Shown here: piece after piece, positions 1 through 64,000 of the stretch
How the letters are laid out: every line of letters starts with the position of its first letter
Position numbering within the stretch: position 1 is the first letter of the stretch
Source of the DNA: Antiquaquibacter soli
Lineage (GTDB): Bacteria; Actinomycetota; Actinomycetes; Actinomycetales; Microbacteriaceae
Assembly (NCBI RefSeq): GCF_030580675.1
Contig: NZ_JAUQUB010000003.1
Coordinates: 62,001-126,000 of the forward strand
DNA: 64,000 nt
Reading direction: 5' to 3'
The notes under the pieces: model-generated
The model's database searches: none
Seen by the model: the letters and a program-made list of their open reading frames with translations, nothing else
Told to the model about the DNA's origin: nothing
Made by a program: the position numbers and the translations under genes

Positions 1-2
1 CC

Positions 3-1352
3 GAGCCGCTCGAGGTCGAGTTCAGCGTGCCCGAATCGGACGACCCGGTCTTCGTCCTCGGCGAGGACGCGAGCACCGGCACCGGCACCGCGTTCGTCGA
101 CTCTCAGTGGGATGCCGAGCGCGGGGTCGTCACGGCGACCGTCGACCACCTCTCCTGGTTCTCCCCCGTGGCCGTCGACGAGAAGAAGTTCAGCGACACC
201 GTCGCGGACTGGATCGAGCAGTCCGCCGGAGTGAACACCGCGCGCCCGGACTGCGTCGGCGCCGACGAGGAACTCACGTTCTCGAGCATCCCGGACAACA
301 TCGTCTGGCCGTGCGCGACGGAGCAGGGCGACTCGGTGGAGTTCAGCCTCCAGTCGAACTCCGGGCTCGTGTGGGAGGTGCTCACCGAACCCCAGGCCGA
401 CTACGAGCCGCTCACCGCCCTCACGCTCTCCGGCATTGCCACGATCGAGCTCGCCAAGACCGTCGCGGCGGGCCTCCAGGGCGACACCGTGCTCCTGCCG
501 CTCGAGACCGTGAAGGGATCGTTCGAGCTCGGGGAGGCTCCCTACACGATCGCGCTCCAGGTCGAGCCCGGTCTGTCGCAAGTCACCACGCTCCTCTTCG
601 GCCTGAGCATGATGTTCCCGTCGAAGTGGCTCGACCTCATCTCGAAAGCCGAGTGCCTGGTCGACGTCGTGAAGTCGGCGACCTCGTCGCCCAGCGGGGA
701 GACCTGGCGCACCGTCTGGGGGTGCGCGGCGAGCATCCTCACCGGTGCCGGCGGCGCACTGCTGAGCATTCTCACCACCGGGCCCGGACTCTTCGCGACG
801 CAGATGGACGGGCTCAGCCGCGAGCTCAGCCAGACCAACACGGTGCAATTCACCCTCGGCTACAGCGACCCCACGCAACTCGACGACAAGCCCGCCGGGG
901 CGTCGTGGCTGTACGAGCTGCCGCAGGAGATCGTCGCCGACCCCGCCGAAGAGGTCGCCGCCCCGGTTCCGGTCGGTGACGGGACCGTCGTGTTCCAGCA
1001 CAGCTCGAGCGTGTGGGTGGGCTGCGAAGGCAAGGCCCACAAGATCATCTTCTACCTCGACGGGGACTACACCGAGCTGAGCTTCGGCCTGGGACTGCAG
1101 GCGCACGCGCCCGAAGGGATGACGGCGGACATCGAGATGCGCGCCGTCGCCGAGGAGGACAGCCGACTTGTGCTGCCCGAGAACTACTCGGGGGAAATCG
1201 GTCGCTGGAGCATCACGCGCGGCCAGCCGCTCGAACGGCAGACCGTGGATGTCACCGGCGTGTGGTCGGTGTCCGTGTCCGCCATCACGAGCACCCCGTG
1301 CGGCTCGGCGGACATCGGCTACGCGGCCCTGCTCGACGCCTACGTGCGCTAG
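3..1352 (+). CDS. Hypothetical protein, 5' truncated by window edge
   Basis: The reading frame is open from base 3, so the true start lies upstream; the GTG at 27 looks internal. About 450 residues are visible. The composition is acidic, with short hydrophobic stretches in the middle (a Leu/Ser/Gly-rich run near residue 250) and scattered Cys residues, which would suit an exported or surface protein, but the signal peptide would be outside the window. I do not recognise a family. It is followed after 17 nt by a kinase gene with its own promoter, so no functional link is implied. Coding is well supported by length and codon use; function is unknown. Confidence 0.75.
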
Positions 1353-1357
1353 CTGCC

Positions 1358-1363
1358 TAGGCT
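1358..1363 (+). promoter_or_regulatory. -10 element, leaderless promoter of kinase gene
   Basis: TAGGCT ends 6 nt before the GTG at 1370, and no Shine-Dalgarno lies between them. Confidence 0.5.
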
Positions 1364-1369
1364 GGTGGC

Positions 1370-1993
1370 GTGTCGCGGTTCGAGTCGGTCGAGGAGCTCG
1401 TCACCCACCTCTCGAGGCCGCTCGAGCGGCGCCGCGTGGTGGGGATCGCGGGGGCACCCGGGGCGGGCAAGTCGACCATCGCCGAAGCGGTGGCGCGGAG
1501 CATCCCGACCGCCGCGCTCCTGCCGATGGACGGCTACCACTACCCCCAATCGGTGCTGCGCGACCTCGGCCGCCGCGACCGGATGGGGGCGCCCGACACG
1601 TTCGACGTCGACGCGTTCGTCGCGACGCTCGAGAGCGTTCGCGTCTCCGACGTCGCCGTGCTCGCCCGCGGGTTCGACCGCACCATCGAGGAGCCCGTGC
1701 CCGACGCGATCACGATCGCCCCGGAGAAGTGCACCGTCATCGTCGAAGGCAACTACCTGCTGCTCGACTCCGGCGGCTGGGAGCGCGTCGCGCCGCTGCT
1801 CGACGAGTCGTTCGTGATCGAGGTCGACGACGCCGTGCGCATCGAACGGCTCGTCGCGCGCCACATCCGCTTCGGCAAGAGCGAGCCGGATGCCCGTGCC
1901 TGGGCCCTCGGACCCGACGAGTCCAACGCCCGCCTCATCGCCGCCACCGCGAGCCGCGCCGACCACGTGATCGCGCTGGACGCCGGACGGTAG
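1370..1993 (+). CDS. Nucleoside/nucleotide kinase family P-loop protein
   Basis: A 207-residue cytosolic protein. Residues 28-36 form a Walker A loop (GAPGAGKST), followed by a DGYH segment near residue 57, as in the pantothenate kinase/uridine kinase-like P-loop family. It probably transfers phosphate from ATP to a small hydroxyl-bearing substrate such as a nucleoside or sugar. The substrate cannot be read from sequence. The GTG start at 1370 is supported by a TAGGCT box 6 nt upstream. It sits immediately before purS but has its own promoter. Confidence 0.8.
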
Positions 1994-1996
1994 ACT
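1991..1996 (+). promoter_or_regulatory. Putative -10 of purSQ
   Basis: TAGACT overlaps the kinase stop codon and is followed by a roughly 40-nt leader with a GGGGAGA ribosome site before the purS GTG. The -35 is weak, so this is an inference from the hexamer and spacing. Confidence 0.35.
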
Positions 1997-2035
1997 GGGG
2001 CCATCCCACCCACCGTCGAAATCGGGGAGACCACC
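1994..2035 (+). promoter_or_regulatory. purSQ leader with ribosome binding site
   Basis: The 42-nt stretch between the kinase stop and purS holds GGGGAGA 7 nt before the GTG. No riboswitch-like structure is visible in so short a leader. Confidence 0.35.
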
Positions 2036-2314
2036 GTGCCCACCATCGTCGTCGAGGTCATGCCCAAGGCGGAGCTGCTCGACCCCCAGGGCAAGGCCGT
2101 GGCCGGCGCCCTCGCGCGACTCGGCAAGAGCGAGTTCACCGGTGTGCGCATCGGCAAGCGCTTCGAGCTCACCGTCGACGGCCCCGTGGACGAGGCGCTC
2201 CTCGCCGAGGTGCGCGAGATCGCCGAGGACCTGCTCGCGAACACCGTCATCGAGGACGTGGTGAGTGTGCACCAGGCCGATGTCGAGACCGTCGCCGCGG
2301 GGGAGACCCACTAG
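2036..2314 (+). CDS. purS: Phosphoribosylformylglycinamidine synthase subunit PurS
   Basis: A 92-residue small subunit of FGAM synthase, step four of purine synthesis. PurS bridges PurQ and PurL so that ammonia from glutamine reaches FGAR. The sequence shows the family pattern: an N-terminal beta strand (VEVMPK), then a DPQGKAV segment, the KRFEL strand and a C-terminal helix. Its length is typical. The start is GTG at 2036 behind GGGGAGA. It overlaps purQ by 1 nt, indicating translational coupling. Confidence 0.95.
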
Positions 2315-3009
2315 TGCGCATCGGCGTCGTCACCTTCCCCGGCTCGCTCGACGACCGCGACGCGCAGCGCGCCGTGCGGCTCGCGGGCGCCGAGCCCGTC
2401 GCCCTCTGGCACGGCGACCACGACCTCCAGGGCGTCGACGCGATCGTCCTCCCCGGCGGGTTCAGCTACGGCGACTACCTGCGGTGCGGCGCGATCGCCG
2501 CCGTGTCGCCCATCATGACCGAGGTCGTGTCCGCCGCGAACTCGGGGATGCCCGTGCTCGGCATCTGCAACGGCTTCCAGATCCTCGTCGAGGCGCACCT
2601 GCTGCCGGGCGGCCTCATCCGCAACGACCACGGCGACTTCATCTGCCGCGACCAGCGCCTGCGCGTCGAGAACACCTCCACCGACTGGACCAACGGCTTC
2701 ACGGCCGGCCAGGAGATCACGATCCCCCTGAAGAACGGCGAGGGCGGCTTCATCGCCGACGCGGAGACGATCGCCCGGCTCGAGGGCGAGGGGCGCGTCG
2801 TGTTCCGCTACCTCGACGTCAACCCGAACGGCTCGATCGACGACATCGCCGGCATCACCAACGAGCGCGGCAACGTCGTCGGACTCATGCCGCACCCGGA
2901 GCACGCGACGGAGCCCGGCTTCGGCCCGGACACCCCCGCCGCGATGCGCTCGGGCGTCGACGGCCTGACGTTCTTCACGAGTGCGATCTCGGCACTCGTC
3001 TCGCGCTAG
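2314..3009 (+). CDS. purQ: Phosphoribosylformylglycinamidine synthase subunit PurQ (glutaminase)
   Basis: A 231-residue class I glutamine amidotransferase subunit that hydrolyses glutamine to feed ammonia to PurL. The nucleophile Cys is at residue 85 (GICNGFQ), and the His-Glu pair is at residues 194 and 196 (HPEH). The start is the GTG at 2314, which overlaps the last base of the purS stop; the open frame extends further upstream, but only as the shadow of purS. It is co-transcribed with purS. purL lies 1.4 kb downstream, beyond two genes on the other strand. Confidence 0.95.
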
Positions 3010-3017
3010 CCGCCGCA

Positions 3018-3059
3018 TCCGCCCTTTCCGGCGGAATCCGGACGCCGCGGCGTTCGGAT
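3018..3059. terminator. Two adjacent hairpins between convergent genes
   Basis: A TCCGCC/GGCGGA stem with a 6-nt loop (3018-3035) is followed by a near-perfect 24-bp palindrome (3036-3059, ATCCG...CGGAT arms). They lie between the convergent purQ and DUF1801 ends. There is no U-tract, so a bidirectional terminator role is inferred from position. Confidence 0.4.
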
Positions 3060-3084
3060 CGCGCCGGAACTCGCGGATCCGCCG

Positions 3085-3483
3085 CTACGCCCGCTGCCAC
3101 GCCTTCGCGACGAGCTGCTCGAGCACGCTCTCGTCGAGCGCGTCGAGCCTCTTCACGTAGAGGCACGCGACGCTCGTCGTGTGCGGGCCGAGCTGCTCCA
3201 GGAGCGCGTCGCCGGATGACTCGTGCAGACCGTAGAAGGTGAGCGCGGCCTTGCGCGGCGAGAAGCCGACGACCGGCAAGTCGTACGTCCCGGTGGTGTT
3301 CGTGTACGGCGTGGACCCGAAGCCGACGATCGACGGACCCCACATCACCGCCGGCTCCCCGGTGACCCGCTCCATGAGCTCGCGGACCCGGTGCCCCTCG
3401 GCTCGGCGGCGGGCATCCGGAACCGACTCGAGGAACGCGGTCACGTCCGCGTCGGTGGGGCGGGTCTTCGGTTCGGTCGCCAT
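3085..3483 (-). CDS. DUF1801 (YdhG-like) domain protein
   Basis: A 132-residue protein whose MWGPSIVGFG, DLPVVGFSPRKAALTFY and CLYVKRLDALD segments match the DUF1801 fold, a small single-domain protein of unknown biochemical role. The start is the ATG at 3483 rather than a GTG 24 nt upstream, because a TACCCT box ends 6 nt before it. It is monocistronic, convergent with purQ, and divergent from nothing. Confidence 0.8.
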   Translation of the reverse strand: MATEPKTRPTDADVTAFLESVPDARRRAEGHRVRELMERVTGEPAVMWGPSIVGFGSTPYTNTTGTYDLPVVGFSPRKAALTFYGLHESSGDALLEQLGPHTTSVACLYVKRLDALDESVLEQLVAKAWQRA

Positions 3484-3489
3484 GCGGCG

Positions 3490-3495
3490 AGGGTA
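3490..3495 (-). promoter_or_regulatory. -10 element, DUF1801 gene
   Basis: TACCCT (minus strand), 6 nt before ATG 3483. It decides the shorter start. Confidence 0.5.
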
Positions 3496-3523
3496 CCGCG
3501 CCCGCATTCCCGCGGAAAAGGCG

Positions 3524-4375
3524 CTACAGCAGGAAGATCGGGATGCTGCCCGGGTTGCGGGCGTGCACGATCACGAGGAACACGATCGCATCGAACAGCA
3601 GGTGCACGGTGAGCACGTACGGCAGCGACTTCGTCTGCGAGTAGATCCAGCCCTGCAGCAGCGCGAACGGGATCGTCAACAGCGGCCCCCACGCCTGGTA
3701 GCCCAGCTCCCACAGGAACGACACGAAGATCACGGTCTGCAGGATGTTCGCCTGCCACGTCGCGAAGTGCCGCTTGAACAGCACGAATACGGTGAGGATG
3801 AAGAACAGCTCGTCCCACGTGCCGACGGCGTTCACGCCCACGAAGAGACGGGCGATCTCGCTCGGCTCGGTGACCGCCGGCCAGTTGAGGTAGACGCCGG
3901 AGCTGATGAAGTAGAACGGCAGGATGAGCCAGCCCAGCAGCAGCACGACCGCGAGGTACCCCCACTGCACGCGCGTCCAAGGCCATCCCCCTCGCCAGCG
4001 GAAGCGGATGCGGTAGTCGCGGAACACGAACCTCGACACCAGGTACGGCACCGCGACAGCGGCGGCGAGCACGAAGCCCAACAGGAAGAAGTTGCCCCAC
4101 GAGATGTCCGCCTCCACCGAGACGGTCGACACGATGACCATGCCGATCGCGATGAGGAGCAGGTCGCGCGACAGCTCGCGCGTGAGGCGGCGGCGGTCGA
4201 ACAGGAACGCGGTCACGAGCGCGGCGGCGAGCATCCCGTAGCCCGTCACGATGACGGGGACCGACGCGTGCCGCCACGCGAACAGGAACAGCGCCGACCC
4301 GGACAGCAGGATGCCCGGCAGCAGCGCCCACGACAGTGCGGGCTTCGGGTCGTCGATCGCGGCGTCGGCGGGCAC
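3524..4375 (-). CDS. CPBP-like integral membrane protein
   Basis: A 283-residue polytopic membrane protein with about eight hydrophobic segments. The C-terminal half resembles the CPBP (CAAX protease/bacteriocin-processing) domain: a WDELFF segment stands where the EExxxR motif is expected, followed by WELGYQAWG and HLLFDAI (HxxxD). The first motif is degenerate (DE, no clear Arg at the usual spacing), so protease activity is uncertain. GTG start with a TAGGCT box 6 nt upstream. It lies between purSQ and purL on the other strand. Confidence 0.65.
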
Positions 4376-4381
4376 GGGACC

Positions 4382-4387
4382 AGCCTA
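4382..4387 (-). promoter_or_regulatory. -10 element, CPBP-like gene
   Basis: TAGGCT (minus strand), 6 nt before GTG 4375. Confidence 0.5.
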
Positions 4388-4397
4388 TGCGCCCGGG

Positions 4398-4403
4398 TAG
4401 AAT
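4398..4403 (+). promoter_or_regulatory. Putative -10 of purL
   Basis: TAGAAT lies 34 nt before the purL GTG and 10 nt from the divergent TAGGCT box, so the two promoters overlap back to back. No convincing -35 was seen. Confidence 0.4.
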
Positions 4404-4437
4404 CGAGGCATCCGGCCGCCCTCTCCCCTGGAGCCTC

Positions 4438-6729
4438 GTGACCCCCACCTCCGGTGCCGACACCGTTTCGAATGCCGCTGCGACCCCCGAGAAGGAGCAG
4501 CCGTTCGCGGCCCTCGGGTTGAAGCCCGACGAGTACGAGCTCATCAAGAGCATCCTCGGCCGACGCCCGACGAGCGGTGAGCTCGCCATGTACTCGGTGA
4601 TGTGGAGCGAGCACTGCTCCTACAAGAGCTCGAAGAAGTACCTGCGCCAGTTCGGCCAGAAGGTCTCCGAGAACATGAAGAAGAATCTCATGGTCGGCAT
4701 GGGCGAGAACGCGGGCGTCATCGACGTCGGCGAGGGCTGGGCGGTCACGTTCAAGATCGAGTCGCACAACCACCCGAGCTACATCGAGCCGTTCCAGGGC
4801 GCCGCCACCGGCGTGGGCGGCATCGTGCGCGACATCATCTCCATGGGCGCTCGCCCGGTTGCGGTGATGGATGCCCTCCGCTTCGGTCAGATCGACGACC
4901 CCGACACCGCGCGCGTCGTGCACGGAGTCGTGTCGGGCATCTCGTTCTACGGCAACTGCCTCGGCCTGCCGAACATCGGCGGGGAGACCTGGTTCGACCC
5001 GGTGTACCAGGCGAACCCGCTCGTCAACGCGCTCGCGGTCGGCGTCCTCCGTCACGAGGACCTGCACCTCGCGAACGCGCGCGGCGTGGGCAACAAGGTC
5101 GTGCTGTTCGGCGCCCGAACCGGTGGGGACGGCATCGGGGGCGCGAGCATCCTCGCGTCCGACAGCTTCTCCGAGGGCGGGCCGACGAAGCGCCCCGCGG
5201 TCCAGGTGGGCGACCCGTTCGCCGAGAAGGTGCTCATCGAGTGCTGCCTGGAACTCTTCGCGGGCGACCTCGTGGAGGGCATCCAGGATCTCGGCGCCGC
5301 CGGCATCTCGTGCGCGACGAGCGAGCTCGCCTCCAACGGCGACGGCGGCATGTTCATCGAGCTGGAGAAGGTGCTGCTGCGCGACCCGACCCTCACGGCC
5401 GAGGAGATCCTCATGTCGGAGAGCCAGGAGCGCATGATGGCGATCGTCACGCCGGAGAAGCTCGAGGGCTTCCTCGCGGTCACCGCCAAGTGGGATGTCG
5501 AGACGAGCGTGCTCGGCGAGGTCACCGACACCGGCCGCCTCATCATCAACTGGCACGGCGAAGAGATCGTCAACGTCGACCCGCGCACCGTCGCCGTCGA
5601 CGGCCCCGTCTACGACCGCCCGGTCGCCTACCCGGCGTGGCTGGATGCCCTGCAGGCCGACACCACGGCGAGCCTGCCGCGCTCCACCGACCTGCGCGCC
5701 GACACGCTGCGACTCGTCGGCAGCCCGAACCTCGCCGACAAGGCCTGGATCACCAACCAGTACGACCGCTACGTCATGGGCAACACGGCGCTGTCCTTCC
5801 CGGACGACGGCGGCATGGTGCGCGTCGACGAAGAGTCGGGTCTCGGCTTCGCGGTCGCCACCGACGCCAATGGCCGCTACTGCCAGCTCGACCCGTACCG
5901 CGGCGCGCAACTCGCTCTCGCGGAGGCGTACCGCAACGTCGCCGCCACCGGCGCGACGCCGGTCGCGGTGTCCGACTGCCTCAACTTCGGCTCGCCGGAG
6001 AACCCCGAGGTGATGTGGCAGTTCTCCCGCGCGGTGGAGGGGCTCGCCGACGGATGCCTCGAGCTCGAGATCCCGGTCACGGGCGGCAACGTGTCGTTCT
6101 ACAACCAGACCGGGGATGTGCCGATCCACCCGACCCCGGTGGTCGCGGTGCTCGGCACGATCGACGACGTGGCGCGCCGCATCCCGTCCGGCTGGCAGGA
6201 CGAGGGCGACAACATCTACCTGCTGGGCACCACGCGCGACGAGCTCGACGGCTCGGCGTGGGCGGGAGTCATCCACGACCACCTCGGCGGCGTGCCGCCG
6301 CTCGTCGACCTCGCCGGCGAGGCGTCCCTCGCGGGTCTCATCTCGGGCGGCGCGCAGGAGAGCCTCATCGCGTCCGCGCACGACCTCGCCGACGGCGGCC
6401 TCGCGACCGCGCTCGTCGACAGCGTGCTGCGCTTCGGCGTCGGTGCCCGCGTCTGGATCTCGGAGATCATGGAGCGCGACGGCGTGGATGCGACGGCGGC
6501 TCTGTTCAGCGAGTCGACGGGCCGGATGCTCGTGTCGGTGCCGCGCGAGGACGACGTGAAGTTCCGCGGACTGTGCGAGGGACGCGGGTACCCCGTGCTC
6601 CGCATCGGCGTCACCGAGAACTCGGGACAGCTCGAGCTGCAGGATCACTTCACGCTCTCGATCGACGAGCTGCGGGGGGCATCCCGTTCCACCCTCGCCG
6701 AGGCCTTCGGCCCCGTCGTCGGGTACTAG
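4438..6729 (+). CDS. purL: Phosphoribosylformylglycinamidine synthase subunit PurL
   Basis: A 763-residue small-type PurL, the synthetase that converts FGAR to FGAM with ATP and ammonia from PurQ. An ESHNHPSY segment at residues 108-115 carries the conserved active-site His; glycine-rich ATP-binding segments ([20 protein letters not shown]) and two tandem AIRS-like halves follow. The GTG at 4438 gives the family length; earlier in-frame starts would run into the promoter. It is separated from purSQ by two minus-strand genes, so it needs its own promoter. Confidence 0.95.
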
Positions 6730-6746
6730 GGCGGCGCGCCGCCGGT

Positions 6747-6804
6747 CGAGGTGAGACTTATCGGGGTTCAGGAGGCCACCGAAACCCCGGTTTCTCTCAC
6801 CTCG
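6747..6804. repeat. 58-bp palindromic repeat, copy 1
   Basis: The outer arms CGAGGTGAGA (6747-6756) and TCTCACCTCG (6795-6804) are exact complements. A nested stem CGGGGTT (6762-6768)/AACCCCG (6783-6789) encloses a 14-nt loop. The element is exactly 58 bp, the same as the copies at 7729 and 49230, and the inner GC blocks sit at the same offsets. It lies between purL and the VSR-like gene, upstream of that gene's start. Confidence 0.85.
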
Positions 6805-6860
6805 GCACGTGCTGGGGATAGCAGACGGCGTAAGTGGCGCGAGGGAGCCACAGTGACGGG

Positions 6861-7736
6861 ATGCCCCTACCCGACGAACTTGACCCCCGCGGATTCTCCG
6901 TTCGCGACGGCCTCCGCGCCGGACTGACCCCCGATCAGTTGCGCGCACGTCGCCTCGTGGCCCCGCACCGGGGCACCCGGTCGACCGCGGCGCCCTCGTC
7001 CGTCGAGGAGCGCGCGCACGCTCTCGCTCCTCTCCTGACCGTCGGCGACCGCTTCTCCCACACCACTGCCGCCCTGCTGCACGGGATGCGGCTGCCGTCC
7101 GGGCATCGGGAGGTAGCCATGCACCTCACCTCGACCCAGCGCCCGCGAGCGCCACAGATCGCGGGAGTGGCCGGGCACCGGTCGTCGGTAACCGAAACGG
7201 TCACGGTGGACGACCTCCCCGCGTCGTCGCCCGTGGTCGCGTGGGTGGAGTGCTCGAGCATCCTCGCTCTCGACGATCTCATCGTGATGGGCGATGGGCT
7301 CGTCCGGCGGCGAAGACCGCAGGCCACGATGCCCCTCCTTTCGGCGGCCGTCGAGGGGCATCGCGGTCGTCGAGGTTTCCGCAGTCTCGAGAAAGCGCTC
7401 GCGCACATCCGCCCGGGGACCGACTCTGCGAGAGAGACCGAACTGCGCCTGCTCGTTGTGCGAGCGGGCCTGCCGGAGCCCGAGGTCAACGGGGAGATCC
7501 GCAACGAGTTCGGCGTGCTGCTCGGCCATGGGGATCTCGTGTTCCGGCGCGAACGGGTGCTCCTGGAGTACGAAGGGCGCCAGCACACCGATCCTCGGCA
7601 GTTCGCCATCGACATCGAGCGCCTCGACGTGATCATGGCGGAGAGCTGGCGGGTCATGCGTGTCGACCGAGTGCTCTTCGCCGACAAACACCGCCTTCTC
7701 TCCCGCCTGCGCGCCGCTCTCACCAGACCGAGGTGA
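6861..7736 (+). CDS. AbiEi-like N-terminus plus VSR/DUF559-like endonuclease-fold protein
   Basis: A 291-residue protein (GTG 6834 is a 9-residue longer alternative). The N-terminal half resembles the AbiEi-type antitoxin-like domain common in actinobacteria (HTTAALLHG, RLPSG, then a beta-rich region). Residues 180-290 look like the VSR/DUF559 nuclease fold: E184, D215 (GHGDLVF), E226-Y-E228-G-R-Q-H232, D241, and WRVMRV. This pattern is compatible with an active PD-(D/E)XK-type site. No toxin partner sits beside it. It is bracketed by two copies of a 58-bp palindrome; the stop TGA lies inside the second copy. Function is unknown. Confidence 0.8.
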   Translation: MPLPDELDPRGFSVRDGLRAGLTPDQLRARRLVAPHRGTRSTAAPSSVEERAHALAPLLTVGDRFSHTTAALLHGMRLPSGHREVAMHLTSTQRPRAPQIAGVAGHRSSVTETVTVDDLPASSPVVAWVECSSILALDDLIVMGDGLVRRRRPQATMPLLSAAVEGHRGRRGFRSLEKALAHIRPGTDSARETELRLLVVRAGLPEPEVNGEIRNEFGVLLGHGDLVFRRERVLLEYEGRQHTDPRQFAIDIERLDVIMAESWRVMRVDRVLFADKHRLLSRLRAALTRPR

Positions 7737-7786
7737 GAGCAGTCGGGGTCCGCCGGGGCAGGCGACGCCCACCTTCCCTCACCTCG
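7729..7786. repeat. 58-bp palindromic repeat, copy 2
   Basis: The arms CGAGGTGAGA (7729-7738) and CTCACCTCG (7778-7786) pair over at least 9 bp. The CGGGGTC block starts 5 nt after the left arm, as in copy 1. The stop codon of the upstream gene (7734-7736) is formed by the left arm. It sits between convergent genes, so it could also serve as a bidirectional terminator. Confidence 0.8.
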
Positions 7787-7802
7787 ATGATCGGGCGGGG
7801 TG

Positions 7803-8681
7803 CTACTCCGGGGCGAGTATCCCCGGGCCGGGGGTGAGGGCGTTGCGCTCGGCGGCGGCCGTGGCGGCGCGGAGCGCCGTCACGAGCGTGGCCGGGGGCG
7901 GCGCCGCGTCGAGGGACGTGAGCAGGCCGGCGAAGAACGCGTCGCCGCTGCCGACGGGGTGGATGCCGCGGCGGGCGGGGGCGGAGGAGTGCACGGAGCC
8001 GTCGGATGACACGGCCGCCGCTCCGCGCACCCCGTCGGTGACGACGGCGCTACGGCGCGAGCCGCCGTACCCCGCGAGCGTGGCGGCGAGAGCCGCGGCA
8101 TCCGTTCCGCCGCCGACGAGGGCCGACGCCTCCGCGACGTTGACCTTCACGAGGTCGGCGAGGGGCAGCAGCCGCGCGAGCGCGTCGCCGTGGGTGTCGA
8201 GAGCAAGCTGCCACCCGCGGGACCGCAGCTGCTCGAGGAGGGACGCGAGCTCGTCGAGCGGGGCGCGCACCGAGCCGGAGAGCGCGAGCCATCCGGATCC
8301 GGTCACGGCGAGCGCGGCCGCCCCGACCGCGGCGAGCTCGGCCGAGGACAGCTCCGCGGCCGGCTCGTATAGGTCGGTGGACACCGGCGACGAACCGAGC
8401 GGGTCGACGATGATGTGGCACGAGCGAGTGGGCGCGTCGACGGGCACCACGCGCAGGTCAAGTCCGGGTACGGATGACGCGATCCACTCGCCCGACGAGC
8501 CGCCGAGCGGCGCGACCGCCGCCACGTCAGCGCCGAGCTGAAGCGCCGCGCGCGCCACGTTGAGCCCCTTGCCGCCCGGCACGCGCACAACGGACTCGGT
8601 GCGGTTGACCTCGCCGATCGCGAACCCCGGAACGAGGTAGGTGACGTCGACGCTCGGCGAGAGGGCCAGGCACAGGATCAC
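7803..8681 (-). CDS. PfkB family hexose kinase (1-phosphofructokinase type)
   Basis: A 292-residue ATP-dependent sugar kinase. The N-terminus (ILCLALSPSVD) and GGKGLNVARA segment match the FruK/LacC branch, and HPVGSGDAFFAGLL holds the catalytic Asp and anion hole. LacC-type enzymes phosphorylate tagatose-6-P or fructose-1-P. With the class II aldolase at 14764 and the SIS protein at 20673, a tagatose-6-phosphate kinase role is plausible but not shown. GTG start at 8681, overlapping the upstream gene by 4 nt. Last gene of the minus-strand run. Confidence 0.85.
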   Translation of the reverse strand: MILCLALSPSVDVTYLVPGFAIGEVNRTESVVRVPGGKGLNVARAALQLGADVAAVAPLGGSSGEWIASSVPGLDLRVVPVDAPTRSCHIIVDPLGSSPVSTDLYEPAAELSSAELAAVGAAALAVTGSGWLALSGSVRAPLDELASLLEQLRSRGWQLALDTHGDALARLLPLADLVKVNVAEASALVGGGTDAAALAATLAGYGGSRRSAVVTDGVRGAAAVSSDGSVHSSAPARRGIHPVGSGDAFFAGLLTSLDAAPPPATLVTALRAATAAAERNALTPGPGILAPE

Positions 8682-9130
8682 GGCCGGTCCTCCCACGGCC
8701 GCACGACCCCGAGGCCGCGCGAGTCGCCGTCCTCGAGCACCTGCAGTGCAGCCGACGACACCTCGGCGGGGGTGTGCCAGCGCCGAGTGACGGGCACCCA
8801 CCCGAGCTGCAGCACGAGCGGCTCGGACAGGGCGGAGGGGAGGTCGGGGGCCGCCGCGGCGCTCGTCAGCACCCGCACGACGGGGCCCGTGACGGCGGTG
8901 CGGATCGCCTCGAGCGACGCGGGACTCACCGCCGGGTCGTACACGAGTGCGGCATCCCACGATCCGTCACCGATGAAGCCGGGCACCGTCGCGTCCGCCG
9001 AGAGCGGCACGACGCCGGTGGGCACGGATGACGCATCCCGCGCGACCCCGGTGACGCGGTGGCCCTCCGCGGCGAGCGTCGCCGCGGCCGGCCGGAGAAT
9101 ACCGGTGGCGCCGACGACGAGCACTCGCAT
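8678..9130 (-). CDS. Short Rossmann-fold NAD(P)-binding protein
   Basis: A 150-residue protein that begins with a dinucleotide-binding pattern (VVGATGILRPAA, GxxGxxxP) and continues in the style of a short-chain dehydrogenase/epimerase, but is about half the usual SDR length and lacks a visible YxxxK. It may be a binding or reductase subunit acting on a pathway intermediate. It lies 5 nt downstream of the IlvD/Edd dehydratase gene and overlaps the kinase gene by 4 nt, so it belongs to this operon. Substrate unknown. Confidence 0.7.
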   Translation of the reverse strand: MRVLVVGATGILRPAAATLAAEGHRVTGVARDASSVPTGVVPLSADATVPGFIGDGSWDAALVYDPAVSPASLEAIRTAVTGPVVRVLTSAAAAPDLPSALSEPLVLQLGWVPVTRRWHTPAEVSSAALQVLEDGDSRGLGVVRPWEDRP

Positions 9131-9135
9131 GGGAA

Positions 9136-10875
9136 TCAGAATGCCTGCGGACCGACCGCCGCGCCAGAGGCGCCCTGCAGGAAGTCGAGGTCGCAGCCCT
9201 CGTCGGCCTGTACGACGTGCTCGACGTAGAGCTTCGTCCAGCCGCGGTCGCTGCCCGGCACGACGACGGGCGACCAGCCGACGGCCCGTGCGGCGAGCTC
9301 CTCGTCGGAGACCTCGAGGTGCAGTCGGCGGTTCGGCACGTCCACCTCGATGATGTCGCCGGTGCGCACGAACGCAAGCGGGCCCCCGGCGGCGGCCTCG
9401 GGCACGACGTGCAGGATGACCGTGCCGTACGAGGTGCCGGACATGCGCGCATCCGAGATCCGCACCATGTCGGTGACGCCGGCCTGCAGGATGCTGCGCG
9501 GCAGAGGCAGGTTCCCGACCTCGGGCATGCCGGGGTAGCCGCGCGGGCCGACGTTGCGCACGACGAGGATGTCGTCGGGCGTGACATCCAGAGACAGGTC
9601 GTCGGCGTCGCGCAGGTAGTCCTGCAGCGAGTCCCACACGAGCGCGCGGCCGCGATGGGTCATGAGCTCGGGGGCGGCGGCGGCCTGCTTGATGACGGCG
9701 CCGCGCGGGGCGAGGTTGCCGCGCAGCACGGCGATGCCGCTGCCGGCCGGCTTCACGGGGTTGTCGAGGGTGCGGATGACCTCGCGATCCCACGCTTGCG
9801 CGTCGGCGTAGTTCTCTCCGAGCGTCGACCCGGTGACGGTGAACGCGCTCTCGTGCAGCAGCGGCCCGAGCGTGGAGACGAACGCGCCGACACCGCCCGC
9901 CCGCTCGAACTCCTCCATGAGGAAGCGGCCCGAGGGCATGAGGTCGACGATTGTCGGGATGTCTCGCACGAGGGTGTCGAAGTCGTCGAGCTCGAGCGGC
10001 ACACCCACCCGCCGCGCGAGCGCGAGGAGGTGGATGACGACGTTGGTGGACCCGCCGAGCGCCGCATTCGCGCGCACCCCGTTTTCGAACGCCTCGCGGG
10101 TGAGCACCTTCGAGGGGCGCAGGTCTTCGGCGACCATCTCGACGATGCGGCGGCCGGCGACGTGGGCGAGGGTCGCGCGGCGCGAGTCGGCGGCGGGCAG
10201 GGCGGCGCTGCCGGGGAGCTGCATGCCCATGACCTCGGCGACGGACGCCATCGACGACGCGGTGCCCATCGTCATGCAGTGGCCCTGGCTGCGGGACATC
10301 CCGGCCTCCGCCTCGGCGACCTCCTCGGCGCCGATGCGGCCCGCGCGGTACTCCTCGGTGAAGCGCCACACCGAGGTGCCCGACCCGATGTCGGTGCCGC
10401 GGTAGCGCCCGTTCAGCATCGGCCCGCCGGTGAGCAGCAGGGCGGGGATATCGACGGATGCCGCGCCCATCAGGTACGCCGGAGTGGTCTTGTCGCACCC
10501 CGCGAGCAGCACCACCCCGTCGAGCGGGTTGGCGCGGAGCGTCTCCTCGAGGTCCATCGCGATGAGGTTGCGCAGCAGCATCGCGGTGGGGCGCACGAGC
10601 GGTTCGCCCGCCGAGGTCGTCGGGAACTCGAACGGCACGCCTCCCGCCTGCCAGATGCCGCGCTTGACGTGCTCCGCGAGCGCACGGAGGTGGATGTTGC
10701 AGCTCGTGAGCTCGCTCCAGCTGGAGGCGATTCCGATCACGGGCCGCCCGCGGAACGTGTCATCCGGGAGGCCCTCGGAGCGCATCCACGACCGGTGCAT
10801 GAACCCGGTCTTGCCTTCGGCGCCGAACCACTGCTGGCTGCGAAGCGACGCTGCTTCGCCGTTGGTGATCGTCAT
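9136..10875 (-). CDS. IlvD/Edd family dehydratase (sugar-acid dehydratase type)
   Basis: A 579-residue Fe-S dehydratase. The family signatures are present: GCDKTTPA with a cluster-ligand Cys near residue 130, GHCMTMGTASSM with a second Cys, and the C-terminal RISDARMSGTSYGTV segment. The RSWMRSEG N-terminus and the context resemble the aldonate (arabonate/xylonate) dehydratase branch rather than biosynthetic IlvD. It would dehydrate an aldonic acid to a 2-keto-3-deoxy acid. It is 8 nt downstream of the GH4 gene in the same operon. Confidence 0.88.
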   Translation of the reverse strand: MTITNGEAASLRSQQWFGAEGKTGFMHRSWMRSEGLPDDTFRGRPVIGIASSWSELTSCNIHLRALAEHVKRGIWQAGGVPFEFPTTSAGEPLVRPTAMLLRNLIAMDLEETLRANPLDGVVLLAGCDKTTPAYLMGAASVDIPALLLTGGPMLNGRYRGTDIGSGTSVWRFTEEYRAGRIGAEEVAEAEAGMSRSQGHCMTMGTASSMASVAEVMGMQLPGSAALPAADSRRATLAHVAGRRIVEMVAEDLRPSKVLTREAFENGVRANAALGGSTNVVIHLLALARRVGVPLELDDFDTLVRDIPTIVDLMPSGRFLMEEFERAGGVGAFVSTLGPLLHESAFTVTGSTLGENYADAQAWDREVIRTLDNPVKPAGSGIAVLRGNLAPRGAVIKQAAAAPELMTHRGRALVWDSLQDYLRDADDLSLDVTPDDILVVRNVGPRGYPGMPEVGNLPLPRSILQAGVTDMVRISDARMSGTSYGTVILHVVPEAAAGGPLAFVRTGDIIEVDVPNRRLHLEVSDEELAARAVGWSPVVVPGSDRGWTKLYVEHVVQADEGCDLDFLQGASGAAVGPQAF

Positions 10876-10883
10876 GGTTCCCC

Positions 10884-12248
10884 TTACTGGAACTGCGGGA
10901 GGAAGCGGAGCTGCTCGGCGATGAGGTCGTCGGTGAGGGCGGCCGCGGCATCCGGGTCGAAGACGGCGCCGTCGGCGAGCATCGCCTCGACGACGAGGTC
11001 GCGGTCGCCCGTCATGGCGGCCTCGACCGCGATGCCGACCGACGCGAGCCGCCGCTGGAGGATGGCGGTGAGCGGCGCCGACAGGTCGGGGACCGAGATC
11101 GGCCGGATGCCCCGAGCCGTCGCCACGCCGGGGATCTCGACGGCGGCGCCGTCGGGCAGTCCCGGCACGAGGCCGTTGTTGATGACGTTGCACGAGAACA
11201 TCTCGCGCGAGTCGTTCGTGATGGAGCGGATGATGGCGATGAGCTGCTCCTGCTCGCCTCCGGAGCGGTCGAAGATCGACTCGTCGAGGGGCTCCTCGCC
11301 GATCGCCTGCCGGCGCATCCCCTGGTAGCGGTTCTCTCCCCACTCCAGGATCTCCTCGAGGGAGAACGCGTCCAGCCCGAGCTTCTTGCCGTAGTAGTCC
11401 CCGGTGAGGAAGCGCTCGGGGAAGAACTCGACGACGTGCCGGTCGCCGGCGGCGGCGAACGCGCCGTATCGGTCGAAGAGCTCCCACGCGAACGGGTTGT
11501 GCCACGCGCTCGGGGTGTCGTAGAAGATGTTGCCGATGACCGCCGGGTCGGGGGTCTCGGCGAGTTCACGGTGGACGCGCTCGCGGATGATCGGCCACGC
11601 GTCCTGGCCGTCGACGCGGAAGTCGTAGATGAACGTCAGGTGGTTGATGCCGGCGTAGAGCGTGGAGGTGCGCTCGAACGGAACGTCGATCAGCTGGGCG
11701 AGCTCTCGCTGGATGTGGTGCATCCCGTGGCAGAGGCCGACCGCCTCGACGCCCGCATACTGCGTGATCGCCTGGATGTTCGCAGTCATCGGGTTGGAGT
11801 AGTTGAAGTAGAAGGCGTCCGGCGCGAGCTCGGCGATGTCGCGTGCGATGTCGACGATCACGGGAGTCGTGCGCAGCAGTCGCGAGATTCCGCCGGGCAT
11901 GATCGAGTCGCCGACGGGCTGGAAGACGCCGTGCCTCATGCACGTCTCCCAGTCGGCCTGCCACGCGGGCCGCCCGCCGACGCCGACGCACGTGACGACG
12001 AAGTCCGCGCCGGGCAGCACCGCGCGGCGGTCGAGGCTCGAGGTGACCCGGATGCTGTCGCCCACGCCGCGGGAGGCGACCATCGCCTCGGCGAGCCGGG
12101 TGGCGACGCTCAGGTTCTCCTCGTCGACGTCGACGAGTCGGATCTCCCAGGCGCCGAGGTCGGTCGCGCCGATGAGGTCGGCGAGGAGCCCGCGGGTGAA
12201 GACGGCGGACCCGGCGCCGATGAGGACGAGGGTGCGGCGGTCGGTCAT
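10884..12248 (-). CDS. GH4 family glycosidase, CHG type
   Basis: A 454-residue NAD- and Mn-dependent glycoside hydrolase family 4 enzyme. The N-terminal GAGSAVFTRG is the dinucleotide loop, NYSNPM is the conserved Asn segment, and CHGMHH is the metal-binding Cys-His motif. In GH4 the residues after CH track substrate class; CHG-type is associated with the LplD alpha-galacturonidases rather than CHE alpha-glucosidases or CHS alpha-galactosidases. A uronide substrate is therefore favoured. It overlaps the FAH-family gene by 4 nt (ATGA). Confidence 0.88.
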   Translation of the reverse strand: MTDRRTLVLIGAGSAVFTRGLLADLIGATDLGAWEIRLVDVDEENLSVATRLAEAMVASRGVGDSIRVTSSLDRRAVLPGADFVVTCVGVGGRPAWQADWETCMRHGVFQPVGDSIMPGGISRLLRTTPVIVDIARDIAELAPDAFYFNYSNPMTANIQAITQYAGVEAVGLCHGMHHIQRELAQLIDVPFERTSTLYAGINHLTFIYDFRVDGQDAWPIIRERVHRELAETPDPAVIGNIFYDTPSAWHNPFAWELFDRYGAFAAAGDRHVVEFFPERFLTGDYYGKKLGLDAFSLEEILEWGENRYQGMRRQAIGEEPLDESIFDRSGGEQEQLIAIIRSITNDSREMFSCNVINNGLVPGLPDGAAVEIPGVATARGIRPISVPDLSAPLTAILQRRLASVGIAVEAAMTGDRDLVVEAMLADGAVFDPDAAAALTDDLIAEQLRFLPQFQ

Positions 12249-13087
12249 GCGGTCTCCTGTTCTGCGAGGCTGCGGTAGAGGATGCGGTTCCTGAGGCGAC
12301 CGATGCCGTCGACGCCGACCTCCACGACGTCGCCGTGCTGGAGGTACCGCGGCGGCGTGCGGAAGCCGCCCGCGCCGGCGGGCGTCCCGGTGAGGATGAT
12401 GTCGCCCGGCTCGAGCGTGGTGCCGCGGCCGATGTAGGCGAGCAGCGCGGGGAGGTCGAAGACGAGGGAGGCGGTCGAGTCATCCTGGAGCACTTCGCCG
12501 TTGACGGTGGTCCAGAGCCGCAGCGCGTGCGGGTCGGCGACCTCCGCGGCGGGGACGAGCCACGGGCCGAGGGGCGTGAACCCGTCGAACGACTTAGCCC
12601 GCGTCCACTGGCCGTCGGAGAACTGCACGTCACGGGCGGACACGTCGTTGGAGACGGTGTAGGCGGCGATGTCGTCGATCGTGGCGGGCTCGGCGCCGCC
12701 GCAGCGCCGGCCGACGACCACGGCGAGCTCGACCTCGTAATCGACCTGCGTCGCGATCGCGTCGGGGACGAGGATGTCGCTGCCGTGGCCGGTGAGCGAA
12801 CTCGGGTACTTCGCGAACGTGAGCGGCGCCGTCGGGGCGGTGAAGCCGGTCTCGAGGGTGTGGTCGACGTAGTTGAGGCCGACGGCGATGATCTTGCCGG
12901 GGCGGGCGATCGGGGCGAGGAACTCGACGGTGTCGAGGTCGACGGAGGACCACTCGGCGACGTCGGCGCTCTCGGCGCCCAGGAGTTCGAGCGGGTCGTC
13001 GCGCTCCTCGGGCGCGACGACGGCGGTGACTCCGTCGGTGAGGATCAGGCGCGGGGCGCCCTCGACGAGCGCACGGGCGACTCTCAT
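12245..13087 (-). CDS. Fumarylacetoacetate hydrolase (FAH) family protein
   Basis: A 280-residue protein with the FAH fold: AVGLNYVDHTLE near residue 70, DYEVELAVVVG with metal-binding Glu residues, SNDVSARD, KSFDGFTPLGPW and GTPAG. Family members hydrolyse acylpyruvates or act on 2,4-diketo-3-deoxy sugar acids. Beside an IlvD/Edd dehydratase and a Rossmann protein, a diketo sugar-acid hydrolase is a reasonable guess. First gene of the minus-strand operon; GAAGGAGA precedes the ATG. The 10-bp repeat array lies 36 nt upstream of its start. Confidence 0.85.
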   Translation of the reverse strand: MRVARALVEGAPRLILTDGVTAVVAPEERDDPLELLGAESADVAEWSSVDLDTVEFLAPIARPGKIIAVGLNYVDHTLETGFTAPTAPLTFAKYPSSLTGHGSDILVPDAIATQVDYEVELAVVVGRRCGGAEPATIDDIAAYTVSNDVSARDVQFSDGQWTRAKSFDGFTPLGPWLVPAAEVADPHALRLWTTVNGEVLQDDSTASLVFDLPALLAYIGRGTTLEPGDIILTGTPAGAGGFRTPPRYLQHGDVVEVGVDGIGRLRNRILYRSLAEQETA

Positions 13088-13122
13088 TGCGGATCTCCTT
13101 CGAACGGAATCATCCTGTCACA

Positions 13123-13152
13123 AGTGCGCAGAAATGAGCAAGAATGAGCAGA
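13123..13152. promoter_or_regulatory. Three tandem 10-bp direct repeats, likely DeoR operator
   Basis: Read on the minus strand, the units are TCTGCTCATT, CTTGCTCATT and TCTGCGCACT, head to tail at exactly 10 bp (one helical turn). A matching array lies at 20588-20617 in the cluster's other divergent promoter. The DeoR-family gene at 15576 is the obvious candidate binder. The array runs up to the start of the 195-residue plus-strand gene. Confidence 0.6.
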
Positions 13153-13739
13153 TGCAGATCACGACGCCCCGGCCGACGCGCGGCCCCGCCTCGATCGCCC
13201 AGGGTGTGTACGGCGCCGCGGGAAACCTCGAGCTCATCGTCGCCGACGCCGTCGACGGCCTGTGGGTGCACTGGTTCAACGCCGACCCGCTCGGCACGCA
13301 GCCGGTCTCCGGGGTGGAGCCGGGCCAGTGGAGCGGCGGGATGCTGTTCGCCGAGGGCACCGCGTACGAGAGCGCGGTCATCCACCAGTCCCGACGCGGA
13401 CCCGACTACCTCGAGGTGATCGCGGTGCGCGCGGACGGCGGCGCGGAGTCCTGGTACTGGTCGCCCGGGCCCGGGTTCCAACGACGCGACGGCATGCTGC
13501 CCGGGAGCGGGGCCGCCGTGCTGTCGGAGCACGAGCGCGGGTTCCTCCTCCAGCTCGGGGAGCGGGTCTTCGCGGCGAGCGCGCGCGACTACCCGGCTCT
13601 GCCCTGGCACGAGGTCACTCCGACCGACGCGGACCCCGGCACGCTGCGGATCGCGGTCTCGACGCGCGACGGCGGGATGCTCGAGCTCGCGTACCGCCGC
13701 GACGGCGCCCTCCACCACGACGCCGTGCCCCTCGCCTGA
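13152..13739 (+). CDS. Hypothetical protein beside the sugar-acid cluster
   Basis: A 195-residue soluble protein, Trp-rich (GLWVHWFNAD, SWYWSPGPGFQRRDG), that looks like a beta-rich sheet or propeller-like domain; I do not recognise the family. Two starts are possible, ATG 13134 and ATG 13152. I prefer 13152 because 13134 lies inside the 10-bp repeat array. Neither has a Shine-Dalgarno. It is divergent from the FAH operon and shares its putative operator, so it is probably induced with the cluster. Confidence 0.65.
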   Translation: MQITTPRPTRGPASIAQGVYGAAGNLELIVADAVDGLWVHWFNADPLGTQPVSGVEPGQWSGGMLFAEGTAYESAVIHQSRRGPDYLEVIAVRADGGAESWYWSPGPGFQRRDGMLPGSGAAVLSEHERGFLLQLGERVFAASARDYPALPWHEVTPTDADPGTLRIAVSTRDGGMLELAYRRDGALHHDAVPLA

Positions 13740-13748
13740 GTCCGCGCG

Positions 13749-14429
13749 TCAGTTCACGCGGTGGATCATCGTGTTCGCGAACTGGTAGCGGTAGCCCGCG
13801 TCCTTCACCGCGCGGTCGTGCAGCGGGCTCTGCCCGTACGACGAGCCGTGCAGCCACACGAAAGCGGGCGCCGGCTGACCGGTGACCGCCTCGAGCGCGG
13901 CCTTCGACTCGACGACCTCGCGCCGGATGTCCGCCTCGTCGAGCACCGTGTCGAAGCCCTCGTGGTGGGCGGTGTGCGGGAAGACCACGTGCCGCGTGGA
14001 GAGGTCGGCGACCTCGTCCCAGCTCATCGCGATCCGACCGCCCTGCTTGTCCTCCTCGACGAGCGAGATCCAGTGCGAGCGCGCGAACGCCTCCTGGAAC
14101 TCCGGGTCGCAGTCGACGAACGACGTCGCGATGGGGAACCACCCGGTGAGTCCGAACTTCTCGCACAGGGGAGCGGCGACCGTCGCCGAGTTGCGGTAGC
14201 CCTCGTAGAACACGGGGATGAGCCCCGGCTTGTCCTTGTGCCACGTGCCCGTCTCGAACAGCCGGTCCAGGTCGTCGAGCGTCACGGGGGCGTAGTCGCG
14301 CGCGAAGCCCTCGAGCTCGCGCTCGAGCTCGGCGGCGTCGCTGCGGGGCGTCGAGTGGTAGTTGACGACGCGGATGAAGTGGCCCGCCGCGAACTGCGCG
14401 CGCGTGGTGTCGAGGCTCGGCTTGGTCAC
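13749..14429 (-). CDS. Divergent polysaccharide-deacetylase (NodB-fold)-like protein
   Basis: A 226-residue protein with the layout of a NodB-type barrel: RVVNYHSTP at the first strand, a PVFYEGYRNSA segment where TFDDGxxxN is expected, FPHTAHHEGF where the H(S/T)xxH metal site is expected, and FVWLHGSSYGQSP near the C-terminus. The Asp-Asp of motif 1 is missing, so a classical metal-dependent deacetylase is doubtful. The GTG start overlaps the upstream gene by 4 nt (GTGA). It is co-transcribed with the aldolase genes. Confidence 0.55.
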   Translation of the reverse strand: MTKPSLDTTRAQFAAGHFIRVVNYHSTPRSDAAELERELEGFARDYAPVTLDDLDRLFETGTWHKDKPGLIPVFYEGYRNSATVAAPLCEKFGLTGWFPIATSFVDCDPEFQEAFARSHWISLVEEDKQGGRIAMSWDEVADLSTRHVVFPHTAHHEGFDTVLDEADIRREVVESKAALEAVTGQPAPAFVWLHGSSYGQSPLHDRAVKDAGYRYQFANTMIHRVN

Positions 14430-14752
14430 TGGGCTGCCCCCTCGGTCGAGCCCGGCGCGAAGTGCGTCATAGCGAGCACCTGCATCACGGTGATGACCGC
14501 TCCCTCGTCGTCGGGTCGCGCCCACGGCACGAGCGCGGCGGTGTACTCGTCGACGACCTCGACGAGGGCGGCGCCGGTCGCGAGAGCCGAGGCATCCGTG
14601 CTCGGCGGAATCGTGCCCCGCTCGTCGGCGAGGCCCAGGATCATCGGGATGCCCTCCCGCTCGAGCCGCCGCTCGTGGCCGGCGCGGAGCACCCCCTGGA
14701 TGTCGCCGGCGGCGAGCAGCTCGTCGAGAGTGGGCGGGGTCGTGACAGACAC
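14426..14752 (-). CDS. Hypothetical protein, 108 residues
   Basis: A small soluble protein with helical N-terminus (TLDELLAAGDIQGVLRAGHERR) and a short hydrophobic C-terminal strand (AVITVMQVLAMTHF). No family recognised. GTG start at 14752 with AAAGGACC 8 nt upstream; it overlaps the NodB-like gene by 4 nt and follows the aldolase gene by 11 nt, so it is in the same operon. Tight coupling on both sides suggests a pathway-specific role. Confidence 0.65.
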   Translation of the reverse strand: MSVTTPPTLDELLAAGDIQGVLRAGHERRLEREGIPMILGLADERGTIPPSTDASALATGAALVEVVDEYTAALVPWARPDDEGAVITVMQVLAMTHFAPGSTEGAAQ

Positions 14753-14763
14753 GAGAGGTCCTT

Positions 14764-15582
14764 TCAGGAGACGGAGGTGATCACGCCGACGAGGCGCTCC
14801 ACCGTGGACTGGATGGATGCCCGCGCCGCGGTGAGGGCGGCCCGCGGGTCGGCCTTGCCGTCGGCGAGCCCCGCCCGCAGCGCGTCGGAGTAGTCGACGG
14901 ACAGCTGCGTGCCGACGTTGACCTTGCGGATGCCCGCCGCCACGGCCTCGGCGAGCGCGGCATCCGGCACCCCCGACGAGCCGTGCAGCACGAGGGGAAC
15001 GGGCACGGCGGTCGCGAGCGACTCGATGAGCGCGACATCGGGGCGGGCATCCCGCGCGGTCATCGCGTGCGACGTGCCGACCGCGACGGCCAGCCCGTCG
15101 ACGCCGGTGGCGGCGACGAACTCGGCGGCCTCGGCGGGGTCGGTGCGCACTCCGGGCGCGTGGGCGCCGTCCTTGCCGCCGATCTCGCCGAGCTCCGCCT
15201 CCACCCACACGCCGCGCGAGCGGCCGAGCTCGGCAACCCGAGCGGTGAGCTCCACGTTGTCGTCGTAGGGGAGCGTGGACGCGTCGATCATGACGGAGCC
15301 GAAGCCGAGGTCGATGGCGTGCTCGATGAGCGCCGGGTCCTCGCAGTGGTCGAGGTGCAGGCCGACCGGCACATCGGCGGCGTCGGCGAGCGCGAGGCAC
15401 GCCGCCGCGATCGGCGCGAGCGAGCCGTGGTAGCGCACGGCGTTGTGCGAGACGGAGAGCAGCACCGGCGAGCGGCGCGCGACCGCCCCCGCGACGATGC
15501 CCTGCGCGTACTCGAGCGTGATGACGTTGAACGCGGCGACCGCACGGCCGCCCGCGAGGATCTCGGCGGCGGTGCTCAGCAT
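14764..15582 (-). CDS. Class II fructose/tagatose-bisphosphate aldolase family protein
   Basis: A 272-residue zinc aldolase of the FbaA/GatY/KbaY family. It shows AFNVITLEYAQ at the N-terminus, HLDHC with catalytic Asp and zinc His, MIDAS, EAELGEIGG, and HGSSGVPD followed by GIRKVNVGT. At about 270 residues it is closer to tagatose-bisphosphate aldolases than to the longer glycolytic enzymes. It would cleave a ketose bisphosphate into DHAP and an aldehyde. It overlaps the DeoR gene by 7 nt. Confidence 0.85.
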   Translation of the reverse strand: MLSTAAEILAGGRAVAAFNVITLEYAQGIVAGAVARRSPVLLSVSHNAVRYHGSLAPIAAACLALADAADVPVGLHLDHCEDPALIEHAIDLGFGSVMIDASTLPYDDNVELTARVAELGRSRGVWVEAELGEIGGKDGAHAPGVRTDPAEAAEFVAATGVDGLAVAVGTSHAMTARDARPDVALIESLATAVPVPLVLHGSSGVPDAALAEAVAAGIRKVNVGTQLSVDYSDALRAGLADGKADPRAALTAARASIQSTVERLVGVITSVS

Positions 15583-16355
15583 GTGATGACGTCGATGGAC
15601 AGCGCTCGGAACCGCTCGAGCGTGTCCTCGTCGGCGCCCGTATCGGTGATGAGCGTCGTCACGGCCGAGATGGGCACGAGCTTCGCGGGGCCGCGCTGGG
15701 CGAACTTGCTGTGGTCGGCGAGCAGGATGAGCTCGGCGGCGCTCGAGGCGAGCGAGCGGTCGGTCTGCGTCTCGTTGAGGTTGGTTCCGGTGACGCCGAT
15801 CTCCGGGTCGACGCCGAACGCTCCCGAGAACACCTTGTCGACGCCGAACTCGGACAGGCCGGCGATGGTCAGGTGGCCGAGGAGCGACATCTCGGTGCGG
15901 CGCAGCACCCCGCCGAGCACGACGAGGTCGATCTCCGGGTACTGGGAGAGGCGGTTGACGACCATGAGGCTGTTCGTGAGCACCGTGAGGCCGTGCTTGA
16001 GCCCGAGGTACGGCAGCATCGCCTCGGTCGTCGTTCCGCCGAGGATGAGGACCGTGGAGTGGTCGTCGACGAGCGTCGCGGCGCGCTCGCCGATGCGCTG
16101 CTTCTCGGCCGGGTACGACACCTCGCGCAGCGGGCGGATCGGCTCGACGTCGTCGGAGAGCGGCGCGGCACCGCCGTGCACTCGCTCGAGCAGTCCCTTT
16201 TCCTGCAGCTCGTTGAGGTCGCGGCGCACCGTCGACGCGCTCACCCCGAGCACACGAGCGAGCTCCGTGACGTGCCCGGTGCCGTAGGCGCGGATGTAGT
16301 TGAGCAGCTCGCGCTGGCGCTTCGGTCCGAGCAGGGGTTCAGTAGCCGGCGTCAC
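15576..16355 (-). CDS. DeoR/GlpR family transcriptional regulator
   Basis: A 259-residue repressor of the sugar-phosphate-responsive DeoR family. The N-terminal helix-turn-helix (RQRELLNYI, then VTELARVLGVSASTVRRDL) is followed by the signature ERVHGGA and a DeoRC sensor domain with LGGTTTEAML as the phosphosugar loop. GTG start; it overlaps the dehydrogenase gene by 17 nt. It most likely senses a phosphorylated intermediate and binds the 10-bp repeat arrays at 13123 and 20588. Confidence 0.88.
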   Translation of the reverse strand: MTPATEPLLGPKRQRELLNYIRAYGTGHVTELARVLGVSASTVRRDLNELQEKGLLERVHGGAAPLSDDVEPIRPLREVSYPAEKQRIGERAATLVDDHSTVLILGGTTTEAMLPYLGLKHGLTVLTNSLMVVNRLSQYPEIDLVVLGGVLRRTEMSLLGHLTIAGLSEFGVDKVFSGAFGVDPEIGVTGTNLNETQTDRSLASSAAELILLADHSKFAQRGPAKLVPISAVTTLITDTGADEDTLERFRALSIDVITC

Positions 16356-17349
16356 GGTCCACCTCGTTCAGTAGGGGTCGGCCGTCCTCGAGCCGACGCA
16401 GGTTCTCGACCACGAGGTCGAGCGTTTGTGCATGATACTGCGGAGCCAGTCCGGCGACGTGCGGCGTCATGACGACCCCGGGCTCCGTCCACCACACGGA
16501 GTCGGCGGGCAGCGGCTCCTCGTCGAACACGTCGACCGCAATGCCGCCGATGCGCCCGTCGCGCAGTCGCTCCAGCGCGGCCGCCTCGTCGACGATGCCG
16601 CCCCGGGCGATGTTCACGAGGAAGGCGCCCGGCTTCAGCAGGTCGAGCTCGGCGGGCCCGATGAGGCCCGCGGTCTCGGCCGTGAGGGGAACGACCACGA
16701 CGACGAAGTCGGCTCGGCGGAGGGCATCCGTCAGTCCGTCCCTGCCGACGATCTCGGCGCGGTCCTCGCCGTGCGCGAGCCGGCCGGTGTCGAATTTGTG
16801 GTCGGATGCCGCGGGCGCACCCGAGCGGGAGACGCCGATGACGTGCATCCCGAACGCCGTCGCCAGCCGGGAGATCTCGCGCCCGATGCGCCCGTAGCCG
16901 ACGATCGTCACCGTGGACCCGGGCAGCGGGTACGGCGTGAGGCGCTCGAGCCGCTCCGCGTTCGACGGCCACTGCCGCTGCTCCACGTACTGGGCGATGA
17001 GAGGTCCGCGGTGAGCGAGCTGCAGGATCGACATCATCGCGTACTCCGCCATCGGCACGGGGGCGATGCCGCCGAGGGTGGCGATCGGGATGCCCGTTCC
17101 CCACAGGTCGGTGACGCGCACGTGGTCGACGCCCGACGTGTCGAGCTGCACGCAGCGCAGCGCCGGAACGAGCGACGCCGCCGGGAACCACGCGCTCGTG
17201 TGGAGCAGGTCGACCCGGGCGAGAAGCTCGGGGTCGACGGGCGCGCCGGCCTCCACGCGGTGGATGTCGACGTGCGGCAGTCGGGAGGCGAGCTCCGCGA
17301 ACCAGCTGTCCGGCAGGGGCAGCGTGCAGAGGTAGGTCAGAGGTGCCAT
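16339..17349 (-). CDS. D-isomer-specific 2-hydroxyacid dehydrogenase
   Basis: A 336-residue NAD(P)-dependent dehydrogenase that interconverts a 2-hydroxy acid and a 2-keto acid. GYGRIGREIS is the dinucleotide loop near residue 150; NIARGG holds the catalytic Arg, DVFDEEPL the Glu and MTPHVAG the His. It sits 1 nt after the ABC permease gene and ahead of DeoR, inside the catabolic operon. The exact hydroxy acid is not predictable. Confidence 0.88.
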   Translation of the reverse strand: MAPLTYLCTLPLPDSWFAELASRLPHVDIHRVEAGAPVDPELLARVDLLHTSAWFPAASLVPALRCVQLDTSGVDHVRVTDLWGTGIPIATLGGIAPVPMAEYAMMSILQLAHRGPLIAQYVEQRQWPSNAERLERLTPYPLPGSTVTIVGYGRIGREISRLATAFGMHVIGVSRSGAPAASDHKFDTGRLAHGEDRAEIVGRDGLTDALRRADFVVVVVPLTAETAGLIGPAELDLLKPGAFLVNIARGGIVDEAAALERLRDGRIGGIAVDVFDEEPLPADSVWWTEPGVVMTPHVAGLAPQYHAQTLDLVVENLRRLEDGRPLLNEVDRDAGY

Positions 17350-18231
17350 CTAGCGGATGCCGCTCCTCGCGAAGCCCTGCACGAAGTAGCGCTGGAAGAC
17401 CAGGAACAGGATGACGATCGGGATGACCGAGATGAGCGCGAGCGCCATGATCGCGTTGTAGTCCGGCGTGGTCTGGCCCTTGAGGTAGAGCAAGCCGATC
17501 GGCAGGGTGAACAGGTCGGGGTCCTTGAGCGCGATGAGGGGCCACGCGAAGTCGTTCCACGTGCCCATGAGCGTGAGCAGGGTGAGCACCGCCAGCAGCG
17601 GCTTGCACAGCGGCAGCACGATCTGCACGAAGATGCGCACGTGGCCGGCGCCGTCGATGCGCGCGGCCTCGATGAGCTCGTTCGGGATGCTGATGATGAA
17701 CTGCCGCGCGAGGAAGATGCCGAACGCCGCGGCCGCCGACGGCAGGATGACCGACCAGTACGTTCCCGCAATGCCGAGGCCCGACACGAGCTTGAACTGG
17801 GCGACCATGATCACCTGCACCGGGATCATCATCGTCGAGAGCACGAGCAGGAAGATCGCGGTGTTGCCGGGGAACTTCAGCCGGGCGAACGCGTAGCCCG
17901 CGAGCATGTTCACGACGACCGTGAACGCCGTGACGAAGAGCCCGATCACGACCGAGTTCACGAACCAGTCCGCGACCGGGAAGCGGCTGAACACCGTCTC
18001 GAAGTTCTCGAGGGTGAGCGTGCTCGGCCAATAGCGCAGTTCCTGGGTGAAGAGCTCGCCGCGGGGGGAGAACGCGACGACGAGCATCCAGTACAGCGGG
18101 AAGATGACGATCGCCGACACGACGACCGCGATCGCCACGCGACCGGCGAGGGCGAGCGGATGCCCGTCCCGGCGGCCGCGGCGCCTCTTCTGTATCGGCT
18201 GGTCGAGCGCCAGCGGGGAATCGATCGCCAT
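17350..18231 (-). CDS. Carbohydrate ABC transporter permease (MalG type)
   Basis: A 293-residue inner-membrane subunit with six predicted helices and an EAARIDGAG segment, the EAA loop that docks the ATPase. The start is the ATG at 18231, placed 2 nt after the partner permease stop; a GTG 39 nt upstream lies inside that partner. With the genes at 18234 and 19175 it forms a CUT1-type sugar importer. No ATP-binding subunit is encoded here, so a shared ATPase elsewhere in the genome would be needed. Confidence 0.9.
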   Translation of the reverse strand: MAIDSPLALDQPIQKRRRGRRDGHPLALAGRVAIAVVVSAIVIFPLYWMLVVAFSPRGELFTQELRYWPSTLTLENFETVFSRFPVADWFVNSVVIGLFVTAFTVVVNMLAGYAFARLKFPGNTAIFLLVLSTMMIPVQVIMVAQFKLVSGLGIAGTYWSVILPSAAAAFGIFLARQFIISIPNELIEAARIDGAGHVRIFVQIVLPLCKPLLAVLTLLTLMGTWNDFAWPLIALKDPDLFTLPIGLLYLKGQTTPDYNAIMALALISVIPIVILFLVFQRYFVQGFARSGIR

Positions 18232-18233
18232 GC

Positions 18234-19175
18234 CTACTCCACCAGGTCCCGGGTGCGGCTCGTGCGCCACTGGATGTATGTGAATGCGAGCGTGATGACG
18301 AGCAGGACGACACCGATGGCCGCCCCGTACCCCTGCTCACGGATCTGGAACCCGTTGCGGTAGGCGTAGGTCCCGAGCACGGACGTGGAGTAGCCGGGGC
18401 CGCCGCCCGTCATCACGAATATGAGGTCGAAGGCCTGGAAGGAGGCGATGACGTTCATGATCAGCAGGAAGAACGTCGACGGCCCGACGAGCGGCACCGT
18501 GATGGAGCGGAACTGCTGCCAGCGGCTCGCGCCGTCGATGCGCGCGGCCTCGTAGAGCTCGGGCGAGATGCCCTGCAATCCCGCCAGGTAGATGATCATG
18601 TTGAACCCGATGCGCAGCCAGATCGAGGCGATGATGACCGAGAGCATCGCGGGGATGCTGCCCGACTGCCACTCGACGGCCGGCAGGCCCAGCGCGAGGA
18701 GGGTCTTATTGATGATGCCCGTCGACTGGTAGAAGATGATGACCGCGATCATGCCGGATGCCACGCCCGAGATGACCATGGGGAGCACGATGATCGTGCG
18801 GAAGACGCCGCGGCCCGGAAGCACCGAGTTGAGAAGCACGGCGAGACCGAGCCCGCCGATCATGTCGATCGGCACCGTGAAGACGGTCAACACGACGGTG
18901 TTCCACAGGCTCTGCCAGAACACCGGGTCGCCGACGAGCTTGGCGTAGTTGTCGAGGCCGACCCACTCCGGGTCGCCGAAGCCCTTCGTCTCCTGGAAGC
19001 TCAGGCCAATGGCCCAGAGGATCGGCCAGAAGAGGAACACGGCCATGAGGATGAGGTTGGGGGCGAGGAAGCCGTAGCCGACCGCCGCCTCCCTCAGCCG
19101 GGAGGTGATGCGAGGCGCGCCCGGCCGGGGCGAGGTGCGAACCCCGCCCCGGCCGGTCGCCGTCGTGCTGGTCAC
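18234..19175 (-). CDS. Carbohydrate ABC transporter permease (MalF type)
   Basis: A 313-residue membrane subunit. A charged cytoplasmic N-terminus of about 30 residues leads into six helices, with the EAA-loop segment YEAARIDGASRWQQF near residue 215 and the MTGGGPGYST motif typical of CUT1 permeases. The GTG start at 19175 overlaps the stop of the binding-protein gene by 1 nt. It pairs with the 17350-18231 permease. Confidence 0.9.
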   Translation of the reverse strand: MTSTTATGRGGVRTSPRPGAPRITSRLREAAVGYGFLAPNLILMAVFLFWPILWAIGLSFQETKGFGDPEWVGLDNYAKLVGDPVFWQSLWNTVVLTVFTVPIDMIGGLGLAVLLNSVLPGRGVFRTIIVLPMVISGVASGMIAVIIFYQSTGIINKTLLALGLPAVEWQSGSIPAMLSVIIASIWLRIGFNMIIYLAGLQGISPELYEAARIDGASRWQQFRSITVPLVGPSTFFLLIMNVIASFQAFDLIFVMTGGGPGYSTSVLGTYAYRNGFQIREQGYGAAIGVVLLVITLAFTYIQWRTSRTRDLVE

Positions 19176-20476
19176 TACTGGGTGATCTCCGTGATGCCGG
19201 CCGAGATGTTGGCCAGCGTGTCGGCGGTGGACTGACCGCCGACGAAGGCGAGCTCGAGCTGGTCCTGCAGGACCACGGCGATCTCGGCCATGTACGGGGA
19301 GGTGAGCTGCTTGACGTCGCTCGGCTCGATCGTCGTCGCCTGCTGCACGAAGATCGGCATCAGGTCGGGACGGGTCGTGTAGGCGATGTCCTTGTCGGCG
19401 AGCGAGAGCAGCGTCGGCAGCTCCATGGTCTGGGCGCAGAACGTCTCCATCGAGTCCTCCTGCACCATGAACTTCAGGAACTTGGCGGCGAGGTCGGGGC
19501 TGTCGGTGCCGGCCGTCGCGACGAGGGCGTTGCCGCCGAGGTCGGTCGCGCCGCGCTCGTCGACCGGCATGAACGTCGCGGTCCACTCGAACTCGTTGAA
19601 GTACTCCATGTCGGGAACGAGGAACGAGCCCACGAACGCCATGGCGGCGGTCTGCTCGGCGAACACCGAGTCGGCGTAGCCGGAGGACTTCACCGAGCTC
19701 GTCGGCGGCACCCAGTTCTTCTCGAAGAAGCTCTTCGTGAAGTCGAGGGCCTTCTCGCCGGCGGCGGAGTCGATCGCGGGCGTCACGCCGTCCTCCTCGA
19801 GGAGCGCGCCGTCGGCCTCGAACAGCCAGCTGAGCCAGCGCGGCGTGCCGCCGAGCTGCCAGTTGTAGACGAACGGGTACTGCTCCGCCGGCAGGGATGC
19901 CCGGAGCTTCTCCGCCACGTCGGCGAACTCGTCCCACGTCCAGGCGTCCTCGAGGGTCGTCGGGATGTCGGTGATGCCGGCCGCCTCGAGGAGGGCGGTG
20001 TTGAGCAGGAGGGCCGAGACATCCGTCTGGTGGGGCACTCCGTACTGTGCGCCGTCATAGGAGACGGCCTCCCACAGGGCGGGCACGAACGCGTCGGCCT
20101 CCTCCTGCGTGAAGTAGTCGGTGATGTCGAGCAGCTGCTCCTGGCTCGAGTAGACGCCGAGGTTGCCGTAGTCGACACGGAAGATGTCGGGGGCGTCGCC
20201 GGAGGCGAGCTGCGCGTCGATGTTGCTGAACATCTGGTCGTAGGGAACCACGTTCAGGTCGATGGTCACCCCCTCATTCTCGTCCTCGAACTGGGCGATG
20301 AGCTGCTCGAACGCGGCCTGCTCGGTCTCGCTCGCCCAGGTGGTGAAGGTCAGGGTCTGGGGCTCGCCCTCGCCGGAGTTGCCGCCGCCGCCGCCGAAGC
20401 CGGCACAGCTGGACAGGAGGAGCCCGCCCGCAGCGAGGACGCTGGCGGTGCCCAGGAGCTTTTTGCTGTGGTGCAC
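19175..20476 (-). CDS. Sugar ABC transporter substrate-binding lipoprotein
   Basis: A 433-residue extracellular solute-binding protein of family 1. The signal peptide ends with a lipobox (LLSSC, Cys 24) followed by a Gly/Ser-rich linker, so the mature protein is membrane-anchored outside the cell. It captures the oligosaccharide or uronide for the two permeases downstream. GTG start with GAAGGGA 5 nt upstream. It is the first gene of the minus-strand transporter-regulator-aldolase operon. Confidence 0.92.
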   Translation of the reverse strand: MHHSKKLLGTASVLAAGGLLLSSCAGFGGGGGNSGEGEPQTLTFTTWASETEQAAFEQLIAQFEDENEGVTIDLNVVPYDQMFSNIDAQLASGDAPDIFRVDYGNLGVYSSQEQLLDITDYFTQEEADAFVPALWEAVSYDGAQYGVPHQTDVSALLLNTALLEAAGITDIPTTLEDAWTWDEFADVAEKLRASLPAEQYPFVYNWQLGGTPRWLSWLFEADGALLEEDGVTPAIDSAAGEKALDFTKSFFEKNWVPPTSSVKSSGYADSVFAEQTAAMAFVGSFLVPDMEYFNEFEWTATFMPVDERGATDLGGNALVATAGTDSPDLAAKFLKFMVQEDSMETFCAQTMELPTLLSLADKDIAYTTRPDLMPIFVQQATTIEPSDVKQLTSPYMAEIAVVLQDQLELAFVGGQSTADTLANISAGITEITQ

Positions 20477-20545
20477 GTTGTTCCCTTCGAGAGATCAGTC
20501 GACCCGCCGCGGAAGAGGTGCCGCGTCGCGCCCGTGGTTCTCGGA

Positions 20546-20575
20546 AGTATGACTGACCGGCGACGAAATAGTCAA
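20546..20575 (-). promoter_or_regulatory. Sigma-70-type promoter of the ABC/catabolic operon
   Basis: On the minus strand TTGACT (20570-20575) and CATACT (20546-20551) are spaced by 18 nt, about 70 nt before the binding-protein start. The 10-bp repeat array begins 12 bp upstream of the -35. Confidence 0.55.
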
Positions 20576-20587
20576 TAACTTCCAAAC

Positions 20588-20617
20588 TCTGCGCGTTTCT
20601 GATTGAATCTGCTCATA
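20588..20617. promoter_or_regulatory. Three tandem 10-bp direct repeats, likely DeoR operator
   Basis: The units TCTGCGCGTT, TCTGATTGAA and TCTGCTCATA are head to tail at 10-bp pitch on the plus strand. The same ATCTGCTCAT core occurs in the array at 13123-13152. It is positioned between the divergent ABC operon and SIS gene, so one regulator could control both. Confidence 0.6.
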
Positions 20618-20672
20618 TCGCTGCGTCCGGCAGTCGGACGAGCGATGCCTGCAACAACGTGAGGACGTGCCG

Positions 20673-21578
20673 ATGACCGACACAGCCGCGCTCCCGGGCG
20701 CGATCACCACCGCCGAGCTGACCAGCCAGCCCGAGATGTGGCGACAGGCGCTCAGCCTGCCCTCCGACGTGCTCGGGCTGCTCCCCCAGGCGGGCGAGAA
20801 GGTGCTCGTCGTCGGCTGCGGAACCTCGTACTACATCGGCGACTCCTACGCCTACCTCCGCAACGACGCGGGAGTCGGCCGCACCCGCGCCGCCATCCCC
20901 ACCGAGCTGAACTGGGTCGACGACGACGAGCACATCGTCGTCATCTCGCGCTCCGGCACGACCGCCGACGTCATCGACATCGTCGAGCGCTACCAGTCGA
21001 CCCACCGCATCACCGCGATCATCGGCGATCTCGACACGCCGCTCGGCGAGCTCGTGCCCCGCCGGGTCCACCTCGGGTTCGCGGACGAGAAGTCCATCGT
21101 GCAGACGCGGTTCGCGAGCACCGTGCTCACGACGCTGCGGGCATCCATCGGCGCAGTCCCCGACTCGCTCGTCGACGACGCCGTCGCCGCCCTCGCGGCG
21201 GACCTGCCCATGGATCCCGCCGACGTGCGCCACGTCGTGTTCCTCGGCCACCGCTGGACCTCGGGCATCGCCCAGGAGGCCGCCCTCAAGATCCGCGAGT
21301 CGGCCGGATTCTGGACCGAGGCCTACCCGGTGTGGGAGTACCAGCACGGCCCCATCTCGTGCGCGGGCCCCGGCTCCCTCGTGTGGGTTCTCGGCGAGGT
21401 CCCCGACTCGGTCGCCGCCGACGTGCTCGAGACCGGAGCGACGCTGCACGGCGCCACCCTCGACCCGCAGGCGAGCCTCGTCATGGCGCACCGACTCGCC
21501 GTGGCGCTCGCGGCGTTGCGCGGTCGCAACCCGGATACTCCCCCCTTCCTGAACCGCTCGGTCCTCTCCGTCGACTGA
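20673..21578 (+). CDS. SIS domain sugar-phosphate isomerase/deaminase-like protein
   Basis: A 301-residue protein with two SIS modules. VVGCGTSYYIGDS and VISRSGTTADV form the phosphosugar site; ALKIRESAGFWTEAYPVWEYQHGP resembles the AgaS/GlmS isomerase region. It may deaminate or isomerise an amino-sugar phosphate. ATG 20673 is chosen because GAGGA lies 7 nt before it; GTG 20667 is an alternative. It is the first gene of a three-gene plus-strand operon divergent from the ABC operon. Confidence 0.85.
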   Translation: MTDTAALPGAITTAELTSQPEMWRQALSLPSDVLGLLPQAGEKVLVVGCGTSYYIGDSYAYLRNDAGVGRTRAAIPTELNWVDDDEHIVVISRSGTTADVIDIVERYQSTHRITAIIGDLDTPLGELVPRRVHLGFADEKSIVQTRFASTVLTTLRASIGAVPDSLVDDAVAALAADLPMDPADVRHVVFLGHRWTSGIAQEAALKIRESAGFWTEAYPVWEYQHGPISCAGPGSLVWVLGEVPDSVAADVLETGATLHGATLDPQASLVMAHRLAVALAALRGRNPDTPPFLNRSVLSVD

Positions 21579-21913
21579 TGCCGGTCGTCCAGGTCTTCGC
21601 CCCCGAGGCCGGCGACGTCGCCGCCCTGCTCGCCGAGCTCGCCGACGGCGTCGCTCACGCGTTAGGCCTCGGGGGCGGGGATGTCATCGCGACGTTCGTG
21701 CCCGTCTCCGCGACCGTCGCGTCGGGTGGGGGCCCGGGTGCCGGCTCGGACTCGTGGCCGATCGTCGCGTTCCACGGGTCGCGACGCGGAGGCGACCTCG
21801 AGGCGGGGGCAGTGGCGGCAGCCGAGGCGGCGGTGCGCTCGTGGGCACGAGAGGCGGGCATCCCGACCGGCGGGGTCTGGACCGAGTGGGTCGAGCCCGG
21901 GCTCGGGGCCTAG
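21578..21913 (+). CDS. Small tautomerase-like protein
   Basis: A 111-residue protein that begins Met-Pro-Val-Val, as tautomerase superfamily enzymes do (the N-terminal Pro is catalytic after Met removal), and has a strand-helix-strand pattern with an IATFVPVS segment near residue 38. It overlaps the SIS gene stop by 1 nt, so it is translationally coupled. Assignment to the superfamily rests on these features only; it is longer than the 60-residue 4-oxalocrotonate tautomerases. Confidence 0.55.
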   Translation: MPVVQVFAPEAGDVAALLAELADGVAHALGLGGGDVIATFVPVSATVASGGGPGAGSDSWPIVAFHGSRRGGDLEAGAVAAAEAAVRSWAREAGIPTGGVWTEWVEPGLGA

Positions 21914-21916
21914 AGT
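21911..21916 (+). promoter_or_regulatory. -10 element, internal promoter of PfkB gene
   Basis: TAGAGT ends 7 nt before ATG 21924 and overlaps the previous stop codon. Confidence 0.45.
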
Positions 21917-21923
21917 GGCGGCC

Positions 21924-22862
21924 ATGGGTCGGCTTCTCGTGGTGGGAGAACTGTGCGTCGACCTCATCGTCGAGCTCGACGGGCCCATCGACTTCGGGCA
22001 GGCCGAGCGGATCGTTCCCTCGACGACTCTCGCGATGGGGAGCTCCTCGGCGATCACGGCGTGCGGTGCCGCGCGCCTCGGCGTGCCCACGTCGCTCGTC
22101 TCCGTGCGCGGCGACGACGTCTTCGGCCGCTTCCTCGCGAGCGAGCTCGATCGGCTCGGCGTGGAGCAGAGCCAGGTGCGCGTGGATGCCTCCACCCCCA
22201 CCGGCTCGTCCACGCACCTCACCCGCCCCGACGGCGACCGCGCCATCCTCACCGCGATGGGGTCGATCGGGGCCGTCAGGGCCGAGGACGTGGACCTCGC
22301 GGGCGCCGCTCGGATTCACGTCGGGAGCTACTTCCTGCAGCACGCGCTGTGGCCGGGACTGCCCGGTCTCTTCGCCGAGGCCCGCGCTCGCGGCATCCCC
22401 ACCTCGCTCGACCCGAACTTCGACCCCGCCGAGACGTGGGACTCCGGGCTTCTGCCGCTCCTCGAGCACGTCGATGTGCTGTTCTGCAACGAGCAGGAGG
22501 CGACGGGCATCACGGGGGAGGAATCGCTCGATGCCGCCATCGACGCGCTGCTGGCCGCGATGCCGGCGGATGCGCGGGTGATCGCGAAGCGCGGGGCCGA
22601 GGGCGCGGTGCTCGCGAGCGGGGATGCCCGCACGCTCGCCACCGCGCCGGCGCTCGAGTGGCCTCTCGTCGACACGGTCGGTGCGGGTGACAGCCTCGCC
22701 GCGGGATACCTCGCGGCGATACTCCGCGGCCTCCCACCGACGGAGGCGCTGCGCTGGGGCGTCGCGGCCGGGACGCTCTCGACTCGCGCGGCGGGTGGCA
22801 CCGGACAGCAAGCGACGGCCGAGGAGGCCGAGCGATTCGCTCGGCTCTCGACCGTCGCCTGA
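21924..22862 (+). CDS. PfkB/ribokinase family carbohydrate kinase
   Basis: A 312-residue kinase: VVGELCVDLIVELDGP at the N-terminus, a GSSSAITACGAARLG region for sugar binding, DPNFDPAETW, and VDTVGAGDSLAAGYLA with the catalytic Asp. It is closer to the ribokinase/2-keto-3-deoxygluconate kinase branch than to the FruK-like kinase at 7803. A ketodeoxy sugar-acid kinase would fit the dehydratase in this cluster. A TAGAGT box may allow independent leaderless expression. Confidence 0.85.
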   Translation: MGRLLVVGELCVDLIVELDGPIDFGQAERIVPSTTLAMGSSSAITACGAARLGVPTSLVSVRGDDVFGRFLASELDRLGVEQSQVRVDASTPTGSSTHLTRPDGDRAILTAMGSIGAVRAEDVDLAGAARIHVGSYFLQHALWPGLPGLFAEARARGIPTSLDPNFDPAETWDSGLLPLLEHVDVLFCNEQEATGITGEESLDAAIDALLAAMPADARVIAKRGAEGAVLASGDARTLATAPALEWPLVDTVGAGDSLAAGYLAAILRGLPPTEALRWGVAAGTLSTRAAGGTGQQATAEEAERFARLSTVA

Positions 22863-23204
22863 CCTCGAGGGCACCACCCCGATCGAGGCCCTTGCAGCCC
22901 TTCGCAGGCTCGCGGTGGATCACCGCGCTTGGAGGACCCTCGCGCCACCCGGGCTCGGTGTCGTCTTCCACGTCCGCAACGGGAACTCTGCATTCTTGCC
23001 GGACCACGTTCTGGGGGGACGAACCGACTGCAGTGAACCCTCGTCTGGACGACGTGAGCTTCGGGCGGCGCGAGGGAGCTTGCGCCGAGGGGATCCGGCT
23101 CCGATGTCGCGCCACCCGGCGGTTCCATCAGGGCCTTCTGCCCCTCTTCTGATTAGTGAGAGGGGCGTCGGCCCGAGTCATGACGCGAGCGTGGAAAAAA
23201 AGTC
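22863..23204. other. 342-nt gap without a supported gene
   Basis: It lies between the convergent PfkB and chorismate mutase genes. Composition is less biased than in the neighbouring genes, with an A-rich run (seven A) near 23195. Open frames on both strands are continuations of the antisense of PfkB or lack family-like sequence and ribosome sites. I see no tRNA, terminator hairpin or repeat of the 58-bp family here. Confidence 0.4.
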
Positions 23205-23519
23205 CTACGAGTTGTCGGCGACCGGAACGGCGCCCGTGGCGAGGGACTCGTGATGGTGGATGACCTCGGCCACGATGAAGTTCAGGAACTTCTCCGCGAA
23301 CGCGGGGTCGAGGTGCGACTCCTCCGCGAGCGCCCGCAATCGCGCGACCTGAACGGCCTCGCGATCGGGGTCCGAGGCGGGCAGCCCCGTACGGGCCTTG
23401 AGCACGCCGACCTGCTGGGTGAACTTGAAGCGCTCGGCGAGCAGGTGCACGAGCGCGGCGTCGATGTTGTCGATGCTCTGGCGCAGGGCCAGGAGCTCCG
23501 CGGGCGTGGTCTCGCTCAT
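23205..23519 (-). CDS. Chorismate mutase (AroQ type)
   Basis: A 104-residue all-helical AroQ-fold enzyme that converts chorismate to prephenate for Phe and Tyr synthesis. The family pattern is visible: LRQSIDNIDAALVHLLAERFKFTQQVGVLKA with the active-site Arg and Lys, then DPDREAVQVARL and the C-terminal EKFLNFIVAEVIHHHE. No signal peptide, so cytosolic. ATG start with TAGATT 6 nt upstream. The gene stands alone. Confidence 0.9.
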   Translation of the reverse strand: MSETTPAELLALRQSIDNIDAALVHLLAERFKFTQQVGVLKARTGLPASDPDREAVQVARLRALAEESHLDPAFAEKFLNFIVAEVIHHHESLATGAVPVADNS

Positions 23520-23525
23520 GCCCCC

Positions 23526-23531
23526 AATCTA
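23526..23531 (-). promoter_or_regulatory. -10 element, chorismate mutase gene
   Basis: TAGATT (minus strand), 6 nt before ATG 23519; only 29 nt separate this gene from the divergent MFS gene. Confidence 0.5.
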
Positions 23532-23548
23532 CCTGCGAAGCTGGGGTC

Positions 23549-24769
23549 ATGAGGCGCTCCGCGGTCCTGTACTTCGCCGCCGATTTCGCCTCGCTCCTCG
23601 GCAACTCGGCCATCGGCCTCGTGCTGCCGTGGCTCGTTCTGGTGCGCACGGGCGACCCCGCGGCCGCGGGGCTCGTGGCCGCAGCATCCGCCGCTCCCGG
23701 CTTCGTCGCGGCGATCGTCGGCGGCGCCCTCATCGACCGGCTCGGGAGACGGCGCGTGACGATCCTCGCCGACGTCGGGAGCGCCGTCGCGGTGGCGCTG
23801 CTGCCCGTCGTGGATGCGACGCTCGGCCTCTCCGTGGCGTGGTTCGTGGGCCTGGGCATCCTGGGCGCTCTGTTCGATGTGCCGGGCATGACCGCGCGCG
23901 ACGCGCTGCTCCCCGACGTCGCGCGCGCCTCGGGCCTGCCGATCGACCGGGTGTCGGGCATCCGGGAGTCGCTGTTCGGGGCGTCGTTCCTCGCCGGGCC
24001 GCTGCTCGCGGGAGCCGGGCTCGCCGTGCTGCCCGCGCCTACCGTGCTGTGGCTGACGGCCGGATGCTCCGCTCTCGCCGCGCTCCTGACGCTCGCTCTC
24101 CCCCGCACCGTCGGGGCGACCCCCGCCGAGCGACCGAAGCAGGCGGGCTGGGCCGCCCTGCGAGAGGGACTCGGCACCCTGCGCGGCAGCCCCGTCGCAC
24201 TGGCGACGACGCTCCTCGCGGTCGGCTCGGTGCTCGCGATCAGCCCGCTGCAGGGGGTCGTGCTCCCGGTGCTGTTCGAGGCGATCGATGCTCCGGGGCT
24301 GCTCGGCCTCACCCTCGCGACGTTCGCGGTCGGACTCATCGGCGGGTCGCTCGGCTACGGCCCTCTCGCAGGGCGGATCGGTCGGCGGCGGGTGCTCGTG
24401 ACGGCTCTCACGGTGTCGCTCGTCGGGGTGGCGGCGTTCGCGGTCGCGCCGATCCCCGCCGTCGCTTTCGGCGCGGCGGTGTGCGTCGGCTTCGGCTTCG
24501 GGGTGCTCAACCCGATGTTCCCGGTGCTCGTGGCGGAGCGCATCCCGGAGTCCGCCCGCGGTCGCGTGCTGGGCCTGCAGAACGCCGGCTACCTCGCGGC
24601 GTTCCCCCTGGGCGTGCTGCTTGCCGGGCTCGTCGTGAGCTGGGGCGGGGTGCAGGCCGGGGCGGTGGCGACGGCGGCGGTGTGGGCGGTCATCGTGGTG
24701 CTCGCCCTGCGGGCGCGCGGGCTGCGCGACCTCGAGCCGGTGCCGGCGCCGGCCCCTCCCACCTCCTAA
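23549..24769 (+). CDS. MFS transporter
   Basis: A 406-residue membrane protein with about twelve helices in two halves. The loop after helix 2 carries GGALIDRLGRRRV, the MFS loop 2-3 signature, and the equivalent loop in the second half reads GPLAGRIGRRRV. Relatives export small molecules or drugs; no substrate can be assigned. ATG start 29 nt from the divergent chorismate mutase. Its TAA stop is the first base block of a 75-bp palindrome. Confidence 0.85.
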   Translation: MRRSAVLYFAADFASLLGNSAIGLVLPWLVLVRTGDPAAAGLVAAASAAPGFVAAIVGGALIDRLGRRRVTILADVGSAVAVALLPVVDATLGLSVAWFVGLGILGALFDVPGMTARDALLPDVARASGLPIDRVSGIRESLFGASFLAGPLLAGAGLAVLPAPTVLWLTAGCSALAALLTLALPRTVGATPAERPKQAGWAALREGLGTLRGSPVALATTLLAVGSVLAISPLQGVVLPVLFEAIDAPGLLGLTLATFAVGLIGGSLGYGPLAGRIGRRRVLVTALTVSLVGVAAFAVAPIPAVAFGAAVCVGFGFGVLNPMFPVLVAERIPESARGRVLGLQNAGYLAAFPLGVLLAGLVVSWGGVQAGAVATAAVWAVIVVLALRARGLRDLEPVPAPAPPTS

Positions 24770-24843
24770 CCCTGTTTCTCAGGAATATCCGGGTACCGAG
24801 TGCACTATCCACTCGGCGGCGGCATATTCCTGAGAAACAGGGT
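24769..24843. repeat. 75-bp nested palindrome between convergent genes
   Basis: The outer arms 24769-24788 and 24824-24843 are perfect 20-nt complements (left begins ACCCTGTTTC, right ends GAAACAGGGT). The inner arms CCGAGTG (24796-24802) and CACTCGG (24810-24816) are also perfect, around a 7-nt loop, with 7-nt unpaired spacers on each side. It overlaps the MFS stop codon. It could be a bidirectional terminator or a dispersed palindromic element; the long AT-rich outer stem is unlike the surrounding coding DNA. Confidence 0.85.
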
Positions 24844-24864
24844 GGGCGGGATGCTCAGCCACGC

Positions 24865-25464
24865 CTACTCGAACGCGGCGAGCCGCTCCTCGAGCCGGGC
24901 GCGCACCTCGGGCCACTCGTCGACGAGGATCGAGTACACCGCGGTGTCCCGCCACGAGCCGTCCGCGCGCAACTGGTCGCGGCGCACGATGCCCTCGAAA
25001 GTGGCGCCGAGCTTGAGGATCGCCGCCCGGGAGCGGGAGTTCAGGGCATCCGCCTGCAGCTTGACGCGGCCGAAGCCGGCATCGAAGGCCTCGCCGAGCA
25101 TGAGGAGCTTGGCCTCGGGGTTCACGGCCGTGCCCCACACCGACGGCGACCACGCCGTCCAGCCGATGTGCGCGTGCTCGCGCGCCTCGTCGAAGTCGCC
25201 GAGGGTCGAGGTGCCGACGAGCCGGCCGTCGGGCAGCCGCGCGGCGTAGACGTTGTTGCGCTCGAGCGCGTAGTAGCCGTCGGCGAACTCGAGGAAGCCC
25301 TCGAGGGTCGAGCGATACCCGGCCGGACCACCGCCGTAGCCGCCCGCGAAGACCTCCGGGGTGCCGATCGCCACGAAAAGCTCGGGGAGCGCATCCCGCG
25401 TCAGCGGTTCGAGGCGGATGAACCGGCCCTCGATCGTGCGAGGTGCGGGTCTCGTGGCTGCCAT
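24865..25464 (-). CDS. GNAT family N-acetyltransferase (RimJ/RimL-like)
   Basis: A 199-residue acetyltransferase. It begins IEGRFIRLEPLTRDALPELF as in RimJ/RimL relatives, has HIGWTAWSPSVWGTAVNPEAKLL around the acetyl-CoA site and LNSRSRAAILKLGATFEGIVRRDQ in the C-terminal half. It transfers acetyl from acetyl-CoA to an amine, often a protein N-terminus or small molecule. Convergent with the MFS gene across the 75-bp palindrome; divergent from the membrane protein at 25482. Confidence 0.85.
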   Translation of the reverse strand: MAATRPAPRTIEGRFIRLEPLTRDALPELFVAIGTPEVFAGGYGGGPAGYRSTLEGFLEFADGYYALERNNVYAARLPDGRLVGTSTLGDFDEAREHAHIGWTAWSPSVWGTAVNPEAKLLMLGEAFDAGFGRVKLQADALNSRSRAAILKLGATFEGIVRRDQLRADGSWRDTAVYSILVDEWPEVRARLEERLAAFE

Positions 25465-25469
25465 CCCAC

Positions 25470-25475
25470 TATCCT
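25470..25475 (+). promoter_or_regulatory. -10 element, membrane protein gene
   Basis: TATCCT, 6 nt before GTG 25482; it decides that start over an in-frame ATG/GTG 39 nt upstream. Confidence 0.5.
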
Positions 25476-25481
25476 CGCAGC

Positions 25482-26096
25482 GTGAACAACTCTTGGGTTC
25501 GGACTCCGCTCGTGCGCGTCGCGGCGTCGGCGGTCTCCTGGTTCGGTTTCGCCCTCGCGTTCGGCCTCCTCTACCAGGTGGCGCTCGCGGTCATCGCGCT
25601 CGGCGGGTACTGCGCGAGCGGCGGCCCCTACGAGATCGCCGTGGAGTGCCCCGAGAACGTCGTCGCCTTTGCGCCCCTCAGCATCTTCGGCGGGCTGATC
25701 GCCGTCGGCATCGGCGTCTTCTTCTCGAACGGGTTCGGCGCACAGCTGACGGCGTGGGCGTGGGCGATCCTGTTCATCGGCCTCGCAGTGCCCTTCGCGA
25801 TCGGCGGCGGGGTCAGCAACTGGTTCGTGTGCGTATTGTTCGTGCTCATGGGCGCGGCGCCGCTCGTGCTCGAGTTGCGCGCGAATGCGGCGCGGGCGTT
25901 CATCGGCTCGCGCACCGCGGGCGGCGAGGCCTTCGCGTTCAGGAACGGCGACCGCCGCTCCCTCATGTCGATGACCGCGCCGGCGGAGGGCACCGTCACG
26001 CCGAACGCGGGTCACGCGCTCGCAGGGTTCCTCGTGCCTGCGGTCTCGGCCGCGCTCGGCGTGCTCCTCGCGATCAGCTGGTTCCGCGCGAGCTGA
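25482..26096 (+). CDS. Hypothetical integral membrane protein
   Basis: A 204-residue protein with five or so hydrophobic segments (residues 15-38, 60-85, 88-108, 110-130, 180-200) and a cytoplasmic-looking hydrophilic stretch between the last two. Two Cys residues (near 45 and 57) sit in the first external loop and could form a disulfide. No family recognised. Its 3' end overlaps the convergent isomerase gene by 23 nt. Confidence 0.7.
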   Translation: MNNSWVRTPLVRVAASAVSWFGFALAFGLLYQVALAVIALGGYCASGGPYEIAVECPENVVAFAPLSIFGGLIAVGIGVFFSNGFGAQLTAWAWAILFIGLAVPFAIGGGVSNWFVCVLFVLMGAAPLVLELRANAARAFIGSRTAGGEAFAFRNGDRRSLMSMTAPAEGTVTPNAGHALAGFLVPAVSAALGVLLAISWFRAS

Positions 26097-26964
26097 GGGC
26101 GGCGAGCTCGACCGCGAGGTCGCGCAGCGCGAGCGCCTGGAGCCAGCGGTCGCCCTCCTCGACGCCGTCGCGGGCCGGCGCGTAGTAGTTGACCGGCGAG
26201 AGCAGTTCCGGCACGAAGACGACCTCGCCGCGGGCGCGGGAGAACGTGCGCGACCACAGCTCGCGGAAGTGCTCCACGAACGGGGCGTCGGGGTACGCCG
26301 TGACATCCACCTGGATGCTCCCCGGCGAGCCGATGCGGCCGTGGATCAGCTCGACGCGCTCGAACACGGGCTCGAGCATCCCGAGCTTCGCGTCCCAGTC
26401 GCCGTAGACCATCTCGACGCCGGTGTACCAGTGGGAGAAGTCGCCCGTGAGCCGCAGGCCGGGGTGCCGCTCGATGAGGCGCACGGTGCGCCACGGGTCC
26501 TGCGTGATCGTGGCGCGGTGGGTCTCGACGAGCATCGCGACGCCGGTGCGGATGCCCGCTGCCTCGATCTCGTCGAGCAGGGCATCCGCGTCCTGGTCGC
26601 TCTCGAAGCCGGTGCCCACGTGGAGGGAGACGCGGCTCGCGCCGAGCTCGGCGTGGGCCTCGGCGATCCGGGTCGCGTCGCCCGGTGCGACCACGCGACC
26701 CATCCCGGCGTACTCGAGGCCGGCAGCGGTGGCGAGCTGAGCGGTACCGCGTAACCGCCGCCCGGGACGGGCGTCGGCGCTGGCGTCGCGGCGAAGGCCA
26801 GAAATGGCCTTCGCTCCTAGCTCCAGCGCGCCTTGGGCAAGCACGAACCCCTCGGCCCGCGCCGCCGCATAGCGCTCCGACGGCGGCACCTGCCCGAGCT
26901 CCGAGTGCTCGGGCAGGTCCGCGAGGGTGTCGGTGTGGATGCCGAGGACGAGCCGATCGCTCAG
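26074..26964 (-). CDS. Sugar-phosphate isomerase/epimerase-like TIM-barrel protein
   Basis: A 296-residue AP-endonuclease-2/xylose-isomerase-like barrel. Metal-site style segments are visible: SLHVGTGF, VAMLVETHRATITQ (Glu-Thr-His), GDFSHWYTG (Asp-x-x-His), ELIHGRIG and VFVPELLSP. It probably isomerises or epimerises a sugar or polyol. No ATG, GTG or TTG is suitably placed; the likely start is CTG at 26964, which overlaps the upstream TGA as CTGA. It forms an operon with the PhyH dioxygenase. Confidence 0.75.
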   Translation of the reverse strand: MSDRLVLGIHTDTLADLPEHSELGQVPPSERYAAARAEGFVLAQGALELGAKAISGLRRDASADARPGRRLRGTAQLATAAGLEYAGMGRVVAPGDATRIAEAHAELGASRVSLHVGTGFESDQDADALLDEIEAAGIRTGVAMLVETHRATITQDPWRTVRLIERHPGLRLTGDFSHWYTGVEMVYGDWDAKLGMLEPVFERVELIHGRIGSPGSIQVDVTAYPDAPFVEHFRELWSRTFSRARGEVVFVPELLSPVNYYAPARDGVEEGDRWLQALALRDLAVELAALSSRGTS

Positions 26965-27917
26965 ACCGGGCGCCCGTTCGGCTTCGTCGCGACGTTGCCG
27001 GCGCTGCAGTACGAGCCGGGGCTGTGCACGCCGTGGGCGACGCGCAGTTCGAATTCGGCGTCGTCGGTCAGCTCGGGCTCGAAGCGCTCGGAGACGTTCC
27101 ACGCGAAGCCCGGGGTGCCGGGGTTCTGGCGCTGCCACTCGGCGCGGCCGAGGGCGATGAGGCGCAGGCGCTGGTCGACGAACGAGGCATCCCACGGGCC
27201 CTCCGCGAGGATCTGCTCGGCCGAGCGGAACTCGTAGTAGATGGTGCGGCGCAGCTTGTTGGCGAGCGTCGCCTCCGAGCCGTGCACGAGCATGACGTCG
27301 TGCACGAGCACGTCGCCGGGGTTGAGCTCGGTCTGGATGACACCGGGCGCATCCCACCCGTACTCCTCCTGCAGCTGGCACACGTCCACGATCTGCTTGT
27401 GCGACCCCGGGGCGACGCGGAGCGATCCCGCCCCCTTGCGGCTCTCGTCGAGGTACACGTCGACGTTGAAGATGCGGAAGTTGCGGGGGTGCACCGCGTC
27501 CTGGTGCCAGTCGATGGGGGCGCCATCGCCGGTGTTCTTGAAGACGAGCGACTCGTAGGTGGGCACGAAGTTGGGACCGGCGAGGCTCTCCGCGATGCCG
27601 AGCATCTCGGGGCTGCCGAGCAGTTCGAGCGACGCGGCCTCCTGCTTGTTGTGCAGGTAGTTGATGCGGAACAGCACTCGGCCGGAGGGACGGGTCGCGA
27701 AGTTGTAGTCGCCGTCGCCGTCGGTCTCGTTCTCGAGGGCGTGTCCGTCGGCGATCCAGCGGGTGCTCGCATCCTGCAGCTTGGCGAGGAGGTCGGCGGG
27801 GATGCGGTTGCGCAGGATCACGTAGCCGTGCTCGTCGAAGTGGGCGATCTCCTCGGGGGTGAGGTGGTAGTCGCGGGGCGTGACCGTCGGCGTCGACGGG
27901 GAGATGGTGGTCGTCAT
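26961..27917 (-). CDS. Phytanoyl-CoA dioxygenase (PhyH) family protein
   Basis: A 318-residue Fe(II)/2-oxoglutarate oxygenase. The metal triad is visible as DWHQDAVHP (HxD) and LVHGSEATLANKLRRTIYYEFR, where the second His and an Arg for 2-oxoglutarate lie. It hydroxylates a small organic substrate, unknown here. The ATG at 27917 has a TACTGT box 6 nt upstream. It is co-transcribed with the isomerase-like gene and divergent from an AraC regulator, the probable activator of the pair. Confidence 0.88.
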   Translation of the reverse strand: MTTTISPSTPTVTPRDYHLTPEEIAHFDEHGYVILRNRIPADLLAKLQDASTRWIADGHALENETDGDGDYNFATRPSGRVLFRINYLHNKQEAASLELLGSPEMLGIAESLAGPNFVPTYESLVFKNTGDGAPIDWHQDAVHPRNFRIFNVDVYLDESRKGAGSLRVAPGSHKQIVDVCQLQEEYGWDAPGVIQTELNPGDVLVHDVMLVHGSEATLANKLRRTIYYEFRSAEQILAEGPWDASFVDQRLRLIALGRAEWQRQNPGTPGFAWNVSERFEPELTDDAEFELRVAHGVHSPGSYCSAGNVATKPNGRPV

Positions 27918-27923
27918 GCAGCC

Positions 27924-27929
27924 ACAGTA
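27924..27929 (-). promoter_or_regulatory. -10 element, PhyH gene
   Basis: TACTGT (minus strand), 6 nt before ATG 27917. Confidence 0.5.
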
Positions 27930-27986
27930 GGGTTGGGATTCCCGCGGAGCATCCGGCTTCCGCCCCGACGATTCCGGAAAACCACC

Positions 27987-28808
27987 GTGCCTGATCTCGT
28001 CGAACCCGCCCAGCACGGCGACACGTTCGGGTTCTCCGCGTGGCGCGGGAGGCCGTGGGTGATGCCCGCGCCGCACGCGCACAACGACATCGAGATCAAC
28101 GTGTGCCCCGACGAGCTCGTCTACGAGTCCGGTGGCCGCACGACCGTCTTCCCTGCCGGGGTGCCGTGCGCGTTCTGGGGCGCCCGACCGCACCAGCTCA
28201 TCCAGGCGGGCGACGACTTCGCGTTCGTCACCGTGCCGCTCGCGCAGTTCATGTCGTGGGGCGTGCACGAGTCGATCGCGGACGGCCTCCTGCACGGCGC
28301 ACTCCTGATCGGAGACGACCGGATGCCGCTGCTCGACTCCTTCGAACGCTGGGCCCACGACCTCGGCTCGCCGTCCGCGCTCGGGCACCGCGCCGCCGCC
28401 CTCGAGGTGGAGGCACTGCTCTACCGGATGGCCGGGGGCACGTGGGCATCGACTGTTCCGGCGGGGGATCGGTCATCCCGCGACCTCGACCGCGCGAGCC
28501 GCATGGCGTCGTTCATCGCCGAGCACGCCGGGGAGGACATTCGGCTCGCCGACATCGCGGCGTCGATCCCGCTTCACCAGAACCGAGCATCCGCACTGTT
28601 CCGGTCGGTCTTCGGGACCTCGGTGACGGCGTACCTCGGGCAGTTCCGGGTCGCGGAGGCGCAGCGGCTGCTGCTCACCACCGACCTGACGTCGGCGGCG
28701 GTCGCCGGGCGCGCGGGCTTCCAGTCGCTGAGCGCCTACCACGAGACGTTCGTGCGGGTGGCGGGCGTCACGCCGTCGCAGTGGCGCGCGGCGAACCGGC
28801 GGGGGTGA
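27987..28808 (+). CDS. AraC family transcriptional regulator
   Basis: A 273-residue regulator. The N-terminal half has a cupin-type sensor (MPAPHAHNDIEINVC, then VFPAGVPCAFWG). The C-terminal half has two helix-turn-helix motifs, IRLADIAASIPLHQNRASALFR and SAAVAGRAGFQSLSAYHETF, and ends in the usual GVTPSQWR. GTG start at 27987. It is 69 nt from the divergent PhyH gene, and regulators in this position commonly control the divergent enzyme operon. Confidence 0.88.
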   Translation: MPDLVEPAQHGDTFGFSAWRGRPWVMPAPHAHNDIEINVCPDELVYESGGRTTVFPAGVPCAFWGARPHQLIQAGDDFAFVTVPLAQFMSWGVHESIADGLLHGALLIGDDRMPLLDSFERWAHDLGSPSALGHRAAALEVEALLYRMAGGTWASTVPAGDRSSRDLDRASRMASFIAEHAGEDIRLADIAASIPLHQNRASALFRSVFGTSVTAYLGQFRVAEAQRLLLTTDLTSAAVAGRAGFQSLSAYHETFVRVAGVTPSQWRAANRRG

Positions 28809-28874
28809 CTCGCAGAGCTCGACGCGCGCGGGAGGTGCTGCCGACCGCGGGAGCAGCGGCACCAGCGCGCGGCA

Positions 28875-29341
28875 CTAGCCCCCGCGCGGGCGGGATCGCA
28901 AGGACATCAGCAGCCACGCCGCACCCCACCCGATCCCCGCGCCGAGGGTGTTCGTGATGAGGTCGTTCACGTCGGCCGTACGCCCGAGATCGGACACGTA
29001 CTGCACGACCTCGATCGTGAGCGAGACCGCGAGTCCCGCGGCGAGCGCGAGCACGAGCCGCCACCCGAGTGTCGCGAGCAGCAGCCCCAGCGGCACGAAG
29101 ACCCCGGTGTTGAGGATCGCGTCGAACGCCGATCCGCGACCGTCGGGCCAGGGCACGAGGTTGAGGCGCACGCCGCGACCGGTGCCCGGGCGCACCGTCA
29201 TGAACACGGTGGCGAGCATCCACACGACCACTGCCGCCCACGCGAGGCGACGACCGCGCGCGTGGGTGATGGCACGCACCACCCCGTACACCGCGAGCGC
29301 GACGAGTACCGCTGCGAACAGCGGATAGGCGAACCGGTCGG

Positions 29342-29345
<4 letters not shown>
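28875..29345 (-). CDS. VanZ family membrane protein
   Basis: A 156-residue protein with four predicted helices. The VanZ domain is recognised from [26 protein letters not shown] and the later [17 protein letters not shown] (NDxxxNxxGAxxG). VanZ-like proteins affect sensitivity to teicoplanin-type antibiotics in some Gram-positives, but most have no known role. The GTG start overlaps the purA stop by 4 nt (GTGA), so it is translated with purA. Confidence 0.85.
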
Positions 29346-30625
<1,280 letters not shown>

Positions 30626-30706
30626 GGGGGCTCCCTTGAGTCGGGCCGCGGTGGTGGTCGCGGCGGCATCGGGCGACGCCGATGCGGGTGGGGATTACGC
30701 CTCAGT

Positions 30707-31525
30707 CTACCGGCGGGCCGTGCGACGCGACTGCAGGAGCACGAGCACGCCGCCGAGTGCGAGCAGGGCGGCGATCGGCGCCGCGGGCGCCCACGGAGTC
30801 GACCCGGTCGCCGCGAGCTGGGGCGCGACCGGGATGGGCACGCCCACGTAGAGGAGGATGCGGTAGGTGGCGCCCGATCGCTCGCCGCCCGGCGGGGTGC
30901 ACGCGAGGGCGTAGCTGACGTCGAGGACGCCGACGAACTCGGTGCCCTCCTTCAACCCGATCTGGATGGGACCACCGGTGCCGTTGGGCGGCCCGACCAC
31001 GAAATCGTCGTTCTCCGGCACCGAGGTGACGCGGATCTCGCACTCGGAGTAGCGCGGCCAGTAGAGGCCCGGCAGCTCGAACTCGCCCATGCCGCCGCCC
31101 GCGGGGATCGCGATCTGGGCGGGCACGGCCGCGGCCGGCCAGACGACTTCCGACGAGACGCCGAAGTACGCGGCGAGGTAGTAGGAGCGCTGCGTGCCGT
31201 CGCCCAGGTCGGCGACGAGGGTGACGGGAGCGACTGCGGGGGTGTCGTTCGCTGCCGTCACCGTGATGCTCGGGATCGACCCCGCGGTCTCCGTCCAGGA
31301 GACGTCCGCGGCGGAAGGGTTGTTCGTCACCGCGAGCGAGCCGCTCGGCCCCACGCACAACCCGGGGATTGCGAACGTCGCCTCACCCCCGGCCGCGGCC
31401 TCGATCATCGTCGTCGACGGGTCGGGCAGTGCGGGAGTGCACGCGGCCGACGCGGGACTCGCGGCGAGGACGACCCCGCCGAGGCCGATCACGGCGGCGG
31501 TGCTGAGAGCGATCAATCGGCGCAC
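30707..31525 (-). CDS. Secreted surface protein with LAATG sortase-type signal
   Basis: A 272-residue protein with a signal peptide (cleavage probably after ASPASA, residue 27), an extracellular beta-rich body with two or more Cys, and a C-terminal sorting signal: LAATG at residues 237-241, a hydrophobic segment and a QSRRTARR tail. LAxTG is the pattern used by class E sortases in high-GC actinobacteria. No sortase gene lies nearby. The body resembles no family I know. GTG start. Confidence 0.8.
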   Translation of the reverse strand: MRRLIALSTAAVIGLGGVVLAASPASAACTPALPDPSTTMIEAAAGGEATFAIPGLCVGPSGSLAVTNNPSAADVSWTETAGSIPSITVTAANDTPAVAPVTLVADLGDGTQRSYYLAAYFGVSSEVVWPAAAVPAQIAIPAGGGMGEFELPGLYWPRYSECEIRVTSVPENDDFVVGPPNGTGGPIQIGLKEGTEFVGVLDVSYALACTPPGGERSGATYRILLYVGVPIPVAPQLAATGSTPWAPAAPIAALLALGGVLVLLQSRRTARR

Positions 31526-31608
31526 GGTGGCCTCTCGGGTCCGAAGGGTGCTGCGGTCGAGCCGAGCCTAGCGGCGGGTCGACGCCCACCGATAGCGGCG
31601 CTCAGCGT

Positions 31609-32568
31609 TCACGCTCCCAGCGCGGCGACGAGCTTGTCGGGGAAGCTCCCGTCGGTCACGAGCGCGACGCGGCAGGTGGCCCCGGGCTGGTCCGGGAAGC
31701 CCCGGTAGCGACCACGCGTGTCGACGATGGTCGCACCGCGTCCCGGCCCGTCGCTGCAGTCGACCTCGACGTGCAGGAGCGGGAACACGCTCGGCACCAT
31801 CTCCCCGGTGAGGATGCCCGCCGCGAGCGCATCGTGGCAGGGGGAGCACCGCCGTCCGTAGGACTCGAAACCGTATCCGCCGAAGTAGAAGTCCGTCGTC
31901 GCGGCAACGAACCGCGTCACGGGGGTGTTGGCGGCGACGAGCCGCTCGCGGTGCTCCTCGGTGACGATCTCCGTCATCGTCACATCCAAGGGCACGAGCG
32001 TCGTCGGCCACGGGGCGCCGAGCACGCGGCGCGCCGCCTCCGGGTCGTGGATGATGTTCGCCTCCGCCGCGGGGGACTGGTTGCCCGCGACATCCGCCGC
32101 TCCCCCCATGATGACGAGGTCGACGACGCGCTCGGTGAGGTCATCGATCGCGTCGAGCGCGTGCGCGACGTTCGTGAGCGGGCCGACTGCGAGCATCCGG
32201 AGCCGACCGCGGTAGCGCGCCGACAGCTGGTCGATGAGTTCGACCGCGGACAGGGATGACACGCTCGTCGACACCTCCACGGGCAACCCCGAGTCGCCCA
32301 GCCCGTCGCCGCCGTGCACGTGCGTGGCGAGGTAGGTGACCTCGCCGACGAGCGGGTTCTCCGCCCCGATGGCGACGGGGATGTCCTCACGGCCGACCAG
32401 CTCGAGCACGCGGATCGAGTTGTGCGCGCACTGAGCGGCGGTGTTGTTGCCGAACACGCTCGTGATTCCGACGACGTCGATGTCATCGCGGTGCAGGAGG
32501 TACAGCAGGGCCATGGCGTCGTCGACGCCGGTGTCGCAGTCGACCAGGACGGGGGTTCGTTCGCTCAC
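31609..32568 (-). CDS. Inosine/uridine-preferring nucleoside hydrolase family protein
   Basis: A 319-residue ribohydrolase. The calcium-binding DCDTGVDDAMALL at residues 9-21 is the family signature; VFGNNTAAQ, AVGPLTNVA and MGGAADVAGNQSPAAEANI follow. It cleaves the N-glycosidic bond of nucleosides for salvage. The GTG start at 32568 has a GAGAGG ribosome site; longer frames upstream overlap the promoter. Monocistronic. Confidence 0.9.
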   Translation of the reverse strand: MSERTPVLVDCDTGVDDAMALLYLLHRDDIDVVGITSVFGNNTAAQCAHNSIRVLELVGREDIPVAIGAENPLVGEVTYLATHVHGGDGLGDSGLPVEVSTSVSSLSAVELIDQLSARYRGRLRMLAVGPLTNVAHALDAIDDLTERVVDLVIMGGAADVAGNQSPAAEANIIHDPEAARRVLGAPWPTTLVPLDVTMTEIVTEEHRERLVAANTPVTRFVAATTDFYFGGYGFESYGRRCSPCHDALAAGILTGEMVPSVFPLLHVEVDCSDGPGRGATIVDTRGRYRGFPDQPGATCRVALVTDGSFPDKLVAALGA

Positions 32569-32615
32569 GGGAGCCTCTCGCACGTCGGGCACCGCGTCGT
32601 GCCCGTTCGTCGAGC

Positions 32616-33239
32616 CTACCGAGCGTGCTCCCGCACCCATGAGTGCATCACGATGGCCGCCGCGGCCGACGCGTTGATGCTGCGCGTCGACCCGTACTGG
32701 GTGATCTCCACTGCCATGTCTGCCGCGGAGAGCGCCTCCGCGGAGAGTCCCGGCCCCTCCTGGCCGAAGAGCAGGATGCACCGTTCCGGCAGCACCGTCG
32801 ACTCGATCGGCACGCTCCCCTCGACGTTGTCGACCGCGACGATAGGCAGTTCGTGCTCTCGCGCCCACGCGACGAGATCGGCGATGTCCGGGTGGTGGAG
32901 CACGTGCTGGTACCGGTCGGTCACCATCGCGCCGCGCTTGTTCCAGCGTCGGCGACCCACGATGTGCACCGCCTCGGCGAGGAAGGCGTTGGCCGAGCGG
33001 ACGATCGAGCCGATGTTGAGGTCGTGCTGCCAGTTCTCGATCGCCACGTGGAACGGATGCCGCCGCTCATCCAGGTCGGCGACGATCGCCTCCACGCTCC
33101 AGTACCGGAACCGGTCGACGACGTTACGCGTGTCGCCCTTCTCGAGCAGCTCGGGGTCGTAGCGCGGGTCGTCCGGCCACTGCCCCTGCCACGGTCCGAC
33201 GCCGTGTGTCGTGAGCTCGTGGCTGGGGTTGTCGGTCAC
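32616..33239 (-). CDS. TrmH/SpoU family RNA methyltransferase
   Basis: A 207-residue SPOUT methyltransferase. The three family motifs are clear: ENWQHDLNIGSIVRSANAF (with the Arg that activates the ribose), LLFGQEGPGLS and QYGSTRSINASAAAAIVMHSW in the trefoil knot. It 2'-O-methylates tRNA or rRNA using SAM; the exact target cannot be read. GTG start with TACCCT 7 nt upstream. It is divergent from the DNA methylase gene, with only 34 nt between start codons. Confidence 0.9.
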   Translation of the reverse strand: MTDNPSHELTTHGVGPWQGQWPDDPRYDPELLEKGDTRNVVDRFRYWSVEAIVADLDERRHPFHVAIENWQHDLNIGSIVRSANAFLAEAVHIVGRRRWNKRGAMVTDRYQHVLHHPDIADLVAWAREHELPIVAVDNVEGSVPIESTVLPERCILLFGQEGPGLSAEALSAADMAVEITQYGSTRSINASAAAAIVMHSWVREHAR

Positions 33240-33246
33240 GACTCCG

Positions 33247-33252
33247 AGGGTA
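33247..33252 (-). promoter_or_regulatory. -10 element, TrmH-family gene
   Basis: TACCCT (minus strand), 7 nt before GTG 33239. Confidence 0.45.
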
Positions 33253-33261
33253 GCCCTCTGT

Positions 33262-33267
33262 TAATGT
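33262..33267 (+). promoter_or_regulatory. -10 element, DNA methyltransferase gene
   Basis: TAATGT, 6 nt before ATG 33274. Confidence 0.5.
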
Positions 33268-33273
33268 CGGGGG

Positions 33274-34122
33274 ATGCACGAGCCCTGGTCGCCCGATGGC
33301 CCGAGCCGAGTCATCCGGGGCGACAACCTCGAGGTCATCCGCGCGCTGCCGGACGCGAGCTTCCGACTCGTCTACCTCGACCCGCCGTTCAACACGGGCC
33401 GCACCCAGCGACGCCAGACGATCACGACCACGCGCAACCCGGAGGGCACCCGCGGCGGTTTCAAAGGCGAGCGCTACGACGTCGTCAAGACCACGCTCTA
33501 CCGCTACGACGACCGCTTCGAGGACTACTGGGAGTTCCTCGAGCCGAGGCTCGCCGAGGCGTGGCGGCTGCTCGACGACCGGGGCACCCTCTACCTGCAC
33601 CTCGACTACCGGGAAGCCCACTACGCGAAGGTCGCACTCGACGCGCTCTTCGGTCGCGAGAACTTCCTCAACGAGATCATCTGGGCCTACGACTACGGCG
33701 CCCGCACGAGGAGCCGGTGGCCGGCCAAGCACGACACGATCCTCGTCTACGTGAAGGACCCGGCCCGCTACTACTTCGACAGCGAGTCCGTCGATCGGGA
33801 GCCGTACATGGCGCCCGGGCTCGTCACCCCCGAGAAGGTCGCGCTCGGCAAGCTCCCCACGGACGTGTGGTGGCACACGATCGTGTCGCCGACCGGTCGC
33901 GAGAAGACGGGGTACGCGACGCAGAAGCCGGAGGGGATCCTGCGCCGCATCATCCAGGCCTCCAGCGCGCCGGATGACTGGGTACTCGACTTCTTCGCCG
34001 GCAGCGGCACCACCGGCGCCGTCGCCGCCGCGCTCGGGCGGCGCTTCGTGCTCGTGGACGAGAACCCCGACGCCGTCGAGGTCATGCGGGCCAGGCTGGG
34101 CGAGGAGGTGGTGTTCGGATGA
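33274..34122 (+). CDS. Site-specific DNA methyltransferase, beta class, orphan
   Basis: A 282-residue adenine-N6 or cytosine-N4 methyltransferase. Motif IV DPPFNTG is near residue 38 and the SAM-binding motif I DFFAGSGTTG is near residue 240, the order that defines the beta group. A KPEGILRRII segment (motif X region) precedes motif I. No restriction endonuclease gene is adjacent, so it looks like a solitary methylase with a regulatory or cell-cycle role, or a relic. It overlaps the DUF389 gene by 4 nt. Confidence 0.9.
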   Translation: MHEPWSPDGPSRVIRGDNLEVIRALPDASFRLVYLDPPFNTGRTQRRQTITTTRNPEGTRGGFKGERYDVVKTTLYRYDDRFEDYWEFLEPRLAEAWRLLDDRGTLYLHLDYREAHYAKVALDALFGRENFLNEIIWAYDYGARTRSRWPAKHDTILVYVKDPARYYFDSESVDREPYMAPGLVTPEKVALGKLPTDVWWHTIVSPTGREKTGYATQKPEGILRRIIQASSAPDDWVLDFFAGSGTTGAVAAALGRRFVLVDENPDAVEVMRARLGEEVVFG

Positions 34123-35069
34123 TGCACCTGAGGGTCATATCGCCCGCAGACCGTACGGATGAGGTGCTCGATCTGCTGACCCGCGACCCGGCGGTCGCGA
34201 ACCTCGTGGTGCACCGCGGGGCGGCCATCGACCCCGCTGGCGACGTCGTCATCGGGGATGTCGCTCGAGAGTCCGCGGACGAGGTCGTCACCGCGCTCAA
34301 GCGCCTCGGCATCGCCTCGAGCGGCTCGATCGCCCTCGACGCCGTCGCCGTGGCGCTGTCGCACCGCGGCGCAGAAGCGGAGCACGCGGCCCCCGGCGAC
34401 GGCGGCGACGCCGTCGTGTGGGACGAGATCGAGCAGCGCACCGGTGAGGAGTCGCGACTCTCGGTGACGTTCCTCCTCTTCCTCACCATCGCGACGATCA
34501 TCGCCGGAATCGGGGTGCTGCTCGATCAGCCGATCCTCATCGTGGGAGCGATGGTCGTGGGGCCGGAGTTCGGACCGCTCGCGGCGTTCTGCGTGGGCGT
34601 CGTCCGCCGTCGGCCGCGCGTCATCCTGCGCTCGGTGATCGCGCTCGTCGTCGGGTTCGCGGTCGCCGTCGCGGTGACCATCCTGTCGACCCTGGGGCTG
34701 GATGCTCTGGGCCTCATCGACCGGCAGATGCTCCTCGACCCCCGCCCCCTCACCGACTTCATCTGGCGACCGGACGCGCTGTCGTGGATCGTCGGGTTCC
34801 TCGCGGGTGTGGCGGGCATCTTGTCGCTCACGACGGCCAAGTCGGGCGCGCTGGTCGGCGTGCTCATCTCGGTGACCACCGTCCCGGCGGCCGGCAACAT
34901 CGCCGTCGCGATCGCCTACGGCGCGCCGGAGGAGGCCTGGGGCTCCGCCGGTCAGCTCGGCATCAACTTGGCGGCGATCGTCACGGCGGGCATCCTCACC
35001 CTTGCAGTGCAGCGCTGGACCGGGCGGCGGCGGCCGAAGGCCGTGACCAAGGCCGTGACCGGCCCGTAA
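34119..35069 (+). CDS. DUF389 domain membrane protein
   Basis: A 316-residue protein. A cytoplasmic N-terminal domain of about 115 residues is followed by six hydrophobic helices, with the family segment QPILIVGAMVVGPEFGPLAA near residue 140 and KSGALVGVLISVTTVPAAGNIAVAIAYG near residue 250. The function of DUF389 is not established. ATGATG start overlapping the methylase stop (ATGA), so the two are co-translated, an arrangement whose meaning is unclear. Confidence 0.88.
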   Translation: MMHLRVISPADRTDEVLDLLTRDPAVANLVVHRGAAIDPAGDVVIGDVARESADEVVTALKRLGIASSGSIALDAVAVALSHRGAEAEHAAPGDGGDAVVWDEIEQRTGEESRLSVTFLLFLTIATIIAGIGVLLDQPILIVGAMVVGPEFGPLAAFCVGVVRRRPRVILRSVIALVVGFAVAVAVTILSTLGLDALGLIDRQMLLDPRPLTDFIWRPDALSWIVGFLAGVAGILSLTTAKSGALVGVLISVTTVPAAGNIAVAIAYGAPEEAWGSAGQLGINLAAIVTAGILTLAVQRWTGRRRPKAVTKAVTGP

Positions 35070-35080
35070 CAGCACCCCGG

Positions 35081-35086
35081 TACTCT
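35081..35086 (+). promoter_or_regulatory. -10 element, HAD gene
   Basis: TACTCT, 6 nt before ATG 35093. Confidence 0.5.
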
Positions 35087-35092
35087 GGTCGC

Positions 35093-35893
35093 ATGGGCAA
35101 CCGAGGCGAGATCGAGTGCTGGCTGACCGACATGGACGGCGTGCTCGTCCATGAGAACCACCCGATCCCGGGTGCGTCCGATCTGCTGCAGCAGTGGCGC
35201 GACCAGGGCAACCCCTACCTCGTGCTCACCAACAACTCGATCTTCACGCCGCGCGACCTGAGCGCTCGCCTCAAGGCGTCCGGCCTGTACGTGCCGGAAG
35301 AATCGATCTGGACCTCTGCCCTCGCGACCGCCGACTTCCTCGCGTCGCAGATGCCGGGCGGGAGCGCGTTCGTGATCGGCGAGGCCGGCATCACGACGGC
35401 GCTCCACGAGGCCGGCTTCGTGATGACCGAGTCCGACCCCGACTACGTCGTCGTCGGCGAGACCCGCAACTACTCGTTCGAGGCCATCACGAAAGCCATC
35501 CGGCTGATCGGCGGCGGGTCGCGCTTCATCGTCACCAACCCGGATGCCACGGGCCCGAGCGCCGACGGACCGCTCCCCGCCACGGGCGCCGTCGCCGCCC
35601 TCATCACCAAGGCGACCGGCAAGGAGCCGTACGTCGTCGGCAAGCCGAACCCGATGATGTTCCGCTCGGCGATGAACAAGATCGGCGCGCACTCCGAGAA
35701 CACCGGCATGATCGGCGACCGCATGGACACCGACATCGTCGCGGGCATCGAGGCGGGACTGCACACCATCCTCGTGCTCACCGGCATCAGCGACCAGGCG
35801 GAGATCGAGCGCTACCCGTTCCGTCCCGACGAGATCATCGACTCCGTCGCCGACCTTCTCGCGACCGAGCCGTACGAGACCGACGCGATCTGA
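35093..35893 (+). CDS. HAD-IIA (NagD-like) phosphatase
   Basis: A 266-residue haloacid dehalogenase-fold hydrolase. LTDMDGVLVHENHPIPG carries the nucleophile Asp (DxDG), LTNNS is motif II, GKPNPMMF motif III, and MIGDRMDTDIVAG motif IV. The cap between motifs II and III marks subclass IIA, the NagD/p-nitrophenyl phosphatase group. Substrate likely a nucleotide or sugar phosphate. A TACTCT box 6 nt upstream confirms the ATG at 35093. Confidence 0.9.
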   Translation: MGNRGEIECWLTDMDGVLVHENHPIPGASDLLQQWRDQGNPYLVLTNNSIFTPRDLSARLKASGLYVPEESIWTSALATADFLASQMPGGSAFVIGEAGITTALHEAGFVMTESDPDYVVVGETRNYSFEAITKAIRLIGGGSRFIVTNPDATGPSADGPLPATGAVAALITKATGKEPYVVGKPNPMMFRSAMNKIGAHSENTGMIGDRMDTDIVAGIEAGLHTILVLTGISDQAEIERYPFRPDEIIDSVADLLATEPYETDAI

Positions 35894-35900
35894 CGCGTCG

Positions 35901-37325
35901 CTACTGCGCGGGCGCTTGCGGCTGCGCCACCGACGCGGTGAGGCTCTCGCCGGATGCGCGGCTCACGAAGCAGTAGAAGGTGCGATCGCCGTCATCCCAC
36001 TCCGCGGCCGTTGCCGCGAAGCTCGCCGTCACCTGGATGTCGGCCGCCGTACCCGCGATCTGGTAGTTGATGACCGTCGGAGCGGTGCAGAGCAGGTTGA
36101 TGCGCTTGGTGAGCTCCTCGACGCCGGGGTAGGCGACGGTCGCGTCATCCGGGAATGTGCCGCGGTAGACCATCTGCGCCGTGTGGGGCGTCGCGCAGTC
36201 CACGACGGTGTAGCGGTCCTGCCACGCGGACTCGTACGGGTCGAGGCACTCGCCGCCGAGCAGCTCGTCCCACTGGTATTCCCCGGGGGCGACGGGCCCG
36301 ACCGGGAGAGGTCCGGCCGTCGCGGTCGGTGTGGGGCTCGGGCTCGCGGTCACGGCGGGCGCGGGCGCGGTCGAGGCGAGCCGCTGGCCGACGAGGAACA
36401 GCGCGACGAGCGCGAGCACCGCGACGAGGCCGAGCGCGACACCGATGAGGATCTTCTGCGTTGTCGAGATCGGCGCGCGCTCGCGCTTCGGTGGCTTCTC
36501 CCCCGGGGGCTGCGGCGGTGTCGGCGGCGGACCGCTGAAGACCTGGTCGCCGTCGTACTCGCGGAACTGCGAGTCGCCGAACAGGTCGTCGATCGACGAC
36601 GGGGTCGGGGTCGGATTCGACTCGCCCGCGGGAGGCTCGAGGCCCACGATCTCGGCCTCGATGACCTCGGTGACGCCCTCGAGCGAGGAGTCGACCGGCT
36701 GAGCCTGCCACGGATCCCAGGGCCGCTGCTCCATCTCCTGGCCCGGGAACGCCTGCGTCGGCGCGTCCACCGGGAACGCCTGCGTCGGCGGCTCGGTCGG
36801 AAACGCCTGCGTGGGCGGCGGGGGCGGCGGGATGCTCGGCTCCGGCGGTGCGACGGGCGGCGAGTACGACGGCAGCGTCGGCTGCGGGATCACCGGAGGA
36901 TCGGGGAGCACCGGCGGCGCGACGGGGGGCACGGGCGCGGCGGGCGGCGCCGACGGGGTGACGGGCGGCGCAGGCGGCACGGGCGGCGCAGGCGGCTCCG
37001 GCGCGGCGGGGGTCGGAGGCGCGGGGACGGCGTCGCCCGGAGTCAGTCCCCACTGAAACGGGGCACCCGCGCTCGGTGCAGAAGGAGAGGGAGCCACGAG
37101 CGGGGCGACCGGCGGCAGAACGGGAGGAGCGGGCGGCGCGACCGGCGGCTCAGGGACGACCGGGGGCACCGGAGCCGCGGGTGCTGCGGGAGGCGCGGGC
37201 GGGGTCGGGGGCACCGGCGGAACGGGGGCAGCCGGGGGCTCGGACTGCACCGGCGTCGCATCCGTGTCGAACTGGCTCGACAGCCAGTCGCTGCCGTCGA
37301 GCTCGTCCTTGTCCCTCTCGCTCAT
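35901..37325 (-). CDS. Proline-rich membrane-anchored protein with septum-formation-type C-terminal domain
   Basis: A 474-residue protein. Residues 30-170 are an Ala/Pro-rich low-complexity stretch; TQAFP occurs three times at residues 172, 181 and 190, a 9-residue period. One transmembrane helix spans about 290-315, followed by an extracellular domain with paired Cys (GGECLDP, VVDCATPH, NLLCTAP, FYCFVS) like the septum-formation domain of actinobacteria. It overlaps pyrE by 4 nt. The cytoplasmic TQ repeats could be Ser/Thr kinase targets. Confidence 0.75.
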   Translation of the reverse strand: MSERDKDELDGSDWLSSQFDTDATPVQSEPPAAPVPPVPPTPPAPPAAPAAPVPPVVPEPPVAPPAPPVLPPVAPLVAPSPSAPSAGAPFQWGLTPGDAVPAPPTPAAPEPPAPPVPPAPPVTPSAPPAAPVPPVAPPVLPDPPVIPQPTLPSYSPPVAPPEPSIPPPPPPTQAFPTEPPTQAFPVDAPTQAFPGQEMEQRPWDPWQAQPVDSSLEGVTEVIEAEIVGLEPPAGESNPTPTPSSIDDLFGDSQFREYDGDQVFSGPPPTPPQPPGEKPPKRERAPISTTQKILIGVALGLVAVLALVALFLVGQRLASTAPAPAVTASPSPTPTATAGPLPVGPVAPGEYQWDELLGGECLDPYESAWQDRYTVVDCATPHTAQMVYRGTFPDDATVAYPGVEELTKRINLLCTAPTVINYQIAGTAADIQVTASFAATAAEWDDGDRTFYCFVSRASGESLTASVAQPQAPAQ

Positions 37326-37876
37326 GTCCGCGGGAGCCCCAGATCGTCGAGGCCGATCGCGGCGAAGTACGGGTAGCCCTCGGCCTCGATGCGCTCGCGG
37401 GCGCCCGTGGCCCGGTCGACCACGACGGCGACGGCGGCGATCTGCGCGCCGACCTTCTTCAGCGCCTCGATCGCGGCGAGCGGCGACCCGCCCGTCGTGG
37501 AGGTGTCCTCGAGCACGATGACGCGCTTGCCCGCGAGGTCGGGGCCCTCGACCTGCTTGCCGCGGCCGTGGTCCTTCGGCTCCTTGCGCACGACGAACGC
37601 GTCGTACGAGAGTCCGCGCGCGGCGCCCTGGTGGAGGATCGCGGAGGCGATCGGGTCGGCCCCCATCGTCATGCCGCCGACGGCGGAGACATCCGGAACT
37701 CCGGCGATCAGATCGAGCATGACCTGCCCGATGAGCGGTGCGACGCGGTGGTCGAGGCTGACCTTGCGCAGGTCGACGTAGTAGCTCGCCTTCTTGCCGC
37801 TCGTGAGCGTGAAGTCCCCGTGGAACACGGCATCGGCGGAGATGTAGTCGATGAGCTGCTGCTTCGCGTCGGTCAC
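37322..37876 (-). CDS. pyrE: Orotate phosphoribosyltransferase
   Basis: A 184-residue enzyme that makes orotidine-5'-monophosphate from orotate and PRPP. The PRPP loop is VIVLEDTSTTGGSPL near residue 122, and FVVRKEPKDHGRGKQVEG carries the flexible catalytic loop with conserved Lys. Typical length. GTG start with TAGGCT 6 nt upstream. The overlapping downstream gene (ATGA) encodes the proline-rich protein, so nucleotide synthesis and an envelope protein share a transcript. Confidence 0.93.
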   Translation of the reverse strand: MTDAKQQLIDYISADAVFHGDFTLTSGKKASYYVDLRKVSLDHRVAPLIGQVMLDLIAGVPDVSAVGGMTMGADPIASAILHQGAARGLSYDAFVVRKEPKDHGRGKQVEGPDLAGKRVIVLEDTSTTGGSPLAAIEALKKVGAQIAAVAVVVDRATGARERIEAEGYPYFAAIGLDDLGLPRT

Positions 37877-37882
37877 CCAGCC

Positions 37883-37888
37883 AGCCTA
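37883..37888 (-). promoter_or_regulatory. -10 element, pyrE
   Basis: TAGGCT (minus strand), 6 nt before GTG 37876. Confidence 0.5.
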
Positions 37889-37896
37889 CTGAGGAG

Positions 37897-38043
37897 TCAG
37901 GGCGAGGGGATGCCCGCGAGCACGATGAGCGCGCTCGCAGCAACCATCACGGCGAAGGCGACGATCGAGATCACCACGGCGCGCTTCGCGTCCGTGCGGT
38001 TGGCCGCGACATCCTCGTCGAGCAGCTCGTCCCACTTCGTCAC
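37897..38043 (-). CDS. Small single-pass membrane protein, 48 residues
   Basis: VTKWDELLDEDVAANRTDAK is an acidic, amphipathic N-terminus followed by a single hydrophobic helix (AVVISIVAFAVMVAASALIVLAG). The GTG at 38043 is preferred over an ATG at 38073 because TATCCT ends exactly 6 nt before it, the spacing seen at other starts in this window. No family recognised. It lies just upstream of pyrE but has its own promoter. Confidence 0.65.
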   Translation of the reverse strand: MTKWDELLDEDVAANRTDAKRAVVISIVAFAVMVAASALIVLAGIPSP

Positions 38044-38049
38044 CCTCGA

Positions 38050-38055
38050 AGGATA
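38050..38055 (-). promoter_or_regulatory. -10 element deciding the start of the small membrane protein
   Basis: TATCCT (minus strand), 6 nt before GTG 38043. Confidence 0.5.
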
Positions 38056-38130
38056 AAACCTCACTACCGACATCGTCCTGCCCCAGTAGAGGGGAGGACC
38101 GGCCGTGGTTCCCGCGTCGGTCGATGCTTG

Positions 38131-38136
38131 TAGCGT
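38131..38136 (+). promoter_or_regulatory. -10 element, xthA
   Basis: TAGCGT, 7 nt before ATG 38144; it rejects a start 39 nt upstream. Confidence 0.5.
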
Positions 38137-38143
38137 GGATCCC

Positions 38144-38980
38144 ATGCGTGTTGCGACCTGGAACGTGAACTCGATCCGCACCCGAGTCGGCCGCGTCGTG
38201 GACTGGCTCGGCCGCGAGGACGTCGACGTGCTCGCCATGCAGGAGATCAAGTGCACGGAGGCGCAGTTCCCGTTCGACGCGTTCGCGGAGGCGGGCTACG
38301 AGGTCGAGCTGCACGGCCTCAACCAGTGGAACGGCGTCGCCTTCGCGAGCCGGCTGGGCTTCGAGGATGTCACGGTCGGCTTCGACCGCGCGCCCGGCTT
38401 CGGCAAGGCGCTCGACGACGGCAGCCTTCCGAAGGAGGCCCGAGCGCTCGGCGTGACCGTCGCGGGAGTGCGGCTGTGGAGCCTCTACGTTCCCAACGGG
38501 CGCGAGCTCGACAACCCCCACTACCCGTACAAGCTCGAGTGGCTCGCCGGTCTGGCAGCGGACACGAGGGACTGGCTGGCCGAGCATCCGGACACCCCGC
38601 TCGCGCTCATGGGCGACTTCAACATCGCCCCCTTCGACCACGACGTCTGGGACATCGGCGTCTTCGCCGGCAAGACGCACGTCAGCCAGCCCGAGCGGGA
38701 CGCGTTCGCCGCGCTCGAAGCGGCCGGCCTCGTCGACGTCGTCCGCAAGCGCGGTGTCGAGGGCTACACCTACTGGGACTACCAGCAGCTGCGGTTCCCG
38801 CGGAACGAGGGGATGCGCATCGACTTCATCCTCGGCTCGAAGCCGTTCGACGACCTCGTGCTCGAGGCGCGCATCGACCGCAACGAGCGCAAGGGCGACG
38901 CCCCGAGCGACCACGTTCCCGTCGTCGTCGACCTCGACCTCGAGACCGAGGACGAGGACGACCGCCCGATGTTCCTCTAG
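38144..38980 (+). CDS. xthA: Exodeoxyribonuclease III
   Basis: A 278-residue AP endonuclease/3'-5' exonuclease of base-excision repair. ATWNVNSIR at the N-terminus, MQEIKC with the metal-binding Glu, YVPNGRE, GDFNIAP with the catalytic Asp-Asn, and the final SDHVPVVVDL with Asp-His are all present. It nicks DNA at abasic sites. The 3' end overlaps the convergent AEC transporter gene by 4 nt. Confidence 0.93.
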   Translation: MRVATWNVNSIRTRVGRVVDWLGREDVDVLAMQEIKCTEAQFPFDAFAEAGYEVELHGLNQWNGVAFASRLGFEDVTVGFDRAPGFGKALDDGSLPKEARALGVTVAGVRLWSLYVPNGRELDNPHYPYKLEWLAGLAADTRDWLAEHPDTPLALMGDFNIAPFDHDVWDIGVFAGKTHVSQPERDAFAALEAAGLVDVVRKRGVEGYTYWDYQQLRFPRNEGMRIDFILGSKPFDDLVLEARIDRNERKGDAPSDHVPVVVDLDLETEDEDDRPMFL

Positions 38981-39900
38981 GGGGCGAGCAGCGCCGCCAC
39001 CACCACGAGCGCGGGCAGCGAGAGCACCGTCGTGATGAGCACGATGTCGCGCGCCATGATCACGCCGCGGCCATAGCGCTGGGCGTAGTTGAACACGTTC
39101 TGGGCGGCCGGCAGCGCCGCGAGCACGACCGCCGCGAAGAGCGGAAGCCCGGTGAGGCCCACCCCGAAGTAGCCGAACGCCCACGCGATCGTCGGCATGA
39201 GGGCGAGCTTGAGGGATGACGCGAGCAGCACGTCGCGGCGGGACGAGCCCGGCGCGAGGGGCCGCTGGCCGTGCAGCGACATCCCGAACGACACGAGCAT
39301 CACCGGGACGGCCGCGGCGCCGATGATGCGGAACGGCTGCATGACCTCGTCGGGCGGCGTCCACTGCAGCGCCGATACGAGCACGCCGAGGGCGGAGCCC
39401 ACGATGATCGGATTGCGGAACGGGCGGAGCAGGATGCGGCCGATGGACCCTCCACCGTGCTGCTGCACGTCCAGGGCGGTGAGCGCGACGGGGGCGAACA
39501 CGAGCAACTGGAGGAGCACGACCGGGGCGGCGAACGCGGCATCCCCGAGCACGAATACGGCGACGGGGATGCCCATGTTGTTCGCATTGACGTAGCCCGA
39601 GCCGAGCGAGCCGATGATCGACTCCGAGAGCTCGCGGCGCCAGAGCAGTCTCGCGATCGTGAAGAACACGAGCCCGGAGCCCACCGCCGCGACGAAGGAC
39701 ACGAGCAGCTGCGAGGAGAACAGCACGTGGATGTCGGCGTCGGCGAGCACGGTGAAAAGCAGGCACGGCGACGCGACGTAGAACGCGAAGCGCCCGAGGA
39801 CGAACTGCGCGTGCTCGCCCAGCACGCCGGAGCGGCCGACGATGTAGCCGATGAGGATGATCGTCGCGATGACCGCGAAACCGATGAGGACCCCGATCAC
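38977..39900 (-). CDS. AEC (auxin efflux carrier) family transporter
   Basis: A 307-residue membrane protein with about ten helices in two repeats. The first half has GYVNANNMGIPVAVFVLGD and the second NPIIVGSALGVLVSAL and PVMLVSFGMSL, segments typical of AEC/MdcF-type permeases for malate, malonate or related acids. The GTG at 39900 is chosen because GAGGGG lies 5 nt upstream. It is divergent from a GntR regulator 69 nt away, which probably controls it. Confidence 0.85.
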   Translation of the reverse strand: MIGVLIGFAVIATIILIGYIVGRSGVLGEHAQFVLGRFAFYVASPCLLFTVLADADIHVLFSSQLLVSFVAAVGSGLVFFTIARLLWRRELSESIIGSLGSGYVNANNMGIPVAVFVLGDAAFAAPVVLLQLLVFAPVALTALDVQQHGGGSIGRILLRPFRNPIIVGSALGVLVSALQWTPPDEVMQPFRIIGAAAVPVMLVSFGMSLHGQRPLAPGSSRRDVLLASSLKLALMPTIAWAFGYFGVGLTGLPLFAAVVLAALPAAQNVFNYAQRYGRGVIMARDIVLITTVLSLPALVVVAALLAP

Positions 39901-39957
39901 GATTCCCCTCGCGGTGTCGACAGGCGCAACTCGAGCGACCGCGGGAGCGCCGCACCA

Positions 39958-39963
39958 TAGTAT
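39958..39963 (+). promoter_or_regulatory. -10 element, GntR gene
   Basis: TAGTAT, 6 nt before ATG 39970. Confidence 0.5.
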
Positions 39964-39969
39964 CGAGTA

Positions 39970-40632
39970 ATGAGCGACACCACGGTTCCGGACGCGGGGA
40001 CCGACCCCCGCATCTCCTCGAGCCCCGTCGTGACGAAGGTGTTCGACGACATCCTCGCTGCCGTCAACCGGGGCGACCTGCTGCCCGGTCAGCGCATCAG
40101 CGACGCCGAGCTCGCCCAGAGGTTCGGCGTCTCCCGCACGCCTGTCCGCGAGGCCCTCCAGCGGCTGCGCGACATCGGGGTGATCGAGGCATCCGCGAGC
40201 CGCTTCACCCGCGTCGCGGACGTCACGCCGCAGCAGACCCTGCAGGCGTACATCGTGTGGCAAGCGCTCTTCACCGCGGTGCTCGAGGAGGTCGTGCCCG
40301 GGTTCGTCCCGGAGCAGGTGGAGTCGCTGCGTGCCGCGCACGAGGACTTCCTCGCGGGCCTCGCCGACCACTCGGCTCAGCACATGGCGACGGCGAACTT
40401 CCTGTTCGTGCAGCACATCGCGGAGCACTCGCGCAATGCGGTGCTGCAGCGCGCGCTCGTCTCCGTGGTGCACATCATTCGGCTCGGCAGCCTGCACCTT
40501 CCGGAGTACGTCGATGTGGAGTCGATCAGCCGGGCTCAGTCGCTGCTCATCACCGCGTGCGAGTCGCGCGACCTCGGTGTCGCGCTCGAGGCGATGCGCG
40601 TGCTGCGGAGCATCCGAATTCCGCAGAACTGA
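39970..40632 (+). CDS. GntR (FadR subfamily) transcriptional regulator
   Basis: A 220-residue regulator. Residues 20-75 form the winged helix-turn-helix, with GQRISDAELAQRFGVSRTPVREALQRL as the signature; the C-terminal 130 residues are a helical FCD-like sensor with His and Asp residues suited to metal or organic-acid binding (NFLFVQHIAEHS). Divergent from the AEC transporter, so an organic acid is the probable ligand. Leaderless start. Confidence 0.9.
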   Translation: MSDTTVPDAGTDPRISSSPVVTKVFDDILAAVNRGDLLPGQRISDAELAQRFGVSRTPVREALQRLRDIGVIEASASRFTRVADVTPQQTLQAYIVWQALFTAVLEEVVPGFVPEQVESLRAAHEDFLAGLADHSAQHMATANFLFVQHIAEHSRNAVLQRALVSVVHIIRLGSLHLPEYVDVESISRAQSLLITACESRDLGVALEAMRVLRSIRIPQN

Positions 40633-40717
40633 GCCGCGACTCAACAAAAGCGCGCGCTTGCGCCGCGTGACGCACGATTCCGTCGTGAATCGCAACCAAA
40701 CGCCTCAACCTCGCGGT

Positions 40718-40723
40718 TAGCCT
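40718..40723 (+). promoter_or_regulatory. Putative -10 of the DUF6421 operon
   Basis: TAGCCT lies 36 nt before the DUF6421 ATG; a GGACGGAGG ribosome site follows, so this transcript has a leader, unlike many neighbours. Confidence 0.4.
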
Positions 40724-40759
40724 CGAATGGACAACCGATTTCGAGGACGGAGGTGACCC

Positions 40760-42145
40760 ATGTCGCGAACGCAGAGCGCCATCATTGGAGAACCCGAGGT
40801 CCTCGAGGACCGGGCACTCGAGACCCGACCGGACTGGCTCGAGATCAAGGCGGCCGCGACCGCGCTCCAGCCGCTGCAGTCGCACGACGGCAGCATCGAG
40901 GATGCCGCGAGCCACGGTGTCGCGCGGCAGCAGGTCGACCGCATCCGCGCTGCCCTGCCCGCGTTCGCGGAGCTCCTGCCACACGACGCCGAGTACCTCC
41001 GCGCCCTCGACGCCGACTTCGCGCGCTGGGCCGACGAGGGCTTCGGCGTGCCCGACTTCCTCGACTCGCTCGTCGCCTTCCAGCCGCAGCGGGACCGCGT
41101 GGACGGGCTCCGGCACCTCGTGGTGTTCCCGATGTACACGCAGAACGGCAGCACCGACCGCCGCGTGGAGGCCGTGCTCGTCGAGGTCGTCTGGCCCGAC
41201 TTCGTCGCGGCCCTCGAGGCGGGCGAGTACTCGAACGCCCTCTTCGTGCCGATCCGCTTCCTGGACTTCACGGCCGGCTACGACACCAACTCGGCGGTGC
41301 TCTTCCCCGAGACGGTGGCGATGCGCAGCATCCCGACGTTCACGTGGGGCGCGATCTTCGCCGACCGCGAGGCCGCGCGCTTCCGCCGGGTCGTGCGCGA
41401 GGCATCCGCGATCACCCACCTCGACCTGCCGGAGGACGCCGCGCGCATGCTCGACGACCAGCGGCTCACCGAGGAGACCTTCGTGATGTGGGACCTCATC
41501 CACGACCGCACGCACATGCGCGGCGACCTGCCGTTCGACCCATTCATGATCAAGCAGCGGATGCCCTACTTCCTGTACTCCCTCGAGGAGCTGCGTTGCG
41601 ACCTCACCGCCTTCCGCGAGGCTGTGCGGCTGGAGCGGGCGGACGACACGGATGACACGACCCGCGAGCACGCGAAGCTCGTGCAGTACGCCGTGATCTT
41701 CGACCGCATCTTCCGATTCGCGATCACCGGCTCGCGAGTGCGCAACTACGACGGCCTCGGCGGCCAGTTGCTGTTCGCGTGGCTGCACCAGCACCACGTG
41801 CTGCACTGGACGGACACGTCGCTCGCGATCGACTGGGCCGAGGTGCCCGACGTCGTCGTCGCGCTCTCCGACGCGATCAACGACCTGTACTGGAAGTCGA
41901 TCGACCGCCCGAAGGTCGCGCACTGGCTCGCCGCCTACGAGCTCGTGTCCTCGACGCTCACCCCGAACCCGGCGTCGAACTGGGCCGCGGGGCTGCCGAA
42001 GGAGGTGCTCGCCGGTCCGCCGAAGGGCTACACCGACGAGGTGCTCGACGACGAGTTCCCGCTCTCGATGTTCTACGAGGCGCTGTCGAAGAAGATGGGC
42101 GACGTCATCGAGTCCACCCGCGGAATCGTCGGCAGCGCGGTGTGA
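40760..42145 (+). CDS. DUF6421 family protein
   Basis: A 461-residue soluble protein that matches the actinobacterial family now called DUF6421. Notable segments are LVVFPMYTQNGSTDRRVEAVLVEVVWPDF, LFPETVAM, and WDLIHDRTHMRGDLPFDPFM, where HDxxH resembles a metal site. The last third is helical (LLFAWLHQHHVLHWTDTSL). Function unknown. It overlaps the SDR gene by 4 nt and leads a three-gene operon ending with threonine aldolase. Confidence 0.8.
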   Translation: MSRTQSAIIGEPEVLEDRALETRPDWLEIKAAATALQPLQSHDGSIEDAASHGVARQQVDRIRAALPAFAELLPHDAEYLRALDADFARWADEGFGVPDFLDSLVAFQPQRDRVDGLRHLVVFPMYTQNGSTDRRVEAVLVEVVWPDFVAALEAGEYSNALFVPIRFLDFTAGYDTNSAVLFPETVAMRSIPTFTWGAIFADREAARFRRVVREASAITHLDLPEDAARMLDDQRLTEETFVMWDLIHDRTHMRGDLPFDPFMIKQRMPYFLYSLEELRCDLTAFREAVRLERADDTDDTTREHAKLVQYAVIFDRIFRFAITGSRVRNYDGLGGQLLFAWLHQHHVLHWTDTSLAIDWAEVPDVVVALSDAINDLYWKSIDRPKVAHWLAAYELVSSTLTPNPASNWAAGLPKEVLAGPPKGYTDEVLDDEFPLSMFYEALSKKMGDVIESTRGIVGSAV

Positions 42146-42786
42146 GCCGGCTCGTCCTCGTCGCCGGCGCCGGGAGTGATTCCGGCCGCGCGGTGTGCGC
42201 CCGGCTCATGGATGACGGCGCGCGCGTCCTCGCGGTCGGCTCCCGGCTCTGGCAGCTCGCCGACACCCCGGCGACGGCGAGGTACGAGGCGGACCTGTCG
42301 AGCGCGTCGGCCGTCGAGACCCTCGCCGCTCGAGTGCGCGCCGAGCACGGCACGATCGACGGCCTCGTCCACCTCGTCGGCGGCTGGCGCGCGGGTCGCG
42401 CCGACGACGACTGGGCGTGGCTCGAGTCGCGGGTGATCGAGACCTTCCGGCTGGTGTCGCGCGAGTTCCACCCCGACCTCGCCGCCGCCCCCGCGGGCCG
42501 ACTCGTGATGGTGTCGAGCTCGACCGTCGAGAAGCCCACGTGGTCGAACGCGAACTACGCCGCGGCCAAGGCGGCGGCGGAGGCGTGGGCGCGCGCCGCG
42601 GCCTCGGGGTTCGCGAAGGGCGGGACCGCGGCATCCGTGATCCTCGTGGTCCGCTCGCTCGGCGAGGGAGACGGCGCGACGGGCGTGGATGCTCTCGCCG
42701 ATCGCATCTCCACGCTGTGGGACGACCCCGCCGCGGTGCTCAACGGCACCCGCATCCCGCTCGCTCCTGAGAGACTGACCACGTGA
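42142..42786 (+). CDS. SDR family oxidoreductase
   Basis: A 214-residue short-chain dehydrogenase. The dinucleotide loop is VAGAGSDSGRAV (GxxxGxG form), followed by HLVGGWRAG in place of NAG, VMVSSSTVEKPTWSNANYAAAKAAAEAW with Ser, Tyr and Lys of the catalytic set. It reduces or oxidises a carbonyl or alcohol with NAD(P). GTG start, overlapping DUF6421 by 4 nt and the aldolase by 4 nt. Confidence 0.85.
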   Translation: MSRLVLVAGAGSDSGRAVCARLMDDGARVLAVGSRLWQLADTPATARYEADLSSASAVETLAARVRAEHGTIDGLVHLVGGWRAGRADDDWAWLESRVIETFRLVSREFHPDLAAAPAGRLVMVSSSTVEKPTWSNANYAAAKAAAEAWARAAASGFAKGGTAASVILVVRSLGEGDGATGVDALADRISTLWDDPAAVLNGTRIPLAPERLTT

Positions 42787-43838
42787 CCCAGCTGCATGAC
42801 ACGACGTACCGAGGATTCGCGAGCGACAACTACGCGGGAGCGCACCCGGAGGTGATCGCCGCGATCGCGGAGGCGAACGGCGGACACCAGATCGCCTACG
42901 GGGAGGACGTGTACACCGCGCGCCTCCAGGACGTGATGAAGTCGCACTTCGGCGAGCGGGCCGAGGCGTTCCCCGTGTTCAACGGCACGGGCGCCAACGT
43001 GACCGCGCTCACGAGCGTGCTGCCGCGCTGGGGAGCGGTGATCGCGACCTCGACGGCGCACATCCACACCGACGAGAACGCTGCCCCCGAGCGGGTGAGC
43101 GGCCTCAAGCTCCTCACCGTCGACACCCCCGACGGCAAGCTCACCCCGGAGCTCATCGGAACCGAGGCGTGGGGCTGGGGCGACGAGCACCGCGCGCAGC
43201 CGCTCGCGGTGAGCATCACGCAGACCACCGAGCTCGGCACGCTGTACTCGGTCGAGGAGGTTCGGGCGATCGCCGACTACGCGCACGAGCGCGGCATGGT
43301 GCTGCACATGGACGGAGCGCGGCTGTCCAACGCGGCGGCGGCGCTCGGCACGGGCTTCCGCGAGTTCACGACCGACGCGGGCGTCGACATCCTGAGCTTC
43401 GGCGGCACCAAGAACGGACTGCTGTACGGGGAGGCGATCGTGGTTCTTAACCCCGAGGCATCCGACGGCCTCGTCTTCCTGCGCAAACTGAACATGCAAC
43501 TCGCGTCGAAGATGCGGTTCGTGTCGGCGCAGCTCATCGCGCTGCTCACCGACGACCTGTGGCGGCGCTCCGCGGGTCACGCGAACGCGATGGCCGCGCG
43601 CCTGCGGTCGGCCCTCGAGGATGCCGCGCTCCCCGGCCTCGGCTTCACGCAGGCCACGCAGGCCAACGCCGTGTTCGCCACCCTGCCCGCCGGCGTCGCG
43701 GACCGCTTGCGCGAGAGTTTCCGCTTCTACGACTGGAACCCCGCGACCGGCGAGGTGCGCTGGATGACCGCGTTCGACACCACCGAGGGCGACATCGACG
43801 CGTTCGTGGCGGCGATCGCGCGCGAGTTGTCAGCGTAG
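42783..43838 (+). CDS. Low-specificity threonine aldolase-like PLP enzyme
   Basis: A 351-residue fold-type I PLP enzyme. SDNYAGAHPEV at the N-terminus, HIHTDENAAPE, LHMDGARLSNAAAALG and SFGGTKNGLLYGEA (Lys of the PLP Schiff base) match beta-hydroxy amino acid aldolases. It cleaves threonine or a related amino acid to glycine and an aldehyde. The adjacent SDR could process that aldehyde. GTG start coupled to the SDR gene. Confidence 0.88.
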   Translation: MTQLHDTTYRGFASDNYAGAHPEVIAAIAEANGGHQIAYGEDVYTARLQDVMKSHFGERAEAFPVFNGTGANVTALTSVLPRWGAVIATSTAHIHTDENAAPERVSGLKLLTVDTPDGKLTPELIGTEAWGWGDEHRAQPLAVSITQTTELGTLYSVEEVRAIADYAHERGMVLHMDGARLSNAAAALGTGFREFTTDAGVDILSFGGTKNGLLYGEAIVVLNPEASDGLVFLRKLNMQLASKMRFVSAQLIALLTDDLWRRSAGHANAMAARLRSALEDAALPGLGFTQATQANAVFATLPAGVADRLRESFRFYDWNPATGEVRWMTAFDTTEGDIDAFVAAIARELSA

Positions 43839-43872
43839 GTTTACCCCGTCGAAGGAGGCCCGGACGTCGATC

Positions 43873-43907
43873 GCCCAGCGACAAGGGCATACCCCAGTCG
43901 CTAGGGC
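43873..43907. terminator. Hairpin between convergent aldolase and alcohol dehydrogenase genes
   Basis: GCCCAGCGAC (43873-43882) pairs with GTCGCTAGGGC (43897-43907) with one bulged base around a 14-nt loop. No U-run. Position between convergent stops suggests a bidirectional terminator. Confidence 0.45.
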
Positions 43908-43977
43908 GCGGCGAAGTAGACGCGCTCCTGCCATTGAGACGAGCCCGTGCGGGGGCAAGACAGGCTCACGCGAACGG

Positions 43978-45027
43978 CTAGGGCCGCAGCAGCACCTTCG
44001 TCGCGCGACGCTCGTCCATCGCGGCGTAGGCTTCGGCGGCCTCGGAGAGCGGCAGCTCGAGGTCGAACACGAGCCCCGGGTTGAGGGAGCCGTCGAGCAC
44101 CTCCGGCAGCAGCTCGGCGACGTAGTTGCGCACCGGCGCGACCCCGCCGTTCGCGCCCACGTTGGTGCCGAACATCGTCTGGATGGGCAGCTCGGCGCCT
44201 CCGTTGGGCACGCCCACATAGCCCACCATGCCGCCGGGGCGGGCGGAGCGCAGCGCCTGATCCATCGACTCGGCGGTGCCGACGCACTCGAGCACGCAGT
44301 CCGGGCCGATGCCGTCGAAGAGCTCCTTGATGCGCGCGATGCCCTCGGCGCCGCGCTCCTCCACGATGTCCGTCGCACCGAACTGACGCGCGATCGCCTG
44401 GCGGTCGGCGTGCCGCGACATCGCGACGATGCGGGATGCCCCGAGCCGCTTCGCGGCGAGCACCGCGCACAGCCCGACCGCCCCGTCGCCCACGACGGCG
44501 ACCGTGCTGCCGGGGCCGACTCCGGCGGACACGGCAGCGTGGTGACCCGTGCCCATGACGTCGGAGAGAGTGAGGAGAGAGGGGATGAGCGACGGGTCGG
44601 GCGTCCCGGGCGTCGGGTAGAGGGTGCCGTCGGCGAGCGGCACCCGCACTCGCTCGCCCTGCCCGCCGTCGACGAAGTCGCCGTGGCGGTCCGGGGCACC
44701 CCACCAGCCGCCGTTGAGGCAGCTCGTGCTGACGCCGTTGACGCAGTTCGCGCACGTCATGTCGCACCAGTAGAACGGGGCGATGACGAAGTCACCGACC
44801 GAGACCTTCGACACGTCGGAGCCGACCTCCTCGACGATCCCGACGAACTCGTGGCCGATACGCCGAGGCTTCGTTGTCGGGGTGACCCCGCGGTAGGGCC
44901 AGAGGTCGGAGCCGCACACGCACGCGGCGACGACGCGGACGACGGCGTCGGTGGGCGCGAGGACCGCCGGGTCGGCGACCTCCTCGACGCGGATGTCACG
45001 GGCGGCGGAGATCACGGTGGCGAGCAT
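43978..45027 (-). CDS. Zinc-dependent alcohol dehydrogenase (MDR)
   Basis: A 349-residue medium-chain dehydrogenase. CGSDLWPYRG and GHEFVG are catalytic-zinc segments; a structural zinc site is seen in DMTCANCVNGVSTSC. GDGAVGLCAVLAAK is the NAD(P) loop. It oxidises an alcohol or reduces an aldehyde. The ATG has a TAGCCT box 6 nt upstream. It is downstream of clpB on the same strand but separated by its own promoter. Confidence 0.9.
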   Translation of the reverse strand: MLATVISAARDIRVEEVADPAVLAPTDAVVRVVAACVCGSDLWPYRGVTPTTKPRRIGHEFVGIVEEVGSDVSKVSVGDFVIAPFYWCDMTCANCVNGVSTSCLNGGWWGAPDRHGDFVDGGQGERVRVPLADGTLYPTPGTPDPSLIPSLLTLSDVMGTGHHAAVSAGVGPGSTVAVVGDGAVGLCAVLAAKRLGASRIVAMSRHADRQAIARQFGATDIVEERGAEGIARIKELFDGIGPDCVLECVGTAESMDQALRSARPGGMVGYVGVPNGGAELPIQTMFGTNVGANGGVAPVRNYVAELLPEVLDGSLNPGLVFDLELPLSEAAEAYAAMDERRATKVLLRP

Positions 45028-45033
45028 GGTTTC

Positions 45034-45039
45034 AGGCTA
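45034..45039 (-). promoter_or_regulatory. -10 element, alcohol dehydrogenase gene
   Basis: TAGCCT (minus strand), 6 nt before ATG 45027. Confidence 0.5.
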
Positions 45040-45061
45040 CGCCTCCCGTGTTGCTGGCGGG

Positions 45062-47215
45062 TTACTCCCCGAGCCGCGTGACCGAGAGTCCGTCGCCGTC
45101 GTCGGCGACCGTCACGAACACCGTCTCGCCGTCGCGGATCTCGCCGGAGAGCAGCGCTTTCGCGAGCCTGTCGTCGATCTCGCGCTGCATGAGCCGCCGC
45201 AGCGGCCGGGCGCCGTAGATCGGGTCGTAGCCGCGCTCCGCGAGCCAGTAACGGGCATCGGGGGTTACGGCGAGCTCGAGGCGGCGGGCCGCGAGCCGGC
45301 GCGATAGCCGATCGATGTACAGCTCGACGATCTGCGAGAGGTCGTCGGTCGACAGCGGCGCGAACACGACGATGTCGTCGAGGCGGTTCACGAACTCCGG
45401 CTTGAACGCCTGCCGCACGAGCTCGCCGACCGCCTCCTTGCGCTGCTCCCAGGGCAGCGACTGGTCGGTGATGAACTGGCTCCCGAGATTGGACGTGAGG
45501 ATCAGGATGACGTTGCGGAAGTCGACCGTGCGCCCCTGCCCATCGGTCAGGCGGCCGTCATCCAGCACCTGCAGCAGCACGTCGAACACCTCGGGGTGCG
45601 CCTTCTCGACCTCGTCGAGCAGGATCACCGAGTAGGGCCGACGGCGCACGGCCTCGGTCAGCTGGCCGCCCTGCTCGTAACCGACGTAGCCGGGAGGGGC
45701 TCCGACGAGCCGCGAGACGGAGAACTTCTCGCCGTACTCGCTCATGTCGATGCGCACGAGGGCCTTCTCGTCGTCGAACAGGTACTCGGCGAGCGCCTTG
45801 GCGAGCTCGGTCTTGCCGACGCCGGTCGGGCCGAGGAACAGGAACGAGCCCGTCGGCCGATCGGGGTCGGAGATGCCGGCGCGGGTGCGGCGTACCGCCT
45901 CGGATACGGCGGCCACGGCATCCTTCTGCCCGATGAGCCGCTTGCCGAGCTCCGCCTCGAGGTGCAGGAGCTTCTCGGTCTCGCCCTGGGTGAGCTTGTC
46001 GACGGGAACGCCCGTCCACGCCGCGACGACCGCCGCGATGTCCTCCTCCGTCACCTGGTCGTTGACCATGCGCGGGCCGGTCGGCTCCGACTGCTCGGCG
46101 GTCGCGAGGGCGGCCTCGATGCCGGGAATGGTCTCGTAGTTGAGCTTCGACGCCTTCTGGTAGTCGCCCTCGCGCATGGCGCGGTCGAGCTGGATGCGGG
46201 CGTCGTTGAGCTGGGTCTTGAGGTCGCCGACCCCGGTGAGCGACGACTTCTCCGCCTTCCACCGCTTCTCGAGCTCCTCGAGCTCCTTGCTGCGCTCGGC
46301 GAGGTCCTCGCGCAGCTTCTCGAGCCGGGCCTTGGATGCCTCGTCCTTCTCCTTCTTGAGCGCGAGCTCCTCGATCCGCAGCCGGTCCACCGCTCGCTTG
46401 AGCTGGTCGATCTCGACGGGCGAGGAGTCGATCTCCATCTTGAGCCGCGACGCGGCCTCGTCGATGAGGTCGATGGCCTTGTCGGGGAGCTTGCGCCCGG
46501 AGATGTACCGGTTGGAGAGCGTGGCCGCCGCAACGAGGGCGGAGTCGGCGATCGCGACCTTGTGGTGCGCCTCGTAGCGCTCCTTGAGGCCGCGGAGGAT
46601 CGCGACGGTGTCTTCGACGTTGGGCTCGCCGACGAACACCTGCTGGAAGCGGCGCTCGAGCGCAGCATCCTTCTCGATGTACTGGCGGTACTCGTCGAGC
46701 GTCGTGGCGCCGATGAGCCGCAGCTCGCCGCGCGCGAGCATCGGCTTGAGCATGTTGGCCGCAGCCACGGACCCCTCGCCTCCACCGGCGCCCATGAGGG
46801 TGTGCAGCTCGTCGATGAACGTGATGATCTGGCCGTCGGACTCGTTGATCTCCTTGAGGACGGCCTTGAGGCGCTCCTCGAACTCGCCCCGGTACTTGGC
46901 GCCGGCGACGAGGGCGGCGAGGTCGAGCGCGATGAGGGTCTTGTCCTTGAGCGAGTCGGCGACGTCGCCGGCGACGATGCGCTGGGCGAGCCCCTCGACG
47001 ACGGCGGTCTTTCCGACGCCCGGCTCGCCGATGAGCACGGGGTTGTTCTTGGTGCGCCGGGTCAGCACCTGGCTGACTCGGCGGATCTCCGCGTCACGCC
47101 CGATCACGGGGTCGAGCTTGCCGCTGCGCGCGATGGCGGTCAGGTTGACCCCGTACTGCTCGAGCGCGGTCTTCTGCTCCTCGTCAGTGCCGGGAGCGCC
47201 CTGCATGTTGGCCAT
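45062..47215 (-). CDS. clpB: ATP-dependent disaggregase ClpB lacking the N-domain
   Basis: A 717-residue AAA+ chaperone that works with DnaK to dissolve aggregates. Walker A of the first module is at residues 63-70 (GEPGVGKT), Walker B at 131-136, the coiled M-domain at about 265-390, and the second Walker A at 462-469. The M-domain marks it as ClpB rather than ClpA/C. The usual N-domain of about 150 residues is absent; the module starts almost at once. The upstream promoter and rlmG-like gene leave no room for a longer start. Its promoter carries HAIR and CIRCE. Confidence 0.92.
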
Positions 47216-47251
47216 GAGGCCCTTTCTAGCGCGGTTGCGCCGATCTGAAAA

Positions 47252-47272
47252 CTTGAGTCGTTCTGGCTCAAT
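47252..47272. promoter_or_regulatory. HAIR (HspR) operator upstream of clpB
   Basis: CTTGAGT-N7-GCTCAAT, one or two mismatches from the CTTGAGT-N7-ACTCAAG consensus. The hspR gene lies at 49305. It ends 36 nt before the clpB start. Confidence 0.8.
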
Positions 47273-47273
47273 T

Positions 47274-47300
47274 TTAGCACTCAGGGTTGGCGAGTGCTAG
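47274..47300. promoter_or_regulatory. CIRCE (HrcA) operator upstream of clpB
   Basis: TTAGCACTC-N9-GAGTGCTAG matches CIRCE (TTAGCACTC-N9-GAGTGCTAA) with one mismatch. It abuts the HAIR element and overlaps the 3' end of the methyltransferase gene. No hrcA lies in the window. Confidence 0.85.
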
Positions 47301-48387
47301 AGGTCACCGTGAACTTGGGGGTCCGCGAGACCTGCCGGGTCGGCCCCACGACGCGCTGCAGCTCCCCGCGGTACGCGAGGGCGGAGTTGTACACGGTCCA
47401 GAGCTCGCCGCCGGGACGCAGCATCCGGGCCGCCGACGCGAAAAGCTTCGACGCGATGCCGGTGTGCACCGCCCCTCCGTCGTGGAACGGCGGGTTGAGC
47501 AGCACGAGGTCGACGCTCGAGTCCGGGATGCCCTGCCCCGCGTCATCCCGCAGCACCCGCACGTTCGGCAGGCCGTTGAGCTCCGCGGTGCGGGCCGCGG
47601 CCGCGACCGCCGCCGCAGAGACATCCGTCGCGATGACGTCCGCATCGGGGTAGCGCTGCGCGAGCCTCGCGGCGAGGATGCCCGACCCGCAGCCCAGATC
47701 GACGACGGTGCGGGCATCCGGCAGCTCGTCGAGCACGGCAAGGAGCGCCCGGGTGCCGATGTCGAGGCGGCCGCCGTTGAACACTCCGGGGGCGGCCAGG
47801 TACCGCACGGCGCCCTCGTCCCGCACGTCGGGCAGCATGCCGCGGCACGACACCATGGCGTTCTCGCTCCCGACGAGCACGCGGGACTTCTGCCGCGCGT
47901 GCGTCACATCGACCCGGTCGAAGTAGCGCCCCAGCACCTCGTTCATCCGCGGCGTCATGTGCTTGATGCGACCGCCGGCGTACACCGTGGTCTCCGGGCC
48001 ACCGGCGTCCGAGATGAGGTGGGCGACGTCGTCGAGCCGGTCGAGGGAGCGCGGCAGCTGCCACAGCACGACACGCGCTCCGGCGAAGCCCTCGTCGTCG
48101 AGCGCTACCGTGCGGTACTCGCGGGCGCGCTCCCCCGCGTTCGCGGCGAGCGCCCGCTCGGCGACGATCGAGTCCTGGTGCACCCGCACGCCGCGCGCAC
48201 CGAGCGCGATGGCGCCGAGGGTAAGCGCCCCGTAGTTGTCGTCGATCACGAGCACGCCGTCGGGGTGCGCCGCGATGGCCTCGGCGGCGGTGTCGAGGAT
48301 GAGCCGGTCCGTGGCATCCACGGCGACGAGCTCGGGCGACTCGACGTCCGGCCACCGCCGCAGCGCGGAGAGGTCGAGGTCGGTCAT
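47281..48387 (-). CDS. RsmC/RlmG-like SAM-dependent rRNA methyltransferase
   Basis: A 368-residue two-domain methyltransferase. The N-terminal half is a pseudo-domain with the [16 protein letters not shown] segment typical of RsmC/RlmG. The C-terminal half carries the SAM loop [15 protein letters not shown] and the catalytic [10 protein letters not shown] (NPPF), which methylates the exocyclic N2 of guanine in rRNA. Its last codons overlap the CIRCE element, so clpB regulation is built into its 3' end. Confidence 0.88.
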
Positions 48388-48421
48388 CCCCCCATCATCC
48401 CGCGAGCGTCAAGATGGATGC

Positions 48422-49237
48422 ATGACCACGCGCGAGACCGACGCCATCGCCGCCGAGCTGTACGGGCTTATCCCGACCGAGTTCACCGCGGCCCGCAACG
48501 CGGCGGCGAAGTCGCTCGAGCCCGCCGATCGCGCCGTCGTGATGGCGTTCCCCCGGCCGTCGGTGGCTGCGTGGGTCGTGAACCTGCTCGTGCGTCAGCG
48601 GCCCGATCAGATCGACCAGGTGCTCGAGCTGGGTGCGCAGCTGCGCGAGGCCCAGTCGGAACTCGACCGGGATGCCCTCGCCGAGCTCACTCGGCAGCGC
48701 CGCCAGCTTGTGGGCGCGCTCGCCCGCAACGGCGCGGCGCTCGCCGATGTGGCGGGCAAGCCCGTCTCGGACGCCGTCGTGGACGAGGTCGCCCAGACCC
48801 TGCAGGCCGGCATGTCGGACGCGGATGCCGCGGCCGCCGTCCGCAGCGGCGTACTCGTGCGCTCGCTCGAGGCCGTCGGGCTCTCCGTCGACCTCGAGGG
48901 GGCGGTCGCCGGCTCGCCGATCGAGCGGGCGCGGGTCGCTCCGGTCGACGAGCTCGAGGCGAAGCGCGCGCGAAAGCGGGCCGAAGACGAGGAGCGCCGC
49001 GCGGAGGCGCAGCGTGCGTTGGAGGCGGCGGAGTCGGCGCACGAGAAGGCGGAGCGCGTGGTCGCCGATGCGATCCGCGCGCGCGACGCGATCGCCGAGC
49101 GGGTGGATGACGCGGCCCGCACCCTCAAGGCACTGAAGGCCGAGCTCGCCGCCGCCGAGAAGGCGCTCAAGGCCGCGGCATCCACCCGCAACATCGCCGC
49201 CGACGCCGCGGATGCCGCTCGTCGCGGCGCGAGGTGA
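48422..49237 (+). CDS. Hypothetical protein with C-terminal coiled coil
   Basis: A 271-residue soluble protein. The N-terminal half is helical (IPTEFTAARNAAAKSLEPADRAVVMAFPRPSVAAWVVNLLVRQ). Residues 175-265 are highly charged, Ala/Glu/Arg-rich and heptad-like, predicting a long coiled coil. No catalytic motif or known family seen. The stop TGA (49235-49237) lies inside the left arm of the third 58-bp palindrome. Alone on its strand between rlmG-like and hspR genes. Confidence 0.75.
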   Translation: MTTRETDAIAAELYGLIPTEFTAARNAAAKSLEPADRAVVMAFPRPSVAAWVVNLLVRQRPDQIDQVLELGAQLREAQSELDRDALAELTRQRRQLVGALARNGAALADVAGKPVSDAVVDEVAQTLQAGMSDADAAAAVRSGVLVRSLEAVGLSVDLEGAVAGSPIERARVAPVDELEAKRARKRAEDEERRAEAQRALEAAESAHEKAERVVADAIRARDAIAERVDDAARTLKALKAELAAAEKALKAAASTRNIAADAADAARRGAR

Positions 49238-49287
49238 GAGAAGCCGGGCTCGACGGGCCGTCAGGCGCCCCGCCTATTCTCACCTCG
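49230..49287. repeat. 58-bp palindromic repeat, copy 3
   Basis: The arms CGAGGTGAGA (49230-49239) and TCTCACCTCG (49278-49287) are exact complements, as in copy 1. CGGGCTC begins 5 nt after the left arm at the same offset as CGGGGT(T/C) in the other copies. It also forms the upstream gene's stop codon and separates convergent genes. Confidence 0.85.
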
Positions 49288-49304
49288 ACGAGGTGGGAGG
49301 TCGG

Positions 49305-49727
49305 CTACTCCGAGCCGCGACGCAGGGGGCGCCAGACGACGACCTGGTTGGCCTTCTCGGCGCGGGCGCCGGCTCGCAGCGAGACCACGTCGCCCGCCGC
49401 GCCCGCGGCGAACACCCGGCGGCCGGGGCGGTTGAGGAGCTCCTCGGCGAGCGCGTGCTCGAGCTCGCGCACGCGGCTCGAGAGCTCGCTCACCTGGTTC
49501 TCGAGCTCGAGGATGCGCCGGATGCCCTCCAAGTTGAGCCCCTGGGCGCTGAGCGCCGCGATCTCGCGCAACTGCACGACGTCGCGCATCGAGTAGCGCC
49601 GCGACTGGCCCGCCGTCCGCGTCGGGCTCACGAGTCCGAGCCGGTCGTACTGGCGGAGCGTCTGCGGGTGCATCCCCGCGAGCTCCGCGGCGACGGCGAT
49701 CGCGAAGACGGGGGTCTCGGCATCCAT
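49305..49727 (-). CDS. hspR: Heat-shock repressor HspR (MerR family)
   Basis: A 140-residue repressor. The MerR-type winged helix is FAIAVAAELAGMHPQTLRQYDRLGLVSPTRT, followed by RRYSMRDVVQLREI and a coiled-coil dimer helix. HspR with DnaK as co-repressor binds HAIR elements; three candidate HAIRs in this window precede dnaK and clpB. Fourth gene of the dnaK operon, overlapping dnaJ by 1 nt. Confidence 0.93.
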   Translation of the reverse strand: MDAETPVFAIAVAAELAGMHPQTLRQYDRLGLVSPTRTAGQSRRYSMRDVVQLREIAALSAQGLNLEGIRRILELENQVSELSSRVRELEHALAEELLNRPGRRVFAAGAAGDVVSLRAGARAEKANQVVVWRPLRRGSE

Positions 49728-50674
49728 CAGGCCTTGGCCCTCTCGAGCAGCTCCGCCCGCGGGTTCTCGTCGGGCATGGCATCGGCGAACGCCTTGAGCG
49801 CGGCGAGCGCGTCGTCGGGGATGCGGGATGGCACGGCCACCTCCACTTCGGCAAGCAGGTCGCCCGACCCCTTCGCCGTCGTCACCCCGCGCCCCTTGAC
49901 GCGCAGGATGCGGCCGCTGGGAGTGCCCGGGGCGACGCGCAGCTTCACCGGCTCACCGCCGAGCGTGGGCACCTCGATCGTCGCGCCGAGCGCGGCCTCG
50001 GTGAAGGTGACCGGGACGGTCACCCGCAGGTTGAGGCCGTCGCGCTCGAAGACGGGATGCTTGCGCACCGTCACCGTGAGCACGAGGTCGCCTGCCGGGC
50101 CGCCGTTGGGGCTCGGCTCGCCCTTGCCCTTCACCTTGATCTTCTGGCCGTCGCTCACGCCGGCCGGGATCTTGACCGTGATCGGGGCGCCGCCCGCGGC
50201 CTGCAGCTTGATCGTCTCGCCCTTGATGGCGGTGACGAAGTCGAGCGTCGTCGCGGCGCTGATGTCGCGGCCGGGCGTCGGGCCGGTGCGGAAGCCGCCC
50301 TGGCCGCCGAACATCCCGCCGAGGAGGTCTTCGAAGCTCGCGCTCTGGTACGCGCCGCCGCGGTTGCCGAACATGCCGCCGAAGACGTCCTCGAAGCCGC
50401 CCGCCTGGCCCCCGCCGCCCGCCGTGAAGCGGGCGCCGGAGCCCATCGCGCGGATCTGGTCGTACTCGCGGCGCAGCTCGGGGTCCGAGAGCACGGAGTG
50501 CGCCTCGCTGATCTCCTTGAACTTCGCCTCGGCCGCCGCGTCCCCCGGGTTCGAGTCCGGGTGGTACTGGCGGGCGAGCTTGCGGTAGACCTTCTTGAGC
50601 TCGGCCTCCGAGACATCTTTCGAGACGCCCAGCACCGCGTAGAAGTCCTTGTCGAACCAGTCCTGGCTTGCCAC
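49727..50674 (-). CDS. dnaJ: DnaJ-type co-chaperone without zinc finger
   Basis: A 315-residue J-domain protein. HPD is at residues 38-40; a Gly/Phe-rich linker (GGMFGNRGG, GGMFGGQGG) leads straight to the C-terminal substrate domains. The four CxxCxGxG zinc repeats of classic DnaJ are absent, so it is a type II (CbpA-like) protein. It stimulates DnaK ATPase. GTG start; follows grpE by 19 nt and overlaps hspR. Confidence 0.9.
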   Translation of the reverse strand: MASQDWFDKDFYAVLGVSKDVSEAELKKVYRKLARQYHPDSNPGDAAAEAKFKEISEAHSVLSDPELRREYDQIRAMGSGARFTAGGGGQAGGFEDVFGGMFGNRGGAYQSASFEDLLGGMFGGQGGFRTGPTPGRDISAATTLDFVTAIKGETIKLQAAGGAPITVKIPAGVSDGQKIKVKGKGEPSPNGGPAGDLVLTVTVRKHPVFERDGLNLRVTVPVTFTEAALGATIEVPTLGGEPVKLRVAPGTPSGRILRVKGRGVTTAKGSGDLLAEVEVAVPSRIPDDALAALKAFADAMPDENPRAELLERAKA

Positions 50675-50693
50675 TGGTACCTCTCTTACGGGG

Positions 50694-51314
50694 TTACTCG
50701 GCGGGGACCGAGACGGCCACCTTCGCGGGGCGGATGAGCCGCTCCCCGAGAACGTAGCCGAGCTCGATCACGTCGGCGACGGTGTTCTCGGTGACGTCCG
50801 GCGTCGGCAGCTGCACGACCGCTTCGTGGAAGGCGGGGTCGAAGGGCTCGCCCTTCTCGCCGACCGGCTTGAGCCCGTATTTGTCGAACGCGGTCCGCAG
50901 CTTCTGGGCGATGAGCGTCACGGGGGCGCCCTCGACGAGGTCGCCGTGGGCCTCGGCCCGGGCGAGGTCGTCGATCGTCGGAAGCAACGTGCGGAAGACC
51001 TCGGCGATGACCGCCTCGCGGTTGGCCGCGCGGTCGCGCTCGACGCGCGTGCGGAAGTTCACGAGCTCGGCCTGGGCGCGCAGCATGTCGTTGCGCATCT
51101 CGGCAACGAGGTCGCGCTCCGCCTGATCGAGCAGCGCGCGGTCCTCCTCGCTCAGGGCGTCGCCCTCCGAGGAGGCGGAGTCGTCCCCCGCCTCCTCGGC
51201 AGCAGCGCTGTCGGCCTGAGGCTCGCGAACATCGCCCGTCTCGGGATCGATGCGACGCTTGTCCCGGATGACCGGCTCGTCCTTCTCCTCCGGGTTGATG
51301 TTCTCGTCAGCCAT
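50694..51314 (-). CDS. grpE: Nucleotide exchange factor GrpE
   Basis: A 206-residue DnaK exchange factor. The first 65 residues are acidic and disordered; a long helix (ALLDQAERDLVAEMRNDMLRAQAELVNFRTRVERDR) forms the dimer, and NTVADVIELGYVLGERLIRPAKVAV is the C-terminal beta domain. It releases ADP from DnaK. It starts 3 nt after the dnaK stop. Confidence 0.95.
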   Translation of the reverse strand: MADENINPEEKDEPVIRDKRRIDPETGDVREPQADSAAAEEAGDDSASSEGDALSEEDRALLDQAERDLVAEMRNDMLRAQAELVNFRTRVERDRAANREAVIAEVFRTLLPTIDDLARAEAHGDLVEGAPVTLIAQKLRTAFDKYGLKPVGEKGEPFDPAFHEAVVQLPTPDVTENTVADVIELGYVLGERLIRPAKVAVSVPAE

Positions 51315-51317
51315 CGG

Positions 51318-53195
<1,878 letters not shown>

Positions 53196-53212
53196 CTAGG
53201 TCTGCTCGCAGC

Positions 53213-53233
53213 CTTGAGCCGCGATGTATCAAG
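53213..53233. promoter_or_regulatory. HAIR-like HspR operator, proximal to dnaK
   Basis: CTTGAGC-N7-TATCAAG keeps the two outer CTTGA/TCAAG half-sites at the correct 7-nt gap. It is 48 nt before the dnaK start. Confidence 0.65.
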
Positions 53234-53267
53234 TTTGGCAGCCTGTGGATAACTCTGTCAAGTCGAA

Positions 53268-53288
53268 CTTGAGCCGACTCGACTCAAG
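53268..53288. promoter_or_regulatory. HAIR HspR operator, distal to dnaK
   Basis: CTTGAGC-N7-ACTCAAG is a one-mismatch HAIR. An overlapping TCAAGT-CGA-ACTTGA palindrome (53258-53272) adds another half-site. Centres of the two HAIRs are 55 bp apart. Confidence 0.85.
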
Positions 53289-53311
53289 GTGACCGCGACG
53301 GATGCCCGGGC

Positions 53312-53317
53312 TAGGGT
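53312..53317 (+). promoter_or_regulatory. -10 element, DUF2165 gene
   Basis: TAGGGT, 6 nt before ATG 53324. Confidence 0.5.
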
Positions 53318-53323
53318 GCAGCC

Positions 53324-53914
53324 ATGACAACGTCGTCGGAGAACCGCACCTGGTGGCAGAAGCTCGGCTCGCTCCCCTTCGCGGTGGCCGTGCTCGTCGC
53401 GTGCAACGCGCTCTACATCTTCCTCGTCGCCCTCGGCAACATCACCGACTACGACACCAACTTCGCCTTCGTGCAGCACGTGCTCTCGATGGACACCACC
53501 AACTTCGGCGCCGCCGAAGGCACCGGCCTCGACCCCGACGTCATGTGGCGAGCCATCACCGATCCGGTGATCTGGAACATCGCCTACATCGGCGTCATCG
53601 TGTGGGAGAGCCTCGCGGCCCTGGTGCTGATCGGCGCGTGCGTCGCGTGGCTGCGGGCATTCGTCATCCGCGGCCCGTACAACCTCGCCCGCACCCTCTC
53701 GACGATCGGCCTCCTCATGATCATCGTGCTGTTCTTCGGCGGCTTCATCACGATCGGCGGCGAGTGGTTCCAGATGTGGCGCTCGACATCGTGGAACGGC
53801 CTCGACCCGGCCTTCCGCAACGCCGTGCTCGCGGCCATCACCCTCGTGCTGATCCACACCACCGCGCAGGGCTGGGTCCGCAAGGTTAACCCCGAGAACA
53901 CCTCGACCCACTAA
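53324..53914 (+). CDS. DUF2165 family small membrane protein
   Basis: A 196-residue protein with four predicted helices. The segment NFAFVQHVLSMDTTNF after the first helix is the DUF2165 signature, and WNIAYIGVIVWE and GGEWFQMWRS complete it. Function unestablished; members are predicted small integral membrane proteins. Divergent from dnaK, its start is only 36 nt from the distal HAIR, so heat-shock factors might also affect it. Confidence 0.85.
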   Translation: MTTSSENRTWWQKLGSLPFAVAVLVACNALYIFLVALGNITDYDTNFAFVQHVLSMDTTNFGAAEGTGLDPDVMWRAITDPVIWNIAYIGVIVWESLAALVLIGACVAWLRAFVIRGPYNLARTLSTIGLLMIIVLFFGGFITIGGEWFQMWRSTSWNGLDPAFRNAVLAAITLVLIHTTAQGWVRKVNPENTSTH

Positions 53915-53917
53915 GGT
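53912..53917 (+). promoter_or_regulatory. -10 element, MFS gene
   Basis: TAAGGT, 6 nt before ATG 53924; its TAA is also the stop codon of the DUF2165 gene. Confidence 0.5.
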
Positions 53918-53923
53918 TCCCCC

Positions 53924-55357
53924 ATGACGGACAGCACGCCGGACCCGACCGGGGTCACTCCCCCCATGCCCGCCAACACGCTCGCCGTGGGCGTCACCCC
54001 GCGCGCGCTCGACGACGACCGGGTCATCCCGCGCAAGCAGGTCGTGTCCTGGGCCTTCTGGGACTGGGCTACCCAGCCGTTCAACTCGGTCATCCTGACG
54101 TTCGTCTTCGCGTCGCTGTACCTCGTCTCAGACAACTTCCTGCCCGCCGACATCGCGGCCCTCGACGACGGCGACCCCCTCAAGGTCAAGGCGCTCGCCG
54201 ACCTCTCCGCCGGCTACGGCGTGGCGGGGTTCATCGCCGGACTCCTGATCCTGCTGCTCGCCCCCGTGCTGGGCCAGCGAGCGGATGCCTCGGGCAAGAA
54301 GAAGCGCTGGCTGCTGCTGGCCACCGCCGTGCTCGCGCTCATCCAGTTCCTGCTGTTCTTCGTGTTCGCGAACCCGCAGTTCTTCTGGTTCGGCGCCATT
54401 CTGCTCGCTCTCGGCCAGGTGGTGTCGGAGATCGCGGGCGTCAACTACAACGCGATGCTCGTGCAGGTCTCGAACCGGCGCACGATCGGCAAGGTCAGCG
54501 GCCTCGGCTGGGGCCTCGGCTACATCGGCGGCATCGTCGCGCTCGTCATCGTCGTCGTGCTGCAGTCGTTCTCGTGGTTCGGGCTCGACACCTCCAACGG
54601 GCTCGCCTACCGCCTCATCGCGGTCGGCGCGGCCGTGTGGACCGTCGTGTTCTCCCTCCCGCTCGCCTTCAACGTGCCCGAGGCCCCGGCGACGGGAGCC
54701 GCCGCCGGCCGCGTGAACTTCTTCGCCAGCTACGTGGTGCTCGTCAAAGACATCGGCCGGCTGTTCCGGGAGTCGCGGCCGACGTTCTGGTTCCTCGTCT
54801 CGAGCGCCGTCTACCGCGACGGGCTCGCCGCGATGTTCGCGTACGGCGGCATCCTCGCCGCCGTCGGCTTCGGGTTCTCGGACAACGAGGTCATCCTCTT
54901 CGGCGTCGCCGCCAACATCGTCGCCGGCATCTCGACGATCTTCGCCGGCCGAGCCGACGACTTCTTCGGGCCGAAGCGCGTCATCCTGTTCGCCCTCTTC
55001 GGGCTCGTCATCCTCGCGGTCGCCCTCTTCGTCTTCCACGGGTTCGGGCCGATCGTCTTCTGGGTCGGCGGTCTGATCCTCACGTCCTTCGTCGGACCGG
55101 CGCAGGCGGCGAGCAGGTCGCTACTGGCGCGCGTCACGCCGGACGGCCGCCAGGGCGAGGTGTTCGGTCTCTATGCGACGACCGGCCGCGTCGCGAGCTT
55201 CATCTCGCCGGGACTGTGGGCGCTCTCGATCGCGATCTTCGGCTCGACGATCTTCGGAGTGCTCGGCGTCGCGCTCGTGCTGCTCGTCGGCGCCATCCTG
55301 CTGGTGTTCGTGAAGGTGCCGCGCTTCGGCCGGCACGAGCTCGCCGACGAGAAGTAG
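53924..55357 (+). CDS. MFS transporter (UMF1/Atg22-like)
   Basis: A 477-residue membrane protein with about twelve helices. The beginning KQVVSWAFWDWATQPFNSVILTFVF is the hallmark of the UMF1/vacuole-effluxer-like branch, which moves amino acids or related solutes in some organisms. ARVTPDGRQGEVFGLYATTGRVASFI in the second half fits the same group. Promoter TAAGGT overlaps the upstream stop. Substrate unknown. Confidence 0.85.
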   Translation: MTDSTPDPTGVTPPMPANTLAVGVTPRALDDDRVIPRKQVVSWAFWDWATQPFNSVILTFVFASLYLVSDNFLPADIAALDDGDPLKVKALADLSAGYGVAGFIAGLLILLLAPVLGQRADASGKKKRWLLLATAVLALIQFLLFFVFANPQFFWFGAILLALGQVVSEIAGVNYNAMLVQVSNRRTIGKVSGLGWGLGYIGGIVALVIVVVLQSFSWFGLDTSNGLAYRLIAVGAAVWTVVFSLPLAFNVPEAPATGAAAGRVNFFASYVVLVKDIGRLFRESRPTFWFLVSSAVYRDGLAAMFAYGGILAAVGFGFSDNEVILFGVAANIVAGISTIFAGRADDFFGPKRVILFALFGLVILAVALFVFHGFGPIVFWVGGLILTSFVGPAQAASRSLLARVTPDGRQGEVFGLYATTGRVASFISPGLWALSIAIFGSTIFGVLGVALVLLVGAILLVFVKVPRFGRHELADEK

Positions 55358-55362
55358 CGGCG

Positions 55363-55914
55363 CTAGGGCTTCCAGGCGGCGACGAATCGAGTGAGGAGCT
55401 CGGCGAGCTGGGCAGCCTCCTCCTCGCTGAAGCCCGCGAGCGCGTCCGTCACCGCGGAGCGGCGGCCGGAGCGGATCTGGTCGAGGAGCGATCGCCCGGC
55501 CTGAGTGATCGCGAGCACGCTCTTGCGGGCATCCCGCGGGTCCACCTCCCGGGAGACGAGACCCCGCGATGCCGCGTCGGCGACGAGCCGGGATGCCCGC
55601 GGCTGGTCCACCCCGATCGCGTCGGCGACCTCGGAGATCCCGAGCCGGGCGTCGGGTGACGCGGCGGCGAGCACCTCGAGCAGGCGGATACGTGCACCCC
55701 CGTGCATCCCGCGCCCGTGCATCCGCGCGCCCGGATGCCCGGGATGGCCCGGCCCGTGACCTCCCGCCCACGGTGGCGGGCCGTCGCCCCACGGCGGTCG
55801 CCGCTCACCCCACGGCGCGCCGGGGAACGGGCCGCCCCTCCCCGGCCCGGGTCGCAGGGCGAGGAGGGCTTCTTCGATCTGGCGGACAGCATCCGCTTGA
55901 CGCGAGTCGGACAT
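55363..55914 (-). CDS. MarR family regulator with Gly/Pro/His-rich insert
   Basis: A 183-residue regulator. A short N-terminal helix is followed by a Gly/Pro/Trp/His-rich stretch (residues 22-73), then a winged helix: ARIRLLEVLAAASPDARLGISEVADAIGVDQPRASRLVADAASRGLVSRE and DPRDARKSVLAIT wing. The His-rich stretch (GHGPGHPGHP, MHGRGMHGG) could bind metal. ATG 55914 has TAAGAT 7 nt upstream inside a palindrome, so autoregulation is likely. Divergent from the HTH-less 112-residue gene. Confidence 0.85.
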   Translation of the reverse strand: MSDSRQADAVRQIEEALLALRPGPGRGGPFPGAPWGERRPPWGDGPPPWAGGHGPGHPGHPGARMHGRGMHGGARIRLLEVLAAASPDARLGISEVADAIGVDQPRASRLVADAASRGLVSREVDPRDARKSVLAITQAGRSLLDQIRSGRRSAVTDALAGFSEEEAAQLAELLTRFVAAWKP

Positions 55915-55916
55915 AT

Positions 55917-55946
55917 ATGTAATCTTACATTCATTGTCATATGACA
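55917..55946. promoter_or_regulatory. Two perfect palindromes in the divergent MarR promoter
   Basis: ATGTAA-TC-TTACAT (55917-55930) and TGTCATATGACA (55935-55946). The first covers the -10 of the minus-strand MarR gene. These are the likely operators of one or both local MarR proteins. Confidence 0.65.
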
Positions 55947-55970
55947 TGCATTACAGAAGGAGAGTTCACG

Positions 55971-56309
55971 ATGAACGCCACGAAGACGAACCGCCCGGGC
56001 TACTGGCTCCGGGCCATCGAGTACCGCAAGCACCAGCTGATGCGCGAGCAGCGCCGCGCCTTCCGCGACTCGCTCGCCGACCAGGCGCGCGAGGGCATCT
56101 CCGACGAGGACTACGCCACCACCATGGCGACCCTCGAGAAGATGGCCCGCAACCTCGGCTACGACGGCGAAGAGATTCCGCGCCGCGGCTTCGGCCCCGG
56201 GCATCCGTTCGCCGGCTCCGGTCACCACGGCCACCCGTTCGGCGCCCGCGGCTTCCGCCGTCAGGACCGCGACGAGCGGCCCTTCCCCACGGAAGACACC
56301 CAGGCGTAG
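55971..56309 (+). CDS. MarR-like dimerisation-only protein without winged helix
   Basis: A 112-residue protein. Residues 9-25 (PGYWLRAIEYRK...) match the start of the MarR protein encoded next (IGYWLKLVDRL), and residues 42-64 align without gaps to that protein's C-terminal residues 124-146, with 13 of 23 identical (GISDEDYATTMATLEKMARNLG). The approximately 80-residue winged-helix core between them is missing. A His/Gly/Phe-rich tail follows (GHPFAGSGHHGHPFG). AAGGAGAG precedes the ATG. It could form heterodimers that cannot bind DNA. Confidence 0.75.
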   Translation: MNATKTNRPGYWLRAIEYRKHQLMREQRRAFRDSLADQAREGISDEDYATTMATLEKMARNLGYDGEEIPRRGFGPGHPFAGSGHHGHPFGARGFRRQDRDERPFPTEDTQA

Positions 56310-56312
56310 CCT
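56307..56312 (+). promoter_or_regulatory. -10 element, second MarR gene
   Basis: TAGCCT, 6 nt before ATG 56319; overlaps the upstream stop codon. Confidence 0.5.
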
Positions 56313-56318
56313 CGAACC

Positions 56319-56765
56319 ATGACCGCGACTCGACCCATCGGGTACTGGCTGAAGCTCGTCGATCGACTGATCGACGAGCAGTTCGCCGCCACCCTCGAGG
56401 AGCACGGCGTCACCCGGCGCCAGTGGCAGCTGCTCAACGTCCTCTCTCGAGAGGCGTCGAGCGTGCAGCAGCTGGATGCGGCGGTGGCGCCGTTCCTGTC
56501 TGCGGGGGCCAGCGGGGAGGGCGTCGGAGTCGGCGAGCCCGAGTCATCCGTCGAGCACCTCACCGAACTCATCGAGAGCGGCTGGGTGGACGCGACGCCG
56601 ACCGGCTACGAGCTCACCGACCGCGGCCGTTCCGCCTTCGAGCGGCTCGAGGCCGTCGTCGCCGAGCAGCGCACCATCGTCGCGCAGGGCGTCGCGCCCG
56701 AGGAGTACGAGCAGACCGTCGCGGTGCTCGAACGGATGGCCCGCAACCTCGGGTGGAGCGAGTAG
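56319..56765 (+). CDS. MarR family winged-helix regulator
   Basis: A 148-residue regulator. GYWLKLVDRLIDEQ is the N-terminal dimer helix, VTRRQWQLLNVLSREASSVQQLDAAVAPFL and SSVEHLTELIESGWVDATPTGYELTDRGR the winged helix, and EEYEQTVAVLERMARNLGW the C-terminal helix. It shares the first and last segments with the adjacent 112-residue protein. Own leaderless promoter. Its ligand is unknown. Confidence 0.85.
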   Translation: MTATRPIGYWLKLVDRLIDEQFAATLEEHGVTRRQWQLLNVLSREASSVQQLDAAVAPFLSAGASGEGVGVGEPESSVEHLTELIESGWVDATPTGYELTDRGRSAFERLEAVVAEQRTIVAQGVAPEEYEQTVAVLERMARNLGWSE

Positions 56766-56780
56766 GGGCGCAGTCGGCGC

Positions 56781-56867
56781 TCAGCGGTCCAGCTGAAGTC
56801 GGCGCCAGCTAAGGACGGTCGCGGCGGCGAAAAGAACGAGCACAGGAGCCACGAGTGCGAGCTGCCC
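56781..56867 (-). pseudogene. Orphaned 3' end of the ABC permease
   Basis: Continuing in the same frame past the TGA at 56868-56870 gives 28 codons (GQLALVAPVLVLFAAATVLS...RRLQLDR) to the next TGA at 56781. This is a typical last transmembrane helix with positive cytoplasmic end. It has no start of its own. Confidence 0.6.
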
Positions 56868-57521
56868 TCACACAGGCGCACCCGTTGCCCACAAACCAGG
56901 TGATGAGAACGGGAACCACGCCCCGATCCCGCCGATGGCCGCGACCTGGGCCACCACGACGACGCCGACGATCGTCGCGATCCCGGCGAGAGCACCACGG
57001 CCGAGTGTGGCAGCCCACGCCGCCGGGAGCGCGAGACAGGCCGTCAAGAGCGACACGATAAGTTGCGTGGCGAGCGCCGCGGCATCCGGAACGCTCGGCA
57101 ATCCGAATACGAACCCGAGCGCGACTAGCGCCGCCACAAGGACGGCAGATACAACGGCCGCCCAGAGCAGGTAGACGATCAGCTTCGCTAGTGCGGTTGT
57201 CCCCCGCCCCACCGGTAGAGCGAACAGGCCTGTGACGGTGCCCTCGGAGAACTCCCGTAGGTACAGCCACGACAGCACAACTCCGAAGCCGAGAAGACCA
57301 GCGATCGCCGTGATCTGTGAGGCGGTGGACAGATACCCCGCCCACCCGCCCGGATCGACGAGGGCACCGAGCTTCGCGGCAAGGTTCGGGTCGTCGCCCG
57401 AGGCGGCCAGCAGCATCGACGAGCACAGCAGGCCGATTCCGACCGTGAGCATGATCGTTGTCGCGATCGACACCCGCGCTCGAACGAACTTCATCGTCTC
57501 GGTGATCAGTGCGGCCTTCAT
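56868..57521 (-). CDS. ABC-2 type exporter permease, C-terminally truncated
   Basis: A 217-residue membrane protein with five helices; TSEGTVTGLF-like segment (REFSEGTVTGLFALPVGR) is the ABC-2 permease loop after helix 2. It ends with a TGA in what should be the last periplasmic loop; the missing helix is encoded in frame downstream. Either a recent nonsense change, read-through, or a base error. It is coupled to the ATPase gene by a 4-nt ATGA overlap. Confidence 0.8.
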   Translation of the reverse strand: MKAALITETMKFVRARVSIATTIMLTVGIGLLCSSMLLAASGDDPNLAAKLGALVDPGGWAGYLSTASQITAIAGLLGFGVVLSWLYLREFSEGTVTGLFALPVGRGTTALAKLIVYLLWAAVVSAVLVAALVALGFVFGLPSVPDAAALATQLIVSLLTACLALPAAWAATLGRGALAGIATIVGVVVVAQVAAIGGIGAWFPFSSPGLWATGAPV

Positions 57522-58243
57522 GCCGACTCCTTGTCGTGCGTGTGGACCAGATCGAAGAAGGCCCGTTCGATGTCGATTCCGTTCGGATCCAGAGAACCGA
57601 TGATGATGCCGGAGTTGAGCACGGTAACCCTGTCGGCGATGCGCGCCACCTCATCGAGGTGATGACTCGACACCAGGATTCCAGCGCCACGCTCAGCCCT
57701 GCGCTGGAGTGCCTCGCGCAACAGAATCACGCCGGAGGGGTCGAGGGCGTTCGTTGGTTCGTCAAGGACGATCAACCGTGGGTCGTGCTGGATAGCGGAC
57801 GCGAGGCCGAGACGCTGCCGATTGCCGAGCGACAGTCGACCAGCGCGCCGATCCGCGTACTGCTCGAGATTCAACTCCTCCATCACGGACGCTACCGTCG
57901 GGGGGATGTCCTCCGCCCGCACGCCGTGCAACCTCGCGCCGAGCGCGAGGTTGCCGCGGACCGTGAGCTCGGCGTATGCGAGTGGGTACTCGACGAGGTG
58001 TCCGACCCCCGCCCAGATCCGGTTCGGCGCGGCGCGCAGATCGTGCCCCTCGATCGCGACCGAACCATCGCTCGGCCGGAGCATGCCCAGCAGCACGCGC
58101 ATGAGGGTCGACTTACCAGCACCGTTCAGACCGACCAGGGCGTGGATCTCCCCCGGCTGCACATCGATGTCAACACCGCGGATGCCAACCCCGCCGTCGA
58201 AGGTGCGCACCAGCCCCTGAGCCGCGAGCCGCGCCTCAGCCAC
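57518..58243 (-). CDS. ABC transporter ATP-binding protein
   Basis: A 241-residue ATPase. Walker A GLNGAGKST near residue 42, signature LSLGNRQRL (a variant of LSGGQ), Walker B LIVLDEPTNALDP and the switch His in SSHHLDE are present. With the permease downstream it should export a drug, peptide or lipid. GTG start overlapping the TetR gene by 8 nt. Part of a TetR-ATPase-permease operon, a common efflux arrangement. Confidence 0.9.
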   Translation of the reverse strand: MAEARLAAQGLVRTFDGGVGIRGVDIDVQPGEIHALVGLNGAGKSTLMRVLLGMLRPSDGSVAIEGHDLRAAPNRIWAGVGHLVEYPLAYAELTVRGNLALGARLHGVRAEDIPPTVASVMEELNLEQYADRRAGRLSLGNRQRLGLASAIQHDPRLIVLDEPTNALDPSGVILLREALQRRAERGAGILVSSHHLDEVARIADRVTVLNSGIIIGSLDPNGIDIERAFFDLVHTHDKESA

Positions 58244-58787
58244 GGTGTTCCAGAACGTCGAGCGCGGCGTCGATGGCGGCGCCAAGGTCGGTGTCCGACC
58301 CCAGGCTCCACTCGAGCAAGGCGGTGTTGAGCGCGGCGACCGTTGCCGCGGCCGCGATCCGCGCCGCCACGGCATCACCGCCGAGGGCGACAGCGATCGA
58401 TGCCTCGGTCTGAGCGCTGTTGCGCCACATGCCCGCGCGTAGTCCCGGGGACTCGGCGACGATCCTGGTGCGAGTGCGCACCTCGTCCGTGGCGGGGAAG
58501 GGCAGGGCATGCCATGCCGATCGAACTCCCCGGGCGGCCCGGGCGAGCGGCGCAAGGTCGGCGGGCTGATCGCGGACCGCGGCGGCGATCAGCGGGTCAT
58601 AGGGGTCGTCGAGCAGGAGGCTCTCTTTGGAGGGGAAGTAGCGGAAGAACGTCATCTCGCTCACCCCCGCGCGCTCGGCGATCTGGGCGATGCTCGTGTC
58701 GTCGTAGCCCTGGTCGGCAAAGAGTTCGAGGGCGACGGCGAGCAGGCGGGCGCGCGTGCGCTCCTTCTTGCCTGGTGGTGTGGTCAC
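58236..58787 (-). CDS. TetR family transcriptional regulator
   Basis: A 183-residue repressor. The N-terminal helix-turn-helix is RARLLAVALELFADQGYDDTSIAQIAERAGVSEMTFFRYFPSKESLL; the rest is a helical ligand domain. GTG start. A 21-bp palindrome 5 bp upstream includes the TAACAT -10 box, so it very probably represses its own operon including the ABC exporter. Confidence 0.9.
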   Translation of the reverse strand: MTTPPGKKERTRARLLAVALELFADQGYDDTSIAQIAERAGVSEMTFFRYFPSKESLLLDDPYDPLIAAAVRDQPADLAPLARAARGVRSAWHALPFPATDEVRTRTRIVAESPGLRAGMWRNSAQTEASIAVALGGDAVAARIAAAATVAALNTALLEWSLGSDTDLGAAIDAALDVLEHRG

Positions 58788-58791
58788 GCCT

Positions 58792-58812
58792 AAATGTTAG
58801 TGACTAACATTT
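58792..58812. promoter_or_regulatory. TetR operator, 21-bp palindrome with embedded -10
   Basis: AAATGTTAGT-G-ACTAACATTT: two perfect 10-nt arms around one base. The TAACAT hexamer of the minus-strand promoter (58794-58799) lies inside it, 6 nt before GTG 58787. Confidence 0.8.
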
Positions 58813-58831
58813 TACCCGTCAAGCGGGCGGC

Positions 58832-61774
58832 TCATCCTCCAGTTCGCGTCGACTCCAGCGGGTCGAGCTCCCACGGGATCGCCACCCGGTGATCGTCGCC
58901 GACCTCGGTGCCGCGGGTCGCCCAGATCACGGCGGCGGACCGGTCGAGGATGATCGCCGCCCTCCGGTACACATGGGCGTCGAGCCTCCACAGCCCCGGC
59001 TGCCCCTCGACCGGCGTCATCCGTCGATCGCTGAGGCTCCCGGAGCCGACGTGCAGCCCGGCGTACACCTCGTCGGCGTTCTCAGCCCGCGCGAACAGCG
59101 TGAACTCAGAGTTCGACGGCACCGCGTGCTGCTCGATCCACGCGTCGAGAACGCGCGGCCCACCTTCTCCGGCGGGGGTCAACGGCGGCAGCGAACCGAA
59201 GGGTCGCCCGGCGTAGCCGGCCGTGGAATCGGACAGCACAGCGTAGGTGGACGCAAGATCGAGGGGCACCTGCACGTAGGGACCGAGGAACTGCTCGGGG
59301 CCGAGGTCGGGCAGCTCAATGACAAGATCGACCGGCTCAGCACCGAGATACGGGGTGAGGTCGCACCACCACACGACCTTCGACTCCGGCCACTGGGCGA
59401 GGTCGGGAGGAGCGATCGAGTAGCGGCCCATTTGCGTGTGGACGTACTCGAAGACCTCGGCTCGGGCATCCGCCCCGCCCACCCGCACGCGAAGCTCTCC
59501 GACCGCGTCCGCGTCGAGCAGCGGGATGACCAGTACCACTCGATCGACGTCGACGTAGGCGAAGGTCTCGGGGATCAGCGGCAGGCGCTCGCGCAGCTCG
59601 GCGGCCCAGTGCGTCGTATCGAGCGGCCGGGGCAGCGCGGGCAGGACGGTGCGGATGCGACGCGCCGTCGTTCCCGCGGCGGGGGCGACGGTCACCGCGG
59701 CACCGGAGTCGTCCCACCACCGATCGACGGCGACCATCGCGCTGCCCGGGAGCTCATTGCTCGGCACCGTCCGCCGGGCGACCCGCTCGGGCGTGCGGCT
59801 GATCGTGAAGGCGAGAACGTCGGAGGCGGGCACCTCGAGCTCGAGCACATCGGGGACGGGGGAGTCGTCGGGGGCTGCATCCGCACCGGTGTCTTGGAGG
59901 CGTATCAGCCGGGCACCCGCGAGCAGTTCGACGGGGAGGTGCTGCGCGAGGGGCACGGCGACTCGGGTGGAGCGCGCGCCGGGATTGCAGACGAAGAGGT
60001 GGGCCTCGTCTCCATCGAACCGCAGGTACCAGTCGCCGGCCCCGAGTTCGACCTGCGCTCCACCGGCCACATCGACGAGGCACGGGCGAGCGTGGGTGCG
60101 GGCCCACTCGAGCCACCAGCGGTACTCGTCGCGGAGCGCGGCGGGAGCGTCCCTCGGGGGGAGCGTGGCCGCGGTCGGTGCTCCTCCGACCGCGATCGCG
60201 GAGAGCAGTCCGAACCGCCACCCCCACCAGTCGAAGTCGTCGGCGAGTACCGGGTCCTCGACGCAGATCTGGCTCATCCGACCGAATAGCGCGTGATTGG
60301 TCTCCGCGGGGAGGAAGCGGAAGTTCTGGCTCCACCACGCCTGGTGCCGCACTCCGTTGGCGTTGAGGCGCTCGGCGCTCACCTCCGGGTAGAGGCCGCC
60401 GCCCCATTCCCCCTGCTGCTCCCAATAGCCCTCGTGCTGGCTGATGCCCGCGAGGCCCCACGTGCCGTCCTGCTTCTGGCCGTAGTAGCCCTGCAGGTGC
60501 AAGCCGGGGAAGCGGGCGTGGAGCGCTCGCGCCAGCGCCATCCCGCGGAGCCATCCGAGGTGCTCGCCGCGGCCGGGCTCGTGCCCGTGGTGCGAGGCGA
60601 AGCAGTGCGCTCCGTCACCGGGCCCCGGGTCCCACGACCACGCGGAGAGCCCGAACCGCTCGATCGTGTTCGCCGAGACCGACTCGAGCCACCGGGCGTA
60701 GTCCTCGTGAGCGAGGCAGTTCTCGAGCGCGAGCGTGCCGTCGCTGCGGACCTTGCGCCAGGCATCCGGGCCGTCGAGCGGGAGACCGAGACCGGGCGCG
60801 TTGGAGTAGGGCAGATTGCCGGCGGCGACGCCCATGTAATAGCCGACCTCGAGACCCAACTCGCGCGCGTGGTTCATGATGCGCGCGGCGCTCGACCCCT
60901 CCGGCTCGAGGTCCCAATAGGCGTCGCTGCTCGCCGTCGGGGTGGTGGCGTCAGCGATCGGGACGGTCAGCAGCAGCTCGCCACCGAGGTCGGCGAAGTT
61001 GTCGATCGTGTCGACCCAGCGCCGCTCGTCCGCCGGCGTCTCGGGGGCGTGCGGCAGCGGGTACCAGTACGTGTAGAGGATGAAGCGGTTGCGCTCCGGC
61101 AGGGGCTGGAGGTAGTCGCGAACCACGGCGCGCAGCGCCCCGATCTCTCCGGTGTCGATCGCGCGGGCCTCCGACGGGTTGCGGAAGCGACCGCGCGGCC
61201 GCGCCTCGCCGACACCCGTGCGGGACTTCGGATGCACCGGCTGCAGGGTGACGCCGGAGCGCTCGGTGACCGCGAAGAACTGTGCCGAGGTCTGGAACGA
61301 GTCGGTGGCGACGAGGTCGGCGGAGTACTCGATGAGGATGCCCGACTCGACGCTCGTCGTGGTGTGCGGGTTCTGGACTCCCGTGAGCAGCGACAGCCGG
61401 TCGAGCCGCGCGACGGCCGCGAACGGGCTCTCGGAGAAGGTACGAAGCTCGAAGGCGTCGTGGACCGGCTCGGCGGGGACAACCCGGAAGGAGACACGGC
61501 CGACCCGGAACGGCCCGTCGCCACTGACGGTGATGATCCGCTGGACGGCCCGTCGCTCGGCGACGGTGATGGCTCGGTAGTCGACGGCGATCGCGAAGGC
61601 GCCCGCCGCGCCGAGGAAGCGCTCGACCGAGGCATCCGGGTCGGCCGACAGGGAGAGGTCGCTCGAGCGGATGATCACGCCGTCGACCTCGATGGACCAC
61701 TCATCGGTCTCGAGCGCGATTCTCGCGTCGCCGTCGCCCACGGCCTCGAGCAGTCCGGATCCCGCTACCGCCAC
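58832..61774 (-). CDS. Large unassigned glycoside hydrolase-like protein
   Basis: A 980-residue protein without signal peptide. Residues 1-220 are beta-rich; a TIM-barrel-like region follows (RFILYTYWYPLP, VGYYMGVAAGNLPY, FGLSAWSWDPGPGDG with D382 as candidate nucleophile, GYYGQKQDGTWG, HQAWWSQNFRFLP). This layout recalls clan GH-D alpha-galactosidase-like enzymes, but I cannot place it in a named GH family. The C-terminal 400 residues look like beta-sandwich modules. GTG start with GGAGGA 5 nt upstream. LacI-controlled neighbour of ABC permeases. Confidence 0.75.
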   Translation of the reverse strand: MAVAGSGLLEAVGDGDARIALETDEWSIEVDGVIIRSSDLSLSADPDASVERFLGAAGAFAIAVDYRAITVAERRAVQRIITVSGDGPFRVGRVSFRVVPAEPVHDAFELRTFSESPFAAVARLDRLSLLTGVQNPHTTTSVESGILIEYSADLVATDSFQTSAQFFAVTERSGVTLQPVHPKSRTGVGEARPRGRFRNPSEARAIDTGEIGALRAVVRDYLQPLPERNRFILYTYWYPLPHAPETPADERRWVDTIDNFADLGGELLLTVPIADATTPTASSDAYWDLEPEGSSAARIMNHARELGLEVGYYMGVAAGNLPYSNAPGLGLPLDGPDAWRKVRSDGTLALENCLAHEDYARWLESVSANTIERFGLSAWSWDPGPGDGAHCFASHHGHEPGRGEHLGWLRGMALARALHARFPGLHLQGYYGQKQDGTWGLAGISQHEGYWEQQGEWGGGLYPEVSAERLNANGVRHQAWWSQNFRFLPAETNHALFGRMSQICVEDPVLADDFDWWGWRFGLLSAIAVGGAPTAATLPPRDAPAALRDEYRWWLEWARTHARPCLVDVAGGAQVELGAGDWYLRFDGDEAHLFVCNPGARSTRVAVPLAQHLPVELLAGARLIRLQDTGADAAPDDSPVPDVLELEVPASDVLAFTISRTPERVARRTVPSNELPGSAMVAVDRWWDDSGAAVTVAPAAGTTARRIRTVLPALPRPLDTTHWAAELRERLPLIPETFAYVDVDRVVLVIPLLDADAVGELRVRVGGADARAEVFEYVHTQMGRYSIAPPDLAQWPESKVVWWCDLTPYLGAEPVDLVIELPDLGPEQFLGPYVQVPLDLASTYAVLSDSTAGYAGRPFGSLPPLTPAGEGGPRVLDAWIEQHAVPSNSEFTLFARAENADEVYAGLHVGSGSLSDRRMTPVEGQPGLWRLDAHVYRRAAIILDRSAAVIWATRGTEVGDDHRVAIPWELDPLESTRTGG

Positions 61775-61826
61775 TGGTTCCTCCCTCTGCAAAGCGGAGG
61801 ACGCGGGCGCGTCTCTGCATTCCCAT

Positions 61827-61842
61827 TTTGCAACGCTGCAAA
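61827..61842. promoter_or_regulatory. LacI-type operator upstream of the glycosidase gene
   Basis: TTTGCAACGCTGCAAA, a 16-bp palindrome with a central CG and one mismatched pair, as typical for LacI-family sites. It is 53 nt before the GTG at 61774. Confidence 0.75.
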
Positions 61843-61881
61843 TCTAGTGCGCGAAAGGCAGCGAGCGCAACACGGCCACGC

Positions 61882-62901
61882 CTAGAGTGCGACGCCGACG
61901 GAGCTCTCGCGGATCTGGAGGGTGTGCGGCACGACGAAGTCCCGCGGCGCAATGGCCGGGTCGGACATCCGGTCGATGAGGTAGCCGAGCGTCGTCTTCG
62001 CGAGCACGGACTTGTCCGGGGCGACGCTCGTGAGTGGGGGGTTGCTGAACTCGGCCTCGGCGATGTCGTCCCAGCCGACCACCGCGACGTCCTCAGGAAC
62101 ACGGATGCCCCGGCTCGCGAGGGCTCGCATCGCGCCGATCGCGATGAGGTCGGAGAAGCAGAACAGCGCGTCGAAGTCCGTTCGATCGAGCAACTGCATC
62201 GTCGCATCGAACCCTAGCTCGCGGTGTCTGCGAGAGCTCTGCGGCACGAGCCCGGGGTCGAACGGCAGACCCACCTGCTCGAGCCCGCGCACGTAGCCGT
62301 CGTAGCGGAGCTGCTTCGTTCCGTCCGACGGACCGACGCCCTGGCCGATCGCGGCGATCCGGGTGCGCCCGATCGAGTGCAGGTGCGCGATGACGTCTGC
62401 CGCCGCCTGAACGTTGTCGAGGGCCACATGGTCGAAGAGCCCGCCGTGAGAGTGCTCGCCGAGCACGACGAAGGGCGTGCTGCCCGCGATGTCGGCGAGG
62501 TCGGAGGGCGAGAGGGCGAGCGGGCTGAAGATGATGCCGTCGAAGAGCGTGGACTGGGTGGCATTCGCGATGTGCGCGCGCTCGCGCACCATCTGCCCGG
62601 CGGTCTGGTCGATCATCACGCGGTAGCCGAGGGCATCCGCCTCCTCGATGATCGTGCGCGACAGCTCGGCGAAGTACGGCACGTCGATCTCGGGCACTAC
62701 GAGCGCCATGAGTCCCGTGCGACCGTTGCGCAGGCTCCGAGCCATGAAGTTGGGGCGGTAGCCGAGGTCCTCGACGGCCTGCTCGACGCGCTTACGCAGC
62801 TTGTCGGAGACGGGCACGTACCCGTTGACGACATTGGACACCGTACGTGGCGAGACGCCCGCGCGGTTCGCAATGTCGAGCAGGGTCTGTCGTTTCGACA
62901 T
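61882..62901 (-). CDS. LacI family transcriptional repressor
   Basis: A 339-residue repressor. The N-terminal LLDIANRAGVSPRTVSNVVNGYVPVSDKLRKRV is the LacI helix-turn-helix and hinge helix (RPNFMARSLR); the rest is a periplasmic-binding-like sugar sensor. Leaderless promoter TAGTGT. Operators before this gene and the glycosidase gene share the TTGCAnCGCTGCAA core, so it should repress both and be released by a sugar. Confidence 0.92.
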   Translation of the reverse strand: MSKRQTLLDIANRAGVSPRTVSNVVNGYVPVSDKLRKRVEQAVEDLGYRPNFMARSLRNGRTGLMALVVPEIDVPYFAELSRTIIEEADALGYRVMIDQTAGQMVRERAHIANATQSTLFDGIIFSPLALSPSDLADIAGSTPFVVLGEHSHGGLFDHVALDNVQAAADVIAHLHSIGRTRIAAIGQGVGPSDGTKQLRYDGYVRGLEQVGLPFDPGLVPQSSRRHRELGFDATMQLLDRTDFDALFCFSDLIAIGAMRALASRGIRVPEDVAVVGWDDIAEAEFSNPPLTSVAPDKSVLAKTTLGYLIDRMSDPAIAPRDFVVPHTLQIRESSVGVAL

Positions 62902-62907
62902 TTGATC

Positions 62908-62913
62908 ACACTA
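62908..62913 (-). promoter_or_regulatory. -10 element, lacI-family gene
   Basis: TAGTGT (minus strand), 6 nt before ATG 62901; the operator at 62932 falls on the -35 position. Confidence 0.5.
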
Positions 62914-62931
62914 CCAAGATCCGGGCCGATG

Positions 62932-62945
62932 TTGCATCGCTGCAA
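62932..62945. promoter_or_regulatory. LacI-type operator upstream of the repressor gene
   Basis: TTGCATCGCTGCAA, the same core as the site at 61828-61841, overlapping the -35 region of the repressor's own promoter. Confidence 0.75.
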
Positions 62946-62964
62946 ACGCCGAATGCGAGGCGTC

Positions 62965-63807
62965 CTACTCCTTCACCGCGCCCGCCACGAGACCTGACGT
63001 GTAGTACCGCTGGAGCATGAAGAACAGCAGCAGGCACGGCAGCATCGTCACCACGACGCCGGCCTCGAGCATGGGCCACCGCACGCCGTTGTTGCCGTTC
63101 ACGGCGCCCGCGGCGAGCGCCACCGGGAGCGGGAAGAGGGACTGGTTGTTGAGCAGGATGAGCGCCGCCAGGAATTCGTTCCACGAACTGAGGAACGCGA
63201 AGAGCGCGACCGTGATGATTCCCGGACGCACCACCGGGAGGAGCACATTCATGAACAGCTTCGGACCGGTCGCGCCATCCACGCGGGCCGCGTCCTCGAG
63301 CGCCTGCGGCACGTTGAGGAACGCGTTGCGCATCACGAACAGCGCGAAGGGCAGCTGGAAGGTCACGTAGACGAGTCCCACACCCACGAGGCTGTTGCCG
63401 ACGCCGAGCGACTTGAGTACGAGGAAGAGGGGAGTCAGCAGCGGCTGGAACGGCACCATGAGCGCCGAGAGCATCGCGATGAACAGGATGCCCTGCCCTC
63501 GGAAACGGTAGCGGGCGAAGCCCCAGCCGCCGAGGGTCGCGAGCACCGCGGTTCCGACGACGGTGAACACCGCGAGGAACACGCTGTTGCCGATGTGCGT
63601 CCACACGCCGTCGCCGAGGTCGTTGAGCAGTTGGAAGTTCTCGAGCGTGAACGACTGCGGGAACAGCGTCGCGGGAGTGGTGGTCAGCTCGGTCGGGTCC
63701 TTGAACGCGGCGGTGAAGACCGCATAGAGGGGGAAGAGGAATGCGATCGCGATCGCGATGCACGTCACCGCCCAGCCGAGCGAACGGAACACGGATGCCT
63801 TGCGCAT
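62965..63807 (-). CDS. Carbohydrate ABC transporter permease (MalG type)
   Basis: A 280-residue membrane subunit with six helices; LEDAARVDGATGPKLF near residue 190 is the EAA loop. It imports the sugar for the LacI-controlled cluster together with the partner permease truncated at the window end. ATG start. The gap to the next gene (19 nt) suggests one transcript. Confidence 0.9.
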   Translation of the reverse strand: MRKASVFRSLGWAVTCIAIAIAFLFPLYAVFTAAFKDPTELTTTPATLFPQSFTLENFQLLNDLGDGVWTHIGNSVFLAVFTVVGTAVLATLGGWGFARYRFRGQGILFIAMLSALMVPFQPLLTPLFLVLKSLGVGNSLVGVGLVYVTFQLPFALFVMRNAFLNVPQALEDAARVDGATGPKLFMNVLLPVVRPGIITVALFAFLSSWNEFLAALILLNNQSLFPLPVALAAGAVNGNNGVRWPMLEAGVVVTMLPCLLLFFMLQRYYTSGLVAGAVKE

Positions 63808-63826
63808 GGTCTTGCTTCTCTCCGGA

Positions 63827-64000
63827 CTAGTCGTTCAGGCTGCTCTGGTCGCGCAGCAGCACGAGCTGGACTGCGCTGATCACCACGAGGATCACCATGA
63901 GGAAGATGGACATCGCCGACGCGAGGCCGAGCTGGAAGTTGTTGAACCCGACGCGGAAGATCTCCATCACGACAGTGGTGGTGCTGCCCTCCGGTCCGCC
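63827..64000 (-). CDS. Sugar ABC transporter permease (MalF type), truncated by window end
   Basis: Only the last 57 codons are visible, ending at TAG 63827. GGPEGSTTTVVMEIFR and GLASAMSIFLMVILVVISAVQLVLL are the conserved loop and the last helix of a CUT1 permease. The rest of the gene and presumably a binding protein lie beyond the window. Confidence 0.85.
   Translation of the reverse strand, partial: GGPEGSTTTVVMEIFRVGFNNFQLGLASAMSIFLMVILVVISAVQLVLLRDQSSLND

Follow-up and report, generated by a model that had tools for sequence, protein, structure and literature searches.

A predicted nuclease gene of Antiquaquibacter soli is bracketed by two copies of a palindrome, and many related actinobacterial genes have a matching repeat of their own, which suggests an enzyme-and-repeat partnership. 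The palindromes bracket their genes, are paired with them in a gene-specific manner, keep to a narrow range of lengths and are dispersed over the same genomes; the active site is conserved in the aligned family and the fold is predicted from a structure model. We consider it rather probable that the unit is a cognate pair, consisting of a sequence-specific nuclease and a ~58-bp palindrome that would act as a double half-site and be spread by cleavage and recombination. The window referred to below is the whole stretch of 64,000 nucleotides of A. soli DNA that was analysed.

Palindromes and predicted nuclease in the window

The two palindromes, each of exactly 58 bp, and the single gene enclosed by them were recovered where the original prediction had placed them (Table 1). 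The shared arms and inner GC blocks that it described were found as well: the outer arms are CGAGGTGAG(A)/(T)CTCACCTCG, with 10 and 9 perfect pairs, and the inner G+C blocks are similar. A third copy had not been part of that prediction. Folding of the single-stranded DNA gave z values of -4.85 for the upstream copy, -3.39 for the third copy and -1.93 for the downstream copy, which is therefore weak inside its arms. The window contains seven occurrences of CGAGGTGAG, six of them as arms, where 1.41 would be expected; a count of seven was reached in 0 of 100 shuffles. Across the whole 3.22-Mb genome there are three copies with exact arms, and a reversed control pattern found none. The neighbours of the nuclease gene are purL and a PfkB kinase gene, while those of the solitary copy include no nuclease matches. 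An Rfam search over 6400-8200 revealed no intron, all matches being under the gathering scores.

Table 1 Positions of the palindromes and the enclosed gene in the window
Feature	Position	Strand	Remarks
Upstream palindrome	6747..6804	.	58 bp; 17 bp past the purL stop, 56 bp ahead of the ATG at 6861
Nuclease gene	6861..7736	+	291 aa; alternative GTG start at 6834 (6834-7736)
Downstream palindrome	7729..7786	.	58 bp; TGA stop of the nuclease gene (7734-7736) lies within the left arm
Third, solitary palindrome copy	49230..49287	.	between convergent genes; the gene before it ends at 49237, with its TGA stop within the left arm

The solitary copy and the gene before it, which has no Pfam match, occupy 48422-49287 between hspR and a methyltransferase gene, two genes that in many of the relatives examined seem to be directly consecutive. 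The hspR locus did not make a clean empty-site test, the gene at 48422-49237 being itself absent from many relatives. Just 3' of hspR a palindrome resembling ATCCCAAATACAGGAGA lies at the same place in two other genomes (L211 and L214, in G009 and G003); it is possibly a terminator or a member of a further repeat family.

Searched alone, the window protein had no Pfam, NCBIfam or PADLOC match at E ≤ 0.01, DUF559 being found at 0.071. The AbiEi-like N-terminus and DUF559/Vsr-like C-terminus of the original prediction thus fail for this protein by itself and stand by way of its relatives. Among 39 family members, matches at E ≤ 0.01 were obtained to MTES_1575 (PF18741) in 28, to DUF559 (PF04480) in 20 and to a PADLOC AbiEi model in up to 23. 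When five close relatives were scanned singly, DUF559 passed the cut-off (residues 225-293) and MTES_1575 did not, and AbiEi models matched best at about residues 13-141. No transposase family was among the Pfam matches of the window protein and the family members. From the relatives we assign the N-terminal half as AbiEi-like, and from relatives, profiles and predicted fold together the C-terminal domain as a probable Vsr-like/EDxHD nuclease. The names MTES_1575 and DUF559 describe domains only; the passages of PMC3710099 that deal with the MTES_1575 domain place it in a large HEPN-helicase protein and do not mention palindromes there.

In the 39-row alignment, from which four genes with stops in the span and then four more were left out, E192, D225, Y237, H242, D251 and R254 are invariant in all rows and residue 236 is E or D. 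If the protein starts at 6861, 10 must be added to the residue numbers originally given (D215, E226 and H232), which become D225, E236 and H242. The structure model has a mean pLDDT of 95.8. Foldseek returned no match at E < 0.001; its top four matches were mitoribosomal proteins, and the fifth was the catalytic domain of I-Bth0305I (probability 0.97, E = 0.22), an enzyme that we take to be Vsr-like. A profile search of PDB sequences pointed to 3hrl (E = 0.0028) and weakly to I-Bth0305I (E = 0.032). The conserved residues have the same order, E-D-x-H-D, as in I-Bth0305I, which we presume to be the residues behind the name EDxHD. Searches of phages and plasmids found 1 and 5 records respectively, every one below 60% identity. 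The target on which I-Bth0305I forms a dimer is given as nearly 60 bp in the part of a review that treats it (PMC3943268), which is close to the 58-bp length of the palindrome.

Matched flanks and dispersed copies in other genomes

Homologues of the window gene bear palindromes of their own, often on both sides, with an arm that is common to the two sides and differs from gene to gene, e.g. CGAGTGTTCCGA (L007, L178), GCGAGTTCCGCCCC (L008), GAGGTGACGCAAAC (L131) and GAGACCTCCACTTC (L181). The window's own arm was sought beside the paralogues and was absent, a negative check that was misleading because the paralogues have their own arms. We scored each gene by the best stretch shared between ~220 bp upstream and ~220 bp downstream of it. 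Forty-seven homologues of the genus were examined and 46 were scored, one being skipped for a short flank. The mean flank score was 28.6 within genes and 11.6 between genes, 33 of the 46 genes lay above the 99th percentile (22) of the between-gene scores, and the observed sum was reached in 0 of 10,000 permutations. A sample of the phylum comprised 197 genomes, of which 32 (A. soli included) have homologues at E ≤ 1e-25. We examined 69 of its 111 matches, chosen for their higher rank or because they had a locus; the genome of the window itself supplied one. Of the 69, 46 exceeded the 99th percentile (17) of mismatched pairings, again with 0 of 10,000 permutations. Below threshold were 13 of the 46 genus genes and 23 of the 69 genes of the phylum sample.

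The window gene is among those 13: it scores 18 against the threshold of 22, so that its pair is one of the weaker ones, and its own partner ranks 2 of 46. Control ORFs (73, from six 20-kb stretches) had a mean score of 11.1 and a maximum of 25, and scores of 17-25 are therefore not decisive singly. A strict palindrome was present on both sides of 15/46 genus genes, 9/69 genes of the phylum sample and 1/74 control ORFs, and on at least one side of 34/46, 33/69 and 10/74, respectively. In four genes (L006, L135, L136 and L137) one flank has a palindrome and the other has nothing that matches it. The original prediction had counted occurrence of the gene in relatives without flanking copies against itself; the exact 58-mer arms are indeed in none of the other 26 genus genomes, but the relatives have matched flanks of their own in the proportions given above, so that for most of them the outcome favours the prediction.

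A further homologue in the A. soli genome was detected by profile on contig C7, around 329265-329951, with a flank score of 35 (L309). Four of the 47 homologues look broken, with stops in the span (L142, L143, L186 and L187); all of them except L143 keep palindromes on one or both sides, and those that do look like decaying units.

The palindromes vary little in length. From GAG to CTC they measure 55 or 56 bp in 30 of 36 elements (18 genes anchored on both sides), although 44-70 bp was accepted. Among the flanking copies found, those downstream begin at a median of -1 bp relative to the stop (25 genus genes), and those upstream are usually some 45-90 bp ahead of the gene. In 15 Arthrobacter copies the frequency of the major base is 0.85-0.93 in the arms against 0.63 in the centre; these copies were found by similarity, one having exact arms, and their frame was set by the arm match, which favours the arms. 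When arms were re-paired 5000 times, the match within a copy proved better than that between copies for G009 (7-8 of 5000) and G027 (0 of 5000), marginally so for A. soli (175-224 of 5000) and not for G029. Both a hairpin form and the existence of subfamilies would fit this matching within copies.

Besides flanking the nuclease genes, the palindromes occur as dispersed copies. Counted by exact arms in 27 genomes of the genus, the window family has its three copies in one genome, and the GAGTGTTCCGA..TCGGAACACTC family has 14 copies in A. soli (G000) and 13 in G009 and is absent from the remaining 25; these two genomes are the ones in which the nuclease has this palindrome on either side. The TGCCAAATGG..CCATTTGGCA family has five copies, all in G003, two of which flank its nuclease. 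Diverged copies exist besides these. All 27 copies of the GAGTGTTCCGA..TCGGAACACTC family are 56 bp between the searched ends, the search having allowed 47-72 bp, and 58 bp with the flanking CG that is present in most of the copies examined. Of 41 solitary copies, some of which are orthologous pairs, 38 are outside the genes predicted by a simple GC3 method, 17 lie between convergent genes and 3 between divergent genes. The repeats are nevertheless not unlinked from the gene family, in agreement with the original prediction, for all three families tested by exact arms are confined to genomes with the cognate nuclease. The six control stretches themselves held four solitary palindromes, which by their arms belong to the families of nucleases present in those genomes (L189, L190).

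Copies of the GAGTGTTCCGA family in A. soli (L194-L208, L365-L370) fall into subfamilies by their inner arms, of the TTTGGTCG and AAAGTGCCGC types. Mixed copies with one arm of each subfamily also occur and look as if half-sites recombine.

Outside the genus, a 57-bp CGAGGTGAG family is represented in three Arthrobacter genomes, by 5, 6 and 2 copies that are exact and by diverged ones, and in two of these genomes (G027 and G029) the nuclease gene is bracketed by this family. The same pattern gives 5 and 3 matches in two Plantibacter genomes (G030 and G031), with the family length in 4 and 2. Plantibacter loci L083, L114, L158, L159, L168, L169 and L172 carry a CGAGGTGAGGC..GCCTCACCTCG family of 57-bp palindromes; a profile search of the examined Plantibacter palindrome loci, and of these loci alone, found no nuclease. 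Scanning genome contigs with the arm pattern gave at least 116 matches. Exact arms were rejected as a general signature, as many arm pairs among the matches listed have no inner complementarity by eye. Two loci among the 116 matches listed (L063 and L096) hold a homologue (profile E ≤ 1e-3), in both cases beside the palindrome.

Orthologous cassettes at a fixed locus

The flanks of the cassettes align between species, and many cassettes are therefore at the same syntenic place. One such place, locus A, lies between two genes that end there, convergently as judged by the stop codons seen. Seven of the 27 genus genomes hold an orthologous nuclease at locus A, with six types of palindrome, the upstream one matching the downstream one in each. 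Flank scores range from 19 to 64 and six of the seven are above threshold; L149 (19) is below it, and the downstream element of L150 is imperfect. Eighteen of the other 20 genomes are without the cassette and have just 8 to 206 bp at this place, G020 has 186 bp with the remnant of half a palindrome, and G019 has 714 bp of other sequence. The mean identity of the nuclease is 56%, compared with 77% and 86% for its two neighbours, and in all 21 of the 21 pairs the nuclease is less conserved than either neighbour.

The distance between two proteins is correlated with that between their palindromes (Mantel r = 0.32, 0 of 5000, 26 genes with GAG-anchored elements, three dropped by hand). A windowed correlation along the protein, seeking a specificity region, gave no window that stands out (r 0.14-0.29). 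Since palindromes differ among orthologous nucleases at a fixed locus, a resident co-evolving pair is likelier than a freely jumping element, and the sequence comparison makes the unit look more like the former.

Solitary copies were compared between genomes as well. Two of 13 solitary exact copies in A. soli (G000) are at a place that matches a G009 copy, as judged by the left flanks; the right flank is unmatched at one of these sites and displaced by ~1.5 kb at the other. The outer arms are the same at both. The inner arms are distinct at L208/L374, and at L368/L373 one G000 inner arm is close to the G009 type. With two of 13 sites shared, one of them having such an arm, homogenisation is not clean. 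The solitary Arthrobacter palindrome L160 was uninformative as an empty-site test, as the corresponding place in the related G027 holds an apparent IS3-type insertion (L316).

A probable cognate pair, its alternatives and its counterparts

If nuclease and palindrome are a cognate pair, a dimer of the enzyme would recognise the two outer arms at a fixed spacing, and the centre would not be read. Two copies of its site would bracket the nuclease gene and up to about a dozen would lie between other genes. The enzyme may nick or cut the palindrome, or its hairpin or cruciform form, and repair or rejoining with other copies would then spread new copies and make those of one genome alike. Because copies would be both spread and homogenised by the enzyme, a new enzyme specificity would drag the palindrome population along. 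Dimer binding, cleavage, the spreading or movement of copies and any benefit to the host are what we infer here. Against the cognate pair speak the low copy numbers (three in the window family), the genes below threshold or with a palindrome on one side, and the lack of an evident target-site duplication in the edges listed. The imperfect homogenisation, the uneven matching of arms within copies and the lack of a Foldseek match at E < 0.001 count against it as well.

The palindromes might instead be regulatory, bound by the N-terminal half as operators or bidirectional terminators that insulate the nuclease gene and other genes, while the nuclease domain acts elsewhere. Their position at gene ends, seen in the median offset of -1 bp between stop and downstream copy for the 25 genus genes, agrees with this, as do the 38 of 41 solitary copies clear of predicted genes, the 17 of 41 between convergent genes and the resemblance of the N-terminal half to AbiEi antitoxins. 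We judge it unlikely, however: ordinary terminators do not need a gene-specific sequence common to both flanks, each of the three families tested occurs solely in genomes that have the cognate nuclease, and binding by itself would leave the origin of the dispersed copies to be explained. Even so, the palindromes could serve as terminators or operators in addition to being nuclease sites. We give rather less credit to a plain mobile element, that is, a palindrome-gene-palindrome transposon of which the solitary palindromes are remnants after gene loss, like solo LTRs. Such an element would account for the absence of the cassette from locus A in 18 of 27 genomes, for the half-palindrome remnant in G020 and for the four of 47 homologues that look broken. 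In seven genomes, however, the cassette keeps one syntenic place and differs in its palindromes, as in vertical inheritance, and about a dozen solitary copies per nuclease would need many gene losses. Compared with a transposon having terminal inverted repeats, the cassette is at the same place in several species and missing from others, and no target-site duplication was evident by eye in the edges listed.

An action on RNA, with the palindromes as mRNA hairpins that the Vsr-like domain binds or cuts, seems to us highly improbable. It draws on the many copies near 3' ends of genes, on the mitoribosomal proteins at the top of the Foldseek matches and on a paper that by its title concerns the Vsr-like protein FASTKD4 and mRNA stability (PMC11879112), but the upstream flanking copy usually stands some 45-90 bp before the gene, the symmetry and narrow length range also suit a DNA dimer site, and the E-D-x-H-D residues are conserved in 39/39 members. 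Chance, or ordinary intrinsic terminators next to an unrelated gene, is the least credible reading of all. The window pair taken by itself would allow it, being weak (flank score 18, rank 2 of 46) and having a downstream palindrome that folds weakly; for the family, chance is excluded by the permutations and controls.

A cognate pair of nuclease and palindrome thus remains our preferred reading, and its closest counterpart among known systems is the REPIN-RAYT pair. As described in the parts of PMC2817692 concerned with them, RAYT genes are always flanked by two inverted REPs, co-evolve with them and outpace their neighbours in evolution, and REPs are typically present in more than 100 copies; REPINs are pairs with conserved ends and a spacer, in the account given in part of PMC3116915. 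The likeness extends to one gene between two palindromic repeats of the same family (the window gene, 33/46 and 46/69 genes, the rest being below threshold), to cognate repeats dispersed extragenically in the same genome, and to conserved ends with a variable spacer at a set distance (compare passages of PMC2817692 and PMC3116915). Gene and repeats co-evolve in both, the gene being faster than its neighbours, a rate that comes here from one locus, and in both orthologues stay put while the flanking repeats change (same passages of PMC2817692 and PMC3116915). The differences lie in the enzyme, which here is a probable Vsr-like/EDxHD nuclease and not an HUH/Y1 (IS200/IS605-type) transposase, in the repeats, many of which end in CGAG without a GTAG or CGTC tag, in the copy number, with 3 to 14 exact-arm copies per searched genus genome against more than 100, and in the actinobacterial host. 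GTAG or CGTC are the REP tags given in the relevant part of PMC3733652, where the phyla named do not include actinobacteria. As the organisational features are shared and the enzymatic one is not, the unit would work like a REPIN-RAYT pair without being one, and the original prediction of an analogous palindrome-plus-nuclease unit with another nuclease fold is supported by the sequence comparisons and the model.

More tentatively, and with somewhat less than even confidence, we propose an independently evolved actinobacterial counterpart of REPIN-RAYT, in which dimeric Vsr-fold nucleases would maintain and propagate private populations of ~58-bp palindromes by cutting and forced repair from other copies. 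It would be a miniature resident gene-drive, the specificity of enzyme and site switching jointly and the gene staying at one locus during species divergence.

Other known systems resemble the unit in single respects. In homing, the element itself interrupts the site that its enzyme cuts. I-Bth0305I is alike in the predicted fold, the weak profile match and the residue order, but here target-like sites bracket the gene and occur elsewhere, and no Rfam intron was found around it. The gene of an EDxHD homing endonuclease lies in an intron or in the very site cut by its enzyme, and the occupied site is thereby immune; the window gene has housekeeping genes as neighbours and a target-like palindrome on either side. 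The antitoxin AbiEi of type IV toxin-antitoxin systems is matched by PADLOC models in relatives and not in the window protein, and no gene for an AbiEii nucleotidyltransferase toxin lies beside the window gene, whose neighbours are purL and the PfkB gene.

A search of the open-access literature with a few terms found no published account of such a palindrome-nuclease unit, which is weak evidence of novelty. If the cognate pair is true, bacteria evolved at least two such partnerships between a resident nuclease and extragenic palindromes of its own, starting from unrelated enzymes; the arrangement would then be a strategy of general use in bacteria and not one peculiar to HUH transposases. Many pairs of enzyme and site, narrow in geometry and variable in the sequence of the arms, are available here in nature, so that the question of what keeps REP-like repeats in genomes can be put to the test by exchanging enzymes and sites. 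Many actinobacterial genes that are now known just by their similarity to DUF559 or AbiEi would also gain a role.
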